DNA from: Alcanivorax jadensis T9 | Lineage (GTDB): Bacteria > Pseudomonadota > Gammaproteobacteria > Pseudomonadales > Alcanivoracaceae | DNA length: 64,000 nt | Direction: 5' to 3' | NCBI RefSeq assembly: GCF_000756655.1 | Contig: NZ_ARXU01000014.1 | Coordinates: 1-64,000 of the forward strand | In this document: one piece after another, positions 1-64,000 of the stretch | Position numbering within the stretch: the first letter of the stretch is position 1 | Layout: each line of letters starts with the position of its first letter | Program-made: the position numbers and the translations under genes | The notes under the pieces: model-generated | The model's input: the letters and a program-made list of their open reading frames with translations, nothing else | The model's database searches: none | What the model was told of the DNA's origin: nothing

Positions 1-157
1 CAGTTAACAGTGAATAGTTAACAGCCACGCGATCAGCGTTGGGCTGTATCTGAAACGCAAGAGGCCGCGCCCAGAATATGGGCGCGGCCTCTTGTGTTTC
101 AGACCCCACGGCGAGATCGCCGCGCGCTGTTAACTGTTCACTATTAACTGTTAACTA
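1..157. repeat. Composite inverted-repeat element E1
   Basis: The left arm (1-24, CAGTTAACAGTGAATAG...) is answered by an imperfect inverted arm at 127-156, with a GC-rich perfect hairpin (58-94) between them. The right arm contains the stop codon of the neighbouring minus-strand gene. The same plan of variable AT-rich outer arms around a GAGGCCGCG inner hairpin recurs near 21.0 and 46.0 kb. The left end may continue beyond the window. Confidence 0.7.
58..94. terminator. Perfect GC-rich hairpin, probable bidirectional terminator
   Basis: A perfect 16-bp stem (58-73 with 79-94) closes a 5-base loop. The arm carries GAGGCCGCGCCCA. It lies just past the 3' end of the minus-strand GGDEF/EAL gene. 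The T-run is weak (TTGTGTTT), so termination is inferred from position and stem strength. Confidence 0.6.
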
Positions 158-3030
158 TCCAACGCCTTCCTATACGCCTGCGTATGCAGCAACTCCACCA
201 GCTCTTTCTCCGGCACCGGGCGGCTGATCAAAAAGCCCTGGATGCTGTCGCAGTGCATGTCGCGCAGGATGCTCAGGTGGGCTTCGGTTTCCACCCCTTC
301 GGCGACTACGTTCATCTGCAGGCTGTGGGCCATGTCGATGATGGCGCGGGTGATGGCAGCGTCGTCCGGGCTCTTGTCCAGATCCATGATGAAGGAACGG
401 TCGATCTTCAGGGTATCCACCGGGAAACGCTTCAGGTAACTCAGTGAGGAATAGCCGGTGCCGAAGTCGTCCAGGGCCAGCTCGATGCCGCGGGTACGCA
501 GTTGCTGGAGCAGTTCGATGTTCTGCTCCATGTCTTCCATGATCAGGCTTTCGGTGAGCTCCAGTTCCAACAGGTGGGCGGGCAACTCGGTGCTTTCCAG
601 TACCCGGTCGACGATCTCGGCCACATTGCCCTTGCGGAACTGGTGCGCCGACAGGTTCACCGATACACAGATATTGCCCAGCCCCTGTTTGTACCACTGG
701 TGGGCCTGGCGGCATGAACGTTCCAGCACCAGCTCGCCAATGGCGGAGATCAGCCCGGTTTCCTCGGCCAGGGGAATGAAATCCGCCGGCGGCAGCAGGC
801 CCATGGTCGGGTGTTGCCAGCGCACCAGCGCTTCTACTGAGGTAATGCGGTTGCTGGCCAGGTCCATCTTCGGCTGGTAATAGACCACGAATTCGTTCTT
901 GAAGATGGCCTTGCGCAGGCTGGTTTCCAGGGCCAGCTGTTCCACCGAGGCCACGCGCATGTTGCTGCGGTAAAACTGGAAGTTGTTGCCGCCGCTGCGC
1001 TTGGCCTGATACACCGCCATGTCGGCCTGATTGATCATGCTCTGGGCTTCCTTGGCGGTGTCCGGGAACACGCTGATGCCAACGCTGGCGCCGAGCAGCA
1101 GTTCGTGGCCGTCAATCATGAAGGGCTTCTTCATGGCATTGATCAGCTTCTGGCAATGCTGGCTGATGGCCCCTTCGCCGCCGTGGTTTTCCAGCAGCAG
1201 GGTGAATTCATCGCCGCCCACCCGGGCGAGATTTTCTTCGCCCCCGGCGTGCTGGGCCATGCGCTCGGCGGCGGCCTTGAGCAGACGGTCACCGATTTCA
1301 TGGCCCAGGGATTCGTTGATCGGTTTGAAGCGGTCCAGGTCGATCATCAGCAGCGCCACCTTTTCCCGGTTCAGTCGTGCCAGGGTCAGGGACTTGTGCA
1401 GGTGTTCGCGGAACTGGGTGCGGTTGGCCAGGCCGGTGAGGCGGTCGTAATTGGACAGGAACTGCAGCTGCTGTTCGGTTTCCTTGCGGGTTGTCAGGTC
1501 GGACATCATGCCGACAAAACGGATCACCTTTTTGTGTTCGTCGCGAACCGCACTGACCTGCAGCCATTCCGGGAAAGGCTCGCCATTTCGGCGGGTCTCG
1601 CTGATTTCCCCTTCCCAAAAACCGGTCTCTCGCAACGCGGCGGTAATCATCTTGTAGGTGTCGCGGTTGGCGGCGGTTTCCTGATGATCCAGCACCTGCT
1701 TGCCCAGCACCATGGATTCGCTGTAGCCGGTAATCTGCTCGAAGCGGGCATTCACTGCCAGGAAGCGGAACTTGTGGTCGAGGATGAAGATGCCTTCCGG
1801 GGCGTTGTCGAAGACGGTGGCAGCCAGCCGCAGCTGCTCCTGGCTCTGGCGGTCTTCGGTGATATCCCGGCGGGTGCCGATCATGCGCAGAGCGCGGCCC
1901 TGATCAGACCAGGTCACCACCCGTCCCTCATCCTCGATCCAGCGCCAGCTGCCATCCGCATGGCGGAGCCGATACACGGCATGGTAACGGTCATCCTGGC
2001 CCTTGAAGTGGGACACCATGGCGCGGCGGATGCGGGTCAGATCTTCCGGGTGAACCAGGGTTTCCAGGTCGCCGAAGAAATTCTTGAAGTAGGCGCCGTC
2101 GTAACCCAGCAGGCGGTCGAAGTTGGTGTGGTAGTTGCGCCCGGTATCCAGCATCCAGTCCCACAGGCCGATATTGCTGGCTTCCAGCGCCAGTTCCAGT
2201 CGTTCACCGGTGGCTGCCAGGGCCTGGTTGGTTTCGCCCAGGGCCCGGGTGCGCTCCTGCACCATGGATTCCAGTCGCTCGTTGGTCTCCTGCAGGCGCT
2301 GGCGGGCTTCCTTACGCTCGTAGATTTCCTGAGCCAGCTTCTCGTTGAGGGCTTCCGCATCGCTGCGGGCCCGGTTCAGGTAGTCGATCAGCGACCGGTT
2401 GCTGGCCTGCAGCATCATGGCCTGGTGGCCGGTCTGGTTGATGCGGCGGGCGGCGAACAGGAAGAACAGTCCCAGCAGGGACATCAGCAGCATCAGCGAG
2501 AGCTGGCCATGGGCCTGGGTCTCCGACAGTCGCAGCATGCCGGGGCCGAGCAGCATCAGCAGATACAGGAAAACGGTGGGAAAGTGGCTACTGTAGGCGG
2601 CCAGAGCCATGGTGCTCAGGCCCAGCCCCAGGCAGGCAATGGTGAGCTGGGCGGCCAGCATGTCGCTGGCGAACAGGGTATCCAGGGGATTGAACAGGTA
2701 ACCGGCGGTGCCCAGGATCAGTGGGGTGCTCAGGGCGACGGCAGAAAGAATGCGACGGCAGTGTGGGGTGGCCAGATCGTTGCGCAGGCGCCGATGGCAG
2801 AAGGGCAGGGCGATCAACTTGCCGACCTGGACGGCAGCTACCAGTCCCAGCCAGATCAGCAAGTGCTGCCGGGGAATGGGGGTGCTCCAGTAGGCCCATA
2901 CCAGCGTGACGGCACTGGCTATTTCCAGCAACATCAGCACCGCAATGCCACTGAGTAACAGTTGGCACTGTTCAGTAAGCACGCCATTGAACGGCGGAGC
3001 GGTTCGGGTTTGCGGAGACTGCGAAGACAC
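151..3030 (-). CDS. Membrane PAS-GGDEF-EAL c-di-GMP signalling protein
   Basis: This 959-residue protein probably makes and/or degrades cyclic di-GMP at the inner membrane. The first ~200 residues are hydrophobic with several membrane segments. A coiled-coil-like stretch (about 205-265), two PAS domains (about 270-515), a GGDEF domain and a C-terminal EAL domain follow. Both catalytic signatures look intact: VGGDEF for cyclase; VEALVRW, ELTES and DDFGTGYSSL for phosphodiesterase. No RxxD inhibitory site is visible just before GGDEF. The start is GTG with AGAGG about 12 bases upstream. Which activity dominates and what the PAS domains sense cannot be read from sequence. It is transcribed away from uvrD. 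Confidence 0.9.
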   Translation of the reverse strand: MSSQSPQTRTAPPFNGVLTEQCQLLLSGIAVLMLLEIASAVTLVWAYWSTPIPRQHLLIWLGLVAAVQVGKLIALPFCHRRLRNDLATPHCRRILSAVALSTPLILGTAGYLFNPLDTLFASDMLAAQLTIACLGLGLSTMALAAYSSHFPTVFLYLLMLLGPGMLRLSETQAHGQLSLMLLMSLLGLFFLFAARRINQTGHQAMMLQASNRSLIDYLNRARSDAEALNEKLAQEIYERKEARQRLQETNERLESMVQERTRALGETNQALAATGERLELALEASNIGLWDWMLDTGRNYHTNFDRLLGYDGAYFKNFFGDLETLVHPEDLTRIRRAMVSHFKGQDDRYHAVYRLRHADGSWRWIEDEGRVVTWSDQGRALRMIGTRRDITEDRQSQEQLRLAATVFDNAPEGIFILDHKFRFLAVNARFEQITGYSESMVLGKQVLDHQETAANRDTYKMITAALRETGFWEGEISETRRNGEPFPEWLQVSAVRDEHKKVIRFVGMMSDLTTRKETEQQLQFLSNYDRLTGLANRTQFREHLHKSLTLARLNREKVALLMIDLDRFKPINESLGHEIGDRLLKAAAERMAQHAGGEENLARVGGDEFTLLLENHGGEGAISQHCQKLINAMKKPFMIDGHELLLGASVGISVFPDTAKEAQSMINQADMAVYQAKRSGGNNFQFYRSNMRVASVEQLALETSLRKAIFKNEFVVYYQPKMDLASNRITSVEALVRWQHPTMGLLPPADFIPLAEETGLISAIGELVLERSCRQAHQWYKQGLGNICVSVNLSAHQFRKGNVAEIVDRVLESTELPAHLLELELTESLIMEDMEQNIELLQQLRTRGIELALDDFGTGYSSLSYLKRFPVDTLKIDRSFIMDLDKSPDDAAITRAIIDMAHSLQMNVVAEGVETEAHLSILRDMHCDSIQGFLISRPVPEKELVELLHTQAYRKALDS

Positions 3031-3213
3031 CTTGATTATTATCCTCTGGCGTTTAGCCGAGTGTTTTTCTTTGTCAGTTTACCTATCGGCGATGCCAAGG
3101 GAAACCGCCATCTCACTCTTGATAGTGGCGTATTGCCATGCTGCACGGGTTCATCTAACCGGGTTCAGTATGCAGGCATCGCGCCAGCGGACATTCTGCT
3201 AAACTCCCGCGCC

Positions 3214-5376
3214 ATGGATGACGTAACTTCCCTTATTGATGGCTTGAACCCGGCCCAGCGCGACGCGGTGGCTGCCGATGACCGACATTTACTGGTGCTG
3301 GCTGGTGCCGGCTCGGGCAAGACCCGGGTGCTGGTGCACCGTATTGCCTGGCAGATCGCCACCGAGCAGGCCTCGCCGTTCGGTATTCTAGCGGTGACCT
3401 TTACCAACAAGGCCGCTGCCGAAATGCGCGGGCGCATCGAGCAGTTGCTGGACATGTCCGCCGACGGCATGTGGGTGGGCACCTTCCACGGCATTGCCCA
3501 TCGCCTGCTGCGCGCCCACTGGCAGGAAGCGGGCCTGCCCCAGGGCTTCCAGATCATCGATGCGGATGATCAGATCCGGCTGATCAAACGGGTGATCAAG
3601 GAGCTGGGGCTGGACGAGCAGCGCTGGCCGGCCCGTCAGGCCACCTGGTTTATCAATGGCCAGAAGGATGAGGGCCTGCGTGCCAAGCACATGGACGCCA
3701 ATGGCGATCTGTTCGTGCAGACCATGCAGAAGATCTACTTCGGCTACGAAGAAGCCTGCGAGCGCAGCGGCCTGGTGGACTTCAACGAAATGCTGCTGCG
3801 GGTGCTGGAGCTGTTCCGCGACAACGATGGCCTGCGTGGCCATTATCAGCGTCGCTTCCGGCACATTCTGGTGGACGAGTTTCAGGATACCAACAGCATC
3901 CAGTATGCCTGGCTGCGGTTGCTGGCCAACGACGATAATGCCGTCACCATCGTCGGCGATGATGACCAGTCCATCTACGGCTGGCGCGGCGCCAAGATCG
4001 AGAATATCCACAAGTTCAGCCGCGATTTCCCGGATACCCGCACCATTCGCCTGGAGCAGAACTACCGCTCCACCGGCACCATCCTGAAAGCGGCCAACGC
4101 CGTGATTGGCAACAATGCCGACCGGCTTGGCAAGGAACTGTGGACCGAGGGCAGCGACGGTGATCCGATTCGCCTCTATGCCGGGTTCAATGAAGTGGAC
4201 GAAGCCCGCTTTATTGCCGGGCGGGTGGAAAAGCTGTTTCAGGAAGGCACCGCGCGGCGGGAAATGGCGGTGCTGTACCGCTCCAACGCCCAGTCCCGGG
4301 TGCTGGAAGAAGCTTTTTTGCAGGCCGGTATTCCCTACCGTATTTACGGTGGTCAGCGCTTCTTCGAGCGGGCGGAAATCAAGAACGCCCTGGCCTACCT
4401 GCGCCTGCTCAGCCATCGCGATGCGGATGCCGCCTTCGAACGGGTGGTGAACACCCCCACCCGGGGCATCGGCAACAAGACTCTGGAAAGCCTGCGCGAG
4501 CTGGCACGTCAGCGTGGCGTGTCCCTGTGGGCTGCGGCTCAGGCGCTGATCAGTGAGCAGTTACTTACCGCCCGGGCCACCAATGCCCTGGCGGTGTTTC
4601 TGAACCTGGTGGCGCAGCTGGAGCAGCAATGCGATGGCTTGTCGCTGGCGGAAACCACCGAACATGTAATCGAAGCCAGTGGCCTGGTGGATTTCCATGG
4701 CAAGGAAAAAGGCGAAAAGGGCCAGCAACGGCTGGAAAACCTGCGCGAACTGGTCTCCGCCACTCGGGAATTCGGTGACGAGGATGAAGACTCCGAACTG
4801 GATAGCCTGACTGCCTTTCTCGACCACGCCGCCCTGGAATCCGGCGAGGGCCAGGCCGACGCCCATGAGGACGCGGTGCAGATGATGACCCTGCATTCCG
4901 CCAAGGGCCTGGAATTTCCGGCGGTATTCATCTGTGGCATGGAGGAAGGTCTGTTCCCCCACCAGATGTCCAGCCAGGAGCCGGGCCGCATGGCCGAAGA
5001 GCGGCGCCTCTGCTACGTGGGCCTGACTCGCGCCATGCGCGAGTTGTACCTGACCCATGCGGAAAGCCGTCGCCTCTACGGTAATGAAAACCATAACCCG
5101 CCCAGTCGTTTCCTGCGCGAAATTCCTGCCGAGTTTCTGGAAGAAATCCGCGCCCGGGCCGGCTTCAGCCGGCCGGTGGGCGGCGCGTCGCGGCCGATTC
5201 GGGAAACCGAGTCCAATGGCATCAACCTGGGCGCGCGGGTATTGCACCCGAAATTCGGCGAAGGCACCGTATTGCACTTCGAAGGCCAGGGCCCCAACGC
5301 CCGGCTGCAGATCAATTTTGACGGCGCCGGCACCAAGTGGCTGGTCAGCCAGTACGCCCGGCTGGAAGTGATATAA
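3214..5376 (+). CDS. uvrD: DNA helicase II UvrD
   Basis: This superfamily 1 3'-5' helicase removes UvrC and the excised strand in nucleotide excision repair and unwinds nicked DNA in mismatch repair. The ATG at 3214 gives 720 residues, the length of E. coli UvrD. Walker A is GAGSGKTR (about 31-38). VDEFQDTN and GDDDQSIYGWRG mark motifs II and III, and VGLTRAMREL lies in motif VI. The C-terminal Tudor-like segment ends in a conserved basic/hydrophobic stretch. The reading frame stays open 84 codons upstream, but that segment does not look like helicase and the family length supports the internal ATG. Rep is the main alternative, but the length and C-terminus favour UvrD. Confidence 0.94.
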   Translation: MDDVTSLIDGLNPAQRDAVAADDRHLLVLAGAGSGKTRVLVHRIAWQIATEQASPFGILAVTFTNKAAAEMRGRIEQLLDMSADGMWVGTFHGIAHRLLRAHWQEAGLPQGFQIIDADDQIRLIKRVIKELGLDEQRWPARQATWFINGQKDEGLRAKHMDANGDLFVQTMQKIYFGYEEACERSGLVDFNEMLLRVLELFRDNDGLRGHYQRRFRHILVDEFQDTNSIQYAWLRLLANDDNAVTIVGDDDQSIYGWRGAKIENIHKFSRDFPDTRTIRLEQNYRSTGTILKAANAVIGNNADRLGKELWTEGSDGDPIRLYAGFNEVDEARFIAGRVEKLFQEGTARREMAVLYRSNAQSRVLEEAFLQAGIPYRIYGGQRFFERAEIKNALAYLRLLSHRDADAAFERVVNTPTRGIGNKTLESLRELARQRGVSLWAAAQALISEQLLTARATNALAVFLNLVAQLEQQCDGLSLAETTEHVIEASGLVDFHGKEKGEKGQQRLENLRELVSATREFGDEDEDSELDSLTAFLDHAALESGEGQADAHEDAVQMMTLHSAKGLEFPAVFICGMEEGLFPHQMSSQEPGRMAEERRLCYVGLTRAMRELYLTHAESRRLYGNENHNPPSRFLREIPAEFLEEIRARAGFSRPVGGASRPIRETESNGINLGARVLHPKFGEGTVLHFEGQGPNARLQINFDGAGTKWLVSQYARLEVI

Positions 5377-5447
5377 CGCCGGATACTTGACGCAGGACGT
5401 GAGAAGCGTCGTGCATCAGGCCTCAGGTCGAAAAAAATAACCCGAAA

Positions 5448-5470
5448 GCGGCAGAGCGCTGCCGCCCTTT
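5448..5470 (+). terminator. Weak hairpin after uvrD
   Basis: A perfect 7-bp stem GCGGCAG/CTGCCGC with loop AGCG is followed by CCTTTA. It sits just before the ribosome-binding site of the next gene, so it could terminate uvrD transcripts or shape the TRAP leader. The U-tract is poor. Confidence 0.3.
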
Positions 5471-5485
5471 ATCGGAGGAGCTACC

Positions 5486-6631
5486 TTGGATCGTCGTAAA
5501 TTTGTTTCCGCCCTGGGTCTTGGGCTGGGTGGCCTGGCACTGGCTGGCTGCGAACAGAAAGACTGCCCGCCCGTGGAGGGTCAGGCTGCTGCCGGCGCGG
5601 AGCCGGAAAAGAAAAAGCCTGAACAGCAGACCTACGAATGGAAAATGGTGACCACCTGGCCGAAGAACTATCCCGGCCTGGGTGCTGGCGCCAACCGGTT
5701 TGCCAAGCGCGTGGAAGAAATGTCTGCCGGGCGTATCAAGATCAAGGTCTATGGCGCCAAGGAACTGGTGCCGGCCTTTGAAGTGTTCGATGCGGTGCGC
5801 CAGGGCAGCGCCGAGATGGGCCACGGGGCCGCCTACTACTGGAAAGGCAAGCACCCGGCCGCGCCGTTCTTTACCGCCGTCCCCTTCGGGCTTACGGCCC
5901 AGGAAATGAATGGCTGGTTGCACCATGGTGGCGGTCAGAAACTGTGGGACGATCTCTATGCCCAGTTCAATCTCAAGCCGTTTGCCTGTGGCAACACCGG
6001 CACCCAGATGGCGGGTTGGTTCAACAAGGAAATCAACAGCGTGGAGGACCTGAAGGGTCTGAAGATGCGTATGCCGGGCCTCGCCGGAGAGGTGCTGGGC
6101 AAGGTGGGTGCCACGCCAGTGCAGTTGCCGGGTGCCGAGGTGTTCACCTCCATGCAGACCGGTGCCATTGATGCGGCGGACTGGGTCGGCCCCTACAACG
6201 ATCTGACCTTTGGCCTGCACCGGGTCGCCGAGTACTACTATTACCCGGGTTGGCAGGAGCCGGGCCCGACCCTGGAACTGACCATCAACAAGACGGTATG
6301 GGACAGCTTGCCGGCGGACCTGCAGGCGATCATCCGTTACGCCGCCCAGTCGGAAAACCAGGACATGCTCGACGAGTATACCGCCCAGAACAACGCGGCC
6401 CTCCAGGAGCTGGTCAACAAGCACGGAGTGAAACTGCGCCGGTTGCCCGATGATGTCCTCAAGGCACTGAAGGAGGCCAGCGACGAGGTGATCGAAGCGC
6501 TGGTGGCCGACAACAGCGAAGCGCGCAAGGTGTACGAGTCCTACCGCAGGTTCCGCGACCAATCCGTGGAATACATGGCGGTGGCGGAGCAGTCGTATAT
6601 GAACGTGCGCAGTGAGTTAGCCAAAGGTTGA
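5486..6631 (+). CDS. TRAP transporter solute-binding lipoprotein (DctP/TakP-like)
   Basis: This is the periplasmic binding component of a tripartite ATP-independent transporter, probably for an organic or 2-oxo acid. The TTG start at 5486 is fixed by GGAGGAG 6 bases upstream and by the N-terminus it creates. That N-terminus has a twin-arginine motif (DRRKF), a hydrophobic stretch and a lipobox LAGC, so it looks like a Tat-exported lipoprotein of 381 residues. The GNTGTQMAGWF stretch and the overall pattern resemble TakP-type 2-oxoacid binders; the ligand is inferred. The matching permease genes lie at 7355-9270 on the opposite strand instead of following it, which is unusual for TRAP loci. 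Confidence 0.88.
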   Translation: MDRRKFVSALGLGLGGLALAGCEQKDCPPVEGQAAAGAEPEKKKPEQQTYEWKMVTTWPKNYPGLGAGANRFAKRVEEMSAGRIKIKVYGAKELVPAFEVFDAVRQGSAEMGHGAAYYWKGKHPAAPFFTAVPFGLTAQEMNGWLHHGGGQKLWDDLYAQFNLKPFACGNTGTQMAGWFNKEINSVEDLKGLKMRMPGLAGEVLGKVGATPVQLPGAEVFTSMQTGAIDAADWVGPYNDLTFGLHRVAEYYYYPGWQEPGPTLELTINKTVWDSLPADLQAIIRYAAQSENQDMLDEYTAQNNAALQELVNKHGVKLRRLPDDVLKALKEASDEVIEALVADNSEARKVYESYRRFRDQSVEYMAVAEQSYMNVRSELAKG

Positions 6632-6666
6632 GCGGAGGCGCCTCAAGAGGCGTATCTACGAAGCCG

Positions 6667-6829
6667 CTGTAGGAGCACCGCTTGAGGTGCGAACCGCGCT
6701 TGCGCGGAAATCGCCCGTAGGGCGATCAGGGATCTCAGTGCCCAACAGACCTTTCCGGAAAGAATAGCGCCAACCTCAATCCTCAGGCCTCGCTACGCTC
6801 GGTTCGCACCTCAAGCGGTGCTCCTACAG
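6667..6829. repeat. REP-type inverted pair R1 (CACC/GGTG stem)
   Basis: Two perfect 29-bp inverted arms (6667-6695 and 6801-6829) begin CTGTAGGAGC and end GCGAACC. Each arm contains its own small stem CACC-GCTTGA-GGTG. The centre holds GGAAATCGCCCG with AGGGCGAT, also found in R6 and R10. A further single unit with GCGCCGCCGGCGGCGC lies at 6847-6870. No gene is seen in 6632-6891. Confidence 0.85.
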
Positions 6830-6891
6830 AAAACCGAACCCCAACCGTAGGAGCGCCGCCGGCGGCGCGATAACCAAACGGCAGGCTTCGG

Positions 6892-7287
6892 TCAGTCCCT
6901 CGGCACCGCCCGGGTCCGCCCGGTGTCATCAATGGCCACGAAGGTGAAGTGCCCTTCGGTCACCTTGGACAGGGTGCCGGTGTCTTCGCGGATCCACACT
7001 TCCACCAGAATCTGCATGGAGCTGCGGCCCACATCCTGCAACTGGGTGTAGCAGCTGACCACGGCGCCCACCGGCACCGGGCGCAGGAAGGCCATGGAAT
7101 CAATCGCTACGGTGGCCACCCTGCCACGGGCTTTCTTGCGGGCGGTGACAGCACCGGCGAGATCCATCTGCGATACCAGCCAGCCACCAAAGATATCGCC
7201 ATTCCAGTTGGCGCTCTGCGGCATGGCGATGGTCTGAATAGCCAGGGTGCCGATGGGCTGGGGCATGTCGTCGGTGTTATCGGTCAT
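6892..7287 (-). CDS. yciA: Acyl-CoA thioesterase, YciA-type hotdog
   Basis: This enzyme hydrolyses acyl-CoA to free fatty acid and CoA in the cytoplasm. The 131 residues match the YciA/BACH hotdog family in length. The helix-leading sequence GDIFGGWLVSQMD carries the catalytic Asp region, and the later segment FLRPVPVGAVVSCY is typical. The ATG has GGATAAC upstream. It lies between the two halves of the TRAP locus with no sign of shared function; it reads in the same direction as the permease genes but 67 bases downstream of them. Confidence 0.87.
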   Translation of the reverse strand: MTDNTDDMPQPIGTLAIQTIAMPQSANWNGDIFGGWLVSQMDLAGAVTARKKARGRVATVAIDSMAFLRPVPVGAVVSCYTQLQDVGRSSMQILVEVWIREDTGTLSKVTEGHFTFVAIDDTGRTRAVPRD

Positions 7288-7354
7288 GTTTGTTATCCGT
7301 AATATTTTGAGCCGGTTTAGATTGCAGTCTATACACTGCCGCGCCGCAGTTCAT

Positions 7355-8725
7355 TTACCCGTAAAGTTGATCGGGGAGCCAGGTGGCCAGTTCCGGGAAC
7401 AGCGCCAGTATACCCAGCATTAGTAGCTGGATAATGATAAAAGGTATCACGCCCTGGTAAATCTGCGTGGTTTTTACCTCTGGCGGCGCCACCCCGCGCA
7501 AGTAAAACAGGGCAAACCCGAAGGGTGGGGTCAGAAAACTGGTTTGCAAGTTCAGGGCGATCATTACCCCCAGCCAGATCGGGTCCAGACCCATGGCTAG
7601 CAGTACCGGGCCGACGATGGGCACGACGACAAAGGTAATCTCGATAAAGTCGAGGATAAAGCCGAGCAGGAAGATCAGCAGCATCACCAGCAGGGTGGCG
7701 CCGATCACCCCACCGGGCAGGCTTTCGAACAGGGCATGGACCGCCTCCTCGCCACCGAAACCGCGAAACACCAGGGAAAACAGGCTGGCGCCGATCAGGA
7801 TCATGAACACCATGGCGGTGACCCGGCTGGTGGCGCGCACCACCTGGCCGAGAATCTGTCCGTTGAGGTGCCGGTTGCCGGCAGCCAGCAGCAGCGAACC
7901 GAAGGCGCCGACGCCGGCGGCTTCGGTGGGGGTGGCCTTGCCGGTGAGAATGGAGCCCAGCACCGCTGCAATCAGCAGCAGCGGCGGAATCAGGCCGCCC
8001 AGCAGGGGCCGCCAGCCGCGCGGTTCGTCATCACGAAACTGAAACGCCGGCGCCCACTCCGGTTTCAGCAGGCTGATGGCCACCACATACAAGAGATACA
8101 ACCCCACCAGAATCAGGCCGGGAATCAGCGCGCCCACAAACAGATCGCCTACCGACACCGTATCCAGTGACCACAACCCCTGCTTGAGCTGGGCTTCCTG
8201 ATAGGCGTTGGCCAGCACATCGCCCAGTAGCACCAGGGCAATGGAAGGGGGGATGATCTGCCCCAGGGTGCCGGTGGCACAGATCAGCCCGGTGGAAAGC
8301 TGTGGCTGATAACCCTGACGCAGCATGGTCGGCAGCGACAGCAGGCCCATGGTCACCACGGTGGCACCGACGATGCCGGTGCTGGCGGCCAGCAGCGCCC
8401 CCACCAGAATGATGGCCACACCCATACCGCCGGGCAGGCCGCCGAACAGCTGGCCCATACTGGCCAGCAATTTTTCCGCCACCCGCGATTTCTCCAGCAT
8501 GACCCCCATGAACACGAACAGGGGCACCGCCATCAGGGTGGTGTTGTCGATGATGCCGAACAGGCGGTTGGGCACAAAGGTCAGATCCGCCGGGTTGAAC
8601 GTGCCGGTCACCATGCCGGCGGCGGCGAACAGCAGGGCGGTACCGCCCAGCACAAAGGCCACCGGGTAACCGCTGAGCAGCACCAGGCACACCACCACAA
8701 ACATGATCAGGGGAACCCATTCCAT
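7355..8725 (-). CDS. dctM: TRAP transporter large permease (DctM)
   Basis: This is the large membrane subunit that couples sodium or proton entry to solute uptake. It has about 456 residues with roughly a dozen hydrophobic segments. Family-typical segments include PLFVFMGVMLEKS near the N-terminus, GIVGATVVTMGLLSLP, and LQTSFLTPPFGFALFYLRG near the C-terminus. The ATG at 8725 shares its A with the TGA stop of dctQ, so the two are translationally coupled; a GTG one codon earlier is also possible. Its binding-protein partner is probably the gene at 5486. Confidence 0.93.
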   Translation of the reverse strand: MEWVPLIMFVVVCLVLLSGYPVAFVLGGTALLFAAAGMVTGTFNPADLTFVPNRLFGIIDNTTLMAVPLFVFMGVMLEKSRVAEKLLASMGQLFGGLPGGMGVAIILVGALLAASTGIVGATVVTMGLLSLPTMLRQGYQPQLSTGLICATGTLGQIIPPSIALVLLGDVLANAYQEAQLKQGLWSLDTVSVGDLFVGALIPGLILVGLYLLYVVAISLLKPEWAPAFQFRDDEPRGWRPLLGGLIPPLLLIAAVLGSILTGKATPTEAAGVGAFGSLLLAAGNRHLNGQILGQVVRATSRVTAMVFMILIGASLFSLVFRGFGGEEAVHALFESLPGGVIGATLLVMLLIFLLGFILDFIEITFVVVPIVGPVLLAMGLDPIWLGVMIALNLQTSFLTPPFGFALFYLRGVAPPEVKTTQIYQGVIPFIIIQLLMLGILALFPELATWLPDQLYG

Positions 8726-9270
8726 CACAGGCCCTCCCCGGGGTGGTCCTGGGGAGCGGGCGGCGCCGCCCCCAGCAAGGTCAGGCCGTGGCGCAACAGC
8801 TCCGCAAGCGCCTGCACGGTGAGCAGGGCGGGCAGGATCAGCAGCAGGGTTTTCAGTAGATAGACAAACGGCAGGCCGCCATTGGCGGAGGCTTCCTGCT
8901 CGCGCCAGCTACTGACCACATAGTCCAGCGATAGCCAGAAAGTGGCCGCACACACCGGCAGCAGCAGAAACAGGGTGCCCAGCAGATTGACCCAGGCCCG
9001 GCCCCGGGGGCTGAAGCGCTGGTAGAGCACATCCACGCGCACGTGCTCGTCCTCGGCCAGGGTATAGGCAATTGCCAGCATAAAGAGGCTGCCGTGCAGA
9101 TAGGTGAGCGATTCCTGCAGGGCGATATTGCCGATGCCGAAGCCGTAGCGCAGCACCACCACCAGCACCATGCCCAGTACCAGCAGCAGGGCCAGCCAGG
9201 CGCTGCTGCGGCCCACCAGGGTGGTAAAACCGGCCAGACGTTGCTGCCAGCGTAATAGTTGTTGTGTCAT
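8725..9270 (-). CDS. dctQ: TRAP transporter small permease (DctQ)
   Basis: This is the small four-helix membrane subunit that binds DctM in the TRAP complex. The ATG at 9270 gives 181 residues beginning MTQQLLRWQQ. Four hydrophobic segments are visible, with VRVDVLYQRFSPRGR after the second, a typical DctQ feature. An upstream in-frame extension of 18 residues lacks support. It overlaps dctM at the stop/start junction. A TRAP transporter using the 5486 binding protein is the simplest reading, though proximity is the only evidence for that pairing. Confidence 0.88.
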   Translation of the reverse strand: MTQQLLRWQQRLAGFTTLVGRSSAWLALLLVLGMVLVVVLRYGFGIGNIALQESLTYLHGSLFMLAIAYTLAEDEHVRVDVLYQRFSPRGRAWVNLLGTLFLLLPVCAATFWLSLDYVVSSWREQEASANGGLPFVYLLKTLLLILPALLTVQALAELLRHGLTLLGAAPPAPQDHPGEGL

Positions 9271-9421
9271 AAAAACCTGTGCCCCGGGAGACTGGCTCCG
9301 GTGCCATCTGTGATACGGATGCATCCCGCGAAAACCCGCATTATACGGGGGCTGCCGGCTAGAACCAGAGTATCGGGCGGGATTGCCGGTAAAACTGACA
9401 GATCACAGGGGCGCAATGATC

Positions 9422-9455
9422 CTGTAATGTTGCTGTCATAAACCCTCTCTAGCAT
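9422..9455 (+). promoter_or_regulatory. Pho box and -10 of pstS
   Basis: Two 7-mers, CTGTAAT (9422-9428) and CTGTCAT (9433-9439), are separated by 4 bases, the spacing of a PhoB box. A -10-like TAGCAT lies at 9450-9455, about 11 bases past the second repeat, as in PhoB-dependent promoters. pstS starts about 105 bases downstream. Induction by phosphate starvation through PhoB is therefore expected. Confidence 0.8.
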
Positions 9456-9559
9456 GCGCTGTGCTGAAACATGAACTGGTTTGCAAAGATTGCAAGAACA
9501 AAACCGGGGTGGGGTCAAACCTGACAAGCGCCGGTGCCATGTAACTAGGAGGCTTAACC

Positions 9560-10618
9560 GTGAACTTCAAGATGAAAGCAACTCTGGCAGGTGCCGCCGC
9601 TGCACTGGCCATGGCCAGCGTACCGGGTACTGCCATGGCGCGTGACACTATCTCCATCGTGGGTTCCTCCACGGTATATCCGTTCGCCACCGTGGTGGCC
9701 GAGCGTTTCGGTCGTACCGGCAACGCCACCCCGAAAATCGAATCCACCGGTTCCGGCGGCGGCATGAAGCTGTTCTGCCAGGGCGTTGGTACCCAGCACC
9801 CGGACATCACCAATGCGTCACGTCGCATGAAGAAGTCCGAGTTCGAGCTGTGCCAGAGCAATGGCGTGAAAGACATCACCGAAGTGAAGGTCGGCTACGA
9901 TGGCATCGTTATCGCCAACTCCGTGAAGGGCGAGCACATCGATCTGTCCCTGCGTGACATCTTCCTGGCCCTGGCCAAGGATGTACCGAACCCGGATGGC
10001 AGCGAAGAGCTGGTTGCCAACCCTTACAAGACCTGGAAAGACGTGAACCCGGCGCTGCCCAACACCGAAATCGAAGTGCTCGGTCCGCCGCCGACTTCCG
10101 GTACCCGTGATGCCTTCAACGAGCTGGCCATCGAGGGTGGTTGCAAGACCTTCCCCTGGCTGAAGGCCATCAAGAGCGAAGACAAGTCCAAGTACAAGGC
10201 CATCTGCCGCAGCGTTCGTGAAGACGGTGTTTATGTGGAAGCCGGTGAAAACGACAACCTGATCGTGCAGAAACTGGAAAAGAACCCGGCCGCCTACGGT
10301 GTGTTCGGTTACTCCTTCCTGGATCAGAACCGCGGTGTGGTACAGGCTGCCAACGTGGATGGTGTTGAGCCGACCTTCGAAGCCATCGGCTCCGGCGACT
10401 ACCCGGTATCCCGCTCCCTGTTCTTCTACGTGAAGAAAGCCCACGTGGGTGTGGTACCCGGTATCGAAGGCTACGTGAAAGAGTTCACCAGCGAGAAAGC
10501 CTGGGGCGACCAGGGTTACCTGGGCGAGAAAGGCCTGATCCCGCTGGGTGATGACCTGCGCAAGAGCATGGCCAAGCAGGCCCGCAGCCTGAAGTCCATG
10601 ACTGGCGAAGAGTTGTAA
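9560..10618 (+). CDS. pstS: Phosphate ABC transporter binding protein PstS
   Basis: This periplasmic protein captures inorganic phosphate for the Pst transporter. It starts with GTG behind AGGAGG (9547-9552) and has 352 residues with an Ala-rich signal peptide ending near ...GTAMA. The mature N-terminus ISIVGSSTVYPF and the segments STGSGGGMK and PTSGTRDAF are phosphate-binding loops of the family. It is the first gene of pstSCAB-phoU and is preceded by a Pho box. A terminator-like hairpin separates it from pstC. Confidence 0.95.
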   Translation: MNFKMKATLAGAAAALAMASVPGTAMARDTISIVGSSTVYPFATVVAERFGRTGNATPKIESTGSGGGMKLFCQGVGTQHPDITNASRRMKKSEFELCQSNGVKDITEVKVGYDGIVIANSVKGEHIDLSLRDIFLALAKDVPNPDGSEELVANPYKTWKDVNPALPNTEIEVLGPPPTSGTRDAFNELAIEGGCKTFPWLKAIKSEDKSKYKAICRSVREDGVYVEAGENDNLIVQKLEKNPAAYGVFGYSFLDQNRGVVQAANVDGVEPTFEAIGSGDYPVSRSLFFYVKKAHVGVVPGIEGYVKEFTSEKAWGDQGYLGEKGLIPLGDDLRKSMAKQARSLKSMTGEEL

Positions 10619-10647
10619 GGGAATAACAAAAAGCATGGATGCTTTCG

Positions 10648-10676
10648 GCCCGGTGGTGTTTGCCACCGGGCTTTTT
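10648..10676 (+). terminator. Intra-operon terminator after pstS
   Basis: A 9-bp stem GCCCGGTGG/CCACCGGGC is followed by TTTTT. Its position between pstS and pstC suggests partial termination, giving more binding protein than permease. Confidence 0.8.
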
Positions 10677-10754
10677 CGCCCCTGAAAAACCTGTATTTGT
10701 TCCACCAAGATCATTGCGGTGATTTTGTTTGAGCAAATCCGATCGGAGTACTAC

Positions 10755-12143
10755 ATGCAAACCGGAAACCTGCTGTTACTGCTGGTGGTGATGGTGGCTG
10801 GCGCCTACTTTGTGGGGCTTCGCCGCTCCTACGCGCTGGCCCGTCCCCTGGGGGGGATTCGCCACCTGCACTCGCTGCCGTTTTACTTTGCCATGCGTTC
10901 GGCCATGTGGTGTGCCATTCCTGCTCTGGTGGTGCTGGGCCTGTGGCTGGCGTTTGATGACAGCATTATCCGCCAGCAGGTGCTTGCCGGCTTGCCGGCG
11001 GAGCTGCAGCCGACGGATGCGTCCAGCTATAACCTGACGCTCAGCAAGATCCAGAACGTGGCCAGCGGTGCGCTGCCTGCTAATTTCGTCGAAGCGCCCA
11101 TTGCTGCCGCGGCAGAGAACCTGCAGGCCCTGCGCCAGACCAGCGCCATGGCCCTGACCGTGGTGATTATCGTGCTGTGCATGTTCGGCGGCGCCTGGGC
11201 CTGGCTGAAAGTGTCACCGCAGTTGCGCGCTCGCCAGCAGGTGGAGCGGGTACTGCAGACCCTCTTCATGCTGTGTGCCACGGTGGCGATCCTGACCACC
11301 GTGGGCATTGTGCTGTCGGTCCTGTTCGAATCCATCCGCTTCTTCGGCAAGGTGCCGGTCACCGATTTCCTGTTCGGGTTGCAGTGGAGCCCACAGACTG
11401 CCCTGCGCGCCGATCAGGTAGCGTCCGGCGGTGCCTTCGGTGCCGTGCCATTGTTCATGGGCACCATGCTGATTTCCGCCATTGCCTTGCTGGTGGCGGT
11501 GCCGGTGGGACTGATGTCCGCCATCTACCTGGCGGAATACGCCAGCAACCGGGTTCGTACCGTGGCCAAGCCGGCACTGGAAGTACTGGCCGGGGTGCCC
11601 ACTGTGGTGTACGGCTTCTTTGCCGCCCTGACGGTGGCGCCTTTCATTCGTGGCATGGGCGAATCCATCGGCCTGGATGTGGCGTCGGAATCGGCTCTGG
11701 CTGCCGGCCTGGTGATGGGCATCATGATTATCCCCTTCGTGTCTTCCCTGGCGGACGATGTGATTACTGCCGTGCCCCAGGCCATGCGTGATGGTTCTCT
11801 CGGGCTGGGCGCCACCAAGAGCGAGACCATCAAGAAGGTGATTTTCCCGGCGGCCCTGCCGGGCATCATGGGCGGCATCCTGCTGGCCGCCTCCCGGGCC
11901 ATTGGCGAAACCATGATCGTGGTGATGGCCGCTGGCCTGGCGGCCAATCTGACCGCCAATCCGCTGGAAGCGGTGACCACCATCACCGTACAGATTGTGA
12001 CTTTGCTGACCGGCGACCAGGAATTCGACAGCGCCAAGACCCTGGCGGCCTTCGCCCTGGGCCTGATGTTGTTCATCACCACCCTGGTCATGAATATCTT
12101 CGCGCTGCATATCGTGAAGAAATACCGCGAGCAGTACGACTAG
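10755..12143 (+). CDS. pstC: Phosphate ABC transporter permease PstC
   Basis: This is one of the two membrane permease subunits of the Pst phosphate importer. The ATG at 10755 (CGGAGT just upstream) gives 462 residues, longer than the ~320 of E. coli. The extra N-terminal ~200 residues carry membrane segments and a loop; the canonical permease domain follows from about residue 230. Conserved ABC-permease features include VPVGLMSAIYLAEYA, LEVLAGVPTVVYGFF and the EAA-like loop AMRDGSLGLGATK. An earlier in-frame GTG at 10719 is less likely. Confidence 0.93.
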   Translation: MQTGNLLLLLVVMVAGAYFVGLRRSYALARPLGGIRHLHSLPFYFAMRSAMWCAIPALVVLGLWLAFDDSIIRQQVLAGLPAELQPTDASSYNLTLSKIQNVASGALPANFVEAPIAAAAENLQALRQTSAMALTVVIIVLCMFGGAWAWLKVSPQLRARQQVERVLQTLFMLCATVAILTTVGIVLSVLFESIRFFGKVPVTDFLFGLQWSPQTALRADQVASGGAFGAVPLFMGTMLISAIALLVAVPVGLMSAIYLAEYASNRVRTVAKPALEVLAGVPTVVYGFFAALTVAPFIRGMGESIGLDVASESALAAGLVMGIMIIPFVSSLADDVITAVPQAMRDGSLGLGATKSETIKKVIFPAALPGIMGGILLAASRAIGETMIVVMAAGLAANLTANPLEAVTTITVQIVTLLTGDQEFDSAKTLAAFALGLMLFITTLVMNIFALHIVKKYREQYD

Positions 12144-12159
12144 GAGCCGGAGAGAGACC

Positions 12160-13428
12160 ATGAGCGAAACCACGGAAAAAGTTCGCAAGACGCTGGCCCG
12201 GCGCTACCGGGCCGAGAAGCGCTTCAAGGCATTTGGCATCGGCTCCATCGGCATTGGCTTGATGGCCCTGGTGCTGCTGTTCACCGACATTATTGGCAAG
12301 GGTCACAGCGCGTTCTTCGAGTATGAAGTCCAGCTGCCGATCACCTTTGACGCCGAGGTGCTGGATGTCAGCGACCCCCGCGACGAGGATGAACTGAACT
12401 ACGGTAATTATCAGGGGGTGATCCGCGACGCCCTGGCAGAGCGCTTCCCCACCGTGGAAGGCCGCCAGGATACCCGGGCGTTGAACCAGCTGGTGAGCAC
12501 CGGCGCCGGTTATGCCCTGCGCGATATGTTGCGCGAAGATCCTTCCCTGCTGGGCGAGACTCGCACCCTGTGGTTGCTGGCCGATGACGACGTGGACCTG
12601 TTCCTCAAGGCCAGTGAAAAGCAACGCGAAGACAGCCGCCTGAATACCAAGCAGCAGCAGTGGGTCGCCGAGCTGGAAGCCTCCGGGGAAACCCGCATGG
12701 TATTCAACCAGTCCCTGTTCAGCTACGGCGATTCCCGTGAGCCGGAACAGGCCGGTATTCTCGGCGCCATTCTCGGGTCGCTGTTCACCATGATTGTGAC
12801 CCTGGTGTTGAGTTTTCCGGTGGGTGTGGCCGCGGCGATCTACCTGGAAGAATTTGCCCCGAAGAACAAGTTCACCGATTTCATTGAAGTGAACATCAAC
12901 AACCTGGCGGCGGTACCGTCGATCATCTTCGGCCTGCTGGGTCTGGCGGTGATCATCGGCCTGTTCGGCCTGCCCCGCTCGGTGCCACTGGTGGGCGGTA
13001 TCGTACTGACGTTGATGACGCTGCCGACCATCATCATTTCCAGCCGCGCCGCCATCAAGGCGGTGCCGCCCAGCATTCGCCAGGCGGCCATGGGGCTGGG
13101 GGCGTCGAAGATGCAGGTGGTATTGCACCATGTGCTGCCGCTGGCGCTGCCGGGCATGCTCACCGGTGCCATCATCGGTATGGCCCAGGCCCTGGGTGAA
13201 ACCGCACCGCTGCTGATGATCGGCATGGTGGCCTTTATCGTCGATCTGCCCGCCGGCCCGCTGGATGCTGCCACGGTACTGCCGGTACAGATCTACCTGT
13301 GGGCAGACAGCCCGGAGCAATCTTTCGAAGCGTTGGCGTCCGCCGCGATCATGGTGCTGCTGGCCTTCCTGATCACCATGAACACCCTGGCGGTGGTACT
13401 GCGCAAGCGTCTTGAGCGGCGCTGGTAA
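12160..13428 (+). CDS. pstA: Phosphate ABC transporter permease PstA
   Basis: This is the second Pst membrane subunit, 422 residues, also longer than the E. coli protein. The N-terminal ~200 residues form a domain with one membrane segment and a long soluble loop, consistent with the DUF3333 region found in PstA of many gammaproteobacteria. The permease core begins near residue 205, with LGSLFTMIVTLVLSFPVGVAAA, NNLAAVPSIIFGLLGLAV and an EAA-like loop SIRQAAMGLGASK. It starts 16 bases after pstC. Confidence 0.93.
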   Translation: MSETTEKVRKTLARRYRAEKRFKAFGIGSIGIGLMALVLLFTDIIGKGHSAFFEYEVQLPITFDAEVLDVSDPRDEDELNYGNYQGVIRDALAERFPTVEGRQDTRALNQLVSTGAGYALRDMLREDPSLLGETRTLWLLADDDVDLFLKASEKQREDSRLNTKQQQWVAELEASGETRMVFNQSLFSYGDSREPEQAGILGAILGSLFTMIVTLVLSFPVGVAAAIYLEEFAPKNKFTDFIEVNINNLAAVPSIIFGLLGLAVIIGLFGLPRSVPLVGGIVLTLMTLPTIIISSRAAIKAVPPSIRQAAMGLGASKMQVVLHHVLPLALPGMLTGAIIGMAQALGETAPLLMIGMVAFIVDLPAGPLDAATVLPVQIYLWADSPEQSFEALASAAIMVLLAFLITMNTLAVVLRKRLERRW

Positions 13429-13453
13429 CGGACCGGTAACGAGGATTTGAGTG

Positions 13454-14347
13454 ATGGAAACCGCACAGCAACTGGACAAACCGTCTCTGGGCAACAATGA
13501 TGCGGCCAAAGACAAGGCCATAAACGAGCGTGACGCAATGACACAAGACACTCCCTATCCCGATCAGACCGTGGGTCAGCCCTTTGTGGACAACCCGAAA
13601 ATGCGCCTGCGTGATGTGGAGGTGTTCTACGCCGATAATCAGGCTATCCATGGCGTCAGCCTGGATATCGGCAAGAACGAAGTGGTCTCGCTGATTGGTC
13701 CGTCCGGTTGCGGCAAGTCCACCTTCCTGCGCTGCCTGAACCGCATGAACGACACCATTGATATCTGTCGGGTGAAGGGCGATCTGCATCTGGAAGGGCA
13801 GGATCTTTACGACCCGAAACTGGATGTGGTGGAGCTGCGTGCCCGGGTGGGCATGGTGTTCCAGAAACCCAACCCGTTCCCCAAATCCATCTACGATAAC
13901 GTGGCCTATGGGCCGCGCATCCATGGCCTGGCCAACAAGAAATACGACCTGGATGAGATCGTGGAAAACAGCCTGCGCAAAGCCGGCCTGTGGGATGAGG
14001 TGAAAGACCGCCTGCATGCGTCCGGCACCGGCCTGTCCGGTGGCCAGCAGCAGCGTCTGTGTATTGCCCGCACCATCGCGGTGAGCCCGGAAGTGGTGCT
14101 GATGGATGAGCCCTGCTCCGCGCTGGACCCCATCGCCACTGCCAAGATCGAAGAGCTGATCAGCGAACTGAGCGAGTCCTACACCATCGCCATCGTTACC
14201 CACTCCATGCAGCAGGCCGCGCGGGTGTCACACCGCACCGCCTACTTCCACCTGGGTCGTCTGGTGGAAATGAATGACACCGAGACCGTGTTCACCAAAC
14301 CGGAACACGATCTGACGGAAGCCTATATCACCGGGCGCTTCGGCTAA
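13454..14347 (+). CDS. pstB: Phosphate ABC transporter ATPase PstB
   Basis: This cytoplasmic ATPase powers phosphate uptake. Walker A is GPSGCGKS (about 82-89), the signature LSGGQQQR, and Walker [14 protein letters not shown]. The protein has about 297 residues with an unstructured hydrophilic N-terminal extension of some 45 residues before the ABC domain. A GTG just before the ATG and an ATG at 13538 are alternative starts. Cys in the SALDP-preceding position is normal for PstB. Confidence 0.94.
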
Positions 14348-14371
14348 GCGCCGCTCGGAGGAAAACAGATC

Positions 14372-15085
14372 ATGGATCGCATGCATTTTGGTGAGCACAG
14401 CTCAACCCAGTTCAATGAGGCGCTGGAATCCATCCGCAACAATCTGATGGAGATGGGTGGCCTGGTGGAAAAGCAGGTGGTGGATGCCTTGCAGGCGCTG
14501 CTGCATGCAGATTCCGACCTGGCCCAGAAGGTGCTGGAGACGGAAGACAAGGTCGACAAGCTGGAAATGCTGATCGACGAGGAATGCACCCGGGTATTGG
14601 CCTTGCGCCAGCCTGCGGCCTCCGACCTGCGTCTGATCATTGCCGTGACCAAGGCCGTCTCTGACCTGGAACGGATCGGCGACGAATCGGCCAAGATTGC
14701 CCGCATGGGCCAGCAGCTTGCGGAAGAAGGCGAGTCCCCCCGTGGTTACGTGGAAGTGCGGCACATCGGCAACCACGTGCGCAACATGCTGCGCGATACC
14801 CTGGACGCGTTCGCCCGTTTCGATGCCAAGAAAGCCCTGGCAGTCGCCGCCGAAGACAACGAAGTGGACATGGAATACCGCAGCGCCATGCGCTCGCTGG
14901 TGACCTTCATGATGGAAGATCCGCGCTCCATTACCCGGATCCTAAACATCATCTGGTCCCTGCGCGCCCTGGAGCGCATCGGTGACCACGCCCGCAACAT
15001 CGGCGAGCAGGTCATCTACCTGGTGGAAGGCAAGGACGTACGCCACATCACCGTGGACGAGATCGAAGCCAAGCTGAAGAAATAA
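14372..15085 (+). CDS. phoU: Phosphate signalling regulator PhoU
   Basis: PhoU restrains the PhoR/PhoB response when phosphate is plentiful, by contacting Pst and PhoR. The 237 residues show two tandem PhoU repeats with the metal-binding E/DxxxD patterns: RLIIAVTKAVSDLERIGDESAKIA in the first and NIIWSLRALERIGDHARNIG in the second (each given here in part). The start follows GGAGGAAA. It ends the pst operon; phoB/phoR are not in the window. Confidence 0.94.
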   Translation: MDRMHFGEHSSTQFNEALESIRNNLMEMGGLVEKQVVDALQALLHADSDLAQKVLETEDKVDKLEMLIDEECTRVLALRQPAASDLRLIIAVTKAVSDLERIGDESAKIARMGQQLAEEGESPRGYVEVRHIGNHVRNMLRDTLDAFARFDAKKALAVAAEDNEVDMEYRSAMRSLVTFMMEDPRSITRILNIIWSLRALERIGDHARNIGEQVIYLVEGKDVRHITVDEIEAKLKK

Positions 15086-15127
15086 AGGCAGCTACAAGCT
15101 ACGAGCAAAACCTGCTACGAAGCCGCT

Positions 15128-15294
15128 GTAGGAGCGTCGCTTGAGACGCGAACCGAGCCTTCGCGAGGAATGAGCTTCAATCTAGCCATAACCTTTATAT
15201 GGATATGGATAGCCCTGTGGAGCTCTACAGTCCTGATCGTCCTGCGGGCGATTTCCTCGCTGCTCGAGGTTCGCGTCTCAAGCGACGCTCCTAC
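15128..15294. repeat. REP-type inverted pair R2 (CGTC/GACG stem)
   Basis: Perfect 27-bp inverted arms (15128-15154, 15268-15294) begin GTAGGAGC and end GCGAACC; the inner stem is CGTC-GCTTGA-GACG. This differs from R1 but is equally self-complementary. It is preceded by a low-complexity piece AGCTACAAGCTACGAGC (15092-15108) like the arms of the E elements. It fills most of the 354-base gap between phoU and arsR. Confidence 0.85.
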
Positions 15295-15303
15295 GGCCCT
15301 TTC

Positions 15304-15341
15304 AAAGGCCGCGCCTTACCTTCAGGCACGGCCTTTGCCTT
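15304..15341 (+). terminator. Hairpin between phoU and arsR
   Basis: AAAGGCCGCGCC pairs with GGCACGGCCTTT (11 of 12) around a 9-base loop. It could terminate transcripts entering from the pst side, but no clear U-run follows. Confidence 0.4.
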
Positions 15342-15376
15342 TCCAGCATCGTCACAAAACCTTCCCGCGTTGAAAC

Positions 15377-15423
15377 TTGTATCTTGCAACGTGCCTCTTT
15401 AATATCCGTATTTCCGAATATAC
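15377..15423 (+). promoter_or_regulatory. ars promoter with ArsR operator-like dyad
   Basis: TTGTAT (15377-15382) and TAATAT (15400-15405) are spaced by 17 bases. An imperfect dyad, GTATTTCCGAATATAC (15408-15423), overlaps the expected transcription start. It resembles AT-rich ArsR operators in position and symmetry. Repression by the ArsR encoded immediately downstream, relieved by arsenite, is inferred. Confidence 0.55.
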
Positions 15424-15439
15424 GAATACAGGGCGACCC

Positions 15440-15760
15440 ATGCTCACTCCCACCCAGCTCTGCAAATGCCTCGGCGATGACCTTCGCCTGAGTCTGGTCT
15501 GCCTGTTGCACGGTCAGGGCGAGGTCTGTGTGTGCGACCTGGTGGATGCGGTCAGTGCGCCGCAGTCCACGGTATCTCGCCACCTGGCTCAGCTGCGCCA
15601 GTGTGAGCTGGTGGTGGCGCGACGGCAGGGTACCTGGATGCATTACCGCATTAACCCGGAACTGCCTGCCTGGGCCCAACAGACGTTGGCGAGTCTGGTA
15701 TCACCGGCTTGCGAGGCCCTGTCTCTGAACCTTCCTGTCCCTGCCTGCTGCGAGAACTGA
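15440..15760 (+). CDS. arsR: ArsR-family arsenic-responsive repressor
   Basis: This winged-helix repressor binds the ars promoter and releases it when arsenite or antimonite binds. The ATG at 15440 gives 106 residues. The metal-site signature ELCVCDL-type motif appears as EVCVCDLV in helix 3, followed by the recognition helix SAPQSTVSRHLAQL. It has an additional Cys pair near the C-terminus (ACCEN). It starts the arsR-arsC-acr3-arsH operon; arsC follows after one base. An upstream in-frame extension is rejected because it would span the promoter. Confidence 0.93.
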   Translation: MLTPTQLCKCLGDDLRLSLVCLLHGQGEVCVCDLVDAVSAPQSTVSRHLAQLRQCELVVARRQGTWMHYRINPELPAWAQQTLASLVSPACEALSLNLPVPACCEN

Positions 15761-15761
15761 C

Positions 15762-16259
15762 ATGCAACTGCAACCCATGACGATTCTGGTGCTGTGCACC
15801 GGCAACTCCTGTCGTTCCATTATTGGCGAAGCATTGATCAATGCCCTGGGCAAAGGCCGTTTCCGGGGCCTCAGTGCCGGTAGCCATCCTACCGGCCAGG
15901 TGAACCCGGGAGCGCTGGCAGTGCTGGCCCGCCATGGCATTACCCCGGACAACCCCGGTTCCAAATCCATGGATGATCTGGCCGGTGAAGATATCGATCT
16001 GATTATTACCGTCTGCGACAGCGCCGCCGGGGAAGCCTGCCCAGTGTGGCTGGGGGATGTGCCCAAACTGCATTGGGGCCTGCCGGACCCGGCTCATGTG
16101 GAAGGCACGGAAGAGGAGATTGCTGCGGCCTTTGAGGCTACCTACCAGCAACTGGAAAGTCGTCTGCAGGCACTGTTCGACGTTTCGCTGGATGACCTCA
16201 ACGGCAAAGGCCTGGTGGCCTGCGGTGAGCAGATCCATCGGGACATGGAGGATCACTGA
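15762..16259 (+). CDS. arsC: Arsenate reductase, LMW-phosphatase family
   Basis: This enzyme reduces arsenate to arsenite so that it can be exported. The 165 residues belong to the low-molecular-weight tyrosine phosphatase fold. The P-loop CTGNSCRS (12-19) holds the nucleophile and Arg, a further Cys lies in [15 protein letters not shown], and DP in LPDPAHV is the general-acid region. The family couples to thioredoxin or glutathione/glutaredoxin; the partner cannot be told here. Its TGA overlaps the acr3 ATG. Confidence 0.92.
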
Positions 16260-17287
16260 TGCCGTTTTTCGAACGTTACCTGAGCGTCTGGGTGGGCCTG
16301 GCGATTATTGCCGGGGTCGCCCTGGGCTTGGCAGTACCGCCTCTTTTTCAGGCGGTGGCAGCGTTTGAGTACGCCCACGTGAATCTGGCGGTGGCGGTGT
16401 TTATCTGGGTGATGGTCTACCCGATGATGATCCAGATTGATTTCACCGCGATCAAGAAAGTAGGACAGAACCCACGGGGGTTGCTGCTCACTCTGGCAAT
16501 CAACTGGTTGATCAAGCCGTTCACCATGGCGGCGCTTGGCTGGCTGTTTTTCAAGGTATTGTTCGCCGGCTGGGTGGACCCACAGACCGCCACCGAGTAC
16601 ATCGCCGGCATGATCCTGCTGGGCGTGGCGCCCTGTACCGCCATGGTGTTCGTGTGGAGTCACCTGACCAAGGGCGATGCCAACTACACCCTGGTACAGG
16701 TGTCGGTGAACGACATCATCATGGTATTCGCCTTTGCCCCCATCGCGGCCCTGTTGCTGGGTGTCAGTGACATCACCGTTCCCTGGGATACGCTGTTGTT
16801 GTCCGTGGTGCTCTATGTGGTGCTGCCGCTGATTGCCGGTTTCCTCACCCGCCAGATGCTGGTGGCTAAAGGGGGCGAGGCGAAAGTGGAACGCTTCGTT
16901 GCTGCCCTCAAGCCGATCAGTGTGATGGGGCTGCTGGCCACGGTGGTGCTGCTGTTCGGCTTCCAGGCGGAAACCATCCTCGCCAAACCCATGGCCATCG
17001 TGCTGATCGCTATCCCGCTGCTGATCCAGACCTACGGCATCTTCGTGATTGCTTACTGGGCGGCCCGTCGCCTGCGGCTGAAACACAACGTGGCCGGCCC
17101 CGCCTGCCTGATTGGCACCAGCAACTTCTTCGAGCTGGCGGTGGCCGTGGCCATCAGCCTATTCGGCCTGCACTCCGGTGCGGCGCTGGCCACCGTAGTG
17201 GGCGTTCTGGTGGAAGTGCCGGTGATGCTGACGCTGGTAGCGATTGTGAATCGTACCTCGCACTGGTTCGAAGAAAATCCTGCGTAA
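16259..17287 (+). CDS. acr3: Arsenite efflux transporter Acr3
   Basis: This inner-membrane carrier expels arsenite. The 342 residues contain about ten hydrophobic segments and the Acr3 signature [19 protein letters not shown], with the functionally essential Cys in helix 4. The [15 protein letters not shown] segment near the C-terminus is also family-typical. It overlaps arsC by TGATG, implying coupled translation. A long inverted repeat separates it from arsH. Confidence 0.94.
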
Positions 17288-17290
17288 TCC

Positions 17291-17384
17291 TGTAGGAGCC
17301 CATGCTTGCATGGCGAAAGTCTGTCAGATTCATACCTGCTTTCAGGAAACAGAACCCTTCGCCATGCAAGCATGGGCTCCTACA
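17291..17384. repeat. REP-type inverted pair R3 inside the ars operon (CCATG/CATGG stem)
   Basis: Perfect 27-bp inverted arms lie at 17291-17317 and 17358-17384: TGTAGGAGC, then the small stem CCATG-CTTG-CATGG, then GCGAA. It occupies nearly all of the gap between acr3 and arsH, so any arsH message read from the ars promoter would carry a very stable hairpin. Confidence 0.9.
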
Positions 17385-17400
17385 AAAAATGAGAGCTTCG

Positions 17401-18111
17401 ATGAAAGATCTACCCAACCTCGATAACGATTGCTTCCAGGTCCCCGCTACCGACAGCGTGTTCCGGGATCAGCCGTCTACCCATAAACCGCGCATCCTGT
17501 TGTTGTATGGATCGCTGCGTCAGCGTTCCTTCAGCCGTCTGGTGGTGGAGGAAGCGGCTCGCCTGCTGGAAGCCATGGGCGCGGAGCCGAAAGTGTTTCA
17601 TGCCGATGGCCTGCCGCTGCCGGACAGCGAGGATGCCAGCCATCCCAAGGTGCAGGAGCTGCGCGATCTGGTGACCTGGAGTGAGGGGATGGTGTGGTGT
17701 TCGCCGGAACGGCATGGCGCCATGACCGGCATCATGAAGGCGCAGATCGACTGGATTCCATTGTCGCTGGGCGCAGTGCGCCCCACCCAGGGAAAGACCC
17801 TAGCGGTGATGCAGGTGTGTGGTGGCTCGCAATCGTTCAATGCGGTGAATCAGCTACGGGTGCTGGGCCGCTGGATGCGCATGCTCACCATCCCCAACCA
17901 GTCGTCGGTGCCGAAAGCGTTTCTGGAATTCGATGAAAACGATCGTATGAAAGCCTCCGGCTTCTACGACCGTATCGTGGATGTGCTGGAAGAGCTGGTG
18001 AAGTTCACCTACCTGACCCGCGACCGCAGTGACTATCTCACCGATCGTTATTCCGAGCGTAAGGAAAGCGCCGAAGAACTGATGAAACGGGTTAATCAGC
18101 GCAGCCTGTAA
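17401..18111 (+). CDS. arsH: ArsH NADPH-dependent FMN reductase
   Basis: ArsH is a flavoprotein linked to resistance against organic arsenicals, oxidising trivalent methylated or aromatic forms. The ATG at 17401 gives 236 residues, the normal family length. [13 protein letters not shown] is the FMN phosphate-binding loop, and [18 protein letters not shown] and [15 protein letters not shown] follow as in other ArsH proteins. The frame is open upstream through the repeat R3, which is rejected as coding. Confidence 0.93.
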
Positions 18112-18155
18112 GGGGATGCCGGGCCCGGGACGTTCGCCTTGTGAGCAAAGCTCCC

Positions 18156-18239
18156 GTTGGAGCTTTACTCGCAAAGCCAAAGATCAGCCGTTAGCGCTGC
18201 ACAGGAAAAAGCCCTTCGCTTTGCAAGCAAGGCCCCAAC
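18156..18239. repeat. REP-type inverted pair R4 (GCTTT/AAAGC stem)
   Basis: The left arm GTTGGAGCTTTACTCGCAAAGC (18156-18177, split here as GTTGGAGC plus GCTTT...AAAGC) is imperfectly inverted at 18218-18239. It lies between the convergent arsH and GST-like genes. Confidence 0.75.
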
Positions 18240-18256
18240 GCTTGATCAGTGCTCTG

Positions 18257-19177
18257 TCAGACCGCGCGGATCACAAACCCCTGGCGCGGCAAATGCACAT
18301 GCACCCGACCTACGGCGTCCTCGTCCCGCGCCACGATCCAGCGTTCATCGGTGCTGGCCACCAGGGTGCCTTCCACCGGAATGCGACCGTAGTCGTTGGG
18401 GACCACGCTCACGGTCTTGCCGATCAGTGCCTGGTCCTGGGTGGAATCGGGCAGTGGGCGAGGGGTGGCAGCCCGGGCCTGCTCCAGGGCCTGGTCGGCG
18501 CTGATCTGGGTGCTGTTGCCTTGGCCATAGGCCTGCAGACGATCCAGCCAGGCATTCACTTTCGGGTAGCGTTTGAAGCGCGGTTGTTCCGCCAGGTCAC
18601 GCTGGAACCACAGGCTGTGGTAGGCGGAAAAATCGCCGGCGTTTGGCGTGTCGCCAAACAGGAAAGGGTGTGATTCCAGTTTCCCCTCCAGATCGGTCAG
18701 ATGGGCTTCCACCATGCGTTTCATCTGTTTTGGGCTGTTGGTTTTTACCTTGGCCTTGCTGCCCATGGCGATGCGGTCCCACAACAGGCGACCCAGATCC
18801 AGCAGCGACGACTCCTTGAGCACCTTGCGCAGCAGAGTCATGTTGCCTGCAGAGATGATGCAGGCGAGGAAGATGTCCAGGTCCACCCTGGCGACAAAAT
18901 CCTGTACGTCGACACCGGCGTTGCTGGCTACCAGCTCCGGCTTGCCGGCCAGTGCGGCAATCTCCGCGCCGATAATACGAGTGTCGCAGAACACATCGGC
19001 GCCGCTCTGTGCCACCGGAATTTTCCGGTAGCCGCCTGCCAGTGGCGCCAGCATCGGCCGTGGCGGCATTTCCCGCACGGTGACGGACTGCCAGTCCAGA
19101 CCGGCATAGCCGAGCATGGCCCGCACCTTTTCGGAAAAGGGGGACAGGGCGTAGTGGTGCAGAATCAGGTCTGACAT
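18257..19177 (-). CDS. Glutathione S-transferase family protein with C-terminal extension
   Basis: A GST-like N-terminal thioredoxin fold (MSDLILHHYALSPFSEKVR) with the SPFSEK active-site region and a cis-Pro loop KIPVAQ is followed by an all-helical domain containing GDTPNAGDFSAYHSLWF, which carries the conserved N-capping Asp. The last ~70 residues form an extra beta-rich tail not found in ordinary ~200-residue GSTs. The substrate is unknown; members of this longer group are annotated only as GST family. The length is 306 residues. Confidence 0.82.
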   Translation of the reverse strand: MSDLILHHYALSPFSEKVRAMLGYAGLDWQSVTVREMPPRPMLAPLAGGYRKIPVAQSGADVFCDTRIIGAEIAALAGKPELVASNAGVDVQDFVARVDLDIFLACIISAGNMTLLRKVLKESSLLDLGRLLWDRIAMGSKAKVKTNSPKQMKRMVEAHLTDLEGKLESHPFLFGDTPNAGDFSAYHSLWFQRDLAEQPRFKRYPKVNAWLDRLQAYGQGNSTQISADQALEQARAATPRPLPDSTQDQALIGKTVSVVPNDYGRIPVEGTLVASTDERWIVARDEDAVGRVHVHLPRQGFVIRAV

Positions 19178-19246
19178 GGAGTCTCCGTTGTAAAAGAAAT
19201 AGCGGCGACATTACTAACATGGGGCGCTTGTGCACTGCGTGAAGAT

Positions 19247-19801
19247 TTAGTGATGGGGGCTGGCACCAAACCAGGTTGTCAGGCCCATCTCCATGGATTG
19301 CTCGGTGCTGCCGAACCAGATTTGTCCATCCTGAATCATGCATTGCAGCTGCATGGTGCGCTGCATGAGTGGCTCCAGGGTTGCTTCGCTGTCCGGATCC
19401 ACATGAACGATGTGCAGGTTGCTGAAGCGGGTCACCTTGTTCTTCATGCTCTCCCACCATACCTGTGGTGCCCGGGCGCCATAGGTATAAAGCGTCACGT
19501 GTCGGGCCAGGCCGCACGCCTTGCGCAGGCGTTTTTCATCTGGCATGCCCAGTTCAATCCAGTGTTCCAGAGTGTCGTCCGGATTGCGTTGCCACAGATC
19601 CGGCTCGTCGGTGCTGGACAGGCCGCGGGTAAAGGCCAGAGCTTCGTGGGCATTCAACGCAAAGGCCAGCAGTCGCAGCATCATCCGTGATGGGGTTTCC
19701 GACGGGTGCAATGCCACGGTCAGGTTGTGGGTGGCGTAGTAGTCCCGGTCCATGTCGGACACAGTCAGTTCGGCTTTGTAGATGGTGGCGGTGAGGGCCA
19801 T
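19247..19801 (-). CDS. yaeQ: YaeQ family protein
   Basis: The ATG at 19801 gives 184 residues, the usual YaeQ length. The opening MALTATIYKAELTVSDMDR, the middle GLSSTDEPDLWQ and the segment HWIELGMPDEKRLRKAC are characteristic. The fold is related to PD-(D/E)xK nucleases; the cellular role is unsettled. Upstream in-frame residues (MRACVLRAAC...) look like a repeat-rich spacer and are excluded. Confidence 0.9.
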   Translation of the reverse strand: MALTATIYKAELTVSDMDRDYYATHNLTVALHPSETPSRMMLRLLAFALNAHEALAFTRGLSSTDEPDLWQRNPDDTLEHWIELGMPDEKRLRKACGLARHVTLYTYGARAPQVWWESMKNKVTRFSNLHIVHVDPDSEATLEPLMQRTMQLQCMIQDGQIWFGSTEQSMEMGLTTWFGASPHH

Positions 19802-19895
19802 GGGCAGGACTCGCAAACAGGCAGCACGCAACACGCATGCACGCAAAAAGAGGCCAGATTGTATCAGGCTTTATGCGTGTCGCGTGGGGCCTGTT

Positions 19896-20447
19896 TTACA
19901 CCAAGGCCCACACCCCGAAGCCTACAAATAGCACGGCACTGATGCGATGGGCCCAGATTTCAAAGCGTTGGCCGCCAAACTGATGTGCCAACCAGATGAC
20001 CGGCAGGTTGGCGGCGATCATGCCCAGGGTGGAGCCACCCAGCACCGGCCAGAACTGATCCTTGAATTGAACCGCCAGGGCAATGGTGGCGAACTGGGTC
20101 TTGTCGCCGATTTCGGCAATGAAGAACAGCACCAGGGCGGTCAGGAAGGGGCCGAAGCGGGGGTTCTCATCCACTTTCTCATCGCCGTCGGGGATCAGCA
20201 TCCACAGGCCCAGGCCGATAAAGCTGATACCGAGAATCCAGCGCAGCCAGTCTCCGGGAATGGCGCCGGCCAACCAGTCACCAAACCACACCGAGGCGCC
20301 ATGGTTGAGCAGGGTAGCCACCACCACGCCAGCCAGAATCGGCCAGGGTTTACGGAATTTGAGGATCAGGGCCAGGGACAGTAGTTGGGTCTTGTCGCCG
20401 ATTTCGCCAAGGGCAACCAGCAGAAAAGAGCTGAACAGGGCTTCCAT
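19896..20447 (-). CDS. GDT1/UPF0016 (TMEM165-like) cation exporter, probably Mn2+
   Basis: This six-helix membrane protein has 183 residues and two inverted halves. Each half carries the family hallmark EIGDKTQ: GEIGDKTQLLS near the N-terminus and AEIGDKTQFAT in the second half. Bacterial members (MneA-type) export manganese. The yybP-ykoY riboswitch upstream (20515-20632) supports Mn2+ as the signal. The ATG at 20447 is preceded by a GGAAA stretch immediately downstream of a strong hairpin, so translation control is possible. Confidence 0.9.
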   Translation of the reverse strand: MEALFSSFLLVALGEIGDKTQLLSLALILKFRKPWPILAGVVVATLLNHGASVWFGDWLAGAIPGDWLRWILGISFIGLGLWMLIPDGDEKVDENPRFGPFLTALVLFFIAEIGDKTQFATIALAVQFKDQFWPVLGGSTLGMIAANLPVIWLAHQFGGQRFEIWAHRISAVLFVGFGVWALV

Positions 20448-20460
20448 GAACGTTTCCAGA

Positions 20461-20505
20461 GGGGCGGGATTGCGACACAGAGACACCACCGGTCAATCCC
20501 GCCCC
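20461..20505 (-). promoter_or_regulatory. Expression-platform hairpin of the Mn riboswitch
   Basis: A perfect 12-bp inverted repeat (GGGGCGGGATTG at 20461-20472, CAATCCCGCCCC at 20494-20505) lies between the aptamer and the start codon, ending 13 bases before the ATG. No U-run follows, so control of ribosome access or Rho-dependent termination fits better than intrinsic termination. Confidence 0.55.
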
Positions 20506-20514
20506 AGCGGAATA

Positions 20515-20632
20515 CCAGCGATGTCTCAGGTCTCGTCAATCCGGAAGGACGCGGACGCGGCCACCATGCGCATGCGGCGCAACTATGTTGATGACCGCCA
20601 AGGGGTGAAAACCGAGCGACTACTCCCCCAAG
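20515..20632 (-). promoter_or_regulatory. yybP-ykoY manganese riboswitch
   Basis: Read on the minus strand, the leader has the conserved GGGGGAGTAG (20629-20620), an internal CATCAACATAGTT (20593-20581) and GACGAGACCTGAGACA (20537-20522). These appear in the order expected for the yybP-ykoY aptamer. It precedes a GDT1-family gene, a common target of this riboswitch class. High Mn2+ should turn the exporter on. Confidence 0.85.
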
Positions 20633-20700
20633 ACGGGCAAACCTTAGCGGCATTATTGCGTGCGGGCAAGTACAATGGGGCCAATGTTAATGACACACAT

Positions 20701-20779
20701 TGTAGGAGCTATGCTTGCATGGCGAACCTGCTTGCGGTGATCGCCTTCGGCGGTTCGCCATGCAAGCATGGCTCCTACA
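20701..20779. repeat. REP-type inverted pair R5 upstream of slyX
   Basis: The arms at 20701-20728 and 20752-20779 (TGTAGGAGC... GCGAACC) have one mismatch in 28 and use the CATG-CTTG-CATG inner stem, as in R3. Unusually, it sits between divergently transcribed genes, ending 15 bases before the slyX start. Confidence 0.85.
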
Positions 20780-20794
20780 GTAAGAGGGTACTTC

Positions 20795-21004
20795 ATGAGC
20801 GACGCAGAACGGCTGGTCGATATCGAAACCAAGCTGGCCTACCAGGAAGACCTGGTCCAGCATCTGAACAAGGTGGTCAGTGACCAGCAGGGCAAGATCG
20901 ACGAGCTGGAAAAGGTGTGCCGCAAACTGGTGGACCGGGTATTGGATTTGTCCGAGGAAATGGCTGCGTCACGCATTGAAGATGCACCGCCGCCGCATTA
21001 TTGA
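20795..21004 (+). CDS. slyX: SlyX family protein
   Basis: This small hydrophilic coiled-coil protein has 69 residues, beginning MSDAERLVDIETKLAYQEDL and ending with the typical PPPHY. The role is unknown; the gene is named for its neighbourhood to slyD in E. coli. The ATG at 20795 has AAGAGGGT upstream. Promoter signals are not clear because a REP pair abuts the gene. Confidence 0.9.
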   Translation: MSDAERLVDIETKLAYQEDLVQHLNKVVSDQQGKIDELEKVCRKLVDRVLDLSEEMAASRIEDAPPPHY

Positions 21005-21153
21005 GTTGCAAGTTTCAAGTGACAAGTTGCAACGCGATAAAGGGTTTTTCTAAGGTAAAAGCAAAGAGGCCGCGCCCAACCTTTGGGCGCGGCCTCGTCA
21101 GTTCAAGTTCGCAATAATATTGTCCGCGTTGCAACTTGATACTTGAAACTTGC
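21005..21153. repeat. Composite inverted-repeat element E2
   Basis: The outer arms 21008-21033 and 21128-21153 match in inverted orientation at about 24 of 26 positions, with TTGCAACTTG/ACTTGAAACTTGC words. They enclose the GAGGCCGCGCCC hairpin at 21066-21096. The plan equals E1, but the arm sequence is different. It fills the gap between convergent slyX and the TM2 gene. Confidence 0.8.
21066..21096. terminator. GC-rich hairpin inside E2
   Basis: A 14-bp perfect stem GAGGCCGCGCCCAA/TTGGGCGCGGCCTC has a 3-base loop. It lies between two convergent genes and probably terminates both. Its core equals that of the hairpin at 58-94. Confidence 0.65.
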
Positions 21154-21159
21154 CGCTCT

Positions 21160-21585
21160 TCAGGCAGGAACCGGCTCGCCCTGGGCGGTTTCGCCGTTGC
21201 GCTCGGAGACCTGGCCGTTCAGGGTGAACAGATCATAGATTACCCCAAAACCCAGCAGGCCCAGCGTCAGCAGGTAAAGTACCCCGGTGCCGATCTTGCC
21301 CATGTAGAAGCGGTGGGCGCCGAAGATACCCAGAAACAGCATCAGCACCCAGGCCACGCTGTAATCGGTCTCGCCGGACTTGAACTGGTTATTGGCGTCC
21401 CGGTTCATGCCAGGAATCAGGAAGGCATCCACGATCCAGCCGATGAAGAAGATCCCGGCGGTAAGCATCCACAGCAGGCCGGTGAGCTGGCGACCATAGT
21501 AGAAACGGTGGTAACCGAAGATACCGCCAAAAAACCACAGCAGATAGCCGATGGGTGTCAGGTGTGTTTCTTTTTGTTGTTGCAT
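21160..21585 (-). CDS. TM2 domain-containing membrane protein
   Basis: The 141 residues contain two tandem TM2 modules. Each is a helical hairpin with the GxFGxHRFYxG pattern: GGIFGYHRFYYGRQ in the first and LGIFGAHRFYMGKIG in the second. A hydrophilic loop links them and a short acidic tail follows. TM2 proteins have no settled bacterial function. The ATG has GGGGGAAACCC upstream. It could also be read as a duplicated single-TM2 ancestor. Confidence 0.88.
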   Translation of the reverse strand: MQQQKETHLTPIGYLLWFFGGIFGYHRFYYGRQLTGLLWMLTAGIFFIGWIVDAFLIPGMNRDANNQFKSGETDYSVAWVLMLFLGIFGAHRFYMGKIGTGVLYLLTLGLLGFGVIYDLFTLNGQVSERNGETAQGEPVPA

Positions 21586-21668
21586 GGGTTTCCCCCTCCA
21601 TTGGTAAAGTAAAAATCGTCCCTGTTATCGCGGGCAAGGCCCGTCAGTCCCTGACGAGCTCACCCGCG

Positions 21669-21702
21669 CAACTATTAACTATTCACTGTTAATTATTAAC
21701 TG
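21669..21702. repeat. Single arm of the E-type repeat (E5)
   Basis: GCGCAACTATTAACTATTC and following bases end AACTGCC just before the pilU stop. The same right-hand boundary (CGCG[C]AACTATTAA ... TGCC[C]TTTTA) appears at the 3' ends of gntR and trkH. No left partner is visible here; the preceding segment CGGGCAAGGCCCG is a short separate hairpin. Confidence 0.6.
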
Positions 21703-21705
21703 CCT

Positions 21706-22827
21706 TTACTCAGTGTCCTCGATACTCAATCCCCGCGTGGCGATGTCCAGGCTGGAGGAATCCGTCTCGTTACCCAGCTTGATCATCAGACGCAGGTCAT
21801 TGGGTGAGTCCGCGTGCAGCATGGCGTCTTCGTAGGTGATTTCACCAACGGAGTAGAGGTCGTAGAGGGCCTGGTCGAAAGTCTGCATGCCCTGTTCCCG
21901 GGACTTGCTCATCAGCTGCTTGAGCATGTGCACTTCGCCCTTGCGGATGTGGTCCTGTACCAGCGGCGTGCCCAGCAGCACCTCGATGGCGGCGCGGCGG
22001 CCCTTGCCGTCCGGGGTGGGGATCAGCTGCTGAGCGACGACGCCTTTCAGGTTCAGGGACAGGTCCATCCACAGCTGGCCGTGACGATCTGCCGGGAAGA
22101 AGTGGATGATCCGGTCCAGCGCCTGGTTGGCGTTGTTGGCGTGCAGGGTGGCCAGGCACAGGTGACCGGTTTCCGCGAAGGCAATGGCCTTGTCCATGGT
22201 TTCCGGGGTACGGATCTCGCCGATCAGGATCACGTCCGGCGCCTGACGCAGGGTGTTCTTCAGTGCCACATCAAAGGACTCGGTATCAATGCCCACTTCA
22301 CGCTGGGTAACGATACAACCCTGATGCTGATGGATGAATTCGATGGGGTCCTCAATGGTGATGATGTGGCCCTTCGAGTTCTTGTTGCGATAGCCGATCA
22401 TGGAGGCCAGCGAGGTGGACTTACCGGTACCGGTGGCGCCCACGAAGATCACCAGGCCGCGCTTGGTCATGGCCAGTTCCTTGATCACTGGCGGCAGACG
22501 CAGGTCGTCCACATTGGGGATCTTGGTTTCGATACGACGCAGCACCATGGCCACCAGGTTGCGCTGGTAGAAAGCGGATACCCGGAACCGGCCGATGCCC
22601 CGGGCGGAGATGGCGAAGTTGCACTCGTGGTGTGCCACGAATTCCTTGCGCTGCTGTTCGGTCATTACGCCGAACACGATGTCCCGGGTCATGTCCGGGG
22701 TCAGCGCGCTCTTGGTCACAGGCAGGATCTTGCCGTTCACCTTCATGCTGGGCGGCACACCGGCAGTAATGAACAGGTCGGAGCCGCCTTTCTGTACCAT
22801 CAGTTTGAGGAGCTCTTCGAATTCCAT
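21706..22827 (-). CDS. pilU: Type IV pilus ATPase PilU
   Basis: PilU is the PilT-dependent accessory retraction ATPase of type IV pili. It has 373 residues. Walker A GATGTGKST lies at 130-138, and the Asp and His boxes of the secretion ATPase family appear as ITIEDPIEFIHQHQ and ATLHANNANQALDRI. The C-terminal tail beyond residue 345 is longer than in PilT, as expected. It follows pilT after 15 bases in one operon. Confidence 0.93.
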   Translation of the reverse strand: MEFEELLKLMVQKGGSDLFITAGVPPSMKVNGKILPVTKSALTPDMTRDIVFGVMTEQQRKEFVAHHECNFAISARGIGRFRVSAFYQRNLVAMVLRRIETKIPNVDDLRLPPVIKELAMTKRGLVIFVGATGTGKSTSLASMIGYRNKNSKGHIITIEDPIEFIHQHQGCIVTQREVGIDTESFDVALKNTLRQAPDVILIGEIRTPETMDKAIAFAETGHLCLATLHANNANQALDRIIHFFPADRHGQLWMDLSLNLKGVVAQQLIPTPDGKGRRAAIEVLLGTPLVQDHIRKGEVHMLKQLMSKSREQGMQTFDQALYDLYSVGEITYEDAMLHADSPNDLRLMIKLGNETDSSSLDIATRGLSIEDTE

Positions 22828-22842
22828 CTGTTCTTCTCCTCG

Positions 22843-23877
22843 TTAGATTGAGTCCGGGCTCTTGGCTTTTTCGCGGGCCACATCGCGGGCCACGAGGCCT
22901 TTATTGACCAGACCCTGCAGGCACTGATCCAGGGTCTGCATGCCCAGCGCACCGCCGGTCTGGATGGCCGAGTACATCTGCGCCACCTTGTCTTCGCGGA
23001 TCAGGTTACGGATCGCCGGTGTGCCCATCATGATTTCGTGGGCGGCCACCCGGCCGCCGCCGTTTTTCTTCAGCAGGGTCTGGGATACCACCGCCTGCAG
23101 GGATTCCGACAGCATGGAGCGGATCATGGATTTTTCTTCGGCGGGGAATACATCCACCACCCGGTCAATGGTCTTGGCAGCGGAGGTGGTGTGCAGGGTG
23201 CCGAATACCAGGTGACCGGTTTCCGCCGCGGTCAGCGCCAGGCGGATGGTTTCCAGATCCCGCAGCTCGCCCACCAGAATGATATCCGGGTCTTCCCGCA
23301 GTGCGGATCGCAGGGCTTCGGAAAAGCCGAGGGTATCGCGGTGGACTTCCCGCGGGGTGACCAGGCATTTTTTCGATTCGTGCACGAATTCGATGGGATC
23401 CTCAATGGTGAGTATGTGCTCGTAGCGTGAATCGTTGATGTAGTCGACCATGGCCGCCAGGGTGGTGGACTTACCGGAACCGGTGGGCCCGGTAACCAGC
23501 ACAATGCCCCGGGGCATGTCGGAGATTTTCTGGAATACCTTGCCCATGCCCAGGTCTTCCATGGTCAGCACTTTCGAGGGAATGGTCCGGAATACGGCGC
23601 CGGCACCCCGGTTGTGGTTGAAAGCGTTGACCCGGAAGCGGGCCACGCCGGGCACCTCGAAGGAAAAGTCGGTTTCGAAGAATTCCTCGAAATCCTTGCG
23701 CTGCTTGTCGTTCATGATGTCGTAGATCAGCGCGTGGACTTCCTTGTGCTCCATGGCCGGCAGATTGATGCGGCGCACGTCGCCGTCCACACGAATCATC
23801 GGTGGCAGACCGGCGGACAGGTGAAGGTCGGAAGCGCCGTTTTTGGCGCTGAAAGCGAGCAGCTCGGTAATATCCAT
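22843..23877 (-). CDS. pilT: Type IV pilus retraction ATPase PilT
   Basis: PilT disassembles pilus fibres at the inner membrane, powering twitching and DNA uptake. It has 344 residues. Walker A GPTGSGKST lies at 130-138, the Asp box ITIEDPIEFVH and the His box GTLHTTSAAKTIDRV follow, and the retraction motif AIRNLIRE is present. It is divergent from yggS, the same order as in Pseudomonas. DprA and TsaP, also pilus/competence related, lie 31 kb away. Confidence 0.95.
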   Translation of the reverse strand: MDITELLAFSAKNGASDLHLSAGLPPMIRVDGDVRRINLPAMEHKEVHALIYDIMNDKQRKDFEEFFETDFSFEVPGVARFRVNAFNHNRGAGAVFRTIPSKVLTMEDLGMGKVFQKISDMPRGIVLVTGPTGSGKSTTLAAMVDYINDSRYEHILTIEDPIEFVHESKKCLVTPREVHRDTLGFSEALRSALREDPDIILVGELRDLETIRLALTAAETGHLVFGTLHTTSAAKTIDRVVDVFPAEEKSMIRSMLSESLQAVVSQTLLKKNGGGRVAAHEIMMGTPAIRNLIREDKVAQMYSAIQTGGALGMQTLDQCLQGLVNKGLVARDVAREKAKSPDSI

Positions 23878-24013
23878 GGGTTTCTACTTGCGTTGTCTGG
23901 TATTGAAAGGGAGCCCGAAGCCCCCTTTTGTTATTATGGCGAGCGCCGGAAATTGGCTTTCTCAGAAATTCGTCGCATGCCTAAAGTAACCCGACCTCTT
24001 GAGCCGTTCAATA

Positions 24014-24697
24014 ATGACAGACTCCAAAAGCCCACTGATAGAGATCAATGCGCAAATTAGTGCAATTTGTGAGCAATCCGGCCGTGATTCCGGCAGTGTG
24101 CAGCTTCTGGCGGTCAGTAAGACCCGTACAGCGGACGAGTTGGCCCGCCTGGCTGACCAGGGGCAGCGGCATTTCGGCGAAAACTACCTGCAGGAAGCCC
24201 TGGAAAAGATAGCGGCACTGCAAGGCCGCGACCTGGTGTGGCACTTCATCGGGCCTATCCAGTCCAACAAGACCCGCGATATCGCTGCTCACTTTGACTG
24301 GGTGCACTCGGTGGACCGGCTGAAAGTGGCTCGTCGCCTCAGTGAGCAGCGACCGGCAGAGCTGCCCCCGCTGAATGTCTGTATTCAGGTGAACGTGGAC
24401 GACGAAGACAGCAAGAGCGGTATTGCGCTGGAGGCGGTGCCCGCCCTGGCCGCCGAGATCGCCACTCTGCCCAACCTGCGTCTGCGTGGCCTGATGGCCA
24501 TTCCCCGGGCGGACAGCGGGGACAACAGCCGGGGTGCTTTCCGACAGCTCGCCATGACACTGTCACAATTGCGCAATACAATGCCGTCCCTCGATACGCT
24601 CTCCATGGGCATGAGCGCGGATTACGGCGTGGCCATCGAAGAAGGCGCCACCATGGTTCGTGTGGGCACCGCCCTGTTTGGTCCGCGCACCGCCTGA
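24014..24697 (+). CDS. yggS: PLP homeostasis protein YggS
   Basis: YggS binds pyridoxal phosphate and buffers its level, with effects on amino-acid metabolism; it has no known catalysis. The ATG at 24014 gives 227 residues in the alanine-racemase-like TIM-barrel fold. The PLP lysine lies in LLAVSKTRT, and FGENYLQEA, HFIGPIQSNK and the C-terminal MGMSADYGVAIEEGATMVRVG are family motifs. proC follows 73 bases downstream. Confidence 0.93.
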   Translation: MTDSKSPLIEINAQISAICEQSGRDSGSVQLLAVSKTRTADELARLADQGQRHFGENYLQEALEKIAALQGRDLVWHFIGPIQSNKTRDIAAHFDWVHSVDRLKVARRLSEQRPAELPPLNVCIQVNVDDEDSKSGIALEAVPALAAEIATLPNLRLRGLMAIPRADSGDNSRGAFRQLAMTLSQLRNTMPSLDTLSMGMSADYGVAIEEGATMVRVGTALFGPRTA

Positions 24698-24770
24698 CGA
24701 CAACAGAGCCGCGTCGTCAGCGCCTCGGGGCATCGTACGCGTTACAACACAAGACAAGGATTGCGCAGTT

Positions 24771-25580
24771 ATGGCACAGCAAAGCATCGGATTTATCGGC
24801 GCCGGCAACATGGCCACCAGCCTGGCCGGCGGCATGGTGGCGAAAGGAATTCGCCCCGCCCGCATCTGGATGAGCGACCCCTCCCGGGATCGTCTGGAAG
24901 AGGTGTCCCAGCTGCACCGTGTGCACGTGAGCACCGAGAACCGTGACGTGGCCGGCCGGGTGGATGTGCTGGTGTTAGCGGTGAAACCACAAATGATGCA
25001 GGCCGTGTGTGAAGATCTGCGTGACCTGATTGCCGATCGCCAGCCGCTGGTGATCTCCATCGCCGCCGGTGTCACCGTGGCCAACCTGCGAAGCTGGCTG
25101 GGCGAGACGCCGATTGTGCGTTGCATGCCCAACACGCCGTCGCTGGTTCAGGCCGGTGCCACCGGTCTGTATGCCGCTGAGGGCGTGAGCGATGAGCAGA
25201 AAGCCATGGCCAAGGAGATCCTCGGCTCCGTGGGGCTGACCTTCTGGTTTGCCGAGGAAAAGGAACTGGATGCGGTCACCGCCGTCTCCGGCTCCGGCCC
25301 GGCCTACTTCTTCCTGTTGATGGAATCCCTGATCGAAGCCGCCAAGGCGCAAGGGCTGGACCCGGCCACTGCCCGCCAGATGGTGCTGCAGACGGCCTGG
25401 GGCGCGGCGCAACTGGCCATCGCCAGTGAAGCGGGCCCGGATGTGCTGCGCCAGCAGGTCACCAGCCCCGGCGGCACCACCGCTGCCGCGCTGAACGTGT
25501 TCGAGGAAGCGGGCTTCCGCGAACAGGTCCAGGCCGCCGTGGCGGCGGCCCGGGAGCGTTCGGAAGAGCTGGCGGGGTAA
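24771..25580 (+). CDS. proC: Pyrroline-5-carboxylate reductase
   Basis: ProC catalyses the last step of proline synthesis, reducing pyrroline-5-carboxylate with NAD(P)H. The ATG at 24771 gives 269 residues. IGFIGAGNMATSLAGG is the Rossmann dinucleotide loop, and AVSGSGPAYFFLLMESL and VTSPGGTTAAALNVFEE form the substrate-binding signature. The upstream in-frame extension overlaps yggS and is rejected. Confidence 0.95.
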   Translation: MAQQSIGFIGAGNMATSLAGGMVAKGIRPARIWMSDPSRDRLEEVSQLHRVHVSTENRDVAGRVDVLVLAVKPQMMQAVCEDLRDLIADRQPLVISIAAGVTVANLRSWLGETPIVRCMPNTPSLVQAGATGLYAAEGVSDEQKAMAKEILGSVGLTFWFAEEKELDAVTAVSGSGPAYFFLLMESLIEAAKAQGLDPATARQMVLQTAWGAAQLAIASEAGPDVLRQQVTSPGGTTAAALNVFEEAGFREQVQAAVAAARERSEELAG

Positions 25581-25588
25581 AGCGTTTT

Positions 25589-25742
25589 TGTAGGAGCTCC
25601 TCTTGAGGGGCGAACCACGCGTCATCGTGGAAATCGCCCGCAGGGCGATCAGGAATATCAGCGCTTGGCGGGTTCCATTGCGAGCCCGCTAAGCTATGCG
25701 GCCTAGCTACGTTCGGTTCGCCCCTCAAGAGGAGCTCCTACA
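25589..25742. repeat. REP-type inverted pair R6 (CTCC/GGGG stem)
   Basis: Perfect 28-bp inverted arms at 25589-25616 and 25715-25742 carry the inner stem CTCC-TCTTGA-GGGG. The central GGAAATCGCCCG/AGGGCGATCAGG resembles R1 and R10. A single truncated unit (GCGACGCTCCTACA) follows near 25789-25803. The 296-base gap before yggT holds no gene that I can see. Confidence 0.85.
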
Positions 25743-25876
25743 GTGCTTCGAAACAGCCCGGGGCAGCATGATCCAGGTTATCGCGCCGCCAGCGACGCTC
25801 CTACAAGCAACTGCCCCTTTGAAATTTCCGCCCCTTGCCCCAAACTCTTAGCCTGTTGCGAACCACGGAGTAATCC

Positions 25877-26425
25877 ATGAACCCCCAGGGCGCCCTGTTT
25901 TTCCTGCTGGACTTTGTTTTCAGCGCCTACATCTTCATCGTACTGACCCGCTTTGTGCTGCAGCTGGCCCGGGCGGATTTCTATAATCCCATCTCCCAGT
26001 TCGTGCTCAAGGCCACCAACCCGCTGCTCAAGCCCCTGCGTCGGATTATTCCCGGCTACGGTGGGCTGGATATTGCCGCGCTGGTACTGGTGGTGGCGTT
26101 GATCATCCTCAAGACGGTGATCCTGCTGAGCATCCAGGTGGGAGGCTTCCCCAGCGGTATCGGTGCCGCCCTGGTGCTTCATGCCCTGCGCGAACTGGCC
26201 AGCCTGATTCTCAATTATGTGTTCTGGACAGTGCTGATCCGCGTGCTTCTCAGTTGGGTGGCCCCGGACCCCTACAGCCCGGTGGTACGCATCATTGTGC
26301 AAGTCACCGAGCCGATCATGGCCCCGGTGCGCAAGTTGCTGCCGCCCATGGGTGGGTTTGATCTCAGCCCGTTGTTTGTACTGTTGGGCATTCAACTGCT
26401 GCAGATCCTGTTTCAGCTGCATTGA
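25877..26425 (+). CDS. yggT: YggT family membrane protein
   Basis: The 182 residues hold two YggT repeats, each a membrane hairpin with a conserved FxxPISxxVLxxTxPLLxPxRRxxP-like pattern: ADFYNPISQFVLKATNPLLK and PDPYSPVVRIIVQVTEPIM. It is implicated in osmotic or shape-related functions in other bacteria, without a firm mechanism. The order yggS-proC-yggT is widely conserved; here a REP pair separates it from proC. Confidence 0.9.
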   Translation: MNPQGALFFLLDFVFSAYIFIVLTRFVLQLARADFYNPISQFVLKATNPLLKPLRRIIPGYGGLDIAALVLVVALIILKTVILLSIQVGGFPSGIGAALVLHALRELASLILNYVFWTVLIRVLLSWVAPDPYSPVVRIIVQVTEPIMAPVRKLLPPMGGFDLSPLFVLLGIQLLQILFQLH

Positions 26426-26567
26426 TGGCTGCCGGGCCCTGCTGTTAATGGCTGAATGGCAGGATCAGGCGATGGTCAATATGCCGTTACGTCCAGGTTT
26501 TCATTTTCCGGCTGCCCGACAGCCAGTAGAGTGATCTTTCTATCAACGGACTTCTCAGGACCGCACA

Positions 26568-28049
26568 GTGGATGATCTGCGGGATTTCAGCGTGACCAGC
26601 ATGCGCGCGCTGCATCAATTATCGTTACAGGATCGGACCGACCTGCCCGCCCTTTTTCAGGCTTACATTAAACGGGGCTGCGAGCTGCTGGGGCTTTCCA
26701 TCGGCATTGTCAGTGAGATTCGTGATAGCCGTTATACCGTGTCGGCAGTGGAAGGTGGCGGGGCTGCGATCCGCAGGGGAGAGGTGTTCGCACTGGGTGA
26801 GACCTACTGCGAATCGGTGGTCAGCAAACGCGGTACGGTTGCCCTGCATCACGTGGGTGCGCTGGAGAAAATGCGCAGCCACCCGGTTTATCTGGGAATG
26901 CAGCTGGAATCCTACATCGCCGCGCCGTTGCGCGATGGCGACGAGATTGTCGGCACACTCAATTTCAGTGATACCCAAATTCGCCCTGAGCCCTTTACCA
27001 TGGAGGAGCTGGAATTTGTCGAGCTGATGGCCGAGAGCCTCAGCCATGCCCTGGCACAGGATCAGCTGCGTTGCCAACAGGGCCAGAACTATCCTGCCCG
27101 GGAAGCCAGTGAAGCCCTGTTCGAGGCGGCCTTCCAGCATGCAGCCATTCCCATGGCCATTGTGGCTCCGAATGGCCGATGGTTGCGGGTCAACGATGCC
27201 GTCTGTGACCTGCTGGGTTACTCCAGCGTTGAACTGCTGGGCATGGACTTCCAGAGCATTACCCACCCGGAAGACCTGGACAAGGATCTCGCCCACGTGC
27301 AATCCCTGCTGTGCGGGGACAAGAACCAGTACTGGATGCAGAAGCGGTATTTTCACCGAAACGGTGAGCTGGTGTGGGCACTGCTGGCGGTGTCCATCGT
27401 GCGTAATGCCGATGGCTCTCCACGCTGTTTCCTGTCTCAGATCAAGGATGTCTCTGCTCAGCGTGAGGCCGAAGCGGCCCTGCAGGCAAACCGTGATGAG
27501 CTGGAACAGCTGAACGTGGAGCTGGCCGAGCTGGCGCGCACCGATGGCCTGACCGGCCTCAGCAATCGTGCGGTGATGATGGAATTGCTGCGACAGGCTC
27601 ACGGTAGCTGCACCCGCAGTGGCGAACCCCTGGCCTGCCTGTTCATGGAAGTGGACGGGTTCAGGGGGATCAACGAGGCCTGTGGTCACAGCGAGGGGGA
27701 TGCCCTGTTGTCCACCCTGGCGGTCTGCCTGCGCGACGTAGTAGGAGGCAAGGGCACGGTGGGCCGCTACAGCGCCGATGTCTTCATGGCCCTGTTGCCC
27801 GAGCACGGCATTAACCAGGCGTTGCAGCTGGCTGAGGGCTGCCGGCAAGCGGTGGCCAGTTTGAGCGAGCTGCCCCGGCCGGTCACTCTCAGTATTGGCG
27901 TAGCAGCCCTGATGCCGGAAGAGGGAGCGAGTCTGCCGGATACCGATGACCTGTTGCGTACTGCCGACCAGGCTCTTTACGCGGCCCGGGAAACCGGAGG
28001 TGATGGGGTGCGGGCGGTACGGGTTGAGCGCGCAGGGTTGACGAACTGA
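26568..28049 (+). CDS. GAF-PAS protein with degenerate GGDEF domain
   Basis: A soluble 493-residue sensor-like protein has a GAF domain (about 20-165), a PAS domain (about 185-310) and a GGDEF-fold domain (about 325-485). The cyclase active-site loop reads SADVF (402-406) where active enzymes have GG(D/E)EF, and the motif TDGLTGLSNR is retained. Diguanylate cyclase activity is therefore unlikely; it may bind nucleotide or act through protein contacts. The start is GTG at 26568; MRALHQL further in is an alternative. No signal peptide or membrane segment is seen. Confidence 0.85.
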   Translation: MDDLRDFSVTSMRALHQLSLQDRTDLPALFQAYIKRGCELLGLSIGIVSEIRDSRYTVSAVEGGGAAIRRGEVFALGETYCESVVSKRGTVALHHVGALEKMRSHPVYLGMQLESYIAAPLRDGDEIVGTLNFSDTQIRPEPFTMEELEFVELMAESLSHALAQDQLRCQQGQNYPAREASEALFEAAFQHAAIPMAIVAPNGRWLRVNDAVCDLLGYSSVELLGMDFQSITHPEDLDKDLAHVQSLLCGDKNQYWMQKRYFHRNGELVWALLAVSIVRNADGSPRCFLSQIKDVSAQREAEAALQANRDELEQLNVELAELARTDGLTGLSNRAVMMELLRQAHGSCTRSGEPLACLFMEVDGFRGINEACGHSEGDALLSTLAVCLRDVVGGKGTVGRYSADVFMALLPEHGINQALQLAEGCRQAVASLSELPRPVTLSIGVAALMPEEGASLPDTDDLLRTADQALYAARETGGDGVRAVRVERAGLTN

Positions 28050-28128
28050 AATCGTAGCGCCCCCAGTGATGGATGGTCCCGTTCATATCCGTCGCAACGA
28101 CGGGAATGATCTCCCCTTCGCCGAATTG

Positions 28129-28174
28129 CCCCCCTGTTCAGGGGGGTCACGTTCCACAAATAGCCAAGTAGCAT
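28129..28174 (+). promoter_or_regulatory. Palindromic site A and -10 upstream of lipoprotein gene
   Basis: CCCCCCTGTTCAGGGGGG (28129-28146) is an 8-bp perfect inverted repeat around TT. A -10-like TAGCAT lies at 28169-28174, 22 bases after the G-run. The same word and spacing occur at 31828 and 32884. The start codon at 28440 would leave a leader of about 260 bases. Otherwise the 390-base gap 28050-28439 shows no convincing gene. Confidence 0.6.
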
Positions 28175-28439
28175 GTGACAGACTTCTCCTCCAGGGAAGT
28201 GGTCATGGCAATGGAGCTGTTGGTCTCAGACTTGGCCGGCAGGGATGCCTATTAAGCTATCTGGCGGCTCCTTTCCCTTTCCTCTCCCCTTGGATGAAGG
28301 CCGTTCATTTTCTTCTGGCTGAAATGCGGATACGCCGTGTATGACCCGTTCCAAAAACCGGCAACTGCGGCGCGGATTAAATCGCCAGTGGGAAGCGTTG
28401 GGCGACTAAAAAATCCAATTACATCCATGGGGTAAACAC

Positions 28440-29576
28440 ATGAAAATGATGTCAGGGAACAAGACGATTTCGGCGGTGGCGTTGGCCACATTGGTATCCG
28501 GTTGTGCGACCACTGTCAGTAAGGCGCCCAGCTACGATGCCAATGGCAGTGCGGCCAGCCAGGCAGACAGCTTCATTGCAGCAGAAAACGAAAAGTACAT
28601 GTCGGGTGTCGACAAGGTCGGTGTTTTGTCCTGCAATGTCATGTTCGGGGTGAACAGTTCTGCATCGGCTTCTACCAGCGGTGGTTTCCGGTCTGATGCC
28701 ACCCGCGCTACAGGCACGACCCGGCGCTCCGATGTGACGGTTTCAGTTACCTATGCTGCCAAAGGTGTGGATGAAGCGGAAATGCAGCGCATTGCCAACG
28801 AAGCCTGTGATAACGCCGAGAAGCAACTGTCAAACGCGGGTTTTCAGGTAGTGCCACACGCCACCATCAAGGCAAATCCTCACTACCAGGCAATGCATGC
28901 AGAAGGCCGTGAAAGCCCCTTTGAATACAAAGGCAATGCCGGTACCCGGTATCTGGTATTGGGGCGAGAAGGAGAGAGCATCTCTGATCCGCGTTACATC
29001 GGCACCGCCAGCGGTTTGGGTCAGGCTTTTAAGGCAGCCGGAGGCAGTTCCGCGCAGCAGCACGAAGGTCGCCTCATGAAGGATCTGAGTCTGACCGGCG
29101 TCAACGTTAATATCCTGATTGACTTTGCACAGCTGGAATCAGACGGGCACAGCAGCTTTGGCGGTTTTGCCAGCAAGGATTCCGCAAAGGTAGATGCCAC
29201 CATTCAGTTGGCCGCGAGCGGTGATGTGCGCTTCCAGCCGCTCTCGAAGCAAAAATGCTGGAGCCGTTTCGGCAAGGAAGAGTGCATGATCAAGCCCAAT
29301 CACATGCCGGTTTTCAGCACCACCAACGCCTTGGCTACGGCCAACACCTTCTACAGCAGCATTGAGGATGTCACGACCACAAGTGACAAGCTGACTTCCG
29401 GATTCACTAAAAGCCTGGGTTTTTTGAGTGCCATGAGCGGTACCTCCAGTTCCACGGCCAGGGATATTACCCGTTATCAGGTTAACCTGATTCCTGCGTC
29501 CTATGATGCAGAGAGCAAGGAGCTGGCAAGTGGATTGCTTGAGATGGCGGCTAGCAAGGCAGCGTCATCCCGCTAA
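28440..29576 (+). CDS. Putative lipoprotein, member of site-A regulon
   Basis: I do not recognise this 378-residue protein. The N-terminus has a signal peptide ending in the lipobox VSGC (Cys near 23), so it should be lipid-anchored in the envelope. The next ~25 residues are low complexity. The body has a Ser-rich stretch SSASASTSGGF, a helix with EMQRIANEACDNAEKQL, and a C-terminal part with two Cys (KCWSRFGKEECM). No catalytic motif is evident. It has a promoter-like palindrome shared with the nearby two-component genes and the second lipoprotein. A strong terminator follows. Confidence 0.75.
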   Translation: MKMMSGNKTISAVALATLVSGCATTVSKAPSYDANGSAASQADSFIAAENEKYMSGVDKVGVLSCNVMFGVNSSASASTSGGFRSDATRATGTTRRSDVTVSVTYAAKGVDEAEMQRIANEACDNAEKQLSNAGFQVVPHATIKANPHYQAMHAEGRESPFEYKGNAGTRYLVLGREGESISDPRYIGTASGLGQAFKAAGGSSAQQHEGRLMKDLSLTGVNVNILIDFAQLESDGHSSFGGFASKDSAKVDATIQLAASGDVRFQPLSKQKCWSRFGKEECMIKPNHMPVFSTTNALATANTFYSSIEDVTTTSDKLTSGFTKSLGFLSAMSGTSSSTARDITRYQVNLIPASYDAESKELASGLLEMAASKAASSR

Positions 29577-29587
29577 TCAGGGCAGAG

Positions 29588-29614
29588 AACGGGCCGTATT
29601 TCGGCCCGTTTTTT
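29588..29614 (+). terminator. Terminator after the 378-aa lipoprotein gene
   Basis: A 9-bp stem AACGGGCCG/CGGCCCGTT with loop TATTT is followed by TTTT, a good intrinsic terminator on the plus strand. Confidence 0.85.
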
Positions 29615-29675
29615 CGTTTATCGTCAGAAAAAAATGCGAAGAACGTCCCGCACTGAAACGGCATGTTAGCGAGAG

Positions 29676-29707
29676 AAAAAATGGCGGGCACTTCCCCGCC
29701 ATTTTTT
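29676..29707. terminator. Terminator for the sensor kinase gene
   Basis: AAAAAATGGCGGG and CCCGCCATTTTTT flank a 6-base loop. The A/T runs on both sides make it bidirectional; it lies directly after the kinase stop codon. Confidence 0.85.
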
Positions 29708-29709
29708 AT

Positions 29710-31797
29710 TTATCTGTTAACAGGAACGGATAGCAAAACCTGCCAGTGTTGATCCGCAATACCAAATTCGAAGCCGCCACCGATCTTGCTCGCGCGGAAC
29801 TGCATGATATTCAGTCCTCGTTGTGGCCCGGGCGTGGCTGACGGGTCGAGTCCACTGTTGGCGATGATGATATTCAGTTTGTCAGTATCGCCATGCAGGG
29901 TGACAGACAGGAGGGGCGTCTCGGAATGCTTGAGAGCATTGCTCACCGCTTCACGAATAATGCGGGTGGTTTCGCTGAATTGCATCGCGTGTAGCGTGGC
30001 GGGGATGATGTTTTCGTTCCACTGCAGGGTAACGTCGTGATCCCTGCAGCGCCGGGAGGTTTCTTCGCGCCATTGCGAGGCTGCGGCATCCAGTGACAGG
30101 GCGTGCCCTTCCATGGCCTTGAGCAGATCACGCAGATCAGCGATGGCTTCGCGAACCAGCGGCTTGCTATCAGCAGGAGACTTATGCAGCAGGTGCAGGA
30201 GTTTGGCGCCGAGATCATCATGCATGTCCCTGCGAATGCGATTGCGTTCCTCGCTGGCACCCTCTTCGCGAGCTGTACGTGTCTGATTGACCAGCGTGTG
30301 TAGAGCCAATACCAGTTTGCTGGTTTCCACGTCGTGCCGACTGAAAACCCGTTGCCCGTCGTGGGGGTGAAGTAATTCGAAATGGTGGGGTTCTTTGGAA
30401 TCAGGCACCAGCAAACGGTTGCCGTTGTCCTCAATGCTAACGTTTGCCACAGGCCCCTCTGCGCGCTTTAGGGACAAGGGTGAGAATACCGCTTGCAGAG
30501 CGGCTGCAATGCCGGACTGTTCCGGGGCGTTCTGTTGCTCCTGCAACATGGCAGGCAACGCCTGGGACAGCCAACTGTCCAGACCCTGCCGCTGATTGCG
30601 GATTAGTTTGCCCCAAAGGTACTGCCGAACCGGGAAATACAGCCAGCCAATCAGTGCCACGGAGAGGGCAAGCGTGGCAGGACCGGAGAGGGTGAGCAGG
30701 GTGGCGAGCAGCAGGTCGGTGAGCATGATGACCAGGCCGCCCAGTAGCCAGGACCAGAGAGAAAACCACCAGGGTTCCAGGTTGAAAAGACGATGGCGCA
30801 CAACGCCCATGGCCATGCCCAGGTACATCAGCAGGAAGGTGGTAAACAGCAGTCCCTGGGACGCCGGGGTTGGCATGGTCAGCATGGCAGGAACAATCAT
30901 GCCGCCTGCAAAGAAAACGGTACCCAGAACAATGGACAGCACTGTCCAGCGCAGGGCGATGCGATCCTGCCGATGCCCGCGTGTTTTCCAGGCCTGCCAG
31001 AATGCCCCTCCCAGGCCGAGCAGGAAAATTCCCATCACCCATGAATGGAAGCCGGCGGCGGGGGTGGTCACCAGTTGAGCCTGATCGACCACAATGGCAA
31101 CGGCAAATAACAGATAGAACATGCCGCTAAACCAGATCGAGGGTGCCTGGCGCGGGTAGTTCCACAGAAAAGCGCCCAGTGAAGCGGAGAACAGCAAGGC
31201 ACCGAAATGGTTGATACCAGAGAGCAGTGCAAAAAGCTGTCCGGGCATGAACAGTTCACGGGTGCTGTAGATGGCGGCGGCAGAGGAGAACAGTACGTAG
31301 CTGAGCCCGGTGAGGGCAAAGGAGTTAATGGCAATGTCGCTGCGTGCAGGCACCCACACCAGCAAACAGATCACCATGCCGGACAGACCGCAGATCAACT
31401 GTAGCCAGAACAGTCCGGGCAACGACACCAGAGAACGTGACGATGATGAAATCGCCACTGCATTGCCGTTTTCATCCTGCAGCGACAAGCTTCCTGATGT
31501 CAGGGCACTTTCCAGGAACTGGTGGGCACGGAAGAAATCATTCATTGCCGCATAACCGGGCAGCACATCCGGTTCTTCCAGCAGCAATATCGGGTCGGCG
31601 GGAATGCGCTGCCGGTCGTTACTGAACTGTGTCACCGAAATTTCTCGGCCATCCTCAAGGGTGGCAACAATGGTATCTTTATCGGTCCGAAAGTGAATTT
31701 CACTGACAGGCAGGGACAGTGCGACAATGATGGTCATCAGCCCGTAAGCGACCACCAGCAGAAAGCCCATCGCAATCCGGGTCTTGAGTGAAAACAT
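29710..31797 (-). CDS. Membrane sensor histidine kinase, NarL-partner (HPK7/HisKA_3) type
   Basis: This inner-membrane kinase of 695 residues has one N-terminal membrane helix, an external domain of about 100 residues, and then about eight hydrophobic segments (135-410), an arrangement suggesting a multi-pass sensor. The cytoplasmic part has the dimerisation/H-box ERNRIRRDMHDDLG with the phospho-acceptor His near 526, the N-box REAVSNALKHS near 615 and a GLNIMQFRA G-box. This type pairs with LuxR/NarL-class regulators, and one is encoded divergently at 31993. The ATG at 31797 has AAGGGA upstream; an upstream in-frame start would run through site B. The signal is unknown. Confidence 0.87.
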   Translation of the reverse strand: MFSLKTRIAMGFLLVVAYGLMTIIVALSLPVSEIHFRTDKDTIVATLEDGREISVTQFSNDRQRIPADPILLLEEPDVLPGYAAMNDFFRAHQFLESALTSGSLSLQDENGNAVAISSSSRSLVSLPGLFWLQLICGLSGMVICLLVWVPARSDIAINSFALTGLSYVLFSSAAAIYSTRELFMPGQLFALLSGINHFGALLFSASLGAFLWNYPRQAPSIWFSGMFYLLFAVAIVVDQAQLVTTPAAGFHSWVMGIFLLGLGGAFWQAWKTRGHRQDRIALRWTVLSIVLGTVFFAGGMIVPAMLTMPTPASQGLLFTTFLLMYLGMAMGVVRHRLFNLEPWWFSLWSWLLGGLVIMLTDLLLATLLTLSGPATLALSVALIGWLYFPVRQYLWGKLIRNQRQGLDSWLSQALPAMLQEQQNAPEQSGIAAALQAVFSPLSLKRAEGPVANVSIEDNGNRLLVPDSKEPHHFELLHPHDGQRVFSRHDVETSKLVLALHTLVNQTRTAREEGASEERNRIRRDMHDDLGAKLLHLLHKSPADSKPLVREAIADLRDLLKAMEGHALSLDAAASQWREETSRRCRDHDVTLQWNENIIPATLHAMQFSETTRIIREAVSNALKHSETPLLSVTLHGDTDKLNIIIANSGLDPSATPGPQRGLNIMQFRASKIGGGFEFGIADQHWQVLLSVPVNR

Positions 31798-31827
31798 GAA
31801 AATCCCTTGTCTGATGTGGCGCCCTCG

Positions 31828-31871
31828 CCCCCTTGTTTTGGGGGTTGCTCCCATGGGCTGGTACTTATTAT
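31828..31871 (+). promoter_or_regulatory. Palindromic site B in the kinase/regulator divergent region
   Basis: CCCCCTTGTTTTGGGGG (31828-31844) is followed by TATTAT (31866-31871), 21 bases after the G-run, directed at the response regulator gene. It is also 31 bases upstream of the kinase start codon. The shared geometry with sites A and C suggests binding by the regulator encoded here (autoregulation), which is an inference. Confidence 0.6.
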
Positions 31872-31992
31872 AACTGTCTTCAATGAATGACTAATCAGTG
31901 TCATCCACTTTTCCTGATTGAGCTATATTGCCTGCCTGAAATTATAATCTGGTTCTAGTAGGACGCCCAGTCTTATCACATGGAGTGTAAGC

Positions 31993-32637
31993 ATGCTGTC
32001 AGTCAAACAGGTGTTGATCGTGGAAGACCTCCCTGATGTGGCTGACTGGTTGCACCAGCAGGTAGTGATCATGCTTGATCCAGATCAGGTGCACCGCGCC
32101 AGCAATCTTGCCGATGCTTCCCGCTGCATGGAGCAGCACCGATATGATCTGGCACTGATCGACCTTGGATTGCCAGATGGCAGTGGCATGTCCCTGGTGC
32201 GTCCATTCAAGAAAGCCAACCCCGCCGCGCAATGCATCATTACCACCATCTTTGATGATGCCGAGCATCTGTTCGGCTCATTGCGAGCCGGTGCTGATGG
32301 CTACCTGCTCAAGGACGACACCGAAGAGGCGTTTGCTGGCCACCTCTCCGGTATCCTGCAAGGGCGGCCACCGCTGTCCGCCTCCATTGCCCGACGTTTG
32401 CTCGAGCACTTCCATCCGCTTGCCGGTGAGAAGGATGTGGCCCTGACGCGTCGGGAGCAGGACATGCTGACACTGATTGCCAAAGGGTTAAGCGTGAAGC
32501 ATGCGGCAGAAAAACTGGGTATTTCCCATTACACCGCAGCAGGATACATGAAGGATGTGTATGCCAAGCTGCAGGTGAATACCCGGGCCGAGGCGACACT
32601 CAAAGCCATTCACATGGGATTGGTTAATCCGTCCTGA
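31993..32637 (+). CDS. NarL/LuxR-type response regulator
   Basis: This two-domain regulator has 214 residues. The receiver domain has the acidic pair VEDLPD, the phosphorylation Asp57 in ALIDLGLPDGSG, and the Thr/Lys positions ITTIFDD and LLKDD. The C-terminal LuxR HTH runs from LTRREQDMLTLIAKGLS to the recognition helix GISHYTAAGYMKD. The divergent histidine kinase is its likely partner. Site B and a -10 sequence lie upstream, giving a leader of about 115 bases. Candidate targets are its own gene and the lipoprotein genes at 28440 and 32968. Confidence 0.93.
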   Translation: MLSVKQVLIVEDLPDVADWLHQQVVIMLDPDQVHRASNLADASRCMEQHRYDLALIDLGLPDGSGMSLVRPFKKANPAAQCIITTIFDDAEHLFGSLRAGADGYLLKDDTEEAFAGHLSGILQGRPPLSASIARRLLEHFHPLAGEKDVALTRREQDMLTLIAKGLSVKHAAEKLGISHYTAAGYMKDVYAKLQVNTRAEATLKAIHMGLVNPS

Positions 32638-32883
32638 CGGCCTGTTCAGTGGGGCGATTTCCAGCGTTGTGCAGCCAGCGGCAGACGTTTGCCGGTGAGC
32701 AAGCCGGACACGAGGCCAGCAAAAAATAGTCGTGCCGATACCCTCCCAGCCGCGGAAAACCAGAATACGACAGCGCCGACAGGTGCGTTTCGTCAGTCAC
32801 CTTGTCGTTATTCCGGTCGGTAGCGAGCCTGCCCCTTTCTGAACATGCCTCCTGATTAAATAGTGATGTGCTTATTTATGGTA

Positions 32884-32929
32884 CCCCCATGTTTGGGGGG
32901 TGCTGCTGTTGCCCGTTCAATCCTATGCT
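32884..32929 (+). promoter_or_regulatory. Palindromic site C and -10 upstream of large lipoprotein gene
   Basis: CCCCCATGTTTGGGGGG (32884-32900) is followed by TATGCT (32924-32929), 23 bases after the G-run. The gene starts at 32968. The rest of the 330-base gap after the response regulator (32638-32883) shows no gene or clear structure. Confidence 0.6.
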
Positions 32930-32967
32930 GAGGTATCTATTTCAAACAGGCAGTGTGGGGATCGGGT

Positions 32968-35499
32968 ATGCAGCCAATCAAAGGGAAGTTGATTTTTGGT
33001 GCTGGACTGTTGGGCGTCATCCTGACGATAGCAGGTTGTGGCGGGGGAGGAAGCAGCGGTAACGGCAGCGCAGCAAACGGTGGTGGTCCCGCCGCACCAT
33101 CGTCATCCAGTCTTGCCGGTACTGCGGCAGTAGGCGCTGCCATCCAGACCGGTACCGTAACCGCAGAATGTGCCGATGGCAGCGGGTTCACCTCCACCGT
33201 GACTACCAATGCCGATGGCACCTGGAGTGGCAATGTAGGGAATGCTTCACTCCCCTGTGTGCTCACGGTGACCGGAGGCACCCCCCCGGTTACCTTGCGC
33301 AGCTATGCCAGCCAGCCGGGGACGATCAACATTACCCCGATCACCGACATGGTGCTGGCGCTCACCACCGGCCTGGCGGACGGTAGCTGGATTGCCACAC
33401 CGGCCAACTGGCCAGATGCCAGCACCATTGCCAGCAAGAAAACCGAGCTGCTCGCCGCCATGACCAATGCTGGCTTTACCTTGCCTGGGGGAGATCCGTT
33501 CAGCACAGCCCTGGTGATTGGTGATGCCTGGGATCAGGTGTTGGATGCGATCCAGGAAGCCATTGATGATGACCCGTCCATCGCCGATTACAGCGCCCTG
33601 CTGAATCTGGTCAAGGACGGCAACCTGAACCAGTTCCCTGACGCGCCGGAAGATGAAGAACCGGTTGACCCTGAATTGCCAGCGAACCTGGATGTGCTGA
33701 CCGATTATGCCGGTACCTATACGGTCATTGGCAGCGGCGAGGGAGACCCCGGTTACTGCGCAAGCTGTGGCACCGCCACGCGCGATCATGAGCGTGGTAC
33801 CGTCACAATTTCTCCGCAGGGCGATATTGATTTCGATACCGGCATTAGCTTTACCGTTGACGATATTGTTGAAATTTACGATCGCAAGACCGTTGACGCG
33901 GATCGTCGGGTGGCTGTGAACTATGGTCAGTCAGATAGCGATGAGCGGGTTCGTCTATATCTCAATACCGATCTGGAAGTCATGGAAATCATTCATGACG
34001 ACGGTGCCGGTGCAACCACTCGCGCCTTAATTCAGGAAGAGAGCACTGATCCGGAGCCGGAGCCTGGCGCTGAGTTGCTCGACATGCGCAATGGGGTTGC
34101 CATTGTGCATGACGGTAAGGTGTGGGCGATGGAACAACCTTTTATTGAATCGTTCATGGCGACCACGGCCAAGCGTCAGATCCGGGCGCATAACTATGAC
34201 AGTGATTTCAACACCATCGATACCAAGCCGTTTAATGGTGATGATCTGATATGGGCCCAGGTGAACGTGGCACATGGGATGCTAGGCACCCAGTTGTGTG
34301 GTACCAGCACGGGAGTATCGTTGCTGACGGTTGATTATGCTTCTGCACCGCCCGTTCAGAAAACCTGGACTGCGACCGAATGCGAACTGGATGTGGATTA
34401 TCACTTCAGCAACGGTGCCACGGAAGGGCACATCATCAGTGCCACGCTGGTCAACAACAAGGATGACGACCAGGTCACCCTGAGCGGTGGCCAGTTCCGT
34501 ATCTTTATTCATACCGGCACGGAAGGCGAAGCACCGGCCCTGACAGACGAGGTCTTTTGGGATATCACTATTGATAATGGCACCCGTGAGATGCGTTCCG
34601 GACATTTTCTGGGTGGCCGTCCGTTGCTGGATGGTTCGCATCCCGATCACGCGCTAAAGCTTAGAATTCAGGCTGGCAGCAGCATCAGCCCCAGCGCAGG
34701 TGAGTACAGTTGCGATGATGGCGACACAGAAGTGACCCTGAAGATGGGCTGGATAACTATTAGCGATCCGCTGTTCAAATTCCAGAGTGCCAACGGCGGT
34801 AACTGCACCGTAACCATCGAGCAGAACGCCGGGCGAAAGTATCTGGGTTCTTATACGGCTACCCTGTTGGGCCCCAGTAACGGTGGTGGTGCGGCATTTG
34901 GTTCCGGGTTGGCTACCGGCGATATTGAACTGCCAGCTGCCGAGCGGACCCTGGTGGTGCACGGCAAGTTCCGCAACTTCACCACCCAGACTTTCCATGC
35001 TGGCAACAATGGTGATGATGGTGTGCTGGGCAGTGAAGCCGAGGGGGTGAGCATGACCATCGACGATGGTAGCACCCATTTTGTGGCCGGAGAGCGGTTC
35101 CTGCTGGCATCGGAGGTGTCGTCCAATGGCAGCAATGGCTACTTCTTCCGCCAGTTTGATGATCAGGGATTCCCGAACAATCAGATGCGGATGGTGTGGT
35201 CCAACATTCCCATGCAGGTCGGAAGCTTTACCTGCAACACGGAAGTCGGCGGTCTGAAACCGACCATGACGATCTCTACCCCGGCGGATATTCCATACGG
35301 TGCCACTTATACCCAGTCAGGCATTCAAAACCTGTCTGAAGGGGCGTCTTGCACCATCAATGTCACCAGTGTCAGCGATGGTCTGGTAGAAGGGACTTAT
35401 ATTGCCACGCTGGTAGCGAGGAATATGGGGCCTGTCCTGCCGGACAATGATAATTCGATTTCGTTGTCAGGTGAGTTCCGCTATCCGTATACCCCCTGA
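32968..35499 (+). CDS. Large lipoprotein with three repeated Cys modules
   Basis: I cannot name this 843-residue protein. The ATG at 32968 gives a signal peptide with lipobox IAGC followed by a Gly/Ser/Pro-rich linker, so it is probably outer-membrane anchored. The first part (to about 250) resembles carboxypeptidase-regulatory or beta-sandwich surface proteins. From about residue 430 three similar modules follow. Each has an early Cys (TQLCGTS, GEYSCDD, GSFTCNT), a second Cys (ATECELD, GGNCTVT, GASCTIN), then a G..TATLV strand and a SGxFR strand. Paired Cys suggest one disulfide per module. A ligand-binding or surface role is a guess. Site C lies upstream. Confidence 0.78.
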   Translation: MQPIKGKLIFGAGLLGVILTIAGCGGGGSSGNGSAANGGGPAAPSSSSLAGTAAVGAAIQTGTVTAECADGSGFTSTVTTNADGTWSGNVGNASLPCVLTVTGGTPPVTLRSYASQPGTINITPITDMVLALTTGLADGSWIATPANWPDASTIASKKTELLAAMTNAGFTLPGGDPFSTALVIGDAWDQVLDAIQEAIDDDPSIADYSALLNLVKDGNLNQFPDAPEDEEPVDPELPANLDVLTDYAGTYTVIGSGEGDPGYCASCGTATRDHERGTVTISPQGDIDFDTGISFTVDDIVEIYDRKTVDADRRVAVNYGQSDSDERVRLYLNTDLEVMEIIHDDGAGATTRALIQEESTDPEPEPGAELLDMRNGVAIVHDGKVWAMEQPFIESFMATTAKRQIRAHNYDSDFNTIDTKPFNGDDLIWAQVNVAHGMLGTQLCGTSTGVSLLTVDYASAPPVQKTWTATECELDVDYHFSNGATEGHIISATLVNNKDDDQVTLSGGQFRIFIHTGTEGEAPALTDEVFWDITIDNGTREMRSGHFLGGRPLLDGSHPDHALKLRIQAGSSISPSAGEYSCDDGDTEVTLKMGWITISDPLFKFQSANGGNCTVTIEQNAGRKYLGSYTATLLGPSNGGGAAFGSGLATGDIELPAAERTLVVHGKFRNFTTQTFHAGNNGDDGVLGSEAEGVSMTIDDGSTHFVAGERFLLASEVSSNGSNGYFFRQFDDQGFPNNQMRMVWSNIPMQVGSFTCNTEVGGLKPTMTISTPADIPYGATYTQSGIQNLSEGASCTINVTSVSDGLVEGTYIATLVARNMGPVLPDNDNSISLSGEFRYPYTP

Positions 35500-35523
35500 T
35501 AGCAGGAAAGTAACGACTAAAAA

Positions 35524-35555
35524 ACGCCGGGCAGTTTTACTGCCCGGCGTTTTTT
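35524..35555. terminator. Bidirectional terminator between lipoprotein gene and mvaB
   Basis: An 11-bp stem ACGCCGGGCAG/CTGCCCGGCGT has a short loop, with A- and T-runs on the two sides. It serves the two convergent genes. Confidence 0.9.
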
Positions 35556-35584
35556 ACAACGGGGTTTGGTGCGCAAGGGGTCGA

Positions 35585-36508
35585 TTACCACAGGCAGGGC
35601 GTCTTGCCCTGTTTTTCCTGGGAGGCCATCCAGTCGAGAATGCGTCCGCCCAGCGGGCGCTGGGTGGCTTCGGCGGCCAGTGCCACCGCCTCACGCAGGC
35701 CTTCAATATTGATGCCGGTATCCAGACCACAGCTTTCCAGCAGGTAGACCAGGTCTTCCGTGGCCATATTGCCGGTGGCACCCGGCGCGAAGGGGCAGCC
35801 ACCCAGGCCGCCCACCGAGGCATCGAATTTTCTTACCCCCAGATCCGCGGCTTCCCAGGCCATGGCGGCGGCCAGCCCACGGGTGTCGTGCAGGTGCACA
35901 TAGAACCGTTCTGCGCCGAAGTCGCGAATCAGCGGCGTCATGATGGCTTTCATCTGCTGCGGGTTGCCGGCGCCGATGGTGTCGGCAATGGCCACCTCGT
36001 TACTGCCGGCGGCGAACATGCGCTCGGCCAGCTGCTGAGGCAGGCTCACCGGCACCGGGCCGTCGTAGGGGCAGGCGAAGGCGCCGGAGATATAGGTGCG
36101 GGTGGCAATACCGTCTTCCCTAGCCGCCGCAATAATGGTCTCGCAGCTCTGTGCCGCCTGCTCCAGGCTCATGCGCAGGTTGCGTTCGTTGAAGGAATCC
36201 GTGGTGGACAGCACCAGCGCCACCGTCGGGTAGCCTGCTTCTTTGGCAAGCTGATAGCCCTTCAGGTTGGGGATCAGGGCGGTGTAATGCAGATGGTCAC
36301 CCTGTGGCAGCAGAGGGGTCAGCGCGGCGGCGTCAGCCATCTGCGGAATCGCCTTGGGGCTGACAAAGCTCACCGGTTCCAGATAGCGCATACCGGCATC
36401 CACCAGCAGCCGGGCCAGCCGGGCCTTGGTGTCCGTGTCCACGGTGACCGGTTGATTCTGCAGGCCGTCGCGGAGGCCTACTTCGTTGATGATTGCCTGG
36501 TCTGCCAT
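35585..36508 (-). CDS. mvaB: Hydroxymethylglutaryl-CoA lyase
   Basis: This enzyme cleaves HMG-CoA to acetyl-CoA and acetoacetate, finishing leucine (or acyclic terpenoid) degradation. It has 307 residues in a TIM-barrel of the DRE family. The opening NEVGLRDGLQNQ holds the catalytic Arg/Asp, the segment HLHDTRG supplies metal-binding His, and the signature GGLGGCPFAPGATGN contains the catalytic Cys. No other leucine catabolism genes are adjacent. It is divergent from the VOC/hydrolase pair. Confidence 0.94.
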   Translation of the reverse strand: MADQAIINEVGLRDGLQNQPVTVDTDTKARLARLLVDAGMRYLEPVSFVSPKAIPQMADAAALTPLLPQGDHLHYTALIPNLKGYQLAKEAGYPTVALVLSTTDSFNERNLRMSLEQAAQSCETIIAAAREDGIATRTYISGAFACPYDGPVPVSLPQQLAERMFAAGSNEVAIADTIGAGNPQQMKAIMTPLIRDFGAERFYVHLHDTRGLAAAMAWEAADLGVRKFDASVGGLGGCPFAPGATGNMATEDLVYLLESCGLDTGINIEGLREAVALAAEATQRPLGGRILDWMASQEKQGKTPCLW

Positions 36509-36670
36509 TTGCGTTGCCGTGCTGCCAATAAAGGGGCGGACAGTTTGCCACCGTCGTCGGCCCGGCGCGAGTGGCCAGAACTGACAGGTTCTTGGTGGTT
36601 TCGGTTTTCAGTTCCCGGCAAGCCTGTGGCAACAATGGCACCCGAATACAACAACAATCGGGAGCCAATC

Positions 36671-37297
36671 ATGAGCAGCCTGCCGGATTGCGCCATGCTC
36701 AAGCATGTGCACCACAGCGCCTACCGTTGCCGCGATGCGGAGCAGACCCGCTGGTTTTACGAGGATGTGCTGCGCCTGCCGCTGACCCTGGCCATGGTCT
36801 TCGATGAAGAGCCGGGCACCGGTCGCAAGATCGACTACATGCACCTGTTCTTCAAGATGGGTGACGACAACTTCATCGCCTTCTTCGACGCCCCGGATGG
36901 CGCCGATGAAAAATTGTTCCGCCCGCGCAGCGCCTTCGACCTGCACCTGGCCTTCGAAGTGGATACCCGGGAAGAACTGAAGGACTGGCGTCGCCGCATC
37001 AACCAGGCCGGTCGCCCCTGCTTTGGGCCCATCGACCACGAGTTCATCCATTCCATCTATTTCTTCGACCCCAACGGCATCCCGCTGGAAATCACCATCA
37101 AGGACGCCAGCTACGAGGCCGTGGTGGCCGAAGACGCCGCCAACGCTCACAGCGTGCTCCAGGGATGGACCGAAAAGACCCGCGCCCTGAAAGAACAGAC
37201 CTTTGGCGCCGCCGCCCTGGACCTGCGCGGCATCGACATGAGCAAGACAGACTTTTCAAAACTGAAGGGCTCCAGCAAGAAGGACGCGCCGCAATGA
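36671..37297 (+). CDS. VOC-family protein, extradiol dioxygenase/glyoxalase-like
   Basis: The ATG at 36671, behind GGAG, gives 208 residues. It has two beta-alpha-beta-beta-beta motifs of the vicinal oxygen chelate fold. The three metal ligands of the family appear intact: His in LKHVHHSAYRC, His in FDLHLAFEVD and Glu in GIPLEITI. The enzyme could open a ring or act on an alpha-keto substrate; sequence alone does not decide. Its TGA overlaps the ATG of the following hydrolase (ATGA), so they are coupled. The long upstream in-frame extension runs antisense to mvaB and is rejected. Confidence 0.82.
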   Translation: MSSLPDCAMLKHVHHSAYRCRDAEQTRWFYEDVLRLPLTLAMVFDEEPGTGRKIDYMHLFFKMGDDNFIAFFDAPDGADEKLFRPRSAFDLHLAFEVDTREELKDWRRRINQAGRPCFGPIDHEFIHSIYFFDPNGIPLEITIKDASYEAVVAEDAANAHSVLQGWTEKTRALKEQTFGAAALDLRGIDMSKTDFSKLKGSSKKDAPQ

Positions 37298-38457
37298 GCA
37301 AGCATTATGACCGTACCCCCTATCTGGTGACCTTCACCGAGCCATCCAGTTTCAAGGATACCTATGCTGGCCCAATGGGTCTGGTGGCCCTGGAGGCCCA
37401 TCTGCTCACACCCAGCGCAGGCCCGGGCAAGACCGTGGTGATCTTCATGCACCCGGTGGGCGGCGGCGCCTACCTGCCCATGGTATCGGCACTGGCAAAG
37501 GCCGGGCTGTCGGTGATCTATTGCAACAGCCGCTACCGGGGAGCGGACAGTGCCCTGCTGATGGAAAAGGTGGTGGCGGATTTGGGCGCCTGCGTGCGCG
37601 ATGCCAAAGAGCGCCTCGGCTTTGAGAAAGTGGTGCTGGCGGGCTGGTCCGGCGGCGGCTCCCTGAGTCTGCTCTACCAGGCGGAAGCGGAAGACCCGCA
37701 GATCACCGAGACCCCGGCCGGCGACCCCTATGATCTGACCGCACAGAAACTGATCCCCGCCGATGGCATCATGCTGCTGGCTGCCCATGTGTCCCGGGCC
37801 ATCACCATGACCGAATGGCTGGACCCGTCCGTGCTGGATGAGAACAACCCGGACCAGCGGGACCGGCAACTGGATATCTACCATCCCAACTGCCCCAACC
37901 AGCCGCCTTATAGCGATGACTTCGTGGCCCGTTTTCGCCAGGCGCAGATCGACCGCAACCGGCGCATCACCGACTGGGTGAAAGGCAAGTTGGCGGACTT
38001 TCGCGCCAAGGGTCTGCCCAACGAGGAATATGGTTTTATTGTTCACCGCACCATGTGCGATGTGCGCTGGCTGGACCCGCAGCAGGACCCCAATCAGCGT
38101 CCTCCCGGCACCTGTTATCTGGGTGACCCGCAAACGGTTAACAACGGCCCGGTAGCCTTGGCCCGTTTCAACACCCTGCGCGGCTGGCTGAGCCAGTGGA
38201 GCTATGATGATTCCCGCGCCAACGGCCCGGCCTGCGCCGGACGAATCCGGATACCTGCTTTTGTGATTGGCAACACCGCAGACAATGCCTGCACCCCCAG
38301 CCATACCCGCCGGCTCTTAGACGGGTTCCAATCAGGACAAGCCACCCTGCGTGAGGTGGCCGGGGCCAACCACTATTACTTTGGTCAGAACGACAAACTG
38401 GCTGAAGCGGTGGCGCACTGTACAACCTGGCTGCAAGAGCAGGGGCTGCTTGCCTAG
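37294..38457 (+). CDS. Alpha/beta hydrolase coupled to VOC protein
   Basis: The 387 residues fit an alpha/beta-hydrolase fold. The nucleophile elbow is GWSGGGS, an oxyanion-type HPVGGG follows strand 3, an acid is likely in NTADNACTP, and a His in GANHYYFGQ closes the triad. It is larger than the ~285-residue C-C bond hydrolases of ring-cleavage pathways because of a lid insertion. Translational coupling to the VOC gene suggests consecutive steps on one substrate, an inference. Confidence 0.8.
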   Translation: MSKHYDRTPYLVTFTEPSSFKDTYAGPMGLVALEAHLLTPSAGPGKTVVIFMHPVGGGAYLPMVSALAKAGLSVIYCNSRYRGADSALLMEKVVADLGACVRDAKERLGFEKVVLAGWSGGGSLSLLYQAEAEDPQITETPAGDPYDLTAQKLIPADGIMLLAAHVSRAITMTEWLDPSVLDENNPDQRDRQLDIYHPNCPNQPPYSDDFVARFRQAQIDRNRRITDWVKGKLADFRAKGLPNEEYGFIVHRTMCDVRWLDPQQDPNQRPPGTCYLGDPQTVNNGPVALARFNTLRGWLSQWSYDDSRANGPACAGRIRIPAFVIGNTADNACTPSHTRRLLDGFQSGQATLREVAGANHYYFGQNDKLAEAVAHCTTWLQEQGLLA

Positions 38458-38472
38458 CCGAAGAAAGCCGCC

Positions 38473-38543
38473 GTTGGAGCTTTGCTCGCAAAGCTAAGGT
38501 TTGAGATTACCCTTGGACTTCGCTTTGCGAGCAAAGCTCCAAC
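38473..38543. repeat. REP-type inverted pair R7 (GCTTT/AAAGC stem)
   Basis: Perfect 22-bp inverted arms (38473-38494, 38522-38543) open GTTGGAGC and contain GCTTTG-CTCG-CAAAGC. The same stem type occurs in R4 and R9, with GTTGG in place of GTAGG. Confidence 0.85.
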
Positions 38544-38665
38544 AGGTAAGGGGGCGACCAATTGTGAATTCTCTTCACACCTTGTCCGACAGTCATACCA
38601 GCGGCGCTTCATGGTCCCCGGCACTGGCCTAGCGTCGGTAAAAACAACAACGGAGTAATTACGGG

Positions 38666-39520
38666 ATGGGTCTGATCATTTTTCTTCTGGCACTGGCGAT
38701 ACTCACGACAGTGTCCATCACCCTGTTGTTCTACATGTGCTGGTTCTACGACCGTCGCAGCTTTCCCGAGCAGGCGCAGCTGCCCGGTGAGCAGCCGCTG
38801 CGTTTGTTGCCCACCGTGGTGGGCATCATCAAGGAAGCCGCCAGCCTTACCGTGCTGGTGTTCAGCTACCCGCTGCGTCTGATCCACGATGCCTCACCGG
38901 TGCGCAGCCGCCACCACGGGGAAACCCCAGTGATTCTGGTGCACGGCTACGGCGGTAACAGCGCCAACTTCCTGTTCATGCAGTGGCGGCTGAAATGGCG
39001 TGGCTGGGGCAATGTGTATTCGGTGAGCTACACCCCGCCGCACATCAACGCCCGCAAACTGGCCCAGCAGGTCAACGACCATGTGGAGCGCATCCTCGCC
39101 TCCACCGGTGCGCAAAAAGCCCATATCGTCTGCCACTCCATGGGCGGGCCGCTGACCCGCTACGCCCTGAAAAACCTGGGTCTGGCCGGCAAGATCGACC
39201 GGGTGATCACCCTCGGCAGCCCTCATTATGGCTCGCGCATCGCCGGCCTGTTCCCGGCCCAGGGCTCTGCGGCGCAGATGCGCTACCAGAGTCCCTTTGT
39301 GCAGGAGCTGGCAGAAGGCGGTAGCTGCCCGGGCGGCGCCCGTTTCTTCTCCATCTACTCCAACCTGGATAACTACGTGCTGCCGGTATCCACCGCGGTG
39401 CTGGATGGTGCTGAAGCCAACATCAACGTTCCTTACCTGGGGCACTGCGCCTTGCTGTACAGCAACCGCGTGCTGGATCAGGTGGAGCGCTGCCTGTTAT
39501 CGCCGAAGCCGGAGGTTTGA
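38666..39520 (+). CDS. Membrane-anchored lipase/esterase-like alpha/beta hydrolase
   Basis: The 284 residues start with one strong hydrophobic helix (about 1-25) that should anchor it in the inner membrane. The fold then shows VILVHGYGGN (oxyanion region), the nucleophile motif CHSMGG with Ser, and the later LGSPHYGS. Asp in NLDNYV and His in LGHCALL complete a plausible triad. It resembles LipA/EstA-type triacylglycerol lipases. The substrate is unknown. Confidence 0.8.
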   Translation: MGLIIFLLALAILTTVSITLLFYMCWFYDRRSFPEQAQLPGEQPLRLLPTVVGIIKEAASLTVLVFSYPLRLIHDASPVRSRHHGETPVILVHGYGGNSANFLFMQWRLKWRGWGNVYSVSYTPPHINARKLAQQVNDHVERILASTGAQKAHIVCHSMGGPLTRYALKNLGLAGKIDRVITLGSPHYGSRIAGLFPAQGSAAQMRYQSPFVQELAEGGSCPGGARFFSIYSNLDNYVLPVSTAVLDGAEANINVPYLGHCALLYSNRVLDQVERCLLSPKPEV

Positions 39521-39606
39521 TCCACGACAATCTTGCATTGGCGACCCGGCAGTATCATGGTTGAAACAGGAGAACAGAAACCTTGATGCAACAGAGGGAG
39601 CGAATC

Positions 39607-40059
39607 ATGAGTGAATACGGTGCAACGGTCGCCTGGCATCTGAAGCCGGGCGCGTCGTTCGATTACGAACACTTCAACCGGGGACACGAGTGGACTTTCG
39701 CCGGTGGCGAAGTGGTGCAGGCCTCGGCCTCACCGGAATACTTCGGCAGCGGTAACAGGGTGAACCCGGATGAGGCAGTAATCGCCGCCACGGCAAGTTG
39801 TCACATGCTTACCTTCCTGTCGATTGCCGCCAAACAGGGCCACAAGGTGCTCAGCTATATCGATCAACCAACCGGCACGGTGGAGAAGGGTAGCGACGGG
39901 CACCTGGCCATCACCCGCATCGTCCTGCGTCCGCGGGTGGTGTTCGATGATGGACAGGAACCGGAAGCCGCTGCCTTGGACAAGCTCCACGCCAGTGCCC
40001 ACCGCAATTGTTTTGTGGCCAATTCCCTCAAGGCCGATATCAGCATCGAGCCGATCTGA
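39607..40059 (+). CDS. OsmC family peroxiredoxin-like protein
   Basis: The ATG at 39607 follows GAGGGAG and gives 150 residues. The two redox Cys of OsmC/Ohr proteins lie in ASCHMLTFLS and HRNCFVANS. These enzymes reduce organic hydroperoxides in the cytoplasm. It is closer to OsmC-like YhfA types than to Ohr by its VNPDEAVIAATASCHM pattern; the substrate is inferred from the family. Confidence 0.88.
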   Translation: MSEYGATVAWHLKPGASFDYEHFNRGHEWTFAGGEVVQASASPEYFGSGNRVNPDEAVIAATASCHMLTFLSIAAKQGHKVLSYIDQPTGTVEKGSDGHLAITRIVLRPRVVFDDGQEPEAAALDKLHASAHRNCFVANSLKADISIEPI

Positions 40060-40256
40060 TGTAACCCATCGCTCCTGCGGCGGGAAAGTCCGTTGCAGGG
40101 GCGGAAGCGGCGTTAGCGCCCGGGAAAACGGTATACAGCGGACCGGACAGTCACTCGCGGATGATGTTGCCTTCACACCGTGCCGCTAGAATGTTGGCCA
40201 TAGATTTGCCGGCCCCGACCTCGGGGCGGTGCCGTTGACCAACAGGACTGTCTGAA

Positions 40257-41396
40257 ATGCTTGATCAAAACGAAATCGAACTGTTCCGCGACAACGTCAA
40301 AAAATTCCTCGAAAACGAAGTGGCTCCACACTACGACCAGTGGGAAAAAGCCGAGATGTTCCCCCGTGAGCTGTGGAACAAGATGGGCGAGAATGGCCTG
40401 CTGTGCGTGGACGTACCGGAAGAGTACGGCGGCTTCGGCGCCAATTTCCGCCTGTCTGCGGTGATCGTGGAAGAGGCCTCCCGCGCCGGTTACGGTGCCC
40501 TGGCCTCCAACATCTCCGTGCACTCCGATATCGTTGCCCCCTACATCCTGCACCTGGGCACGGAAGAGCAGAAACAGACCTGGCTGCCGAAAATGGTTAC
40601 CGGTGAAGCCGTGGGCGCCATCGGCATGACCGAGCCTGGCGCCGGTTCCGACCTGCAGGGCATGAAAACCCGTGCCGACAAGGATGGCGACGGCTACAAG
40701 ATCAGCGGCCAGAAAACCTTTATCACCAATGGCCAGCACTGCGACGTCATCGTGCTCGCCACCAAGACCGACCCCAACGCCGGTTCCAAGGGCATGACCC
40801 TGTTCACCGTGGATTGCTCCCTGCCGGGCTTCGCTCGTGGTCGTAACCTGGAAAAAATGGGCCATCACGCCGCTGACACCTCCGAGCTGTTCTTCGAAGA
40901 CGTGAAAGTGGGCGCCGACCAGATTCTCGGTGGTGAAGGCAAAGGCTTCGCCAACCTGATGAACGAACTGCCCCGCGAACGCCTGATCCTGGCCCTGGGC
41001 GCCATCGCTGCCTGCGAAGGCATGATCGAGCGCACCATCGAATACACCAAAGAGCGCCAGGCCTTCGGCAAGCCGATCTCCAGCCTGCAGAACACCCGCT
41101 TCGTGCTGGCGGATCTGCACGCCCAGGTGGTGGTTAACCGCGCCTACGGCGAACAGTGCATCGACCAGTACGACCGCAGCGAACTCACCGCCACCAACGC
41201 CTCCATCGCCAAGCTCACCACCACCGAGCTGCAAGGTGTGGTCGCCGACAAATGTCTGCAGCTGTTTGGTGGTTACGGCTACATGCAGGAATACCCCATC
41301 TCCCGCGACTACGTGGATGCCCGCATCCAGCGTATCTATGGCGGCACTAGCGAAATCATGAAGGAAATCATCTCCCGGGAAATTATCGGGCGATAA
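40257..41396 (+). CDS. Acyl-CoA dehydrogenase
   Basis: This FAD enzyme introduces the alpha-beta double bond in fatty acyl-CoA during beta-oxidation and feeds electrons to ETF. It has 379 residues. AIGMTEPGAGSDLQGM and TFITNGQHCDVIV form the flavin and substrate signatures; the C-terminal QRIYGGTSEIMKEIISREI is typical. No bound operon partners are seen. Chain-length preference cannot be told; short/medium or branched-chain forms share these motifs. A strong terminator follows. Confidence 0.93.
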   Translation: MLDQNEIELFRDNVKKFLENEVAPHYDQWEKAEMFPRELWNKMGENGLLCVDVPEEYGGFGANFRLSAVIVEEASRAGYGALASNISVHSDIVAPYILHLGTEEQKQTWLPKMVTGEAVGAIGMTEPGAGSDLQGMKTRADKDGDGYKISGQKTFITNGQHCDVIVLATKTDPNAGSKGMTLFTVDCSLPGFARGRNLEKMGHHAADTSELFFEDVKVGADQILGGEGKGFANLMNELPRERLILALGAIAACEGMIERTIEYTKERQAFGKPISSLQNTRFVLADLHAQVVVNRAYGEQCIDQYDRSELTATNASIAKLTTTELQGVVADKCLQLFGGYGYMQEYPISRDYVDARIQRIYGGTSEIMKEIISREIIGR

Positions 41397-41422
41397 ATCC
41401 TCAGGATTTCAGCATCAAAAAA

Positions 41423-41447
41423 ACGCGGCCCCGGCCGCGTTTTTTTA
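41423..41447 (+). terminator. Terminator after acyl-CoA dehydrogenase
   Basis: ACGCGGCC and GGCCGCGT form an 8-bp stem with a tight 2-base loop, followed by seven T. Confidence 0.9.
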
Positions 41448-41487
41448 TGCCCTCCCGACCTGCGCACTGCGATAACTTCCATATCCC

Positions 41488-41513
41488 GTTGGAGCTATGC
41501 TTGCATGGCGAAC
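41488..41513. repeat. Single REP unit R8
   Basis: GTTGGAGC with the CATG-CTTG-CATG inner stem and GCGAAC occurs once without an inverted mate. The following 300 bases (41514-41816) are AT-rich, hold TTATGTCGAA twice (41672, 41775) and no gene that I can support. Confidence 0.7.
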
Positions 41514-41817
41514 ACCCCGCCCATCACAAACATGCCCACTTCCCCGTCTTCACCAGAACCAGCCCGGGATTTGTAGGATATGGCTTACAGAAAATGCTAA
41601 CTGGCTGATATAAAGTGGATTTCTAAAGGGGAGGCACTTTGCCAAAAAGCACGCTCGTACTAGCATTATGTCGAACGTTCGCGATTTTTCAGTTGGGATA
41701 AATTCTCAACTTGGTGGTAAGTCACTAACCAATATCAAATTATTCGTGGCCAATGTGATAAGCCAAAAACAATTATGTCGAATTGAATTAAGTCGAATCG
41801 TTCGTCTTAATACGCTG

Positions 41818-42209
41818 TTATGAATATGAGTAAACGACCCAACTTCATATATATGGCCGGAATGATCCCTGTTCTCTTCGTGGTGGGCCTTCTGGTATTC
41901 CTTACGTTCGATAACCTGCTCTCTAGTAGGGCTGTGTATGGAGACAAGTTTGGGAATGCATATGAGGTTGATGGGCTTGCTGCAATTTTAGTGAACCTGG
42001 GCATATTTGGGCTTATTGCTTGGCTGGGCTCTTACTTGGCATTCCTTGTAAAGCGCAGCGCAAAGCTCATGTGGGCTCATAGAGCTATCGGGGTTGTTAG
42101 CGGTGTTTTTATAGCGGTTGGGCTGGTCTATGGCCTTTCATAACAAGCGGCGGCAGGCGGATCAAATTTCCGCTCGTTCCTCGCTCCAATTTTCCCGCTG
42201 CGCCGGGCG
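41818..42209 (+). mobile_element. Integron-type gene cassette 1
   Basis: The cassette would run from TTATGA (after G at 41817) to the G in attC at 42209. The 5' box GTTATGA (41817-41823) is the exact reverse complement of TCATAAC (42138-42144), which opens the downstream attC. This self-match of a cassette's own ends is expected if it once circularised through its attC. No integrase gene is visible. Confidence 0.65.
41820..42143 (+). CDS. Cassette-borne small membrane protein (107 aa)
   Basis: This is an unrecognised protein with three hydrophobic segments (about 12-32, 55-75, 85-105), so it is likely an integral membrane protein. Its ATG lies within the cassette's 5' box and its stop codon within the attC, the compact layout typical of integron cassettes. 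Base composition is lower in G+C than flanking core genes, pointing to acquisition. No Shine-Dalgarno site is evident, also common in cassettes. Confidence 0.6.
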   Translation: MNMSKRPNFIYMAGMIPVLFVVGLLVFLTFDNLLSSRAVYGDKFGNAYEVDGLAAILVNLGIFGLIAWLGSYLAFLVKRSAKLMWAHRAIGVVSGVFIAVGLVYGLS

Positions 42210-42215
42210 TTATAA
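42138..42215 (+). other. attC recombination site 1
   Basis: It starts TCATAACAAGCGG and ends CGGGCGTTATAA; the outer boxes TCATAAC and GTTATAA are inverted at 6 of 7 positions. The inner part can form a long imperfect hairpin (CGGCAGGCGGA with TTTCCCGCTG; AAATT with AATTT). Layout and the CTCGTTCCTCGCT core resemble marine superintegron attC sites. Confidence 0.65.
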
Positions 42216-42508
42216 GCTCGTTTACCCATGAGATATTTTTTAGCAGTTGTAGCGAATATATTTATTCTTGCTATTTCGGTAGTCGGGCTAATGTCTACCT
42301 GTATGTGGGGCTGCCCCAATACAGGCATACAGCTTATGTTCAAAATTTCTTCGGTGTGCTTGTTGGTAAGCCTTGGGCTGCTCATATATCTTTGGGTAAC
42401 AAGCAAGAGCAGCAAAAAATATTAAGGCGGACATTGATGCTTTACCTAAATCTTATAACAAGGCCAGGCAGCATCGACCCTGCGGGGCTGGACCTCGTTT
42501 CACTCGGC
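42210..42508 (+). mobile_element. Integron-type gene cassette 2, 3' end lost to IS3
   Basis: The 5' box GTTATAA (42209-42215) is the exact reverse complement of TTATAAC (42453-42459), which opens the second attC. That attC proceeds through AAGGCCAGGCAGC and GCGGGGCTGG but loses its R' end where an IS3-family end begins at 42509. Confidence 0.6.
42228..42425 (+). CDS. Cassette-borne small membrane protein (65 aa)
   Basis: This is a 65-residue protein with two hydrophobic segments (about 4-22 and 38-58) separated by a loop CMWGCPNTGIQ with two Cys. The ATG at 42228 lacks a clear ribosome-binding site. I do not recognise a family. It sits alone between the attC of cassette 1 and its own truncated attC, so it is the cargo of cassette 2. 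Confidence 0.5.
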   Translation: MRYFLAVVANIFILAISVVGLMSTCMWGCPNTGIQLMFKISSVCLLVSLGLLIYLWVTSKSSKKY

Positions 42509-42620
42509 TGATCTGTAACCACTTTAGTGGACACCTTCCCTTAACCAGAGGGGGTGAAAAATGCCCCGATACAACAACCCAAGAAAGACCTGGCAGTATT
42601 CAGATGAATTCAATGCCTAG
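42509..42620 (+). pseudogene. IS3-family left-end remnant with truncated orfA
   Basis: TGATCTGTAACCACTTTAG at 42509 looks like an IS3-group terminal repeat. An ATG at 42561 then encodes MPRYNNPRKTWQYSDEF before TAG (42618-42620). That start resembles OrfA of IS3-family transposases, which normally run about 100 residues. The rest of the element and its right end are absent. It interrupts the second attC. Confidence 0.65.
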
Positions 42621-42689
42621 AATCAAAATTGAACCGCGGCGGTAACCTCTCTGTCCAGGTCCGTGGTGAAAAAGAGAGTATGCCCCGAA

Positions 42690-43115
42690 ATGATGAAGCC
42701 TGTTTTTCTCCTCCTTATCGTCTTTGTTTTCGTCGGCTGCACAAATGTGACGGGCGATGCCCCCAAGACTATTTCTTCGCTACCAGATGATCGCCTAAGC
42801 ACAGAGCATCTGTTCGCTACTGCGGATACATTTTTCTCCGACGCGGGCTATACCTGCAGCATTGATGCCGAGGCTGGCCAGTTTCGTTGTTCCAGAGCGC
42901 TTCGGGATCTTTATATTCATCAGACAACCGCCGAGGTGAACATTTTCCCCGGTGACGAGGGTGGCAAGGCCCACAGGATCATAGCGAACCGCTGGGATGA
43001 GGGGTTGATTCCCAGTGAGCTGATTTCCAATACCTATGCCAACGATGACGTTGAGGCGTTCTGCGCGTATCTCGCCAGCGAGAAGCTTGGGTTTTGCAGT
43101 GACTATCAGGGCTGA
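42690..43115 (+). CDS. Small putative lipoprotein
   Basis: The ATG at 42690 (MMKPVFLLL) gives 141 residues with a signal peptide and lipobox VGC, then a small soluble domain with Cys pairs (GYTCSIDAE, QFRCSRAL, AFCAYL, LGFCSDYQG). No family is recognised. It follows the IS remnant and precedes a REP pair; accessory character is likely. An upstream start at 42663 would spoil the signal peptide. Confidence 0.65.
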   Translation: MMKPVFLLLIVFVFVGCTNVTGDAPKTISSLPDDRLSTEHLFATADTFFSDAGYTCSIDAEAGQFRCSRALRDLYIHQTTAEVNIFPGDEGGKAHRIIANRWDEGLIPSELISNTYANDDVEAFCAYLASEKLGFCSDYQG

Positions 43116-43177
43116 GAGCCTGCTGGTCTGATCCGCAAGTGTCTGGATGATACTGACTTGATGAACGGTAGTGTGCC

Positions 43178-43250
43178 GTTGGGGCTTTGCTGGCAAAGCG
43201 AATCTCTGCGGAATGGATAAGCGCCTTCGCTTTGCGAGCAAAGCTCCAAC
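43178..43250. repeat. REP-type inverted pair R9
   Basis: The arms 43178-43200 and 43228-43250 carry GCTTTG-CTGG/CTCG-CAAAGC, nearly perfect. A degenerate single unit (TTCGCCATCGAACGATGGCTCC) lies at 43350-43371. Nothing else is seen in 43116-43375. Confidence 0.8.
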
Positions 43251-43375
43251 GGGGGTGGTGCTCTCCTATCTGGTGTTGCTTCCTGGATTCAATCATCCCC
43301 ATCCCCTCAAACGTTACAATCGCTTCGCTTTCACCGTCGCGAGCTTCATTCGCCATCGAACGATGGCTCCCACTG

Positions 43376-43930
43376 TTACGCCCTGGCGGTGATGATGTAG
43401 CGCAAGGGACCGCCGGCGGTGATGGCGTCGAAGGGGTAGCAGGTGATCAGCACTAGCTGCTGGTTGTCACGGGGGATATGCAGGGGGTGCTGCTGGCTGT
43501 TGATGACCTGCTGCGAGCTGACCTGAAAGCGCTGCTGTGAGCCGTCGGTAAATTCCACGGTGAGTGGGTCGCCGCTGTTCAGGGTTTCTAGAAAGGCAAA
43601 GTGAGTATCCCGGTGGCCGGCCAGTGTGAGGGCCTGGTCGCTGCCGATTCCCCCTGTCAGTCGGCCGGGGCCGAAGGCCAGGGCTTCGCCGCTGGTACTT
43701 TCAAGCACGTAAAGGGTTTTGCCGGCGGGGGTGGTAAGGCGTGCCACTGGCCAGGTGTCTGCCCAGGGCCAGGGGCGCTGGGGGGCGCCCTGGTCCAGGG
43801 TGGTTTGCCAGGCGTGGGCGATCAGGTGCTGGGCCAGCCAGGCCTTGCCATCCAGCCAGCTAGCCCAGCCTACCAGCCCCAGCAGGGCGGCGAGACTCAA
43901 TACCAGCGAGCCTCGTTCAAGCCGTCCCAT
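43376..43930 (-). CDS. Class GN sortase
   Basis: This membrane-bound transpeptidase has 184 residues and an N-terminal membrane helix. The catalytic His is in LAGHRDTHF (about 106), Cys in LITCYPFD (about 164) and Arg in GGPLRY (about 177). Class GN sortases of marine proteobacteria typically act on a single dedicated target encoded next door. Here the start overlaps the target gene by 14 bases, so the pair is co-translated. It should cleave a PxTA-type signal in the target. Confidence 0.9.
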   Translation of the reverse strand: MGRLERGSLVLSLAALLGLVGWASWLDGKAWLAQHLIAHAWQTTLDQGAPQRPWPWADTWPVARLTTPAGKTLYVLESTSGEALAFGPGRLTGGIGSDQALTLAGHRDTHFAFLETLNSGDPLTVEFTDGSQQRFQVSSQQVINSQQHPLHIPRDNQQLVLITCYPFDAITAGGPLRYIITARA

Positions 43931-45869
43931 GGTTTAGCCTCCGCTGACGCAGCCAGAGCAGCAGGGTGACGATCAGCAGCACGCCGGCCAGCCGCCATAA
44001 CAGGGGTGCCGGTGTTGCGGTGCTGGGCCAGGCGGTGCCATGAGGTGCCTGGTTGCGGACGGTGTCTTGCAGCAGGGGTTCATAGGCCGGGCGGGAGACG
44101 GTCTCTTCCACGGCGATAAAGCTGGTGTAGCGGCTGACCAGTTGATGGCGCAGGGCCACCTGGGTGATCTGCGGGGCGATATCGGTTTCCGGGGCACCCA
44201 GAGTGATGCGGTCCATCAGGTCGGCGATCTTACGCCGGGCCCACAGGCTGGCGGTGCCCGGGTGGTTACTGCTGACGGGCAGGGTGACCGCCTGCTGCCA
44301 GTGCTGGTGGCTGTAGCCGCTGACGGTAACCCGGTCGGTGGGGGCGGACAGTTTCATGGTCACCAGCAGGGGCTCACCGGCGTACAGATCTGGCAGCTTT
44401 TGCGGCCAGCGTTCGGCGACCACGTTGTCCGGGAGCTGCACCTGCAGGTTGCGCATCAGCGGTGATTCCAGGCGGCGGAAGAGCGTATCCATGCCCTGTT
44501 GGACCTGGTTCTGGTCGTTGATGTAGGTAAAGCTGCCGCGCCCGAACTGGGCGGCACGGGTCATGAAGTGGCTGTTGGGGGCGGAGCCGATGCCCACGGT
44601 GAACAGGCGCGCTTCACCGAGCTGTTCGTGCAGGGCGCGGAAAATACCGTTCTCGTTGCCCACGGCGCCGTCGGTGATAAAGATCACCTGGCGCAGGTAG
44701 CCGTCGCTGGTTGGCTGGGCCAGGGTGGCGCTGAGGGCGGGCAGCATGTGGGTGCCGCCACCGGCATGCAGGCTGTCCACGAAGCGTTGAGCCTGTTGGC
44801 GGCTGGCGTCGGTGACTGTGGCAGTTTGATCAAACAGCAGGGTGTGCTGGCTGTCGAAGTCGGTGATGTTGAAGCGGTCGCCGGGTTTCAGGCGTTGCAG
44901 GGCCAGCTGCAGGCTGGCCTTGGCCTGGCGCATGGGGGCGCCGCCCATGGAGCCGGAGCTGTCGATAATAAATAAGGTTTCCCGTGGCAGCGTTGTCACC
45001 TGCCCGGTTTCCGGCGGGACCACCATCAGCAGGGCGTAGTGCTCGCCATCGATCTCTTCGTGAAAGCTGGTGACCAGTGGTTCGCCCTTGTCTTCCAGTT
45101 CCCAGCTGAGCAGCAGATCCCGGTCCATGGGCACGGAGCCGCCTTTCGGGGTGATGGTGTAGTGTCTTCCGTGGCGTTGTGAGTGGATGGCGTGGCTGGG
45201 GCTACCCAGGGTTGCCAGGCGGTTGCCAGCGTCCAGATCAATGCGGATCGAAGCGGTGCCGGCCTCGGCCGGGCCGCCGGGGTTGGCCACGGTATTGCGC
45301 AGCAGCGAATCCAGGGGATGGGGCGTTTCCGTGGCTGGGGTGAAGCGCGGGGTCAGGGTGAGCGGCAGGCGCAATTGAAAGCGGCGTCCGTCCACGTTCA
45401 GGGTCTGCTGGTAATGCAGTTCCACCTGCACGGTTTCGCCGGGAGCGATATTGGCCACGGCGGTGGTGAACAGGTTGGGGCGCTGCTGGCTGACCAGGCT
45501 GGCTTTCTTGCCGCTGGCGCGGGCCTGACGATAAGCCTCTTCCGCCTCGGCTTTCCTGTCGATGCGGCCGACGATGCGTCTTTCTCCGACGGTCAGCACC
45601 ATGCCGTCCACGGCGGCGTTTTCCGGCAGAGGAAACAGATAACGGCCCTCACGAAACTGCTGGCTGGGATTGTGAAATCGTTGCGTCAGGGTGACCCGCG
45701 CCAGCGGGCCGCTGACGGTGATGTGAGCATCGGTATCGAGCAGGGTGGCGGCGGTAATGTCTCCCTGGTCATCGGCCAGCAGCAGCGCGCCGGTGGCGGC
45801 CTCGTCCTGCCAGTCCGCCTGGGCGGTGAGGGTCAGTAGCAATAGCGAGAAGAAAAGCGTCAGTTTCAT
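43917..45869 (-). CDS. Marine sortase target protein (VIT and vWA domains)
   Basis: The ATG at 45869 follows AGGAGGCCACC and gives 650 residues with a signal peptide. A VIT domain covers about 40-160 and a vWA domain about 300-470, with the MIDAS start FIIDSSGSMGG. The C-terminus is a sorting signal: a WPSTATP motif, a hydrophobic helix and RQRR. The motif departs from the LPxTA form common in these proteins. The protein should be displayed at the inner membrane or exported; its role is unknown. It is the likely substrate of the adjacent sortase. Confidence 0.9.
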   Translation of the reverse strand: MKLTLFFSLLLLTLTAQADWQDEAATGALLLADDQGDITAATLLDTDAHITVSGPLARVTLTQRFHNPSQQFREGRYLFPLPENAAVDGMVLTVGERRIVGRIDRKAEAEEAYRQARASGKKASLVSQQRPNLFTTAVANIAPGETVQVELHYQQTLNVDGRRFQLRLPLTLTPRFTPATETPHPLDSLLRNTVANPGGPAEAGTASIRIDLDAGNRLATLGSPSHAIHSQRHGRHYTITPKGGSVPMDRDLLLSWELEDKGEPLVTSFHEEIDGEHYALLMVVPPETGQVTTLPRETLFIIDSSGSMGGAPMRQAKASLQLALQRLKPGDRFNITDFDSQHTLLFDQTATVTDASRQQAQRFVDSLHAGGGTHMLPALSATLAQPTSDGYLRQVIFITDGAVGNENGIFRALHEQLGEARLFTVGIGSAPNSHFMTRAAQFGRGSFTYINDQNQVQQGMDTLFRRLESPLMRNLQVQLPDNVVAERWPQKLPDLYAGEPLLVTMKLSAPTDRVTVSGYSHQHWQQAVTLPVSSNHPGTASLWARRKIADLMDRITLGAPETDIAPQITQVALRHQLVSRYTSFIAVEETVSRPAYEPLLQDTVRNQAPHGTAWPSTATPAPLLWRLAGVLLIVTLLLWLRQRRLNHGTA

Positions 45870-45942
45870 GGTGGCCTCCTTGTGATGGAGGTCAGCATGG
45901 CAATGGAGCAAGGAGGCTTTGTGGGGATTGTGTGGGGAAGCA

Positions 45943-46085
45943 ATTAATAGTTAATGATGAATAATTAATAACGCGCGAAGCAGGCGCCTCTGTTTTTCTA
46001 ATGCATGAGGCCGCGTCTACGAGGTAGGCGCGGCCTCATGCGTTTGCTCTTGGTGCTCGCCTCAGCTCGCGAACTATTAATTGCC
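45943..46085. repeat. Composite inverted-repeat element E3
   Basis: The left arm CAATTAATAGTTAATGATG... and right arm ending GCGAACTATTAATTGCC enclose the 46003-46041 hairpin. It has the same plan as E1 and E2 with altered arms. It lies between the sortase target start and the gntR stop codon. Confidence 0.7.
46003..46041. terminator. Hairpin inside E3
   Basis: GCATGAGGCCGCGTCTAC pairs with GTAGGCGCGGCCTCATGC (one G-T pair in 18) across a 3-base loop. It is related in core sequence to the hairpins at 58 and 21066. It is likely the terminator of gntR. Confidence 0.6.
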
Positions 46086-46087
46086 TT

Positions 46088-46756
46088 TTAAGCCGCGTTG
46101 CGGCGTTTGGCGATGGCGCGCAGGACGATCTGGCACTGGTTTTCGCCGTATTCGCGGATGTCTGCTTCGGCATCGGCGGTGTTGCGGCCGACCACGTTGA
46201 TCAGCAAGCGCTTGAACAGCTGCAGAGAAACGTCGAACTCGGAGGTGTCTTCCTGCAGGGCGATAAAGGTGTAGCGCTTGAGCAGGGGGATCAGATCGAC
46301 GATGTCGGTGGCCAGGTAGCGGTTGTTGGCGAATCGTTCGGTGGCGATTTCCACAAAGCGGAACGCCAGCTGGTGGGCGGCGGGCAGGTCGTTGTTCTGA
46401 TAATGCTGGTCCAGCTGGGGCAGTAGCTCCACCAGGTCTTCTATCTGGCCGGGCATCCAGTTGCTGGCAGCCTGGCCGGCCAGCCGCGACAGGAGCATGA
46501 AAAGGAAGTCGTAAAGGTCGTGAACCTGCTCATCTGTGACGTCGCACACTCGTGCGCCCTTGCGCGGCTGCAACTCAATCAGGTGCTGCTTTTCCAGGAC
46601 ACGAAAGGCCTCGCGAAGTGAGTTGGTGCTCACATCAAGTTGCTTGGCCAGATCATTTTCCGGCAAACGAGCTCCGGGTGCCAGGGTGCCTGTGATGATT
46701 TGCTCGGCCAGGTGCTGGGCAATCTGCTCACTCAGGCTGACGGCTTTCAACGACAT
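46088..46756 (-). CDS. GntR-family regulator (FadR/FCD type) next to alkB
   Basis: This one-component repressor-like protein has 222 residues. The winged HTH appears as PENDLAKQLDVSTNSLREAFRVLEKQHLIELQPRKG (given here only by position, about 35-70), and an all-helical FCD-type effector domain follows (about 85-215). It is divergent from alkB, the arrangement known for alkB2 of A. borkumensis. The effector could be an alkane-derived fatty acid or acyl-CoA, an inference. It may bind the dyad at 46841-46857. Confidence 0.88.
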   Translation of the reverse strand: MSLKAVSLSEQIAQHLAEQIITGTLAPGARLPENDLAKQLDVSTNSLREAFRVLEKQHLIELQPRKGARVCDVTDEQVHDLYDFLFMLLSRLAGQAASNWMPGQIEDLVELLPQLDQHYQNNDLPAAHQLAFRFVEIATERFANNRYLATDIVDLIPLLKRYTFIALQEDTSEFDVSLQLFKRLLINVVGRNTADAEADIREYGENQCQIVLRAIAKRRNAA

Positions 46757-46825
46757 GAAAAGGTCCTTTTCGGCTTCGGCGGGAATTATCCTCCAAGGTC
46801 GATACTATGGCACTAAATGAGTTGT

Positions 46826-46857
46826 TTGACAATTCAAGAAATCAGGGATAACCTGAT
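46826..46857 (+). promoter_or_regulatory. alkB promoter and candidate GntR operator
   Basis: TTGACA (46826-46831) and a weak -10 TAACCT (46849-46854) are 17 bases apart. A perfect 6-bp inverted repeat ATCAGG-N5-CCTGAT (46841-46857) overlaps the -10, a position suited to repression. Both the promoter and the operator are predictions. Confidence 0.5.
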
Positions 46858-46907
46858 CCTCACATTGAAGACTGTTACTTTTGGCTTGAACTAGCGAGGT
46901 ATAAGCC

Positions 46908-48056
46908 ATGTTCGAGAGCATGAACGCTGACGTAATGCTAAAAATGAAAAAATACGGGTACCTGACTTTCTGGGCATTCATGGTGCCGCTTGTGCCTTTC
47001 TCGGCCTATGTGGGTGTGGATAGCGGCACTCAGGATTATTGGGCTTGGTTCATGTATGCCTTTATTTTCGGGATTATCCCGGTACTGGATTATCTGGTGG
47101 GGAAAGATCCGACCAACCCCAGTGAAGATGTGCAAGTCCCCAGCATGAGTGAAGAGATTTTTTACCGGGTGTCTGCCATCGCCATGGGCTTTGTGTGGAT
47201 CGCGGTGCTGTTTTACGCCGGCCATGTTTTCATGACCAATGATTACGGCCTGCTCGGCAAGATCGGTTGGATCGTGTCCATCGGTACCGTGGGCGGCATC
47301 ATTGCCATCAACCTGGGTCACGAGCTGATCCACAAGGACCCGAAGGTGGAAAACTGGATGGGTGGGCTGTTGCTGTCCACTGTGACCTACGCCGGCTTCA
47401 AGGTGGAGCACGTGCGTGGTCACCATGTCCATGTATCTACGCCGGACGATGCGTCTTCCAGCCGCTACAATCAGAGCCTGTATGACTTCCTGCCCAAGGC
47501 GTTTGTGCGCAACTTCAAGAATGCCTGGAGCCTGGAAAAGAAATACCTGGAGCGTAAGGGCAAGAAGAACATCAGCGTTCATAACGAACTGATCTGGTGG
47601 TACAGCATTTCTGCTTTGTTCGCGGCGACCTTCGGGCTGCTGTGGGGCTGGCAGGGTGTGGTGTTCTTCCTGGGCCAAAGCTTCTTCGCCGCACTGGCAC
47701 TGGAAATCATCAACTATATCGAACACTACGGTCTGCACCGTCGTGTGAACGATAAAGGTCGCTTCGAGCGGGTAACGCCGGCCCACAGCTGGAACTCCAA
47801 CTTCCTGCTGACCAACCTGGCCCTGTTCCAGCTGCAGCGTCACAGTGATCACCACGCCTATGCCAAGCGTCGTTATCAGGTGCTGCGTCACTACGAGGAA
47901 AGCCCGCAGCTTCCTGCCGGTTACGCCACCATGTACGTGCTGGCCCTGATCCCGCCGCTGTGGAAGAAAGTGATGAACCCGCGGGTGGAAGCCTACTACG
48001 AAGGCGAACTGGACCAGCTGTTCCGCGAGTCCAAGCGGGTGAACAATATCGCGTAA
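46908..48056 (+). CDS. alkB: Alkane 1-monooxygenase AlkB
   Basis: This non-haem diiron membrane enzyme hydroxylates the terminal carbon of medium-chain n-alkanes, using rubredoxin as electron donor. It has 382 residues and about six membrane helices. The histidine boxes are intact: HELIHK (138-143), EHVRGHH (167-173) and LQRHSDHHA (309-317). The AlkB signature NYIEHYGL is at 269-276. AGCGAGGT precedes the ATG. No rubredoxin or alcohol dehydrogenase genes are adjacent. Chain-length range cannot be fixed from sequence. Confidence 0.97.
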   Translation: MFESMNADVMLKMKKYGYLTFWAFMVPLVPFSAYVGVDSGTQDYWAWFMYAFIFGIIPVLDYLVGKDPTNPSEDVQVPSMSEEIFYRVSAIAMGFVWIAVLFYAGHVFMTNDYGLLGKIGWIVSIGTVGGIIAINLGHELIHKDPKVENWMGGLLLSTVTYAGFKVEHVRGHHVHVSTPDDASSSRYNQSLYDFLPKAFVRNFKNAWSLEKKYLERKGKKNISVHNELIWWYSISALFAATFGLLWGWQGVVFFLGQSFFAALALEIINYIEHYGLHRRVNDKGRFERVTPAHSWNSNFLLTNLALFQLQRHSDHHAYAKRRYQVLRHYEESPQLPAGYATMYVLALIPPLWKKVMNPRVEAYYEGELDQLFRESKRVNNIA

Positions 48057-48060
48057 AAGC

Positions 48061-48092
48061 AGTTAACAGTGAATCATGAATAGTTAACAGCT
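48061..48092. repeat. Left arm of composite element E4
   Basis: AGTTAACAGTGAATCATGA... ends TAGTTAACAGC and resembles the left arm of E1. The matching right arm (GCAACTATTAACTGTTAAC...) lies at 48731-48757, with a terminator and a cassette-like gene between them. Confidence 0.55.
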
Positions 48093-48097
48093 AGAAC

Positions 48098-48128
48098 AAA
48101 AAAGCCCCGGCAACCGCCGGGGCTTTTT
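48098..48128 (+). terminator. alkB terminator
   Basis: AAGCCCCGGC and GCCGGGGCTT form a stem around a 4-base loop, followed by TTTTT. Confidence 0.9.
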
Positions 48129-48205
48129 TGTGTCTGCGGAGCTGCTGTCAGAAGCGAGACTAGCGTCTGGCTTTGGCAGCTCTTCGCGCTTAAAGCTGCG
48201 TATTC

Positions 48206-48283
48206 GTTACGCCCATCACTTCGGGCGGGCCAGCGGGTGGTTACGGCAGGAGTCGTGATGTTGCCTGGCGCCGCTTGTTATGC
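48206..48283 (-). other. Degenerate attC-like site 3
   Basis: On the minus strand it opens GCATAACAAGCGGCGCCAGG and ends near GGGCGTAAC, with CATCAC/GTGATG pairing inside. The R' end lacks one T of the consensus GTTA. Support comes mainly from the exact match of GCATAAC to GTTATGC at the other end of the unit. Confidence 0.45.
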
Positions 48284-48649
48284 ATTTCTCTCTAGAACCT
48301 CTAAAACCACATTTTTAGAGCTAGTCCAGATGCGTAGTTCTTGGCCGAGATACTTTGGCGATTTATAAAGCACGCCATTGGATAAAACTCCGTCGCCTCT
48401 CTCAACCTTTACGCTATTTCTTGGGATGGTGTAACAGCCACCTAGGCACTTGATAACAATGAAGTCATCATAGATGGAATGACGAACTAATGGCCAAGTG
48501 TAGTTCATCATTCCAATCCTTCCGCCACAGATTTCTTCAAACTGCGGGGTTAAACCAACTTCTTTATCGGTACGAGACTTGGGTGAGCGAACGGCCCACA
48601 CTGCCAGAATGATAAAAAGCCCCACGAATGCCAGCGGAATGAAAGCCAT
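48278..48649 (-). CDS. Cassette-borne membrane-anchored protein (123 aa)
   Basis: The 123 residues have one N-terminal membrane helix (about 4-22), then a soluble domain with Cys at CGGRIG and CLGGCYTIP. No family is recognised. The stop codon lies within the attC-like end box, and the A+T content is higher than in alkB and trkH. This fits horizontal acquisition as a single cassette. Confidence 0.6.
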   Translation of the reverse strand: MAFIPLAFVGLFIILAVWAVRSPKSRTDKEVGLTPQFEEICGGRIGMMNYTWPLVRHSIYDDFIVIKCLGGCYTIPRNSVKVERGDGVLSNGVLYKSPKYLGQELRIWTSSKNVVLEVLERNA

Positions 48650-48730
48650 AAGGGATAACCTATGTGGACTGCATAACGGTGCGGTTTTGTTGGCGTGGGC
48701 ACGGCCTTTCCGTTGGCAGGGCTCCCCACG

Positions 48731-48757
48731 CGCAACTATTAACTGTTAACTAGTAAC
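48731..48757. repeat. Right arm of composite element E4
   Basis: CGCAACTATTAACTGTTAAC and following bases end TAACTGC just before the trkH stop codon. The same right boundary occurs near the stop codons of pilU and gntR. Confidence 0.6.
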
Positions 48758-48764
48758 TGCCCTT

Positions 48765-50216
48765 TTATTGTCGCCAGAACATGGGCGTAAACAGCACCAG
48801 CAGGGTAAATACTTCCAGTCGCCCGGCCACCATCAGTACCGTCATCATCCACTTGGCGCTGTCGGTAATGTTGGCAAAACCGCCGCCGACCTGGCCGATA
48901 CCTACACCCAGGTTATTGAGGCTGGCGGCCACGGCACTGACGGCGGTGGTCAGGTCCATGCCGGTCATGGTGAACAGCAGGGTGAAGATGACCGAGAGGG
49001 TGATGTAGACCCCGACAAAGCCCCACACGGCCTGTAATACCCGATCCGGGACCGAGTGGCGGCCAAAGCGAAGGGCAAAGATGCCGTTGGGATAAATCAG
49101 CCGACGCAACTCGCGCACGCTGTGATGGAATACCAGGGCGGCTCGCACTGCTTTCATGCCGCCGCCGGTGGAACCGGCGCAGCCGCCGATGAAGCTGGTG
49201 AAGATCAGCAGGTAAGGAATAAAGCCCGGCCAGGCGGCGGCGTTGGTGCTGGTGAGCCCGGTGCCGGTGCTGAAGGAAGCTACCTGGAAAGCGGAGTGGC
49301 GCAGTGCATCATCGGCAGTCACATCCACCTCGAAGGCCAGCAAGCCGACGGTAATCAGCCCGGTGTAAAGCAGGAACAGGGTCATGAAAAAGCGGAATTC
49401 AGGATCAAGAATATAGGCGATCAATGAGCGCCCCCGCCAGACGGCAAAGTGCAGGGCAAAATTGACGCCGCCGATCAGAATGAACAGGGTGGCGGTCCAG
49501 TCGATCCAGGGGTTGTCCCAGTAGGCCATGGAGGCGTCGTGGGTGGAAAAGCCGCCGGTGGCCACGGTGCTGAAGCTGTGGCAGATGGCATCAAAGATGG
49601 TCATCCCCGCTGCCCAATAAAGCACGGCACAGGCGACGGTGATAAACAGGTAGAGCAACCACAGGGCCTTGGCCGTTTCGGCGATGCGCGGGGTGAGCTT
49701 GGCATCCTTCATGGGGCCGGGGATTTCTGCCTTGTAAAGCTGCATGCCACCCACGCCGAGCATGGGAAGAATGGCAACGGCCAGCACTACCACGCCCATA
49801 CCACCCAGCCACTGCAGTTGCTGGCGGTAGAAAAGAATCGATTTAGGCAGGAAATCGATGCCGGAAAGGATGGTGGCACCGGTGGTGGTCAGCCCTGACA
49901 TGGATTCGAACACGGCATCGGTGAAGCCGACGGGGACGTCATTACTGATATACAGTGGCAGGGCCCCGATCAAACCCAGTACCGACCAGAACAGGGTCAC
50001 CACCAGAAAGCCGTCGCGGGTCTGCAGTTCTTCCTTGTGCTTGAAGAAGGGGAGCCACAGGGCCAGCCCCAACAGCAGGGTGATCACGAATGACACCAGG
50101 AAGGGGCCTTCGCTGCCTTCCTGATACCAGTAGGACACGGCCACCGGCGGCATCATGGTGAAGCTGAACACCACCAGTAGCAGGCCGAGAATTTTCGAGA
50201 TCAGTGCAAAATGCAT
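48765..50216 (-). CDS. trkH: Trk potassium uptake membrane subunit TrkH
   Basis: TrkH forms the K+ channel/transporter of the Trk system, gated by TrkA. The 483 residues contain four pore-loop repeats with family-typical segments including SGLTTTGATIL, FSTVATGGFSTHD, FSTGTGLTSTNAA and SLNNLGVGIGQVGG. It follows trkA after 21 bases in one operon. It could be TrkI in other nomenclature; the TrkA next door favours TrkH. Confidence 0.94.
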   Translation of the reverse strand: MHFALISKILGLLLVVFSFTMMPPVAVSYWYQEGSEGPFLVSFVITLLLGLALWLPFFKHKEELQTRDGFLVVTLFWSVLGLIGALPLYISNDVPVGFTDAVFESMSGLTTTGATILSGIDFLPKSILFYRQQLQWLGGMGVVVLAVAILPMLGVGGMQLYKAEIPGPMKDAKLTPRIAETAKALWLLYLFITVACAVLYWAAGMTIFDAICHSFSTVATGGFSTHDASMAYWDNPWIDWTATLFILIGGVNFALHFAVWRGRSLIAYILDPEFRFFMTLFLLYTGLITVGLLAFEVDVTADDALRHSAFQVASFSTGTGLTSTNAAAWPGFIPYLLIFTSFIGGCAGSTGGGMKAVRAALVFHHSVRELRRLIYPNGIFALRFGRHSVPDRVLQAVWGFVGVYITLSVIFTLLFTMTGMDLTTAVSAVAASLNNLGVGIGQVGGGFANITDSAKWMMTVLMVAGRLEVFTLLVLFTPMFWRQ

Positions 50217-50237
50217 GCGCTGGCGTGGCCTCGGCCG

Positions 50238-51614
50238 TTAGAAGAAGGTAAACCCGACCTGGAACAGTTTTTCCACGTCCCGGGTGCGGCGTTTGTCGAT
50301 CAGGAACAGGATCACGTGATCATCCGGTTCGATCACCACGTCATCGTGGGCAATCAGCACCTTTTCGCCGCGCACGATGGCACCGATGGTGGTGCCTTCC
50401 GGCAGGTCGATGTCTTCAACGGCGCGGCCCACCACTTTCGAGGATTTGCTGTCCCCGTGAGCAATCGCCTCGATGGCTTCCGCTGCACCCCGGCGCAGGG
50501 AATAGACGTTGACCACATCACCCCGCCGTACATGGCTGAGCAGGCTGCCGATGGTGGATTGCTGGGGCGAGATGGCGATATCGATATCGTGGCCCTGGAC
50601 CAGATCCACGTAGGCCGGGTTGGAGATCAGCGTCATCACCTTTCGCGCGCCCAGCCGCTTGGCCAGTAATGAAGCCATGATGTTGGCTTCGTCATCGTTG
50701 GTGAGGGCGCAGAACACGTCGGTATTTTCGATGTTGGCTTTGAGCAGTTCGTCCCGGTCTGTGGCGAGCCCTTGTAACACCACAGTCTGATGCAGTTTTT
50801 CGCCGAGCCATTCCGCGCGGCCGGGGCTGCGCTCAAGAACTTTCACGTTGTAACGGTGCTGGATGCTCTTGGCGAGCCGGTAACCGATGTTGCCGCCGCC
50901 GGCAATCAGAATGCGTTTGTAGTTGTGCTCCAGACGGCGCAATTCACTCATCACCGCACGGATATCGTTCTTGGCGGCGATGAAGAAGACTTCATCATCC
51001 GCTTCGATCACCGTGTTGCCTTCGGGAATGATGGGCCGGCCGCGGCGGAAGATGGCGGCCACCCGGGTGTCCACATTGGGCATGTGCTTGCGCAGTTCGC
51101 GCAGCTCGTTGCCCACCAGTGGCCCGCCGTAGTAAGCGCGCACGGCCACCAGCTGTACCCGGCCACCGGCAAAGTTCACCACCTGCAGGGCGCCGGGGTG
51201 CTCGATAAGCCGCTTGATATAGTCGGTGACCACCTGCTCGGGGCTGATGATCACATCAATGGGCAGGGCGTTTTCGTTGAACAGCTTGTCGGACCGGCTG
51301 GTGTAGTGGGCGGTGCGGATACGGGCGATTTTGGAGGGCGTGCGGAACAGGGAGTAGGCCACCTGACAGGCGATCATGTTCACCTCGTCGGAGTTGGTGA
51401 CCGCGATCAGCATGTCTGCGTCTTCGGCGCCGGCATTCTTGAGCACCGCCGGATAGCAGCCCATGCCGCGCACGGTACCGATATCCAGGCGATCGCCCAG
51501 TTCGCGCAGCCGTTCCGCATCGGTATCGATGACGGTGATGTCGTTGCGCTCGTTGGCCAGGTTCTCGGCCAGGGTGCCGCCCACCTGGCCGGCACCGAGA
51601 ATAATGATCTTCAT
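50238..51614 (-). CDS. trkA: Trk potassium transporter gating protein TrkA
   Basis: TrkA is the peripheral NAD(H)/ATP-binding RCK ring subunit that controls TrkH. The 458 residues have two RCK-N/RCK-C pairs. The first Rossmann loop is [19 protein letters not shown], the second [17 protein letters not shown]. The gene order trkA-trkH downstream of rsmB-fmt matches Pseudomonas. It lies 124 bases after rsmB. Confidence 0.95.
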
Positions 51615-51738
51615 GCGCTTTGCTGTCTCTCCAGTCCCCGAACAGCGCGATTCCCTTCCCTGTAAGACCAGGGGAGGATTGATGCCTCGAGCGGCGCTCT
51701 TACACGACTTTTCTCACAAAGGAGAAAACGCTGCCCGC

Positions 51739-53043
51739 TCAAGTGTCCTTTCGCAGGCACGCCAGATAGAAACCGTCTGGGCCATGGTGTTGCGGGAACA
51801 GCTGCCATCCCGCGCTGACCATTGTGGCCTCTTCCGGCCGTGGCGTCACATCCCGGGCCTGTGGCTGGCGTTGCAGGAAGGCGCTGACCTGATGATCGTT
51901 TTCATCCCGCAGTACCGAACAGGTGGCATACACCAGCATGCCGCCGGGTTTGAGCAGCGGCCATAGTGCATCCAGCATGCGCGCTTGTAAATCAACCAGT
52001 GCGTGGATGTCGGACGCTTTACGATGCCATTTCACATCCGGCTGGCGGCGCAGGATGCCGGTGGCGGAGCAGGGGGCATCGAGCAGGATGGCGTCGAAGG
52101 GGGTGCCGTCCCACCAGCTTGACGGGTTGCTGGCATCGCCTTGCAGCAGGGTGACCTCGGCACTGAGGCGGGCCAGGTTCTCCTTGATGCGAGTCAGTCG
52201 CTTGCCTTCCAGCTCCAGGGCGACCAGCTCCGCGTCGGGGAATTTCTCGCAGAGCTGGCCGGTCTTGCCGCCAGGTGCAGCACAGGCATCCAGGATGCGG
52301 CCGGTGGGTGGACACTGAAGGACTTCGCCGGGCAGCTGGGCGGCTTCGTCCTGCACCGACAGGGCGCCCTGTTCAAAACCTGGCAGCTGGAATACCGGGC
52401 GGGCCGGGCTCAGGTAGACGCTCCAGGGGGACAGCTCGCCGGGGCGGGCGCCGTCGCCGAGGGCGGCAATGGCTCCGGCGCGCTGCTGCTGGCGCCGGTT
52501 CACTCGCAGGGTGAAGGGCGGTGTTTGCAGGTTGGCCCGGGCCATGGCTTCCGCGTCGGCGGGCCAGTCTTGCTGCCAGCGCTTGAATAGCCAGTCCGGC
52601 AGGCTGAGCTGGATGTTGGGGTTGGCGTCGGCGACGGCCTCATCCATCGTCAGTTTGCTGGCCTTGCGGAGAATGGCATTGCTGAGCCCGGCGGCCCAGG
52701 GGGCTTTCAGTTTGCGACACAGCTGTGGGTAGGCGTTGACGATGGCGTGGGCGGGGCGCTCGCTGAACCACAGTTCGTAGAGCCCGGCGAGTAACGCTAG
52801 CCGCACCGGTTGGGCGCTGGCTTTAAGGGGTTTGCCCAGTTGCTGGTTGAGCCAGTGGTTGAGCGGACGCAGGTGGCGGCAGACGCCGAAGCAGATATCG
52901 CGCATCAGGCCGCCGTCGGCGCCCTGCAGGGGAAAGTCACGCAGCACTTCGCGCAGGCTTTCCCCGTCGCCTTTACCGGGCAGTACCCTGTTGAGGACAC
53001 GTACCGCGGTCAGGCGCGGGTCAGACGTTGTCAATGGAGTCAC
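51739..53043 (-). CDS. rsmB: 16S rRNA m5C967 methyltransferase RsmB
   Basis: RsmB methylates C967 of 16S rRNA using S-adenosylmethionine. The 434 residues comprise a NusB-like N-terminal domain (about 1-145) and a Rossmann methyltransferase domain. The SAM motif DACAAPGGKTGQL and the two catalytic Cys in LLDAPCSATG and VYATCSVL are present. The start is GTG (53043), overlapping fmt by 23 bases. Confidence 0.94.
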   Translation of the reverse strand: MTPLTTSDPRLTAVRVLNRVLPGKGDGESLREVLRDFPLQGADGGLMRDICFGVCRHLRPLNHWLNQQLGKPLKASAQPVRLALLAGLYELWFSERPAHAIVNAYPQLCRKLKAPWAAGLSNAILRKASKLTMDEAVADANPNIQLSLPDWLFKRWQQDWPADAEAMARANLQTPPFTLRVNRRQQQRAGAIAALGDGARPGELSPWSVYLSPARPVFQLPGFEQGALSVQDEAAQLPGEVLQCPPTGRILDACAAPGGKTGQLCEKFPDAELVALELEGKRLTRIKENLARLSAEVTLLQGDASNPSSWWDGTPFDAILLDAPCSATGILRRQPDVKWHRKASDIHALVDLQARMLDALWPLLKPGGMLVYATCSVLRDENDHQVSAFLQRQPQARDVTPRPEEATMVSAGWQLFPQHHGPDGFYLACLRKDT

Positions 53044-53989
53044 CCAGCGGTTCGCCTACCTGGAACAGATCCGGGTTACCGCGCAGCAGATCGGCCACGG
53101 CCATGCGCCGCTTGCCGGGCAGTTGCAGTTCTTCAAGAATCAGTGCGCCATCGCCGGTGGCCACATGGATGCCGCTGTCGTCCACGTTGAGAATATGGCC
53201 GGGCTCATCGTTATCCCGGCCAGGTTGCGGGCTTTCGCTGGCTTGCCAGATACGCATGGGCTGACCGTTCAGTGGGACCCAGCTCACTGGAAAGGGATTG
53301 AAGGCGCGAATGCGGTTGTAGAGGGCGCGGGTGGGCAGGCGAAAATCCAGGCGCGCTTCCGCTTTGCTCAACTTGTGGGCGTAGGTGACACCGTCGTCCG
53401 GCTGCGCGGTGGCGTTGGCCAGATACTGCTCCAGATCGTTCAGTACGGTGACCAGCAGGCGGGCGCCCTGGGCGGCGAGTCGGTCATGCAGTTCGCCACC
53501 AGTTTCGCTATCGCCAATCGGCAGGCTTTCGCTGAGCAGCATGGGGCCGGTGTCCAGGCCCGCTTCCATCTGCATGATGGTGTTGCCGGTTTCGGTGTCA
53601 CCCATGGTGATGGCGCGCTGGATAGGGGCAGCACCGCGCCAGCGGGGTAGCAGGGAGCCGTGCACGTTGAGGCAGCCCAGGCGCGGCATATCCAGCACCT
53701 CCTGGGGAATGATCAGGCCGTAGGCCACCACGACCAGGGCATCCAGATTCAAGTCACGCAGTTGCTGGCGGATCTCGTCGCCCTTCAGGTTTTCCGGTTG
53801 CAGTACCGCAATGCCGTGGCGTTCGGCCAGTACCTTGACCGGGCTTTGTTGCACTTTCTTGCCGCGCCCGGCGGCCCGATCCGGCTGGGTGAGCACGGCA
53901 ACCACCTCATGGTCGCTGTCCAGCACCGCTTGCAGGCTGGCGGCGGCGAAATCCGGGGTGCCGGCGAAGGCAAGGCGTAAGGGTTTCAA
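53021..53989 (-). CDS. fmt: Methionyl-tRNA formyltransferase
   Basis: Fmt formylates initiator Met-tRNA using 10-formyltetrahydrofolate. It has 322 residues. The catalytic residues lie in NVHGSLLPRWRGAAP (Asn/His) and GDTETGNTIMQMEAGLDTGPML (Asp). The start appears to be TTG at 53989, with AGAGG upstream and the typical KPLRLAFAGTPDFAA beginning right after. It is co-transcribed with def and rsmB. Confidence 0.94.
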   Translation of the reverse strand: MKPLRLAFAGTPDFAAASLQAVLDSDHEVVAVLTQPDRAAGRGKKVQQSPVKVLAERHGIAVLQPENLKGDEIRQQLRDLNLDALVVVAYGLIIPQEVLDMPRLGCLNVHGSLLPRWRGAAPIQRAITMGDTETGNTIMQMEAGLDTGPMLLSESLPIGDSETGGELHDRLAAQGARLLVTVLNDLEQYLANATAQPDDGVTYAHKLSKAEARLDFRLPTRALYNRIRAFNPFPVSWVPLNGQPMRIWQASESPQPGRDNDEPGHILNVDDSGIHVATGDGALILEELQLPGKRRMAVADLLRGNPDLFQVGEPLGDSIDNV

Positions 53990-54008
53990 TGAAAAGCCTC
54001 TTGTTTGA

Positions 54009-54175
54009 GAGCTATGAGCTTCTAGCTTCTAGCTGCGAGCAACTACGCGGTTGCAGGTGTGAGCCTATACTTAGCTGTCAGCCGCGCTTCATGGTCGGGC
54101 GCGGGCATCAGCTCCCCAAGACAATGACAAAACATGATCGCGCCTAGCCGCTAGAAGCTCGTAGCTAGTCACTGC
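54009..54175. repeat. Composite inverted-repeat element E6
   Basis: The arms read GAGCTATGAGCTTCTAGC (54009 on) and CTAGCCGCTAGAAGCTC... ending 54175, an imperfect inverted pair of AGCT/CTAG words. The plan matches E1-E3, but the arms use a different word set. It lies between fmt and def. Confidence 0.6.
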
Positions 54176-54177
54176 TT

Positions 54178-54684
54178 TCATGCCTGCTGGCGGTGGATCT
54201 TTTCCAGCTTTTTCTTGATGCGATCACGCTTCAGCCGGGAGACATAGTCCACGAACAGCTTGCCATCCAGGTGGTCGATCTCATGCTGGATACAGGTGGC
54301 CAGCAGCTCGTCGGCCTCTTCCTCGAAGGTATTGCCGTCCCGGTCCAGGGCCTTGATATGTACCCGCGCCGGGCGTTGCACCTTCTCGTAGAAGCCGGGC
54401 ACGGACAGGCAGCCTTCTTCATATGGGGCCACCTCATCGGTGAGCGGGGTGATCTCCGGGTTGATGAACACGCGAGGCTGGGTCTGGTCCTCGGACAGGT
54501 CCATCACGATCAGCCGCTGATGCACATCCACCTGGGTAGCCGCCAGGCCAATGCCCGGGCAGGCGTACATGGTTTCGAACATGTCGTCGATCAGTTTGCG
54601 AAGCTCGTCATCTACCTTTTCCACAGGCTTTGCTACCGTGCGTAGCCGGGGGTCAGGGAATTCCAGTATTTCCAGTTTGGCCAT
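54178..54684 (-). CDS. def: Peptide deformylase
   Basis: This metalloenzyme removes the formyl group from new polypeptides. The ATG at 54684 gives 168 residues, near the E. coli length. The three conserved motifs are [18 protein letters not shown] (metal Cys) and QHEIDHLDG (two metal His and catalytic Glu). The in-frame extension beyond the ATG overlaps the divergent tsaP start and is rejected. Confidence 0.96.
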
Positions 54685-54829
54685 GTACCTTCTCGGAAGT
54701 TGCGATAGCACTCGAATTTCGGTTGCTAAATATATGATCGCATTGCTAATATCCAAAAGAAACCGTGTCCGTGAAACTCGGTCCACGGCCGCTCTCGGGG
54801 ATGAGTCTAATAATGATAAAAGGAATCCG

Positions 54830-55903
54830 ATGATGATGAAATCGGTCCAGCGCGCCCTGGCCTTCGGGCTGTTAGTGTCTTTATCCGGCCTGGCTGCTGC
54901 CCAGGTCATGCTCAAAGAGGGGCATCCCGGCAAGTATTTCGTCAAGAACGGCGATACCCTCTGGGATATCAGCGCCCGTTTTCTGCAAGAGCCCTGGCAA
55001 TGGCCGGAAATCTGGCAGATCAACGAAGAAATCAGCAATCCCCATCTGATCTATCCCGGTGATGAGATCCGCCTGACCTATGTAGATGGAGAGCCCCGGC
55101 TGTCGGTGAAGCGCGGTGTGGAAGAGAAAACTTTACCCAACGGCACGGTCAAACTCACTCCTAAAGTGCGCGAGATCGCCAACGATGAGGCTATTCTCGC
55201 CATTCCTGCCGGCGCCATTGCCGCGTATCTGAAGGAAGGTTTGGTGGTCAGTCGTCAGGAGATTGCCGAGGCGCCCTACATCGTTGGGGGCCGTGATCGT
55301 CGGGTGATCTTTGGCGAAGGTGACACCGTTTATGCGCGTGATGCCATGACCCAGTGGGAAAATCTGGAACAGGGCTACGGTTTCTACCGGACCGGCGAGC
55401 AATACGTGGACCCGGATACCAACGAAGTGCTCGGCTACGAAGCCCGTCAGATTGGTCTGGGGCGTGTGGCCGGCCATGAAGAGGATATGCTGACTCTGCA
55501 GGTGACCAAGACCAGCGAGGACCTGCGGATTGATGACCGGCTGTTTTCCACCGAAGATCGCAGGGTTCGCTCCGTGCTGTACCCGTCGGCGCCGGATACC
55601 AAGATCGAAGCCAAGGTGATCCGTTTCTTTGATCGCATCAATAGCGTGGCACGTAACGATGTGGTGGTGGTCAACAAAGGTCTGCGTGACGGACTGAAAG
55701 AAGGCAATGTGCTGGATGTCTTTGGTCAGGGTGAGGCGGTCCGTGATCGCCAGCGTGGGGATATGGTGCGCCTGCCCAGGGAAAGGACTGGTTCCATGGT
55801 GATCTTCCGTGCCTTCGACAAGGTCAGCTACGGCTTGATCATGGAGTCCAAGCGTCCTATTTACATGCATGATATCGCCGAAAGCCCGGCGGGCAGCTAC
55901 TGA
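54830..55903 (+). CDS. tsaP: LysM protein, TsaP-like pilus secretin-associated protein
   Basis: The ATG at 54830 follows AAGGA and gives 357 residues: a signal peptide ending near AAA, a LysM domain (about 28-80, [18 protein letters not shown]), and a long beta-rich part with a FlgT-like feel. The Pseudomonas homologue lies in the same position between def and dprA and is the TsaP family, which anchors the type IV pilus secretin to peptidoglycan. The pilT/pilU genes in the window fit that role. The specific name rests on synteny. Confidence 0.8.
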
Positions 55904-55981
55904 TTCATTAAGTTGCGGTAGCGCTCACCGCCGGAGTTTCGGCTCCTGACAACCCGTCAAACGCACACAAGGAGGTGGGCG

Positions 55982-57043
55982 ATGGACGGACAATACAAAC
56001 GCCTGCTATTGCAGGCGTTGTTTTCCCCGTCTTCCGCGGCTCTGGGCCGCGCTCTGAAACAGCAATCCATCGACCGCACTGCGCTGGCCGATTATCTCCC
56101 CCTGTTGCCGGCTGGCCTGAAAGAGCGGAGCAAGCTGCTGGATCACACCGGTTCCCTGACTGTGCATTACGAGTATCTGCGAGAGCAAGGTTGGCGCTGG
56201 CTGGCGCTGGGAGATGCGGACTATCCCTCCTTGTTGGCCCAGCTCGGGGACGCTCCCGGTGTGTTGGCGGTGCGTGGCAGTGTGGCGGCGCTCAATGCGC
56301 CCGGTCTTGCCATCGTCGGTGCGCGCAATGCGTCAGCGGACGGACTGGACAACAGTCGCCGTTTTGCCCGGGATCTGGCGGGCAGTGGTTTTGTTATCGT
56401 CAGTGGCCTGGCCCTGGGTGTGGATGCTGCTGCGCATCGGGGCGCGATCAGTAGCGGGCGCACGGTGGCCGTGCTGGGTAGCGGGCCGGATCGCATCTAT
56501 CCGCCCCGCAATGCGGTGCTGGCCGGCCAGATCGTGGAGTCCGGCGGTGCCCTAGTCACGGAGTTTGCCCCCGGTGCGCCGCCGCTGCCGGCCCAGTTCC
56601 CCCAGCGCAATCGGGTGATCAGCGGGCTGAGTCTGGGCACTATTGTGGTGGAAGCTGCCATCAAGAGTGGTTCCCTGATCACCGCTCGCACCGCTCTGGC
56701 CCAGGGGCGCGAGGTATTCGCTATTCCCGGCAGTATTCACAATCCCTTGAGCAAGGGCTGCCATCAGCTATTGCGTGATGGTGCCAGCTGGCTTGAATCC
56801 CGGGAGGATATATTTCATGCCTTCGGTGACTTCCGGCGGAGTGTCGAAGCGGTGGGTATCAATGAGCCGGACTTGCCTGACTTGCTCCAGCACCTGACCG
56901 GGGGGCTCAATTCCCTTGATGTTTTGCAGGAGCGCACCGGCCTGCCGATCACCGATCTGGCAGGGCAGCTTTCCGAACTGGAACTGGAGGGCTGGGTAGA
57001 GCGAGTGGCCGGCGGCTACCTGAAACGCAGCGGTGAGACCTAG
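55982..57043 (+). CDS. dprA: DNA-processing protein DprA
   Basis: DprA protects incoming single-stranded DNA and loads RecA during natural transformation. The 353 residues show the extended Rossmann fold with LAIVGARNAS, SGLALGVDAAAHRGA and FPQRNRVISGLS. A winged-helix C-terminus (about 290-350) contains LQERTGLPITDLAGQLSELE. The ATG lies just after GGAGGTGGGCG. Confidence 0.93.
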   Translation: MDGQYKRLLLQALFSPSSAALGRALKQQSIDRTALADYLPLLPAGLKERSKLLDHTGSLTVHYEYLREQGWRWLALGDADYPSLLAQLGDAPGVLAVRGSVAALNAPGLAIVGARNASADGLDNSRRFARDLAGSGFVIVSGLALGVDAAAHRGAISSGRTVAVLGSGPDRIYPPRNAVLAGQIVESGGALVTEFAPGAPPLPAQFPQRNRVISGLSLGTIVVEAAIKSGSLITARTALAQGREVFAIPGSIHNPLSKGCHQLLRDGASWLESREDIFHAFGDFRRSVEAVGINEPDLPDLLQHLTGGLNSLDVLQERTGLPITDLAGQLSELELEGWVERVAGGYLKRSGET

Positions 57044-57159
57044 ATCGGACTTGATGGCCCTTCCCTGCATACCTGCCCTGGCTCCCGTCTGATATTTGAC
57101 CTTTTCTCGCCAGGGGCGGAATGTTGAAGGTGCCAGGGAGTCTGAATTCGAGGTGTGCC

Positions 57160-57378
57160 ATGTTCGAGATCTATGTGCCCCTGCTGCGAGGACAAGGAGA
57201 ATGGCGTGCAGTAGAGGCGGTCCATGTGGGAGGTATGCGCTACCGGATTATCGGCACCATGCCGGAAGGGGAGGAGTGGGCGTTCACCCCAGGTGAGGAG
57301 GTCGAGTGTGACACCACTGAGGTGAAGAAAGGCAAAAAGGTTCTGACGGCAAAACATCTGGCCCCTGTGCCTCTTTAA
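57160..57378 (+). CDS. Small conserved-looking hypothetical protein (72 aa)
   Basis: This 72-residue hydrophilic protein starts [20 protein letters not shown] and ends in a beta-strand-like tail. No family or motif is recognised. It stands alone between dprA and tsaC, genes that are adjacent in Pseudomonas. An upstream start at 57121 is less likely. Codon use and coding direction agree with the neighbours. Confidence 0.55.
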
Positions 57379-57458
57379 CCAGTGCAATCCTGGGCTCTCT
57401 CTTGAGCCGGCTTCCTATGCAGGGTATTTTCCCGTCTTTCTTTCAGGGCGAGTTTCTC

Positions 57459-58007
57459 ATGTACCAGCATCTGCATAGCGCGGCACAGATTATCCAGGCC
57501 GGTGGCGTGGTGGCTTATCCCACCGAATCGGTCTATGGACTGGGCTGTGATCCTTTCAATGAAGAGGCGGTATTGGATTTGCTGGCGATCAAGGAGCGGC
57601 CGGTGAGCAAGGGGCTTATCCTGATCGGCGCAGACCTGGCGCAACTCGAACCCTATATCCGCCTTACCGACAGTCAGCGTGAGCAAGTGGCAAGGCAATG
57701 GCCAGCACCGCTGACCTATCTGGTTGACGCCCGCGAAAGCGTACCCGCCTGGGTGCGTGGCGCTTTTACCAAGGTGGCGGTGCGGGTGCCGGATCACCCC
57801 TTGGCCAGAGATCTGTGCCGGGCCGTGGGCCAGCCGATCATTTCCACCAGTGCCAATATCAGTGGCCGCCCGGCGGCCCGCAATCAGTTCCAGGTGGCCC
57901 GTCAGCTTGGTGAAAGGCTGGACTTTATTGTCAGCGGCGCCTGTGACCGGGCCGCCAAACCCTCTACCATTATTGATCTGGAAAGTGGCCGCACCTTGCG
58001 GGCTTAA
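57459..58007 (+). CDS. tsaC: Threonylcarbamoyl-AMP synthase TsaC
   Basis: TsaC makes threonylcarbamoyl-adenylate for the t6A37 modification of tRNAs reading ANN codons. The ATG at 57459 gives 182 residues, the normal YrdC-only length. [18 protein letters not shown] is the leading signature, [12 protein letters not shown] the nucleotide-binding Lys/Arg patch, and [14 protein letters not shown] the C-terminal one. Confidence 0.95.
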
Positions 58008-58016
58008 GCCAAGTAA

Positions 58017-59752
<1,736 letters not shown>

Positions 59753-59755
59753 GTC

Positions 59756-60202
59756 ATGGAGCACGAAGCCATCGTTTACGAAGTAATGTATGCCTCTGCG
59801 GTCAGCCTGTTCATGGTGCTGACCACAGTGACCTTGCATTACTGGACTCTGGCGGGGCTGTCGGCGTTGTTGAAACGCTGGAAGCGTTTTCGTGGAGAAA
59901 TTCTGCTGGTTGTGATCACCATGTTTTTTGCCCATATGGTGGAAGTGACCCTGTATGCCCTGGTCTACCTGGTCCTGGATCGGGGCGATACTGCCATGAA
60001 TCTGGCCGGTGCAGTGGATGGCAGTTTTCTGGACCACTTGTATTTTTCCGCTGCCTGTTATACGTCGCTGGGTCTTGGTGATCTCTATCCCGTGGGCACC
60101 TTGCGTCTTATTGCCGGGGTGGAAGCTCTGAACGGATTGATACTAATAACATGGTCCGCGTCGTTCGCCTTTCTGGTTATGCAGCGGCGGTGGCGTTTTT
60201 GA
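59756..60202 (+). CDS. Putative two-pore-helix ion channel protein
   Basis: The 148 residues hold three or four hydrophobic segments and a pore-like segment HLYFSAACYTSLGLGDLYP, resembling the K+ channel loop in which TVGYG is changed to SLGLG. This looks like an Ion_trans_2 domain protein with altered selectivity. It starts 4 bases after aroE. Whether it conducts K+ or anything else is unknown. Confidence 0.72.
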   Translation: MEHEAIVYEVMYASAVSLFMVLTTVTLHYWTLAGLSALLKRWKRFRGEILLVVITMFFAHMVEVTLYALVYLVLDRGDTAMNLAGAVDGSFLDHLYFSAACYTSLGLGDLYPVGTLRLIAGVEALNGLILITWSASFAFLVMQRRWRF

Positions 60203-60239
60203 TGTTGATAGCGGGGAACGTCTTTTTACCGAAAGAGGT

Positions 60240-61223
60240 ATGGCCATGTCCGCGCGTGTTCTGTTGATCCTTTCCTGCCTGCTTCCCCTGTGTGGCCAGG
60301 CGTCTACCTTCGGGTTTTCCTGGGATAACGATTTGTTCGTCGGTTCCGATGGCCAGTACACCAATGGCGTGCGCATCAGCTGGGTGGGGGATGCCCATCA
60401 TCGTTGTGAAAGAAATGGGACTTTCACCTGTGGTCTGGCCGCCGCGCTGGATCCGCTACCAGGCATCAGCCTGGTAGACGATAAGCATGCACTGACCCTT
60501 AGCCTGGAACAGATCATGATTACTCCGTCCGATCTCGCCAGGGAGACGCCGGACTTCAATGATCTTCCCTACGTGGGCTACAGTAATCTGGAGTTGGGAT
60601 TGTTCAGCTGGAACGGCAACAGCCTGTTCGGCTACGGCGTGCGGATTGGCATCGTGGGTCCGGATTCCGGCGCTGAACAATCACAAAAAGTGGTGCACAA
60701 GATCACCGGCTCTGAGGAGCCCAAAGGCTGGGACAATCAGCTTGGCCACGATGCCATCGGCGGCGCCTATTTTATTCATGCCCATCGTCTGTTCCGGTAT
60801 GTTCAGGGTCCGCTGGAAAGTGAAGTGGGTTATGCCTGGGGGGTGGATGCCAATAATTTTAATGGTACTGCCAGGGCCGGTGGGTTCTGGCGGATTGGTC
60901 AGAATTTACCGCGCAACTTTATTCCCGATTATGCGGGCATTGGTACTGCCGGTTCATTGGTGGGTTTGTTCGATGGCGAGGGGTTCGGCTGGGAAGTCTT
61001 TTTTGCCAGCTTTGGCGAGTACATCGGCTATTCCTACCTTGAAGAAAACAGTGGGCCCTATGATGTTGAGTCTCGTGACGGCATTCTCGGGCTGGTGCTC
61101 GGCGGCGGTATCAGGATGGATGATTTTTCCTTCACGCTGACCTTGCAGGGATCCTCATCGCCGACTCGTAAAAGCGATGATATTCTGAGTTTCGGGAATA
61201 TGTCGTTTATGTGGAGGATCTAG
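60240..61223 (+). CDS. lpxR: Outer-membrane LpxR-family lipid A 3'-O-deacylase
   Basis: The 327 residues begin with a signal peptide (to about 22) and form a predicted beta-barrel ending in a hydrophobic aromatic strand (SFMWRI). WDNDLFVGSDGQYTNGVR carries the conserved Asn-Asp and Thr-Asn of LpxR, and GPDSGAEQSQKVVHKITG contains the catalytic-region His before PKGWDNQL. LpxR removes the 3' acyloxyacyl chain of lipid A. The ATG follows AAAGAGG; regulation is not visible. Confidence 0.86.
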   Translation: MAMSARVLLILSCLLPLCGQASTFGFSWDNDLFVGSDGQYTNGVRISWVGDAHHRCERNGTFTCGLAAALDPLPGISLVDDKHALTLSLEQIMITPSDLARETPDFNDLPYVGYSNLELGLFSWNGNSLFGYGVRIGIVGPDSGAEQSQKVVHKITGSEEPKGWDNQLGHDAIGGAYFIHAHRLFRYVQGPLESEVGYAWGVDANNFNGTARAGGFWRIGQNLPRNFIPDYAGIGTAGSLVGLFDGEGFGWEVFFASFGEYIGYSYLEENSGPYDVESRDGILGLVLGGGIRMDDFSFTLTLQGSSSPTRKSDDILSFGNMSFMWRI

Positions 61224-61296
61224 CTACGAGCTACGCTGGTTGGATAGGGAAAGGCCAAGAAGTTCCCACGTAATCCGTGTTCTCTACGAAGCCGCG

Positions 61297-61460
61297 GTAG
61301 GAGCTATGCTTGCATGGCGAGCCGCGCTTGCGCGGAAATCGCCCGCAGGGCGATCAGGAATCTCAGAGCTCGACAGGTTTCAGAAATAACAGAACGACGG
61401 CTAGATTGATCTTCATTCCCCTCGCTACGCTCGGTTCGCGGCTCTAGTGCCGCTCCTACA
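61297..61460. repeat. Hybrid REP-type pair R10
   Basis: The left unit (61297-61323) has the CATG-CTTG-CATG stem, but the right unit (61432-61460) reads as GTAGGAGCGGC-ACTAGA-GCCGCG on its own strand. The two arms are therefore not complementary in the variable stem. The centre again holds GGAAATCGCCCG and AGGGCGATCAGG as in R1 and R6. It lies between lpxR and the gamma-carbonic anhydrase gene. Confidence 0.75.
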
Positions 61461-61470
61461 GTTAGTCTCT

Positions 61471-62007
61471 TTACCCCTCCTCACCCAGATACCGATCCTT
61501 CAAGCGCACATAATTCCCGGCCACATAGGGCAGAAATTCCCTCTCTTCCGCGGTGAGGGCACGCACCTGCCGGGCTGGTTGGCCGCGGTAGAGGTAACCA
61601 CTTTCCAGCCGCTTTCCAGGCCCCACCAGTGACCCGGCGGCGATGATCACGTCGTCTTCCACTACGGCGCCATCCATGACGATGGCCTGCATGCCCACCA
61701 TCACCCGGTTGCCCAGGGTGCAGCCGTGCAGCATGGCCTGGTGGGCCAGGGTCACATCGTCACCGATCTGCAGGGCAAAACCGCCAGGGTTGAACCGGGA
61801 ATCGTGGGTGATATGCAGCACAGCGTTGTCCTGGATGCTGACTCGGGCGCCAATGCGGATGGCATGCATATCTCCGCGAATGACGGCCCGCGGCCATACG
61901 GAGCAATCATCGCCCAGCACCACCTCGCCGATCACGGTAGCATCCGGGTCCACAAATACCCGTTCCCCCAACTGCGGGGCCTTGTCTTCAAAGCGGCGAA
62001 TCCCCAT
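61471..62007 (-). CDS. Gamma-carbonic anhydrase family protein (YrdA-like)
   Basis: A left-handed beta-helix of hexapeptide repeats makes this a trimeric metal-binding protein. The ATG at 62007 gives 178 residues, near the family length; an upstream in-frame ATG at 62052 would add 15. The three metal His appear in the order expected: NAVLHITHDS and LAHQAMLHGC. YrdA-type proteins are of uncertain enzymatic activity. The gene is antisense to the start of the next small gene. Confidence 0.87.
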   Translation of the reverse strand: MGIRRFEDKAPQLGERVFVDPDATVIGEVVLGDDCSVWPRAVIRGDMHAIRIGARVSIQDNAVLHITHDSRFNPGGFALQIGDDVTLAHQAMLHGCTLGNRVMVGMQAIVMDGAVVEDDVIIAAGSLVGPGKRLESGYLYRGQPARQVRALTAEEREFLPYVAGNYVRLKDRYLGEEG

Positions 62008-62050
62008 CACTGATAAACTCGATAGCTGAATGTGGTCGTCAGGGAGGCCC

Positions 62051-62215
62051 ATGAACAAGCCGCCCACCCGTATATTGATTGCCATACTGATCTTGCTTGG
62101 CGTTTTCCTGCTGAGCAAGTGGCTGATTTTCCAGACGCTGCTGCAACCGGACGAGACTACTCGTCAGCGCTTGCCAGCAGCGCAGACAGAACCAGGACAG
62201 GACACCCATGAGTAA
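62051..62215 (+). CDS. Small single-membrane-helix protein (54 aa)
   Basis: The 54 residues consist of a short basic N-terminus, one strong membrane helix (about 8-28, LIAILILLGVFLL) and an acidic/Gln tail. GGGAGG lies just before the ATG. It overlaps the start of prlC by 8 bases, so both are likely co-translated. No function is known. Confidence 0.65.
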   Translation: MNKPPTRILIAILILLGVFLLSKWLIFQTLLQPDETTRQRLPAAQTEPGQDTHE

Positions 62216-64000
62216 CAACCCGCTGATTGATTATCCGGAACTGCCGCCGTTTTCCAAAATCCAGCCAGAACACGTATTGCCCGCCGTGGAGCAATTGGTG
62301 GCGGATGGCCGCGCGCGCATCCAGCAGGTGCTGGCGGAGGGCAAGTTCGATTACGCCCATCTGGTGCAGGCACTGGATGAGGAAGACGACCGCCTGGGCA
62401 AGGCCTTCGGCCCTGCCGGGCATCTCAATGCGGTGGCCCAGAATGAAGCCCTGCGTAATGCCTACAACAGCTGCCTGCCGCTGCTCAGTGAGTACGGCAC
62501 CGAAGTGGGCCAGAACGCACAGCTGTGTGCCGCCTACCAGGCGCTGCGTGACAGTGATGAATGGAGCTCGCTCAGCGAAGCCCAGCAGAAAGACATTGAA
62601 AATACCCTGCGTGATTTCCGCCTCTCCGGGGTAGATCTGCCAGATGACAAGAAAGCGCAATACATGGCCAACTCCAAGCGACTGTCTGAGCTGACCAGCC
62701 AATTTTCCGACAATACCCTGGATGCCACCCAGGCCTGGACCAAACACATTAGCGATGAGGCGGAGCTGGATGGCCTGCCCGACAGTGCCAAAGCCGGTGC
62801 CGCCGACCGGGCAAAGGCGGACGGAAAGGACGGCTGGTTGCTGACGCTGGATGCGCCGGTCTTTATTGCCGTCATGAGCCACTGCAAGAACGCCGAGCTG
62901 CGCAAGGAAATGTACGTGGCCTGGACCACCAAGGCCTCTGATCAGGGTCCTCAGGCTGGCCAGTTCGACAACACCGCCATCATGGATGAAATCCTCAAAT
63001 TGCGGCACGAACAGGCGCAACTGCTGGGGTTTGCCAACTTTGGCGAAGAGTCCCTGGCCACCAAGATGGCTCGTGATGTGAACGAGGTGATTCAATTTCT
63101 CGAGGACCTGGCCAAACGGGCCAAGCCCCAGGCGGAACAGGAACTGGCGGCATTGAGGGCCTTTGCGGCCGAGAAGGGTGCCGACGATCTGAACCCCTGG
63201 GATATCGGTTTCTGGAGCGAGCGGCTGCGTGAAGAGCGCTACAGCATTTCCGAGGAAGAGCTGCGCCCCTGGTTCCCGGCGGATACCGTGATCAACGGCA
63301 TGTTTGCCGTGGTCGGAAAGCTGTTCGGGATTCAATTCCGGCAGCGTGATGATGTGGACCTGTGGCACGAGGATGCGCGTTTCTACGAGCTGGTGGACGA
63401 CGATGGCAGCGTGCGTGCGGCTTTCTATCTGGATATGTATGCCCGCACCGGTAAGCGCGGTGGCGCCTGGATGGATGACGCCCGCATTCGCCGTCGGCGC
63501 CCGGACGGCAGTCTGCAAACGCCGGTGGCTTATCTGACCTGCAACTTCGCGCCGCCCGCCGGTGGCAAGCCGGGCCTGCTGACCCACGATGAAGTGGTCA
63601 CCCTGTTCCACGAGTTCGGCCACGGCCTGCACCACATGCTTACCGAACAGGATGTGTCCGGTATTTCCGGCATCAACGGTGTGGCCTGGGATGCGGTGGA
63701 GCTGCCCAGTCAGTTCCTGGAAAACTGGTGCTGGACGGAAGAGGGCATCGCGCTGATCTCCGGCCATTATGAAACCGGTGAGCCCCTGCCCAAGGAGAAG
63801 CTGGAAAAAATGCTGGCCGCGAAGAATTTCCAGGGTGCCATGCAGATGGTGCGGCAACTGGAATTCTCCCTGTTCGACATGCGCATTCATGCCGAATACC
63901 AGGAAGGGCTGGATATTTATCAGGTCCTGAACGAAGTGCGTGAGCAGGTATCAGTGATACAGCCACCCGCGTTCAACCGTTTTCCCAACAGCTTCGGGCA
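62208..64000 (+). CDS. prlC: Oligopeptidase A (partial)
   Basis: This cytoplasmic zinc metallopeptidase (M3 family) degrades short peptides and signal-peptide remnants. The ATG at 62208 is fixed by the family N-terminus MSNNPLIDYPELPPF. The gene runs off the window after about 597 codons; full length is about 680. The zinc motif HEFGH lies at 468-472 and the third ligand Glu at about 498, the E. coli positions. The GINGVAWDAVELPSQFLENW region is intact. Confidence 0.95.
   Translation, partial: MSNNPLIDYPELPPFSKIQPEHVLPAVEQLVADGRARIQQVLAEGKFDYAHLVQALDEEDDRLGKAFGPAGHLNAVAQNEALRNAYNSCLPLLSEYGTEVGQNAQLCAAYQALRDSDEWSSLSEAQQKDIENTLRDFRLSGVDLPDDKKAQYMANSKRLSELTSQFSDNTLDATQAWTKHISDEAELDGLPDSAKAGAADRAKADGKDGWLLTLDAPVFIAVMSHCKNAELRKEMYVAWTTKASDQGPQAGQFDNTAIMDEILKLRHEQAQLLGFANFGEESLATKMARDVNEVIQFLEDLAKRAKPQAEQELAALRAFAAEKGADDLNPWDIGFWSERLREERYSISEEELRPWFPADTVINGMFAVVGKLFGIQFRQRDDVDLWHEDARFYELVDDDGSVRAAFYLDMYARTGKRGGAWMDDARIRRRRPDGSLQTPVAYLTCNFAPPAGGKPGLLTHDEVVTLFHEFGHGLHHMLTEQDVSGISGINGVAWDAVELPSQFLENWCWTEEGIALISGHYETGEPLPKEKLEKMLAAKNFQGAMQMVRQLEFSLFDMRIHAEYQEGLDIYQVLNEVREQVSVIQPPAFNRFPNSFG

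Follow-up and report, generated by a model that had tools for sequence, protein, structure and literature searches.

In Escherichia coli, NarL activates transcription from single or tandem 7-2-7 inverted heptamer sites which abut the -35 position, with a single site at yeaR and a site centred at -44.5 at ogt (PMC7419079). The ACTU motif of CrbR/ErdR is an imperfect inverted repeat of a LuxR-type response regulator, and is required for activation (PMC5715377); the Staphylococcus response regulator NreC has been reported to bind a GC-rich palindrome (PMC8139620).

The locus described here lies in a 64,000-nucleotide stretch (the window) of the genome of Alcanivorax jadensis T9, a marine, oil-degrading bacterium. 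It shares with the NarL system of the E. coli ogt and yeaR promoters a NarL-type regulator and an inverted repeat of similar length that abuts the -35 position. It is unlike that system in its half-site, which is a C-run/G-run where that of NarL is TACYYMT, and in its kinase, which is a multi-TM protein scoring far under the NarX/NarQ cut-offs. The NarL operator TACYYMT-N2-AKRRGTA gave no match at the three sites A-C with up to 3 mismatches; in the window as a whole, it gave 26 such matches against 21 expected. The CrbR/ErdR motif differs from A-C in being of the type TACTACCATCGTCGAAT, and that system concerns acetate genes and has an SLC5-type kinase (PMC5715377). NreC is concerned with nitrate respiration genes and is likened to our system by the description of its palindrome (PMC8139620). 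The open-licence papers that we searched hold no account of this system in Alcanivorax, nor of a C-run/G-run operator of the NarL family. An earlier note on this DNA knew of no described NarL-family operator of this form: this stands for the half-site, which appears to be new in the literature searched, but not for the arrangement at about -44, which E. coli NarL has as well (PMC7419079), and the mechanism is of a known kind.

We propose, with a probability of about 0.83, that A-C are operators of the response regulator (RR) encoded at 31993, which would activate lpA, lpB and its own gene by a class II mechanism, under the control of the divergently encoded kinase.

Results

Genes of the locus

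Matches to PF00072 (3.2e-16) and PF00196 (1.7e-12) place the RR among the NarL/FixJ-type regulators; scoring 95.5 bits against the NCBIfam NarL cut-off of 250, it is not classed as a NarL orthologue. A Pfam search of lpA returned no family match and one of lpB nothing credible, even at an E-value of 5. Both proteins begin with a lipoprotein signal sequence. In a sequence search of the PDB, the only noteworthy match was that of lpB residues 43-195 to 9i0d/9i0e, a 'lipoprotein cytochrome c' domain (E 6e-6 to 3.5e-5). The AlphaFold models of lpA and lpB are of very low confidence (mean pLDDT 30 and 32).

Table 1. Sites, promoters and genes of the locus (window coordinates; G numbers denote genomes compared).
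Feature	Position	Strand	Remarks
Operator A	28129..28146	+	CCCCCCTGTTCAGGGGGG; inferred centre about -43.5; retained in G002, G006, G007, G014, G016
-10 hexamer TAGCAT, promoter A	28169..28174	+	22 nt past G-run; TAGSATGTGAC conserved, spacer variable
Short leader ORF	28205..28255	+	MAMELLVSDLAGRDAY; conserved block in 5 genomes; similar to promoter and start of lpB2 in G004, G005, G010, G011
lpA	28440..29576	+	378-aa lipoprotein; lipobox LVSGC; present in 13/57 genomes
Terminator-like hairpin downstream of lpA	29584..29614	+	
Sensor histidine kinase	29710..31797	-	TM at the N terminus, an extracytoplasmic part and several more TMs; HisKA_3/HATPase region scores weakly in Pfam
Operator B	31828..31844	+	CCCCCTTGTTTTGGGGG; kinase/RR intergenic gap; inferred centre about -42
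-10 hexamer TATTAT, RR promoter	31866..31871	+	21 nt past G-run
Response regulator (RR), NarL-type	31993..32637	+	Response_reg and GerE
Operator C	32884..32900	+	CCCCCATGTTTGGGGGG; inferred centre about -44; retained in ten relatives
-10 hexamer TATGCT, promoter C	32924..32929	+	23 nt past G-run; TANNNT at equal offset in 8/8 non-redundant lpB promoters
lpB	32968..35499	+	843-aa lipoprotein; lipobox and GGGG linker; N-terminal ~200 aa common to paralogues

Three palindromes with C-run and G-run arms

The three palindromes were confirmed by sequence where the earlier note had placed them, but their supposedly identical geometry is near-identical only: they share the C-run/G-run form, with lengths of 18, 17 and 17 nt for A, B and C, and a spacer of 6 or 7 between the two runs. 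The TGTT core said to be shared is present in A-C, but in relatives it is merely the most frequent core, TATT, TTTT and CATT being found as well. Our strict search pattern (CCCCC-N0-2-TGTT-N0-3-GGGGG, with the same pattern reversed as its control) misses some of the relatives' sites because of these core variants. The TT of the spacer is almost invariant and lies mostly on the strand of the target gene, with an exception that is inverted in G021/G027 (L107/L108). This near-invariant, oriented TT counts against our model, as it is not demanded by a purely symmetric dimer site. The sites do precede the genes named for them, but site A is not close to lpA, with some 290 bp between the two.

Genome-wide (3.63 Mb), the strict form proved to be rare: it occurs at 4 places, three of which are A-C, and the reversed control at none; 100 dinucleotide shuffles of the window gave 0 matches. 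We discounted the fourth site, found at C1:11683 ahead of an mlaA-like gene, since TATAAT stands about 12 nt past its G-run and the RR-less genome G001 retains it. The palindrome before the mlaA-like gene (L098 8684, L099 8191) is common to G000 and G001, and its -10 spacing is a different one.

In some operators the C-tract arm is expanded, to about 17 C (L085, about 4100-4120), 13 (L080, upstream of lpA) or 9 (L087, 10290). Slippage of the C-tract is possible, as the near-identical genomes G005 and G010 differ at expanded arms.

Conservation and co-occurrence with the response regulator

The earlier note had counted conservation at the same three loci in other Alcanivorax as potential support, and in 20-kb regions around RR orthologues or homologues from 19 relatives we found just this: across the genus the palindrome is retained ahead of both lpA and lpB and, in most orthologues, between the RR and kinase genes, while much of the sequence between palindrome and -10, and of the flanks, varies. 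Extra lpB paralogues, in G004, G005, G010, G011, G030 and G019, are each preceded by a further palindrome, and an additional lipoprotein gene between RR and lpB in G011 has a palindrome of its own. In two Alloalcanivorax genomes, G018 (gelatiniphagus) and G034 (A. marinus), lpA and lpB lie off the contig of the RR, and their palindromes and the usual -10 spacing are kept. G021 and G027, from another genus, have three such genes, namely a homologue sharing 43-44% identity with lpA, an lpB-like gene and another lipoprotein gene. All are off the RR contig or distant from the RR and all have palindromes; that of the third gene is inverted, with TATATT or TATAGT 22 nt past the run. Model R1 placed a palindrome 23 nt before TAGCAT, upstream of the unlinked lpB-like gene of G021/G027 (a 1.7-kaa open frame), although this site did not belong to its training set. 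That unlinked lipoprotein genes retain both palindrome and spacing points to a regulator which acts in trans. All R1 matches with E <= 0.01 fall in RR-bearing genomes, most of them belonging to the training set or to close orthologues of its members. Among 57 genomes, the strict palindrome is found in 14 of the 17 with an RR orthologue versus 3 of the 40 without (Fisher p 5e-8, phylogeny ignored), and since the lipoprotein genes frequently lie next to that of the RR, part of this co-occurrence could be joint inheritance.

The sites could also be true operators of some other DNA-binding protein, which co-regulates the RR and the lipoprotein genes; the RR has been assigned to them from sequence, and joint presence could reflect inheritance as one cluster. 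We regard this as unlikely, because the presence of the palindrome tracks the RR across genomes, because the RR/HK gap has a palindrome even in Catenovulum and Halopseudomonas, where the neighbouring genes differ, because the stray palindromes of RR-less genomes sit in unrelated contexts and because a sister RR clade with an altered recognition helix shows a different repeat.

As to the RR itself being the binding protein, the Catenovulum orthologue (62% identity) has CCCCCCTATTTTGGGGG 77 bp ahead of its start, and Halopseudomonas carries a palindrome between the RR and kinase genes and ahead of a lipoprotein gene adjoining the kinase. In Marinomonas, CCCCCTTAAACTAGGGGG precedes the lipoprotein gene 3′ of the RR, with TACCCT 21 nt further; hhalign relates this lipoprotein, like the additional one in G011, distantly to lpA (probability 91-92%). 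It counts against the model that no such palindrome was seen in the stretch examined upstream of the Paraperlucidibaca RR. The RR orthologues that have the palindrome share the recognition helix HTAAGYxKxxYxKL, the sister proteins of G026 and G040 have NTAASHIKSIYRKL, and the RR upstream regions of G026 and the related G035 carry a different repeat, of GGTTAGCCCGTTTGGGGC type. In these few cases recognition helix and operator would seem to co-vary. In the sister RR clade (helix AASHIK), the GGTTAGCCCGTTTGGGGC-type repeat is that of the RR upstream regions L095 and L096. In another family of the same order, three lipoprotein-like genes stand beside a 43%-identical RR/kinase pair (L097, 2978-9172); a C5/G5 palindrome was not evident in the RR upstream stretch examined there.

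Promoter geometry

The distances from G-run to -10 that the earlier note had given for the three promoters were read back unchanged from the sequence (Table 1). Of 35 non-redundant promoters, 24 have a TANNNT hexamer 20-24 nt past the G-run, versus a mean of 2.6 and a maximum of 8 in shuffles; a point against the model is that the -10 is less constant at the RR promoter. With +1 placed 12 bases downstream of the first -10 base, the inferred site centres run from -41 to -45.5 across 50 promoters. A promoter scan found no consensus sigma-70 promoter at A-C, as would be expected if these promoters depend on an activator. In several relatives, TTGATC directly after the G-run gives the RR promoter, but not the lipoprotein promoters, a fair -35, which is consistent with some basal expression of the RR. 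On these inferred positions, the sites have the centre near -41 to -45 and the poor -35 of class II promoters. The site centres, the TANNNT spacing and the precedent of E. coli NarL make class II activation the likeliest mechanism, and the claim of the earlier note that the regulator so activates its targets, its own gene included, agrees with this geometry and with the same operator standing at RR gene and targets alike, although binding and activation are predictions.

NarL-family proteins are also able to repress. The RR might thus bind A-C as a repressor or, in the RR/HK gap, chiefly control the kinase gene, whose start codon is 30 bp from site B. This too seems improbable: centres at -42 to -45.5 leave both -35 and -10 unoccupied, and promoters without a consensus -35 would offer a repressor little to act on.

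A further alternative is that the palindromes act as RNA or DNA hairpins, that is as terminators, attenuators or repeats. C5/G5 palindromes are able to fold, and three other C5...G5 places in the genome (C13, C9, C2) resemble typical intrinsic terminators with a T-run. A-C, however, have no T-run and were not picked up by the terminator scan; located 5′ of the inferred transcript start, they would not be in the mRNA; they gave no match in an Rfam search; and the palindrome is not a repeat dispersed through the genome. We therefore consider hairpin function very improbable.

Strict matches away from RR regions number about a dozen (about 0.2 per genome), near the reversed-pattern control, at roughly background level; several of these strays are within coding sequence, and two (G021, G027) are probable regulon members. 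C5...G5 with any 5-8-base spacer occurs at about 12 places in the genome, and the probability that three such relaxed matches fall inside one 4.8-kb span is about 7e-7. The scattered single strict matches might suggest chance similarity, but the clustering, spacing and above all the conservation of A-C exclude it in practice.

The leader of lpA

In G004, G005 and G010, an lpB-type gene lies directly 5′ of lpA, with the palindrome ahead of the lpB-type gene. At site A of the window, the promoter is present together with the start GGTCATG and a short ORF that is conserved, and the body of the lpB-type gene is missing. The leader ORF at 28205-28255 is probably a remnant of a lost lpB-type gene, and such a loss would account for the length (~290 bp) of the lpA leader.

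Discussion

Returning to activation by the RR, we suggest that the divergently encoded membrane kinase (29710-31797) phosphorylates the RR, a step which we infer, and that an RR dimer would then bind the inverted repeat of C-run and G-run, whose centre is at about -43, immediately 5′ of the -35 position. The bound RR would recruit RNA polymerase to promoters in which the -10 is recognisable but the -35 weak or absent; the predicted targets in the A. jadensis T9 genome are lpA, lpB and the gene of the RR itself, and the kinase gene might also be controlled from site B. A like operator at the regulator's own gene and at its targets, in A-C and in orthologues, is what characterises an autoregulated two-component regulon.

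An uncharacterised two-component system would thereby gain an operator and a target set, and two unannotated lipoprotein families would come under one control. The operator could serve as a sequence tag for locating targets, unlinked ones too, in other genomes, and the regulon is directly testable in culturable Alcanivorax strains. The two RR clades, with differing recognition helices and apparently differing operators, offer a natural pair for studies of NarL-family specificity.

More speculatively, and we think this rather doubtful, there may be a surface-lipoprotein module, spread across gammaproteobacteria of several orders, whose sets of lipoprotein genes vary but are controlled by a single NarL-type RR through its C-run/G-run operator, and in which C-tract slippage (up to about 17 C in one relative) retunes single promoters of lipoprotein genes.

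Two observations concern the neighbourhood and relatives of the locus. The gene for a GAF-PAS-GGDEF protein (26568-28049), just 5′ of site A, stays beside the cluster in several relatives, at 53-99% identity. On plasmids of Sulfitobacter, Rhizobium and others, proteins distantly related to the kinase (26-31% identity) occur commonly (plasmid records H1-H10).
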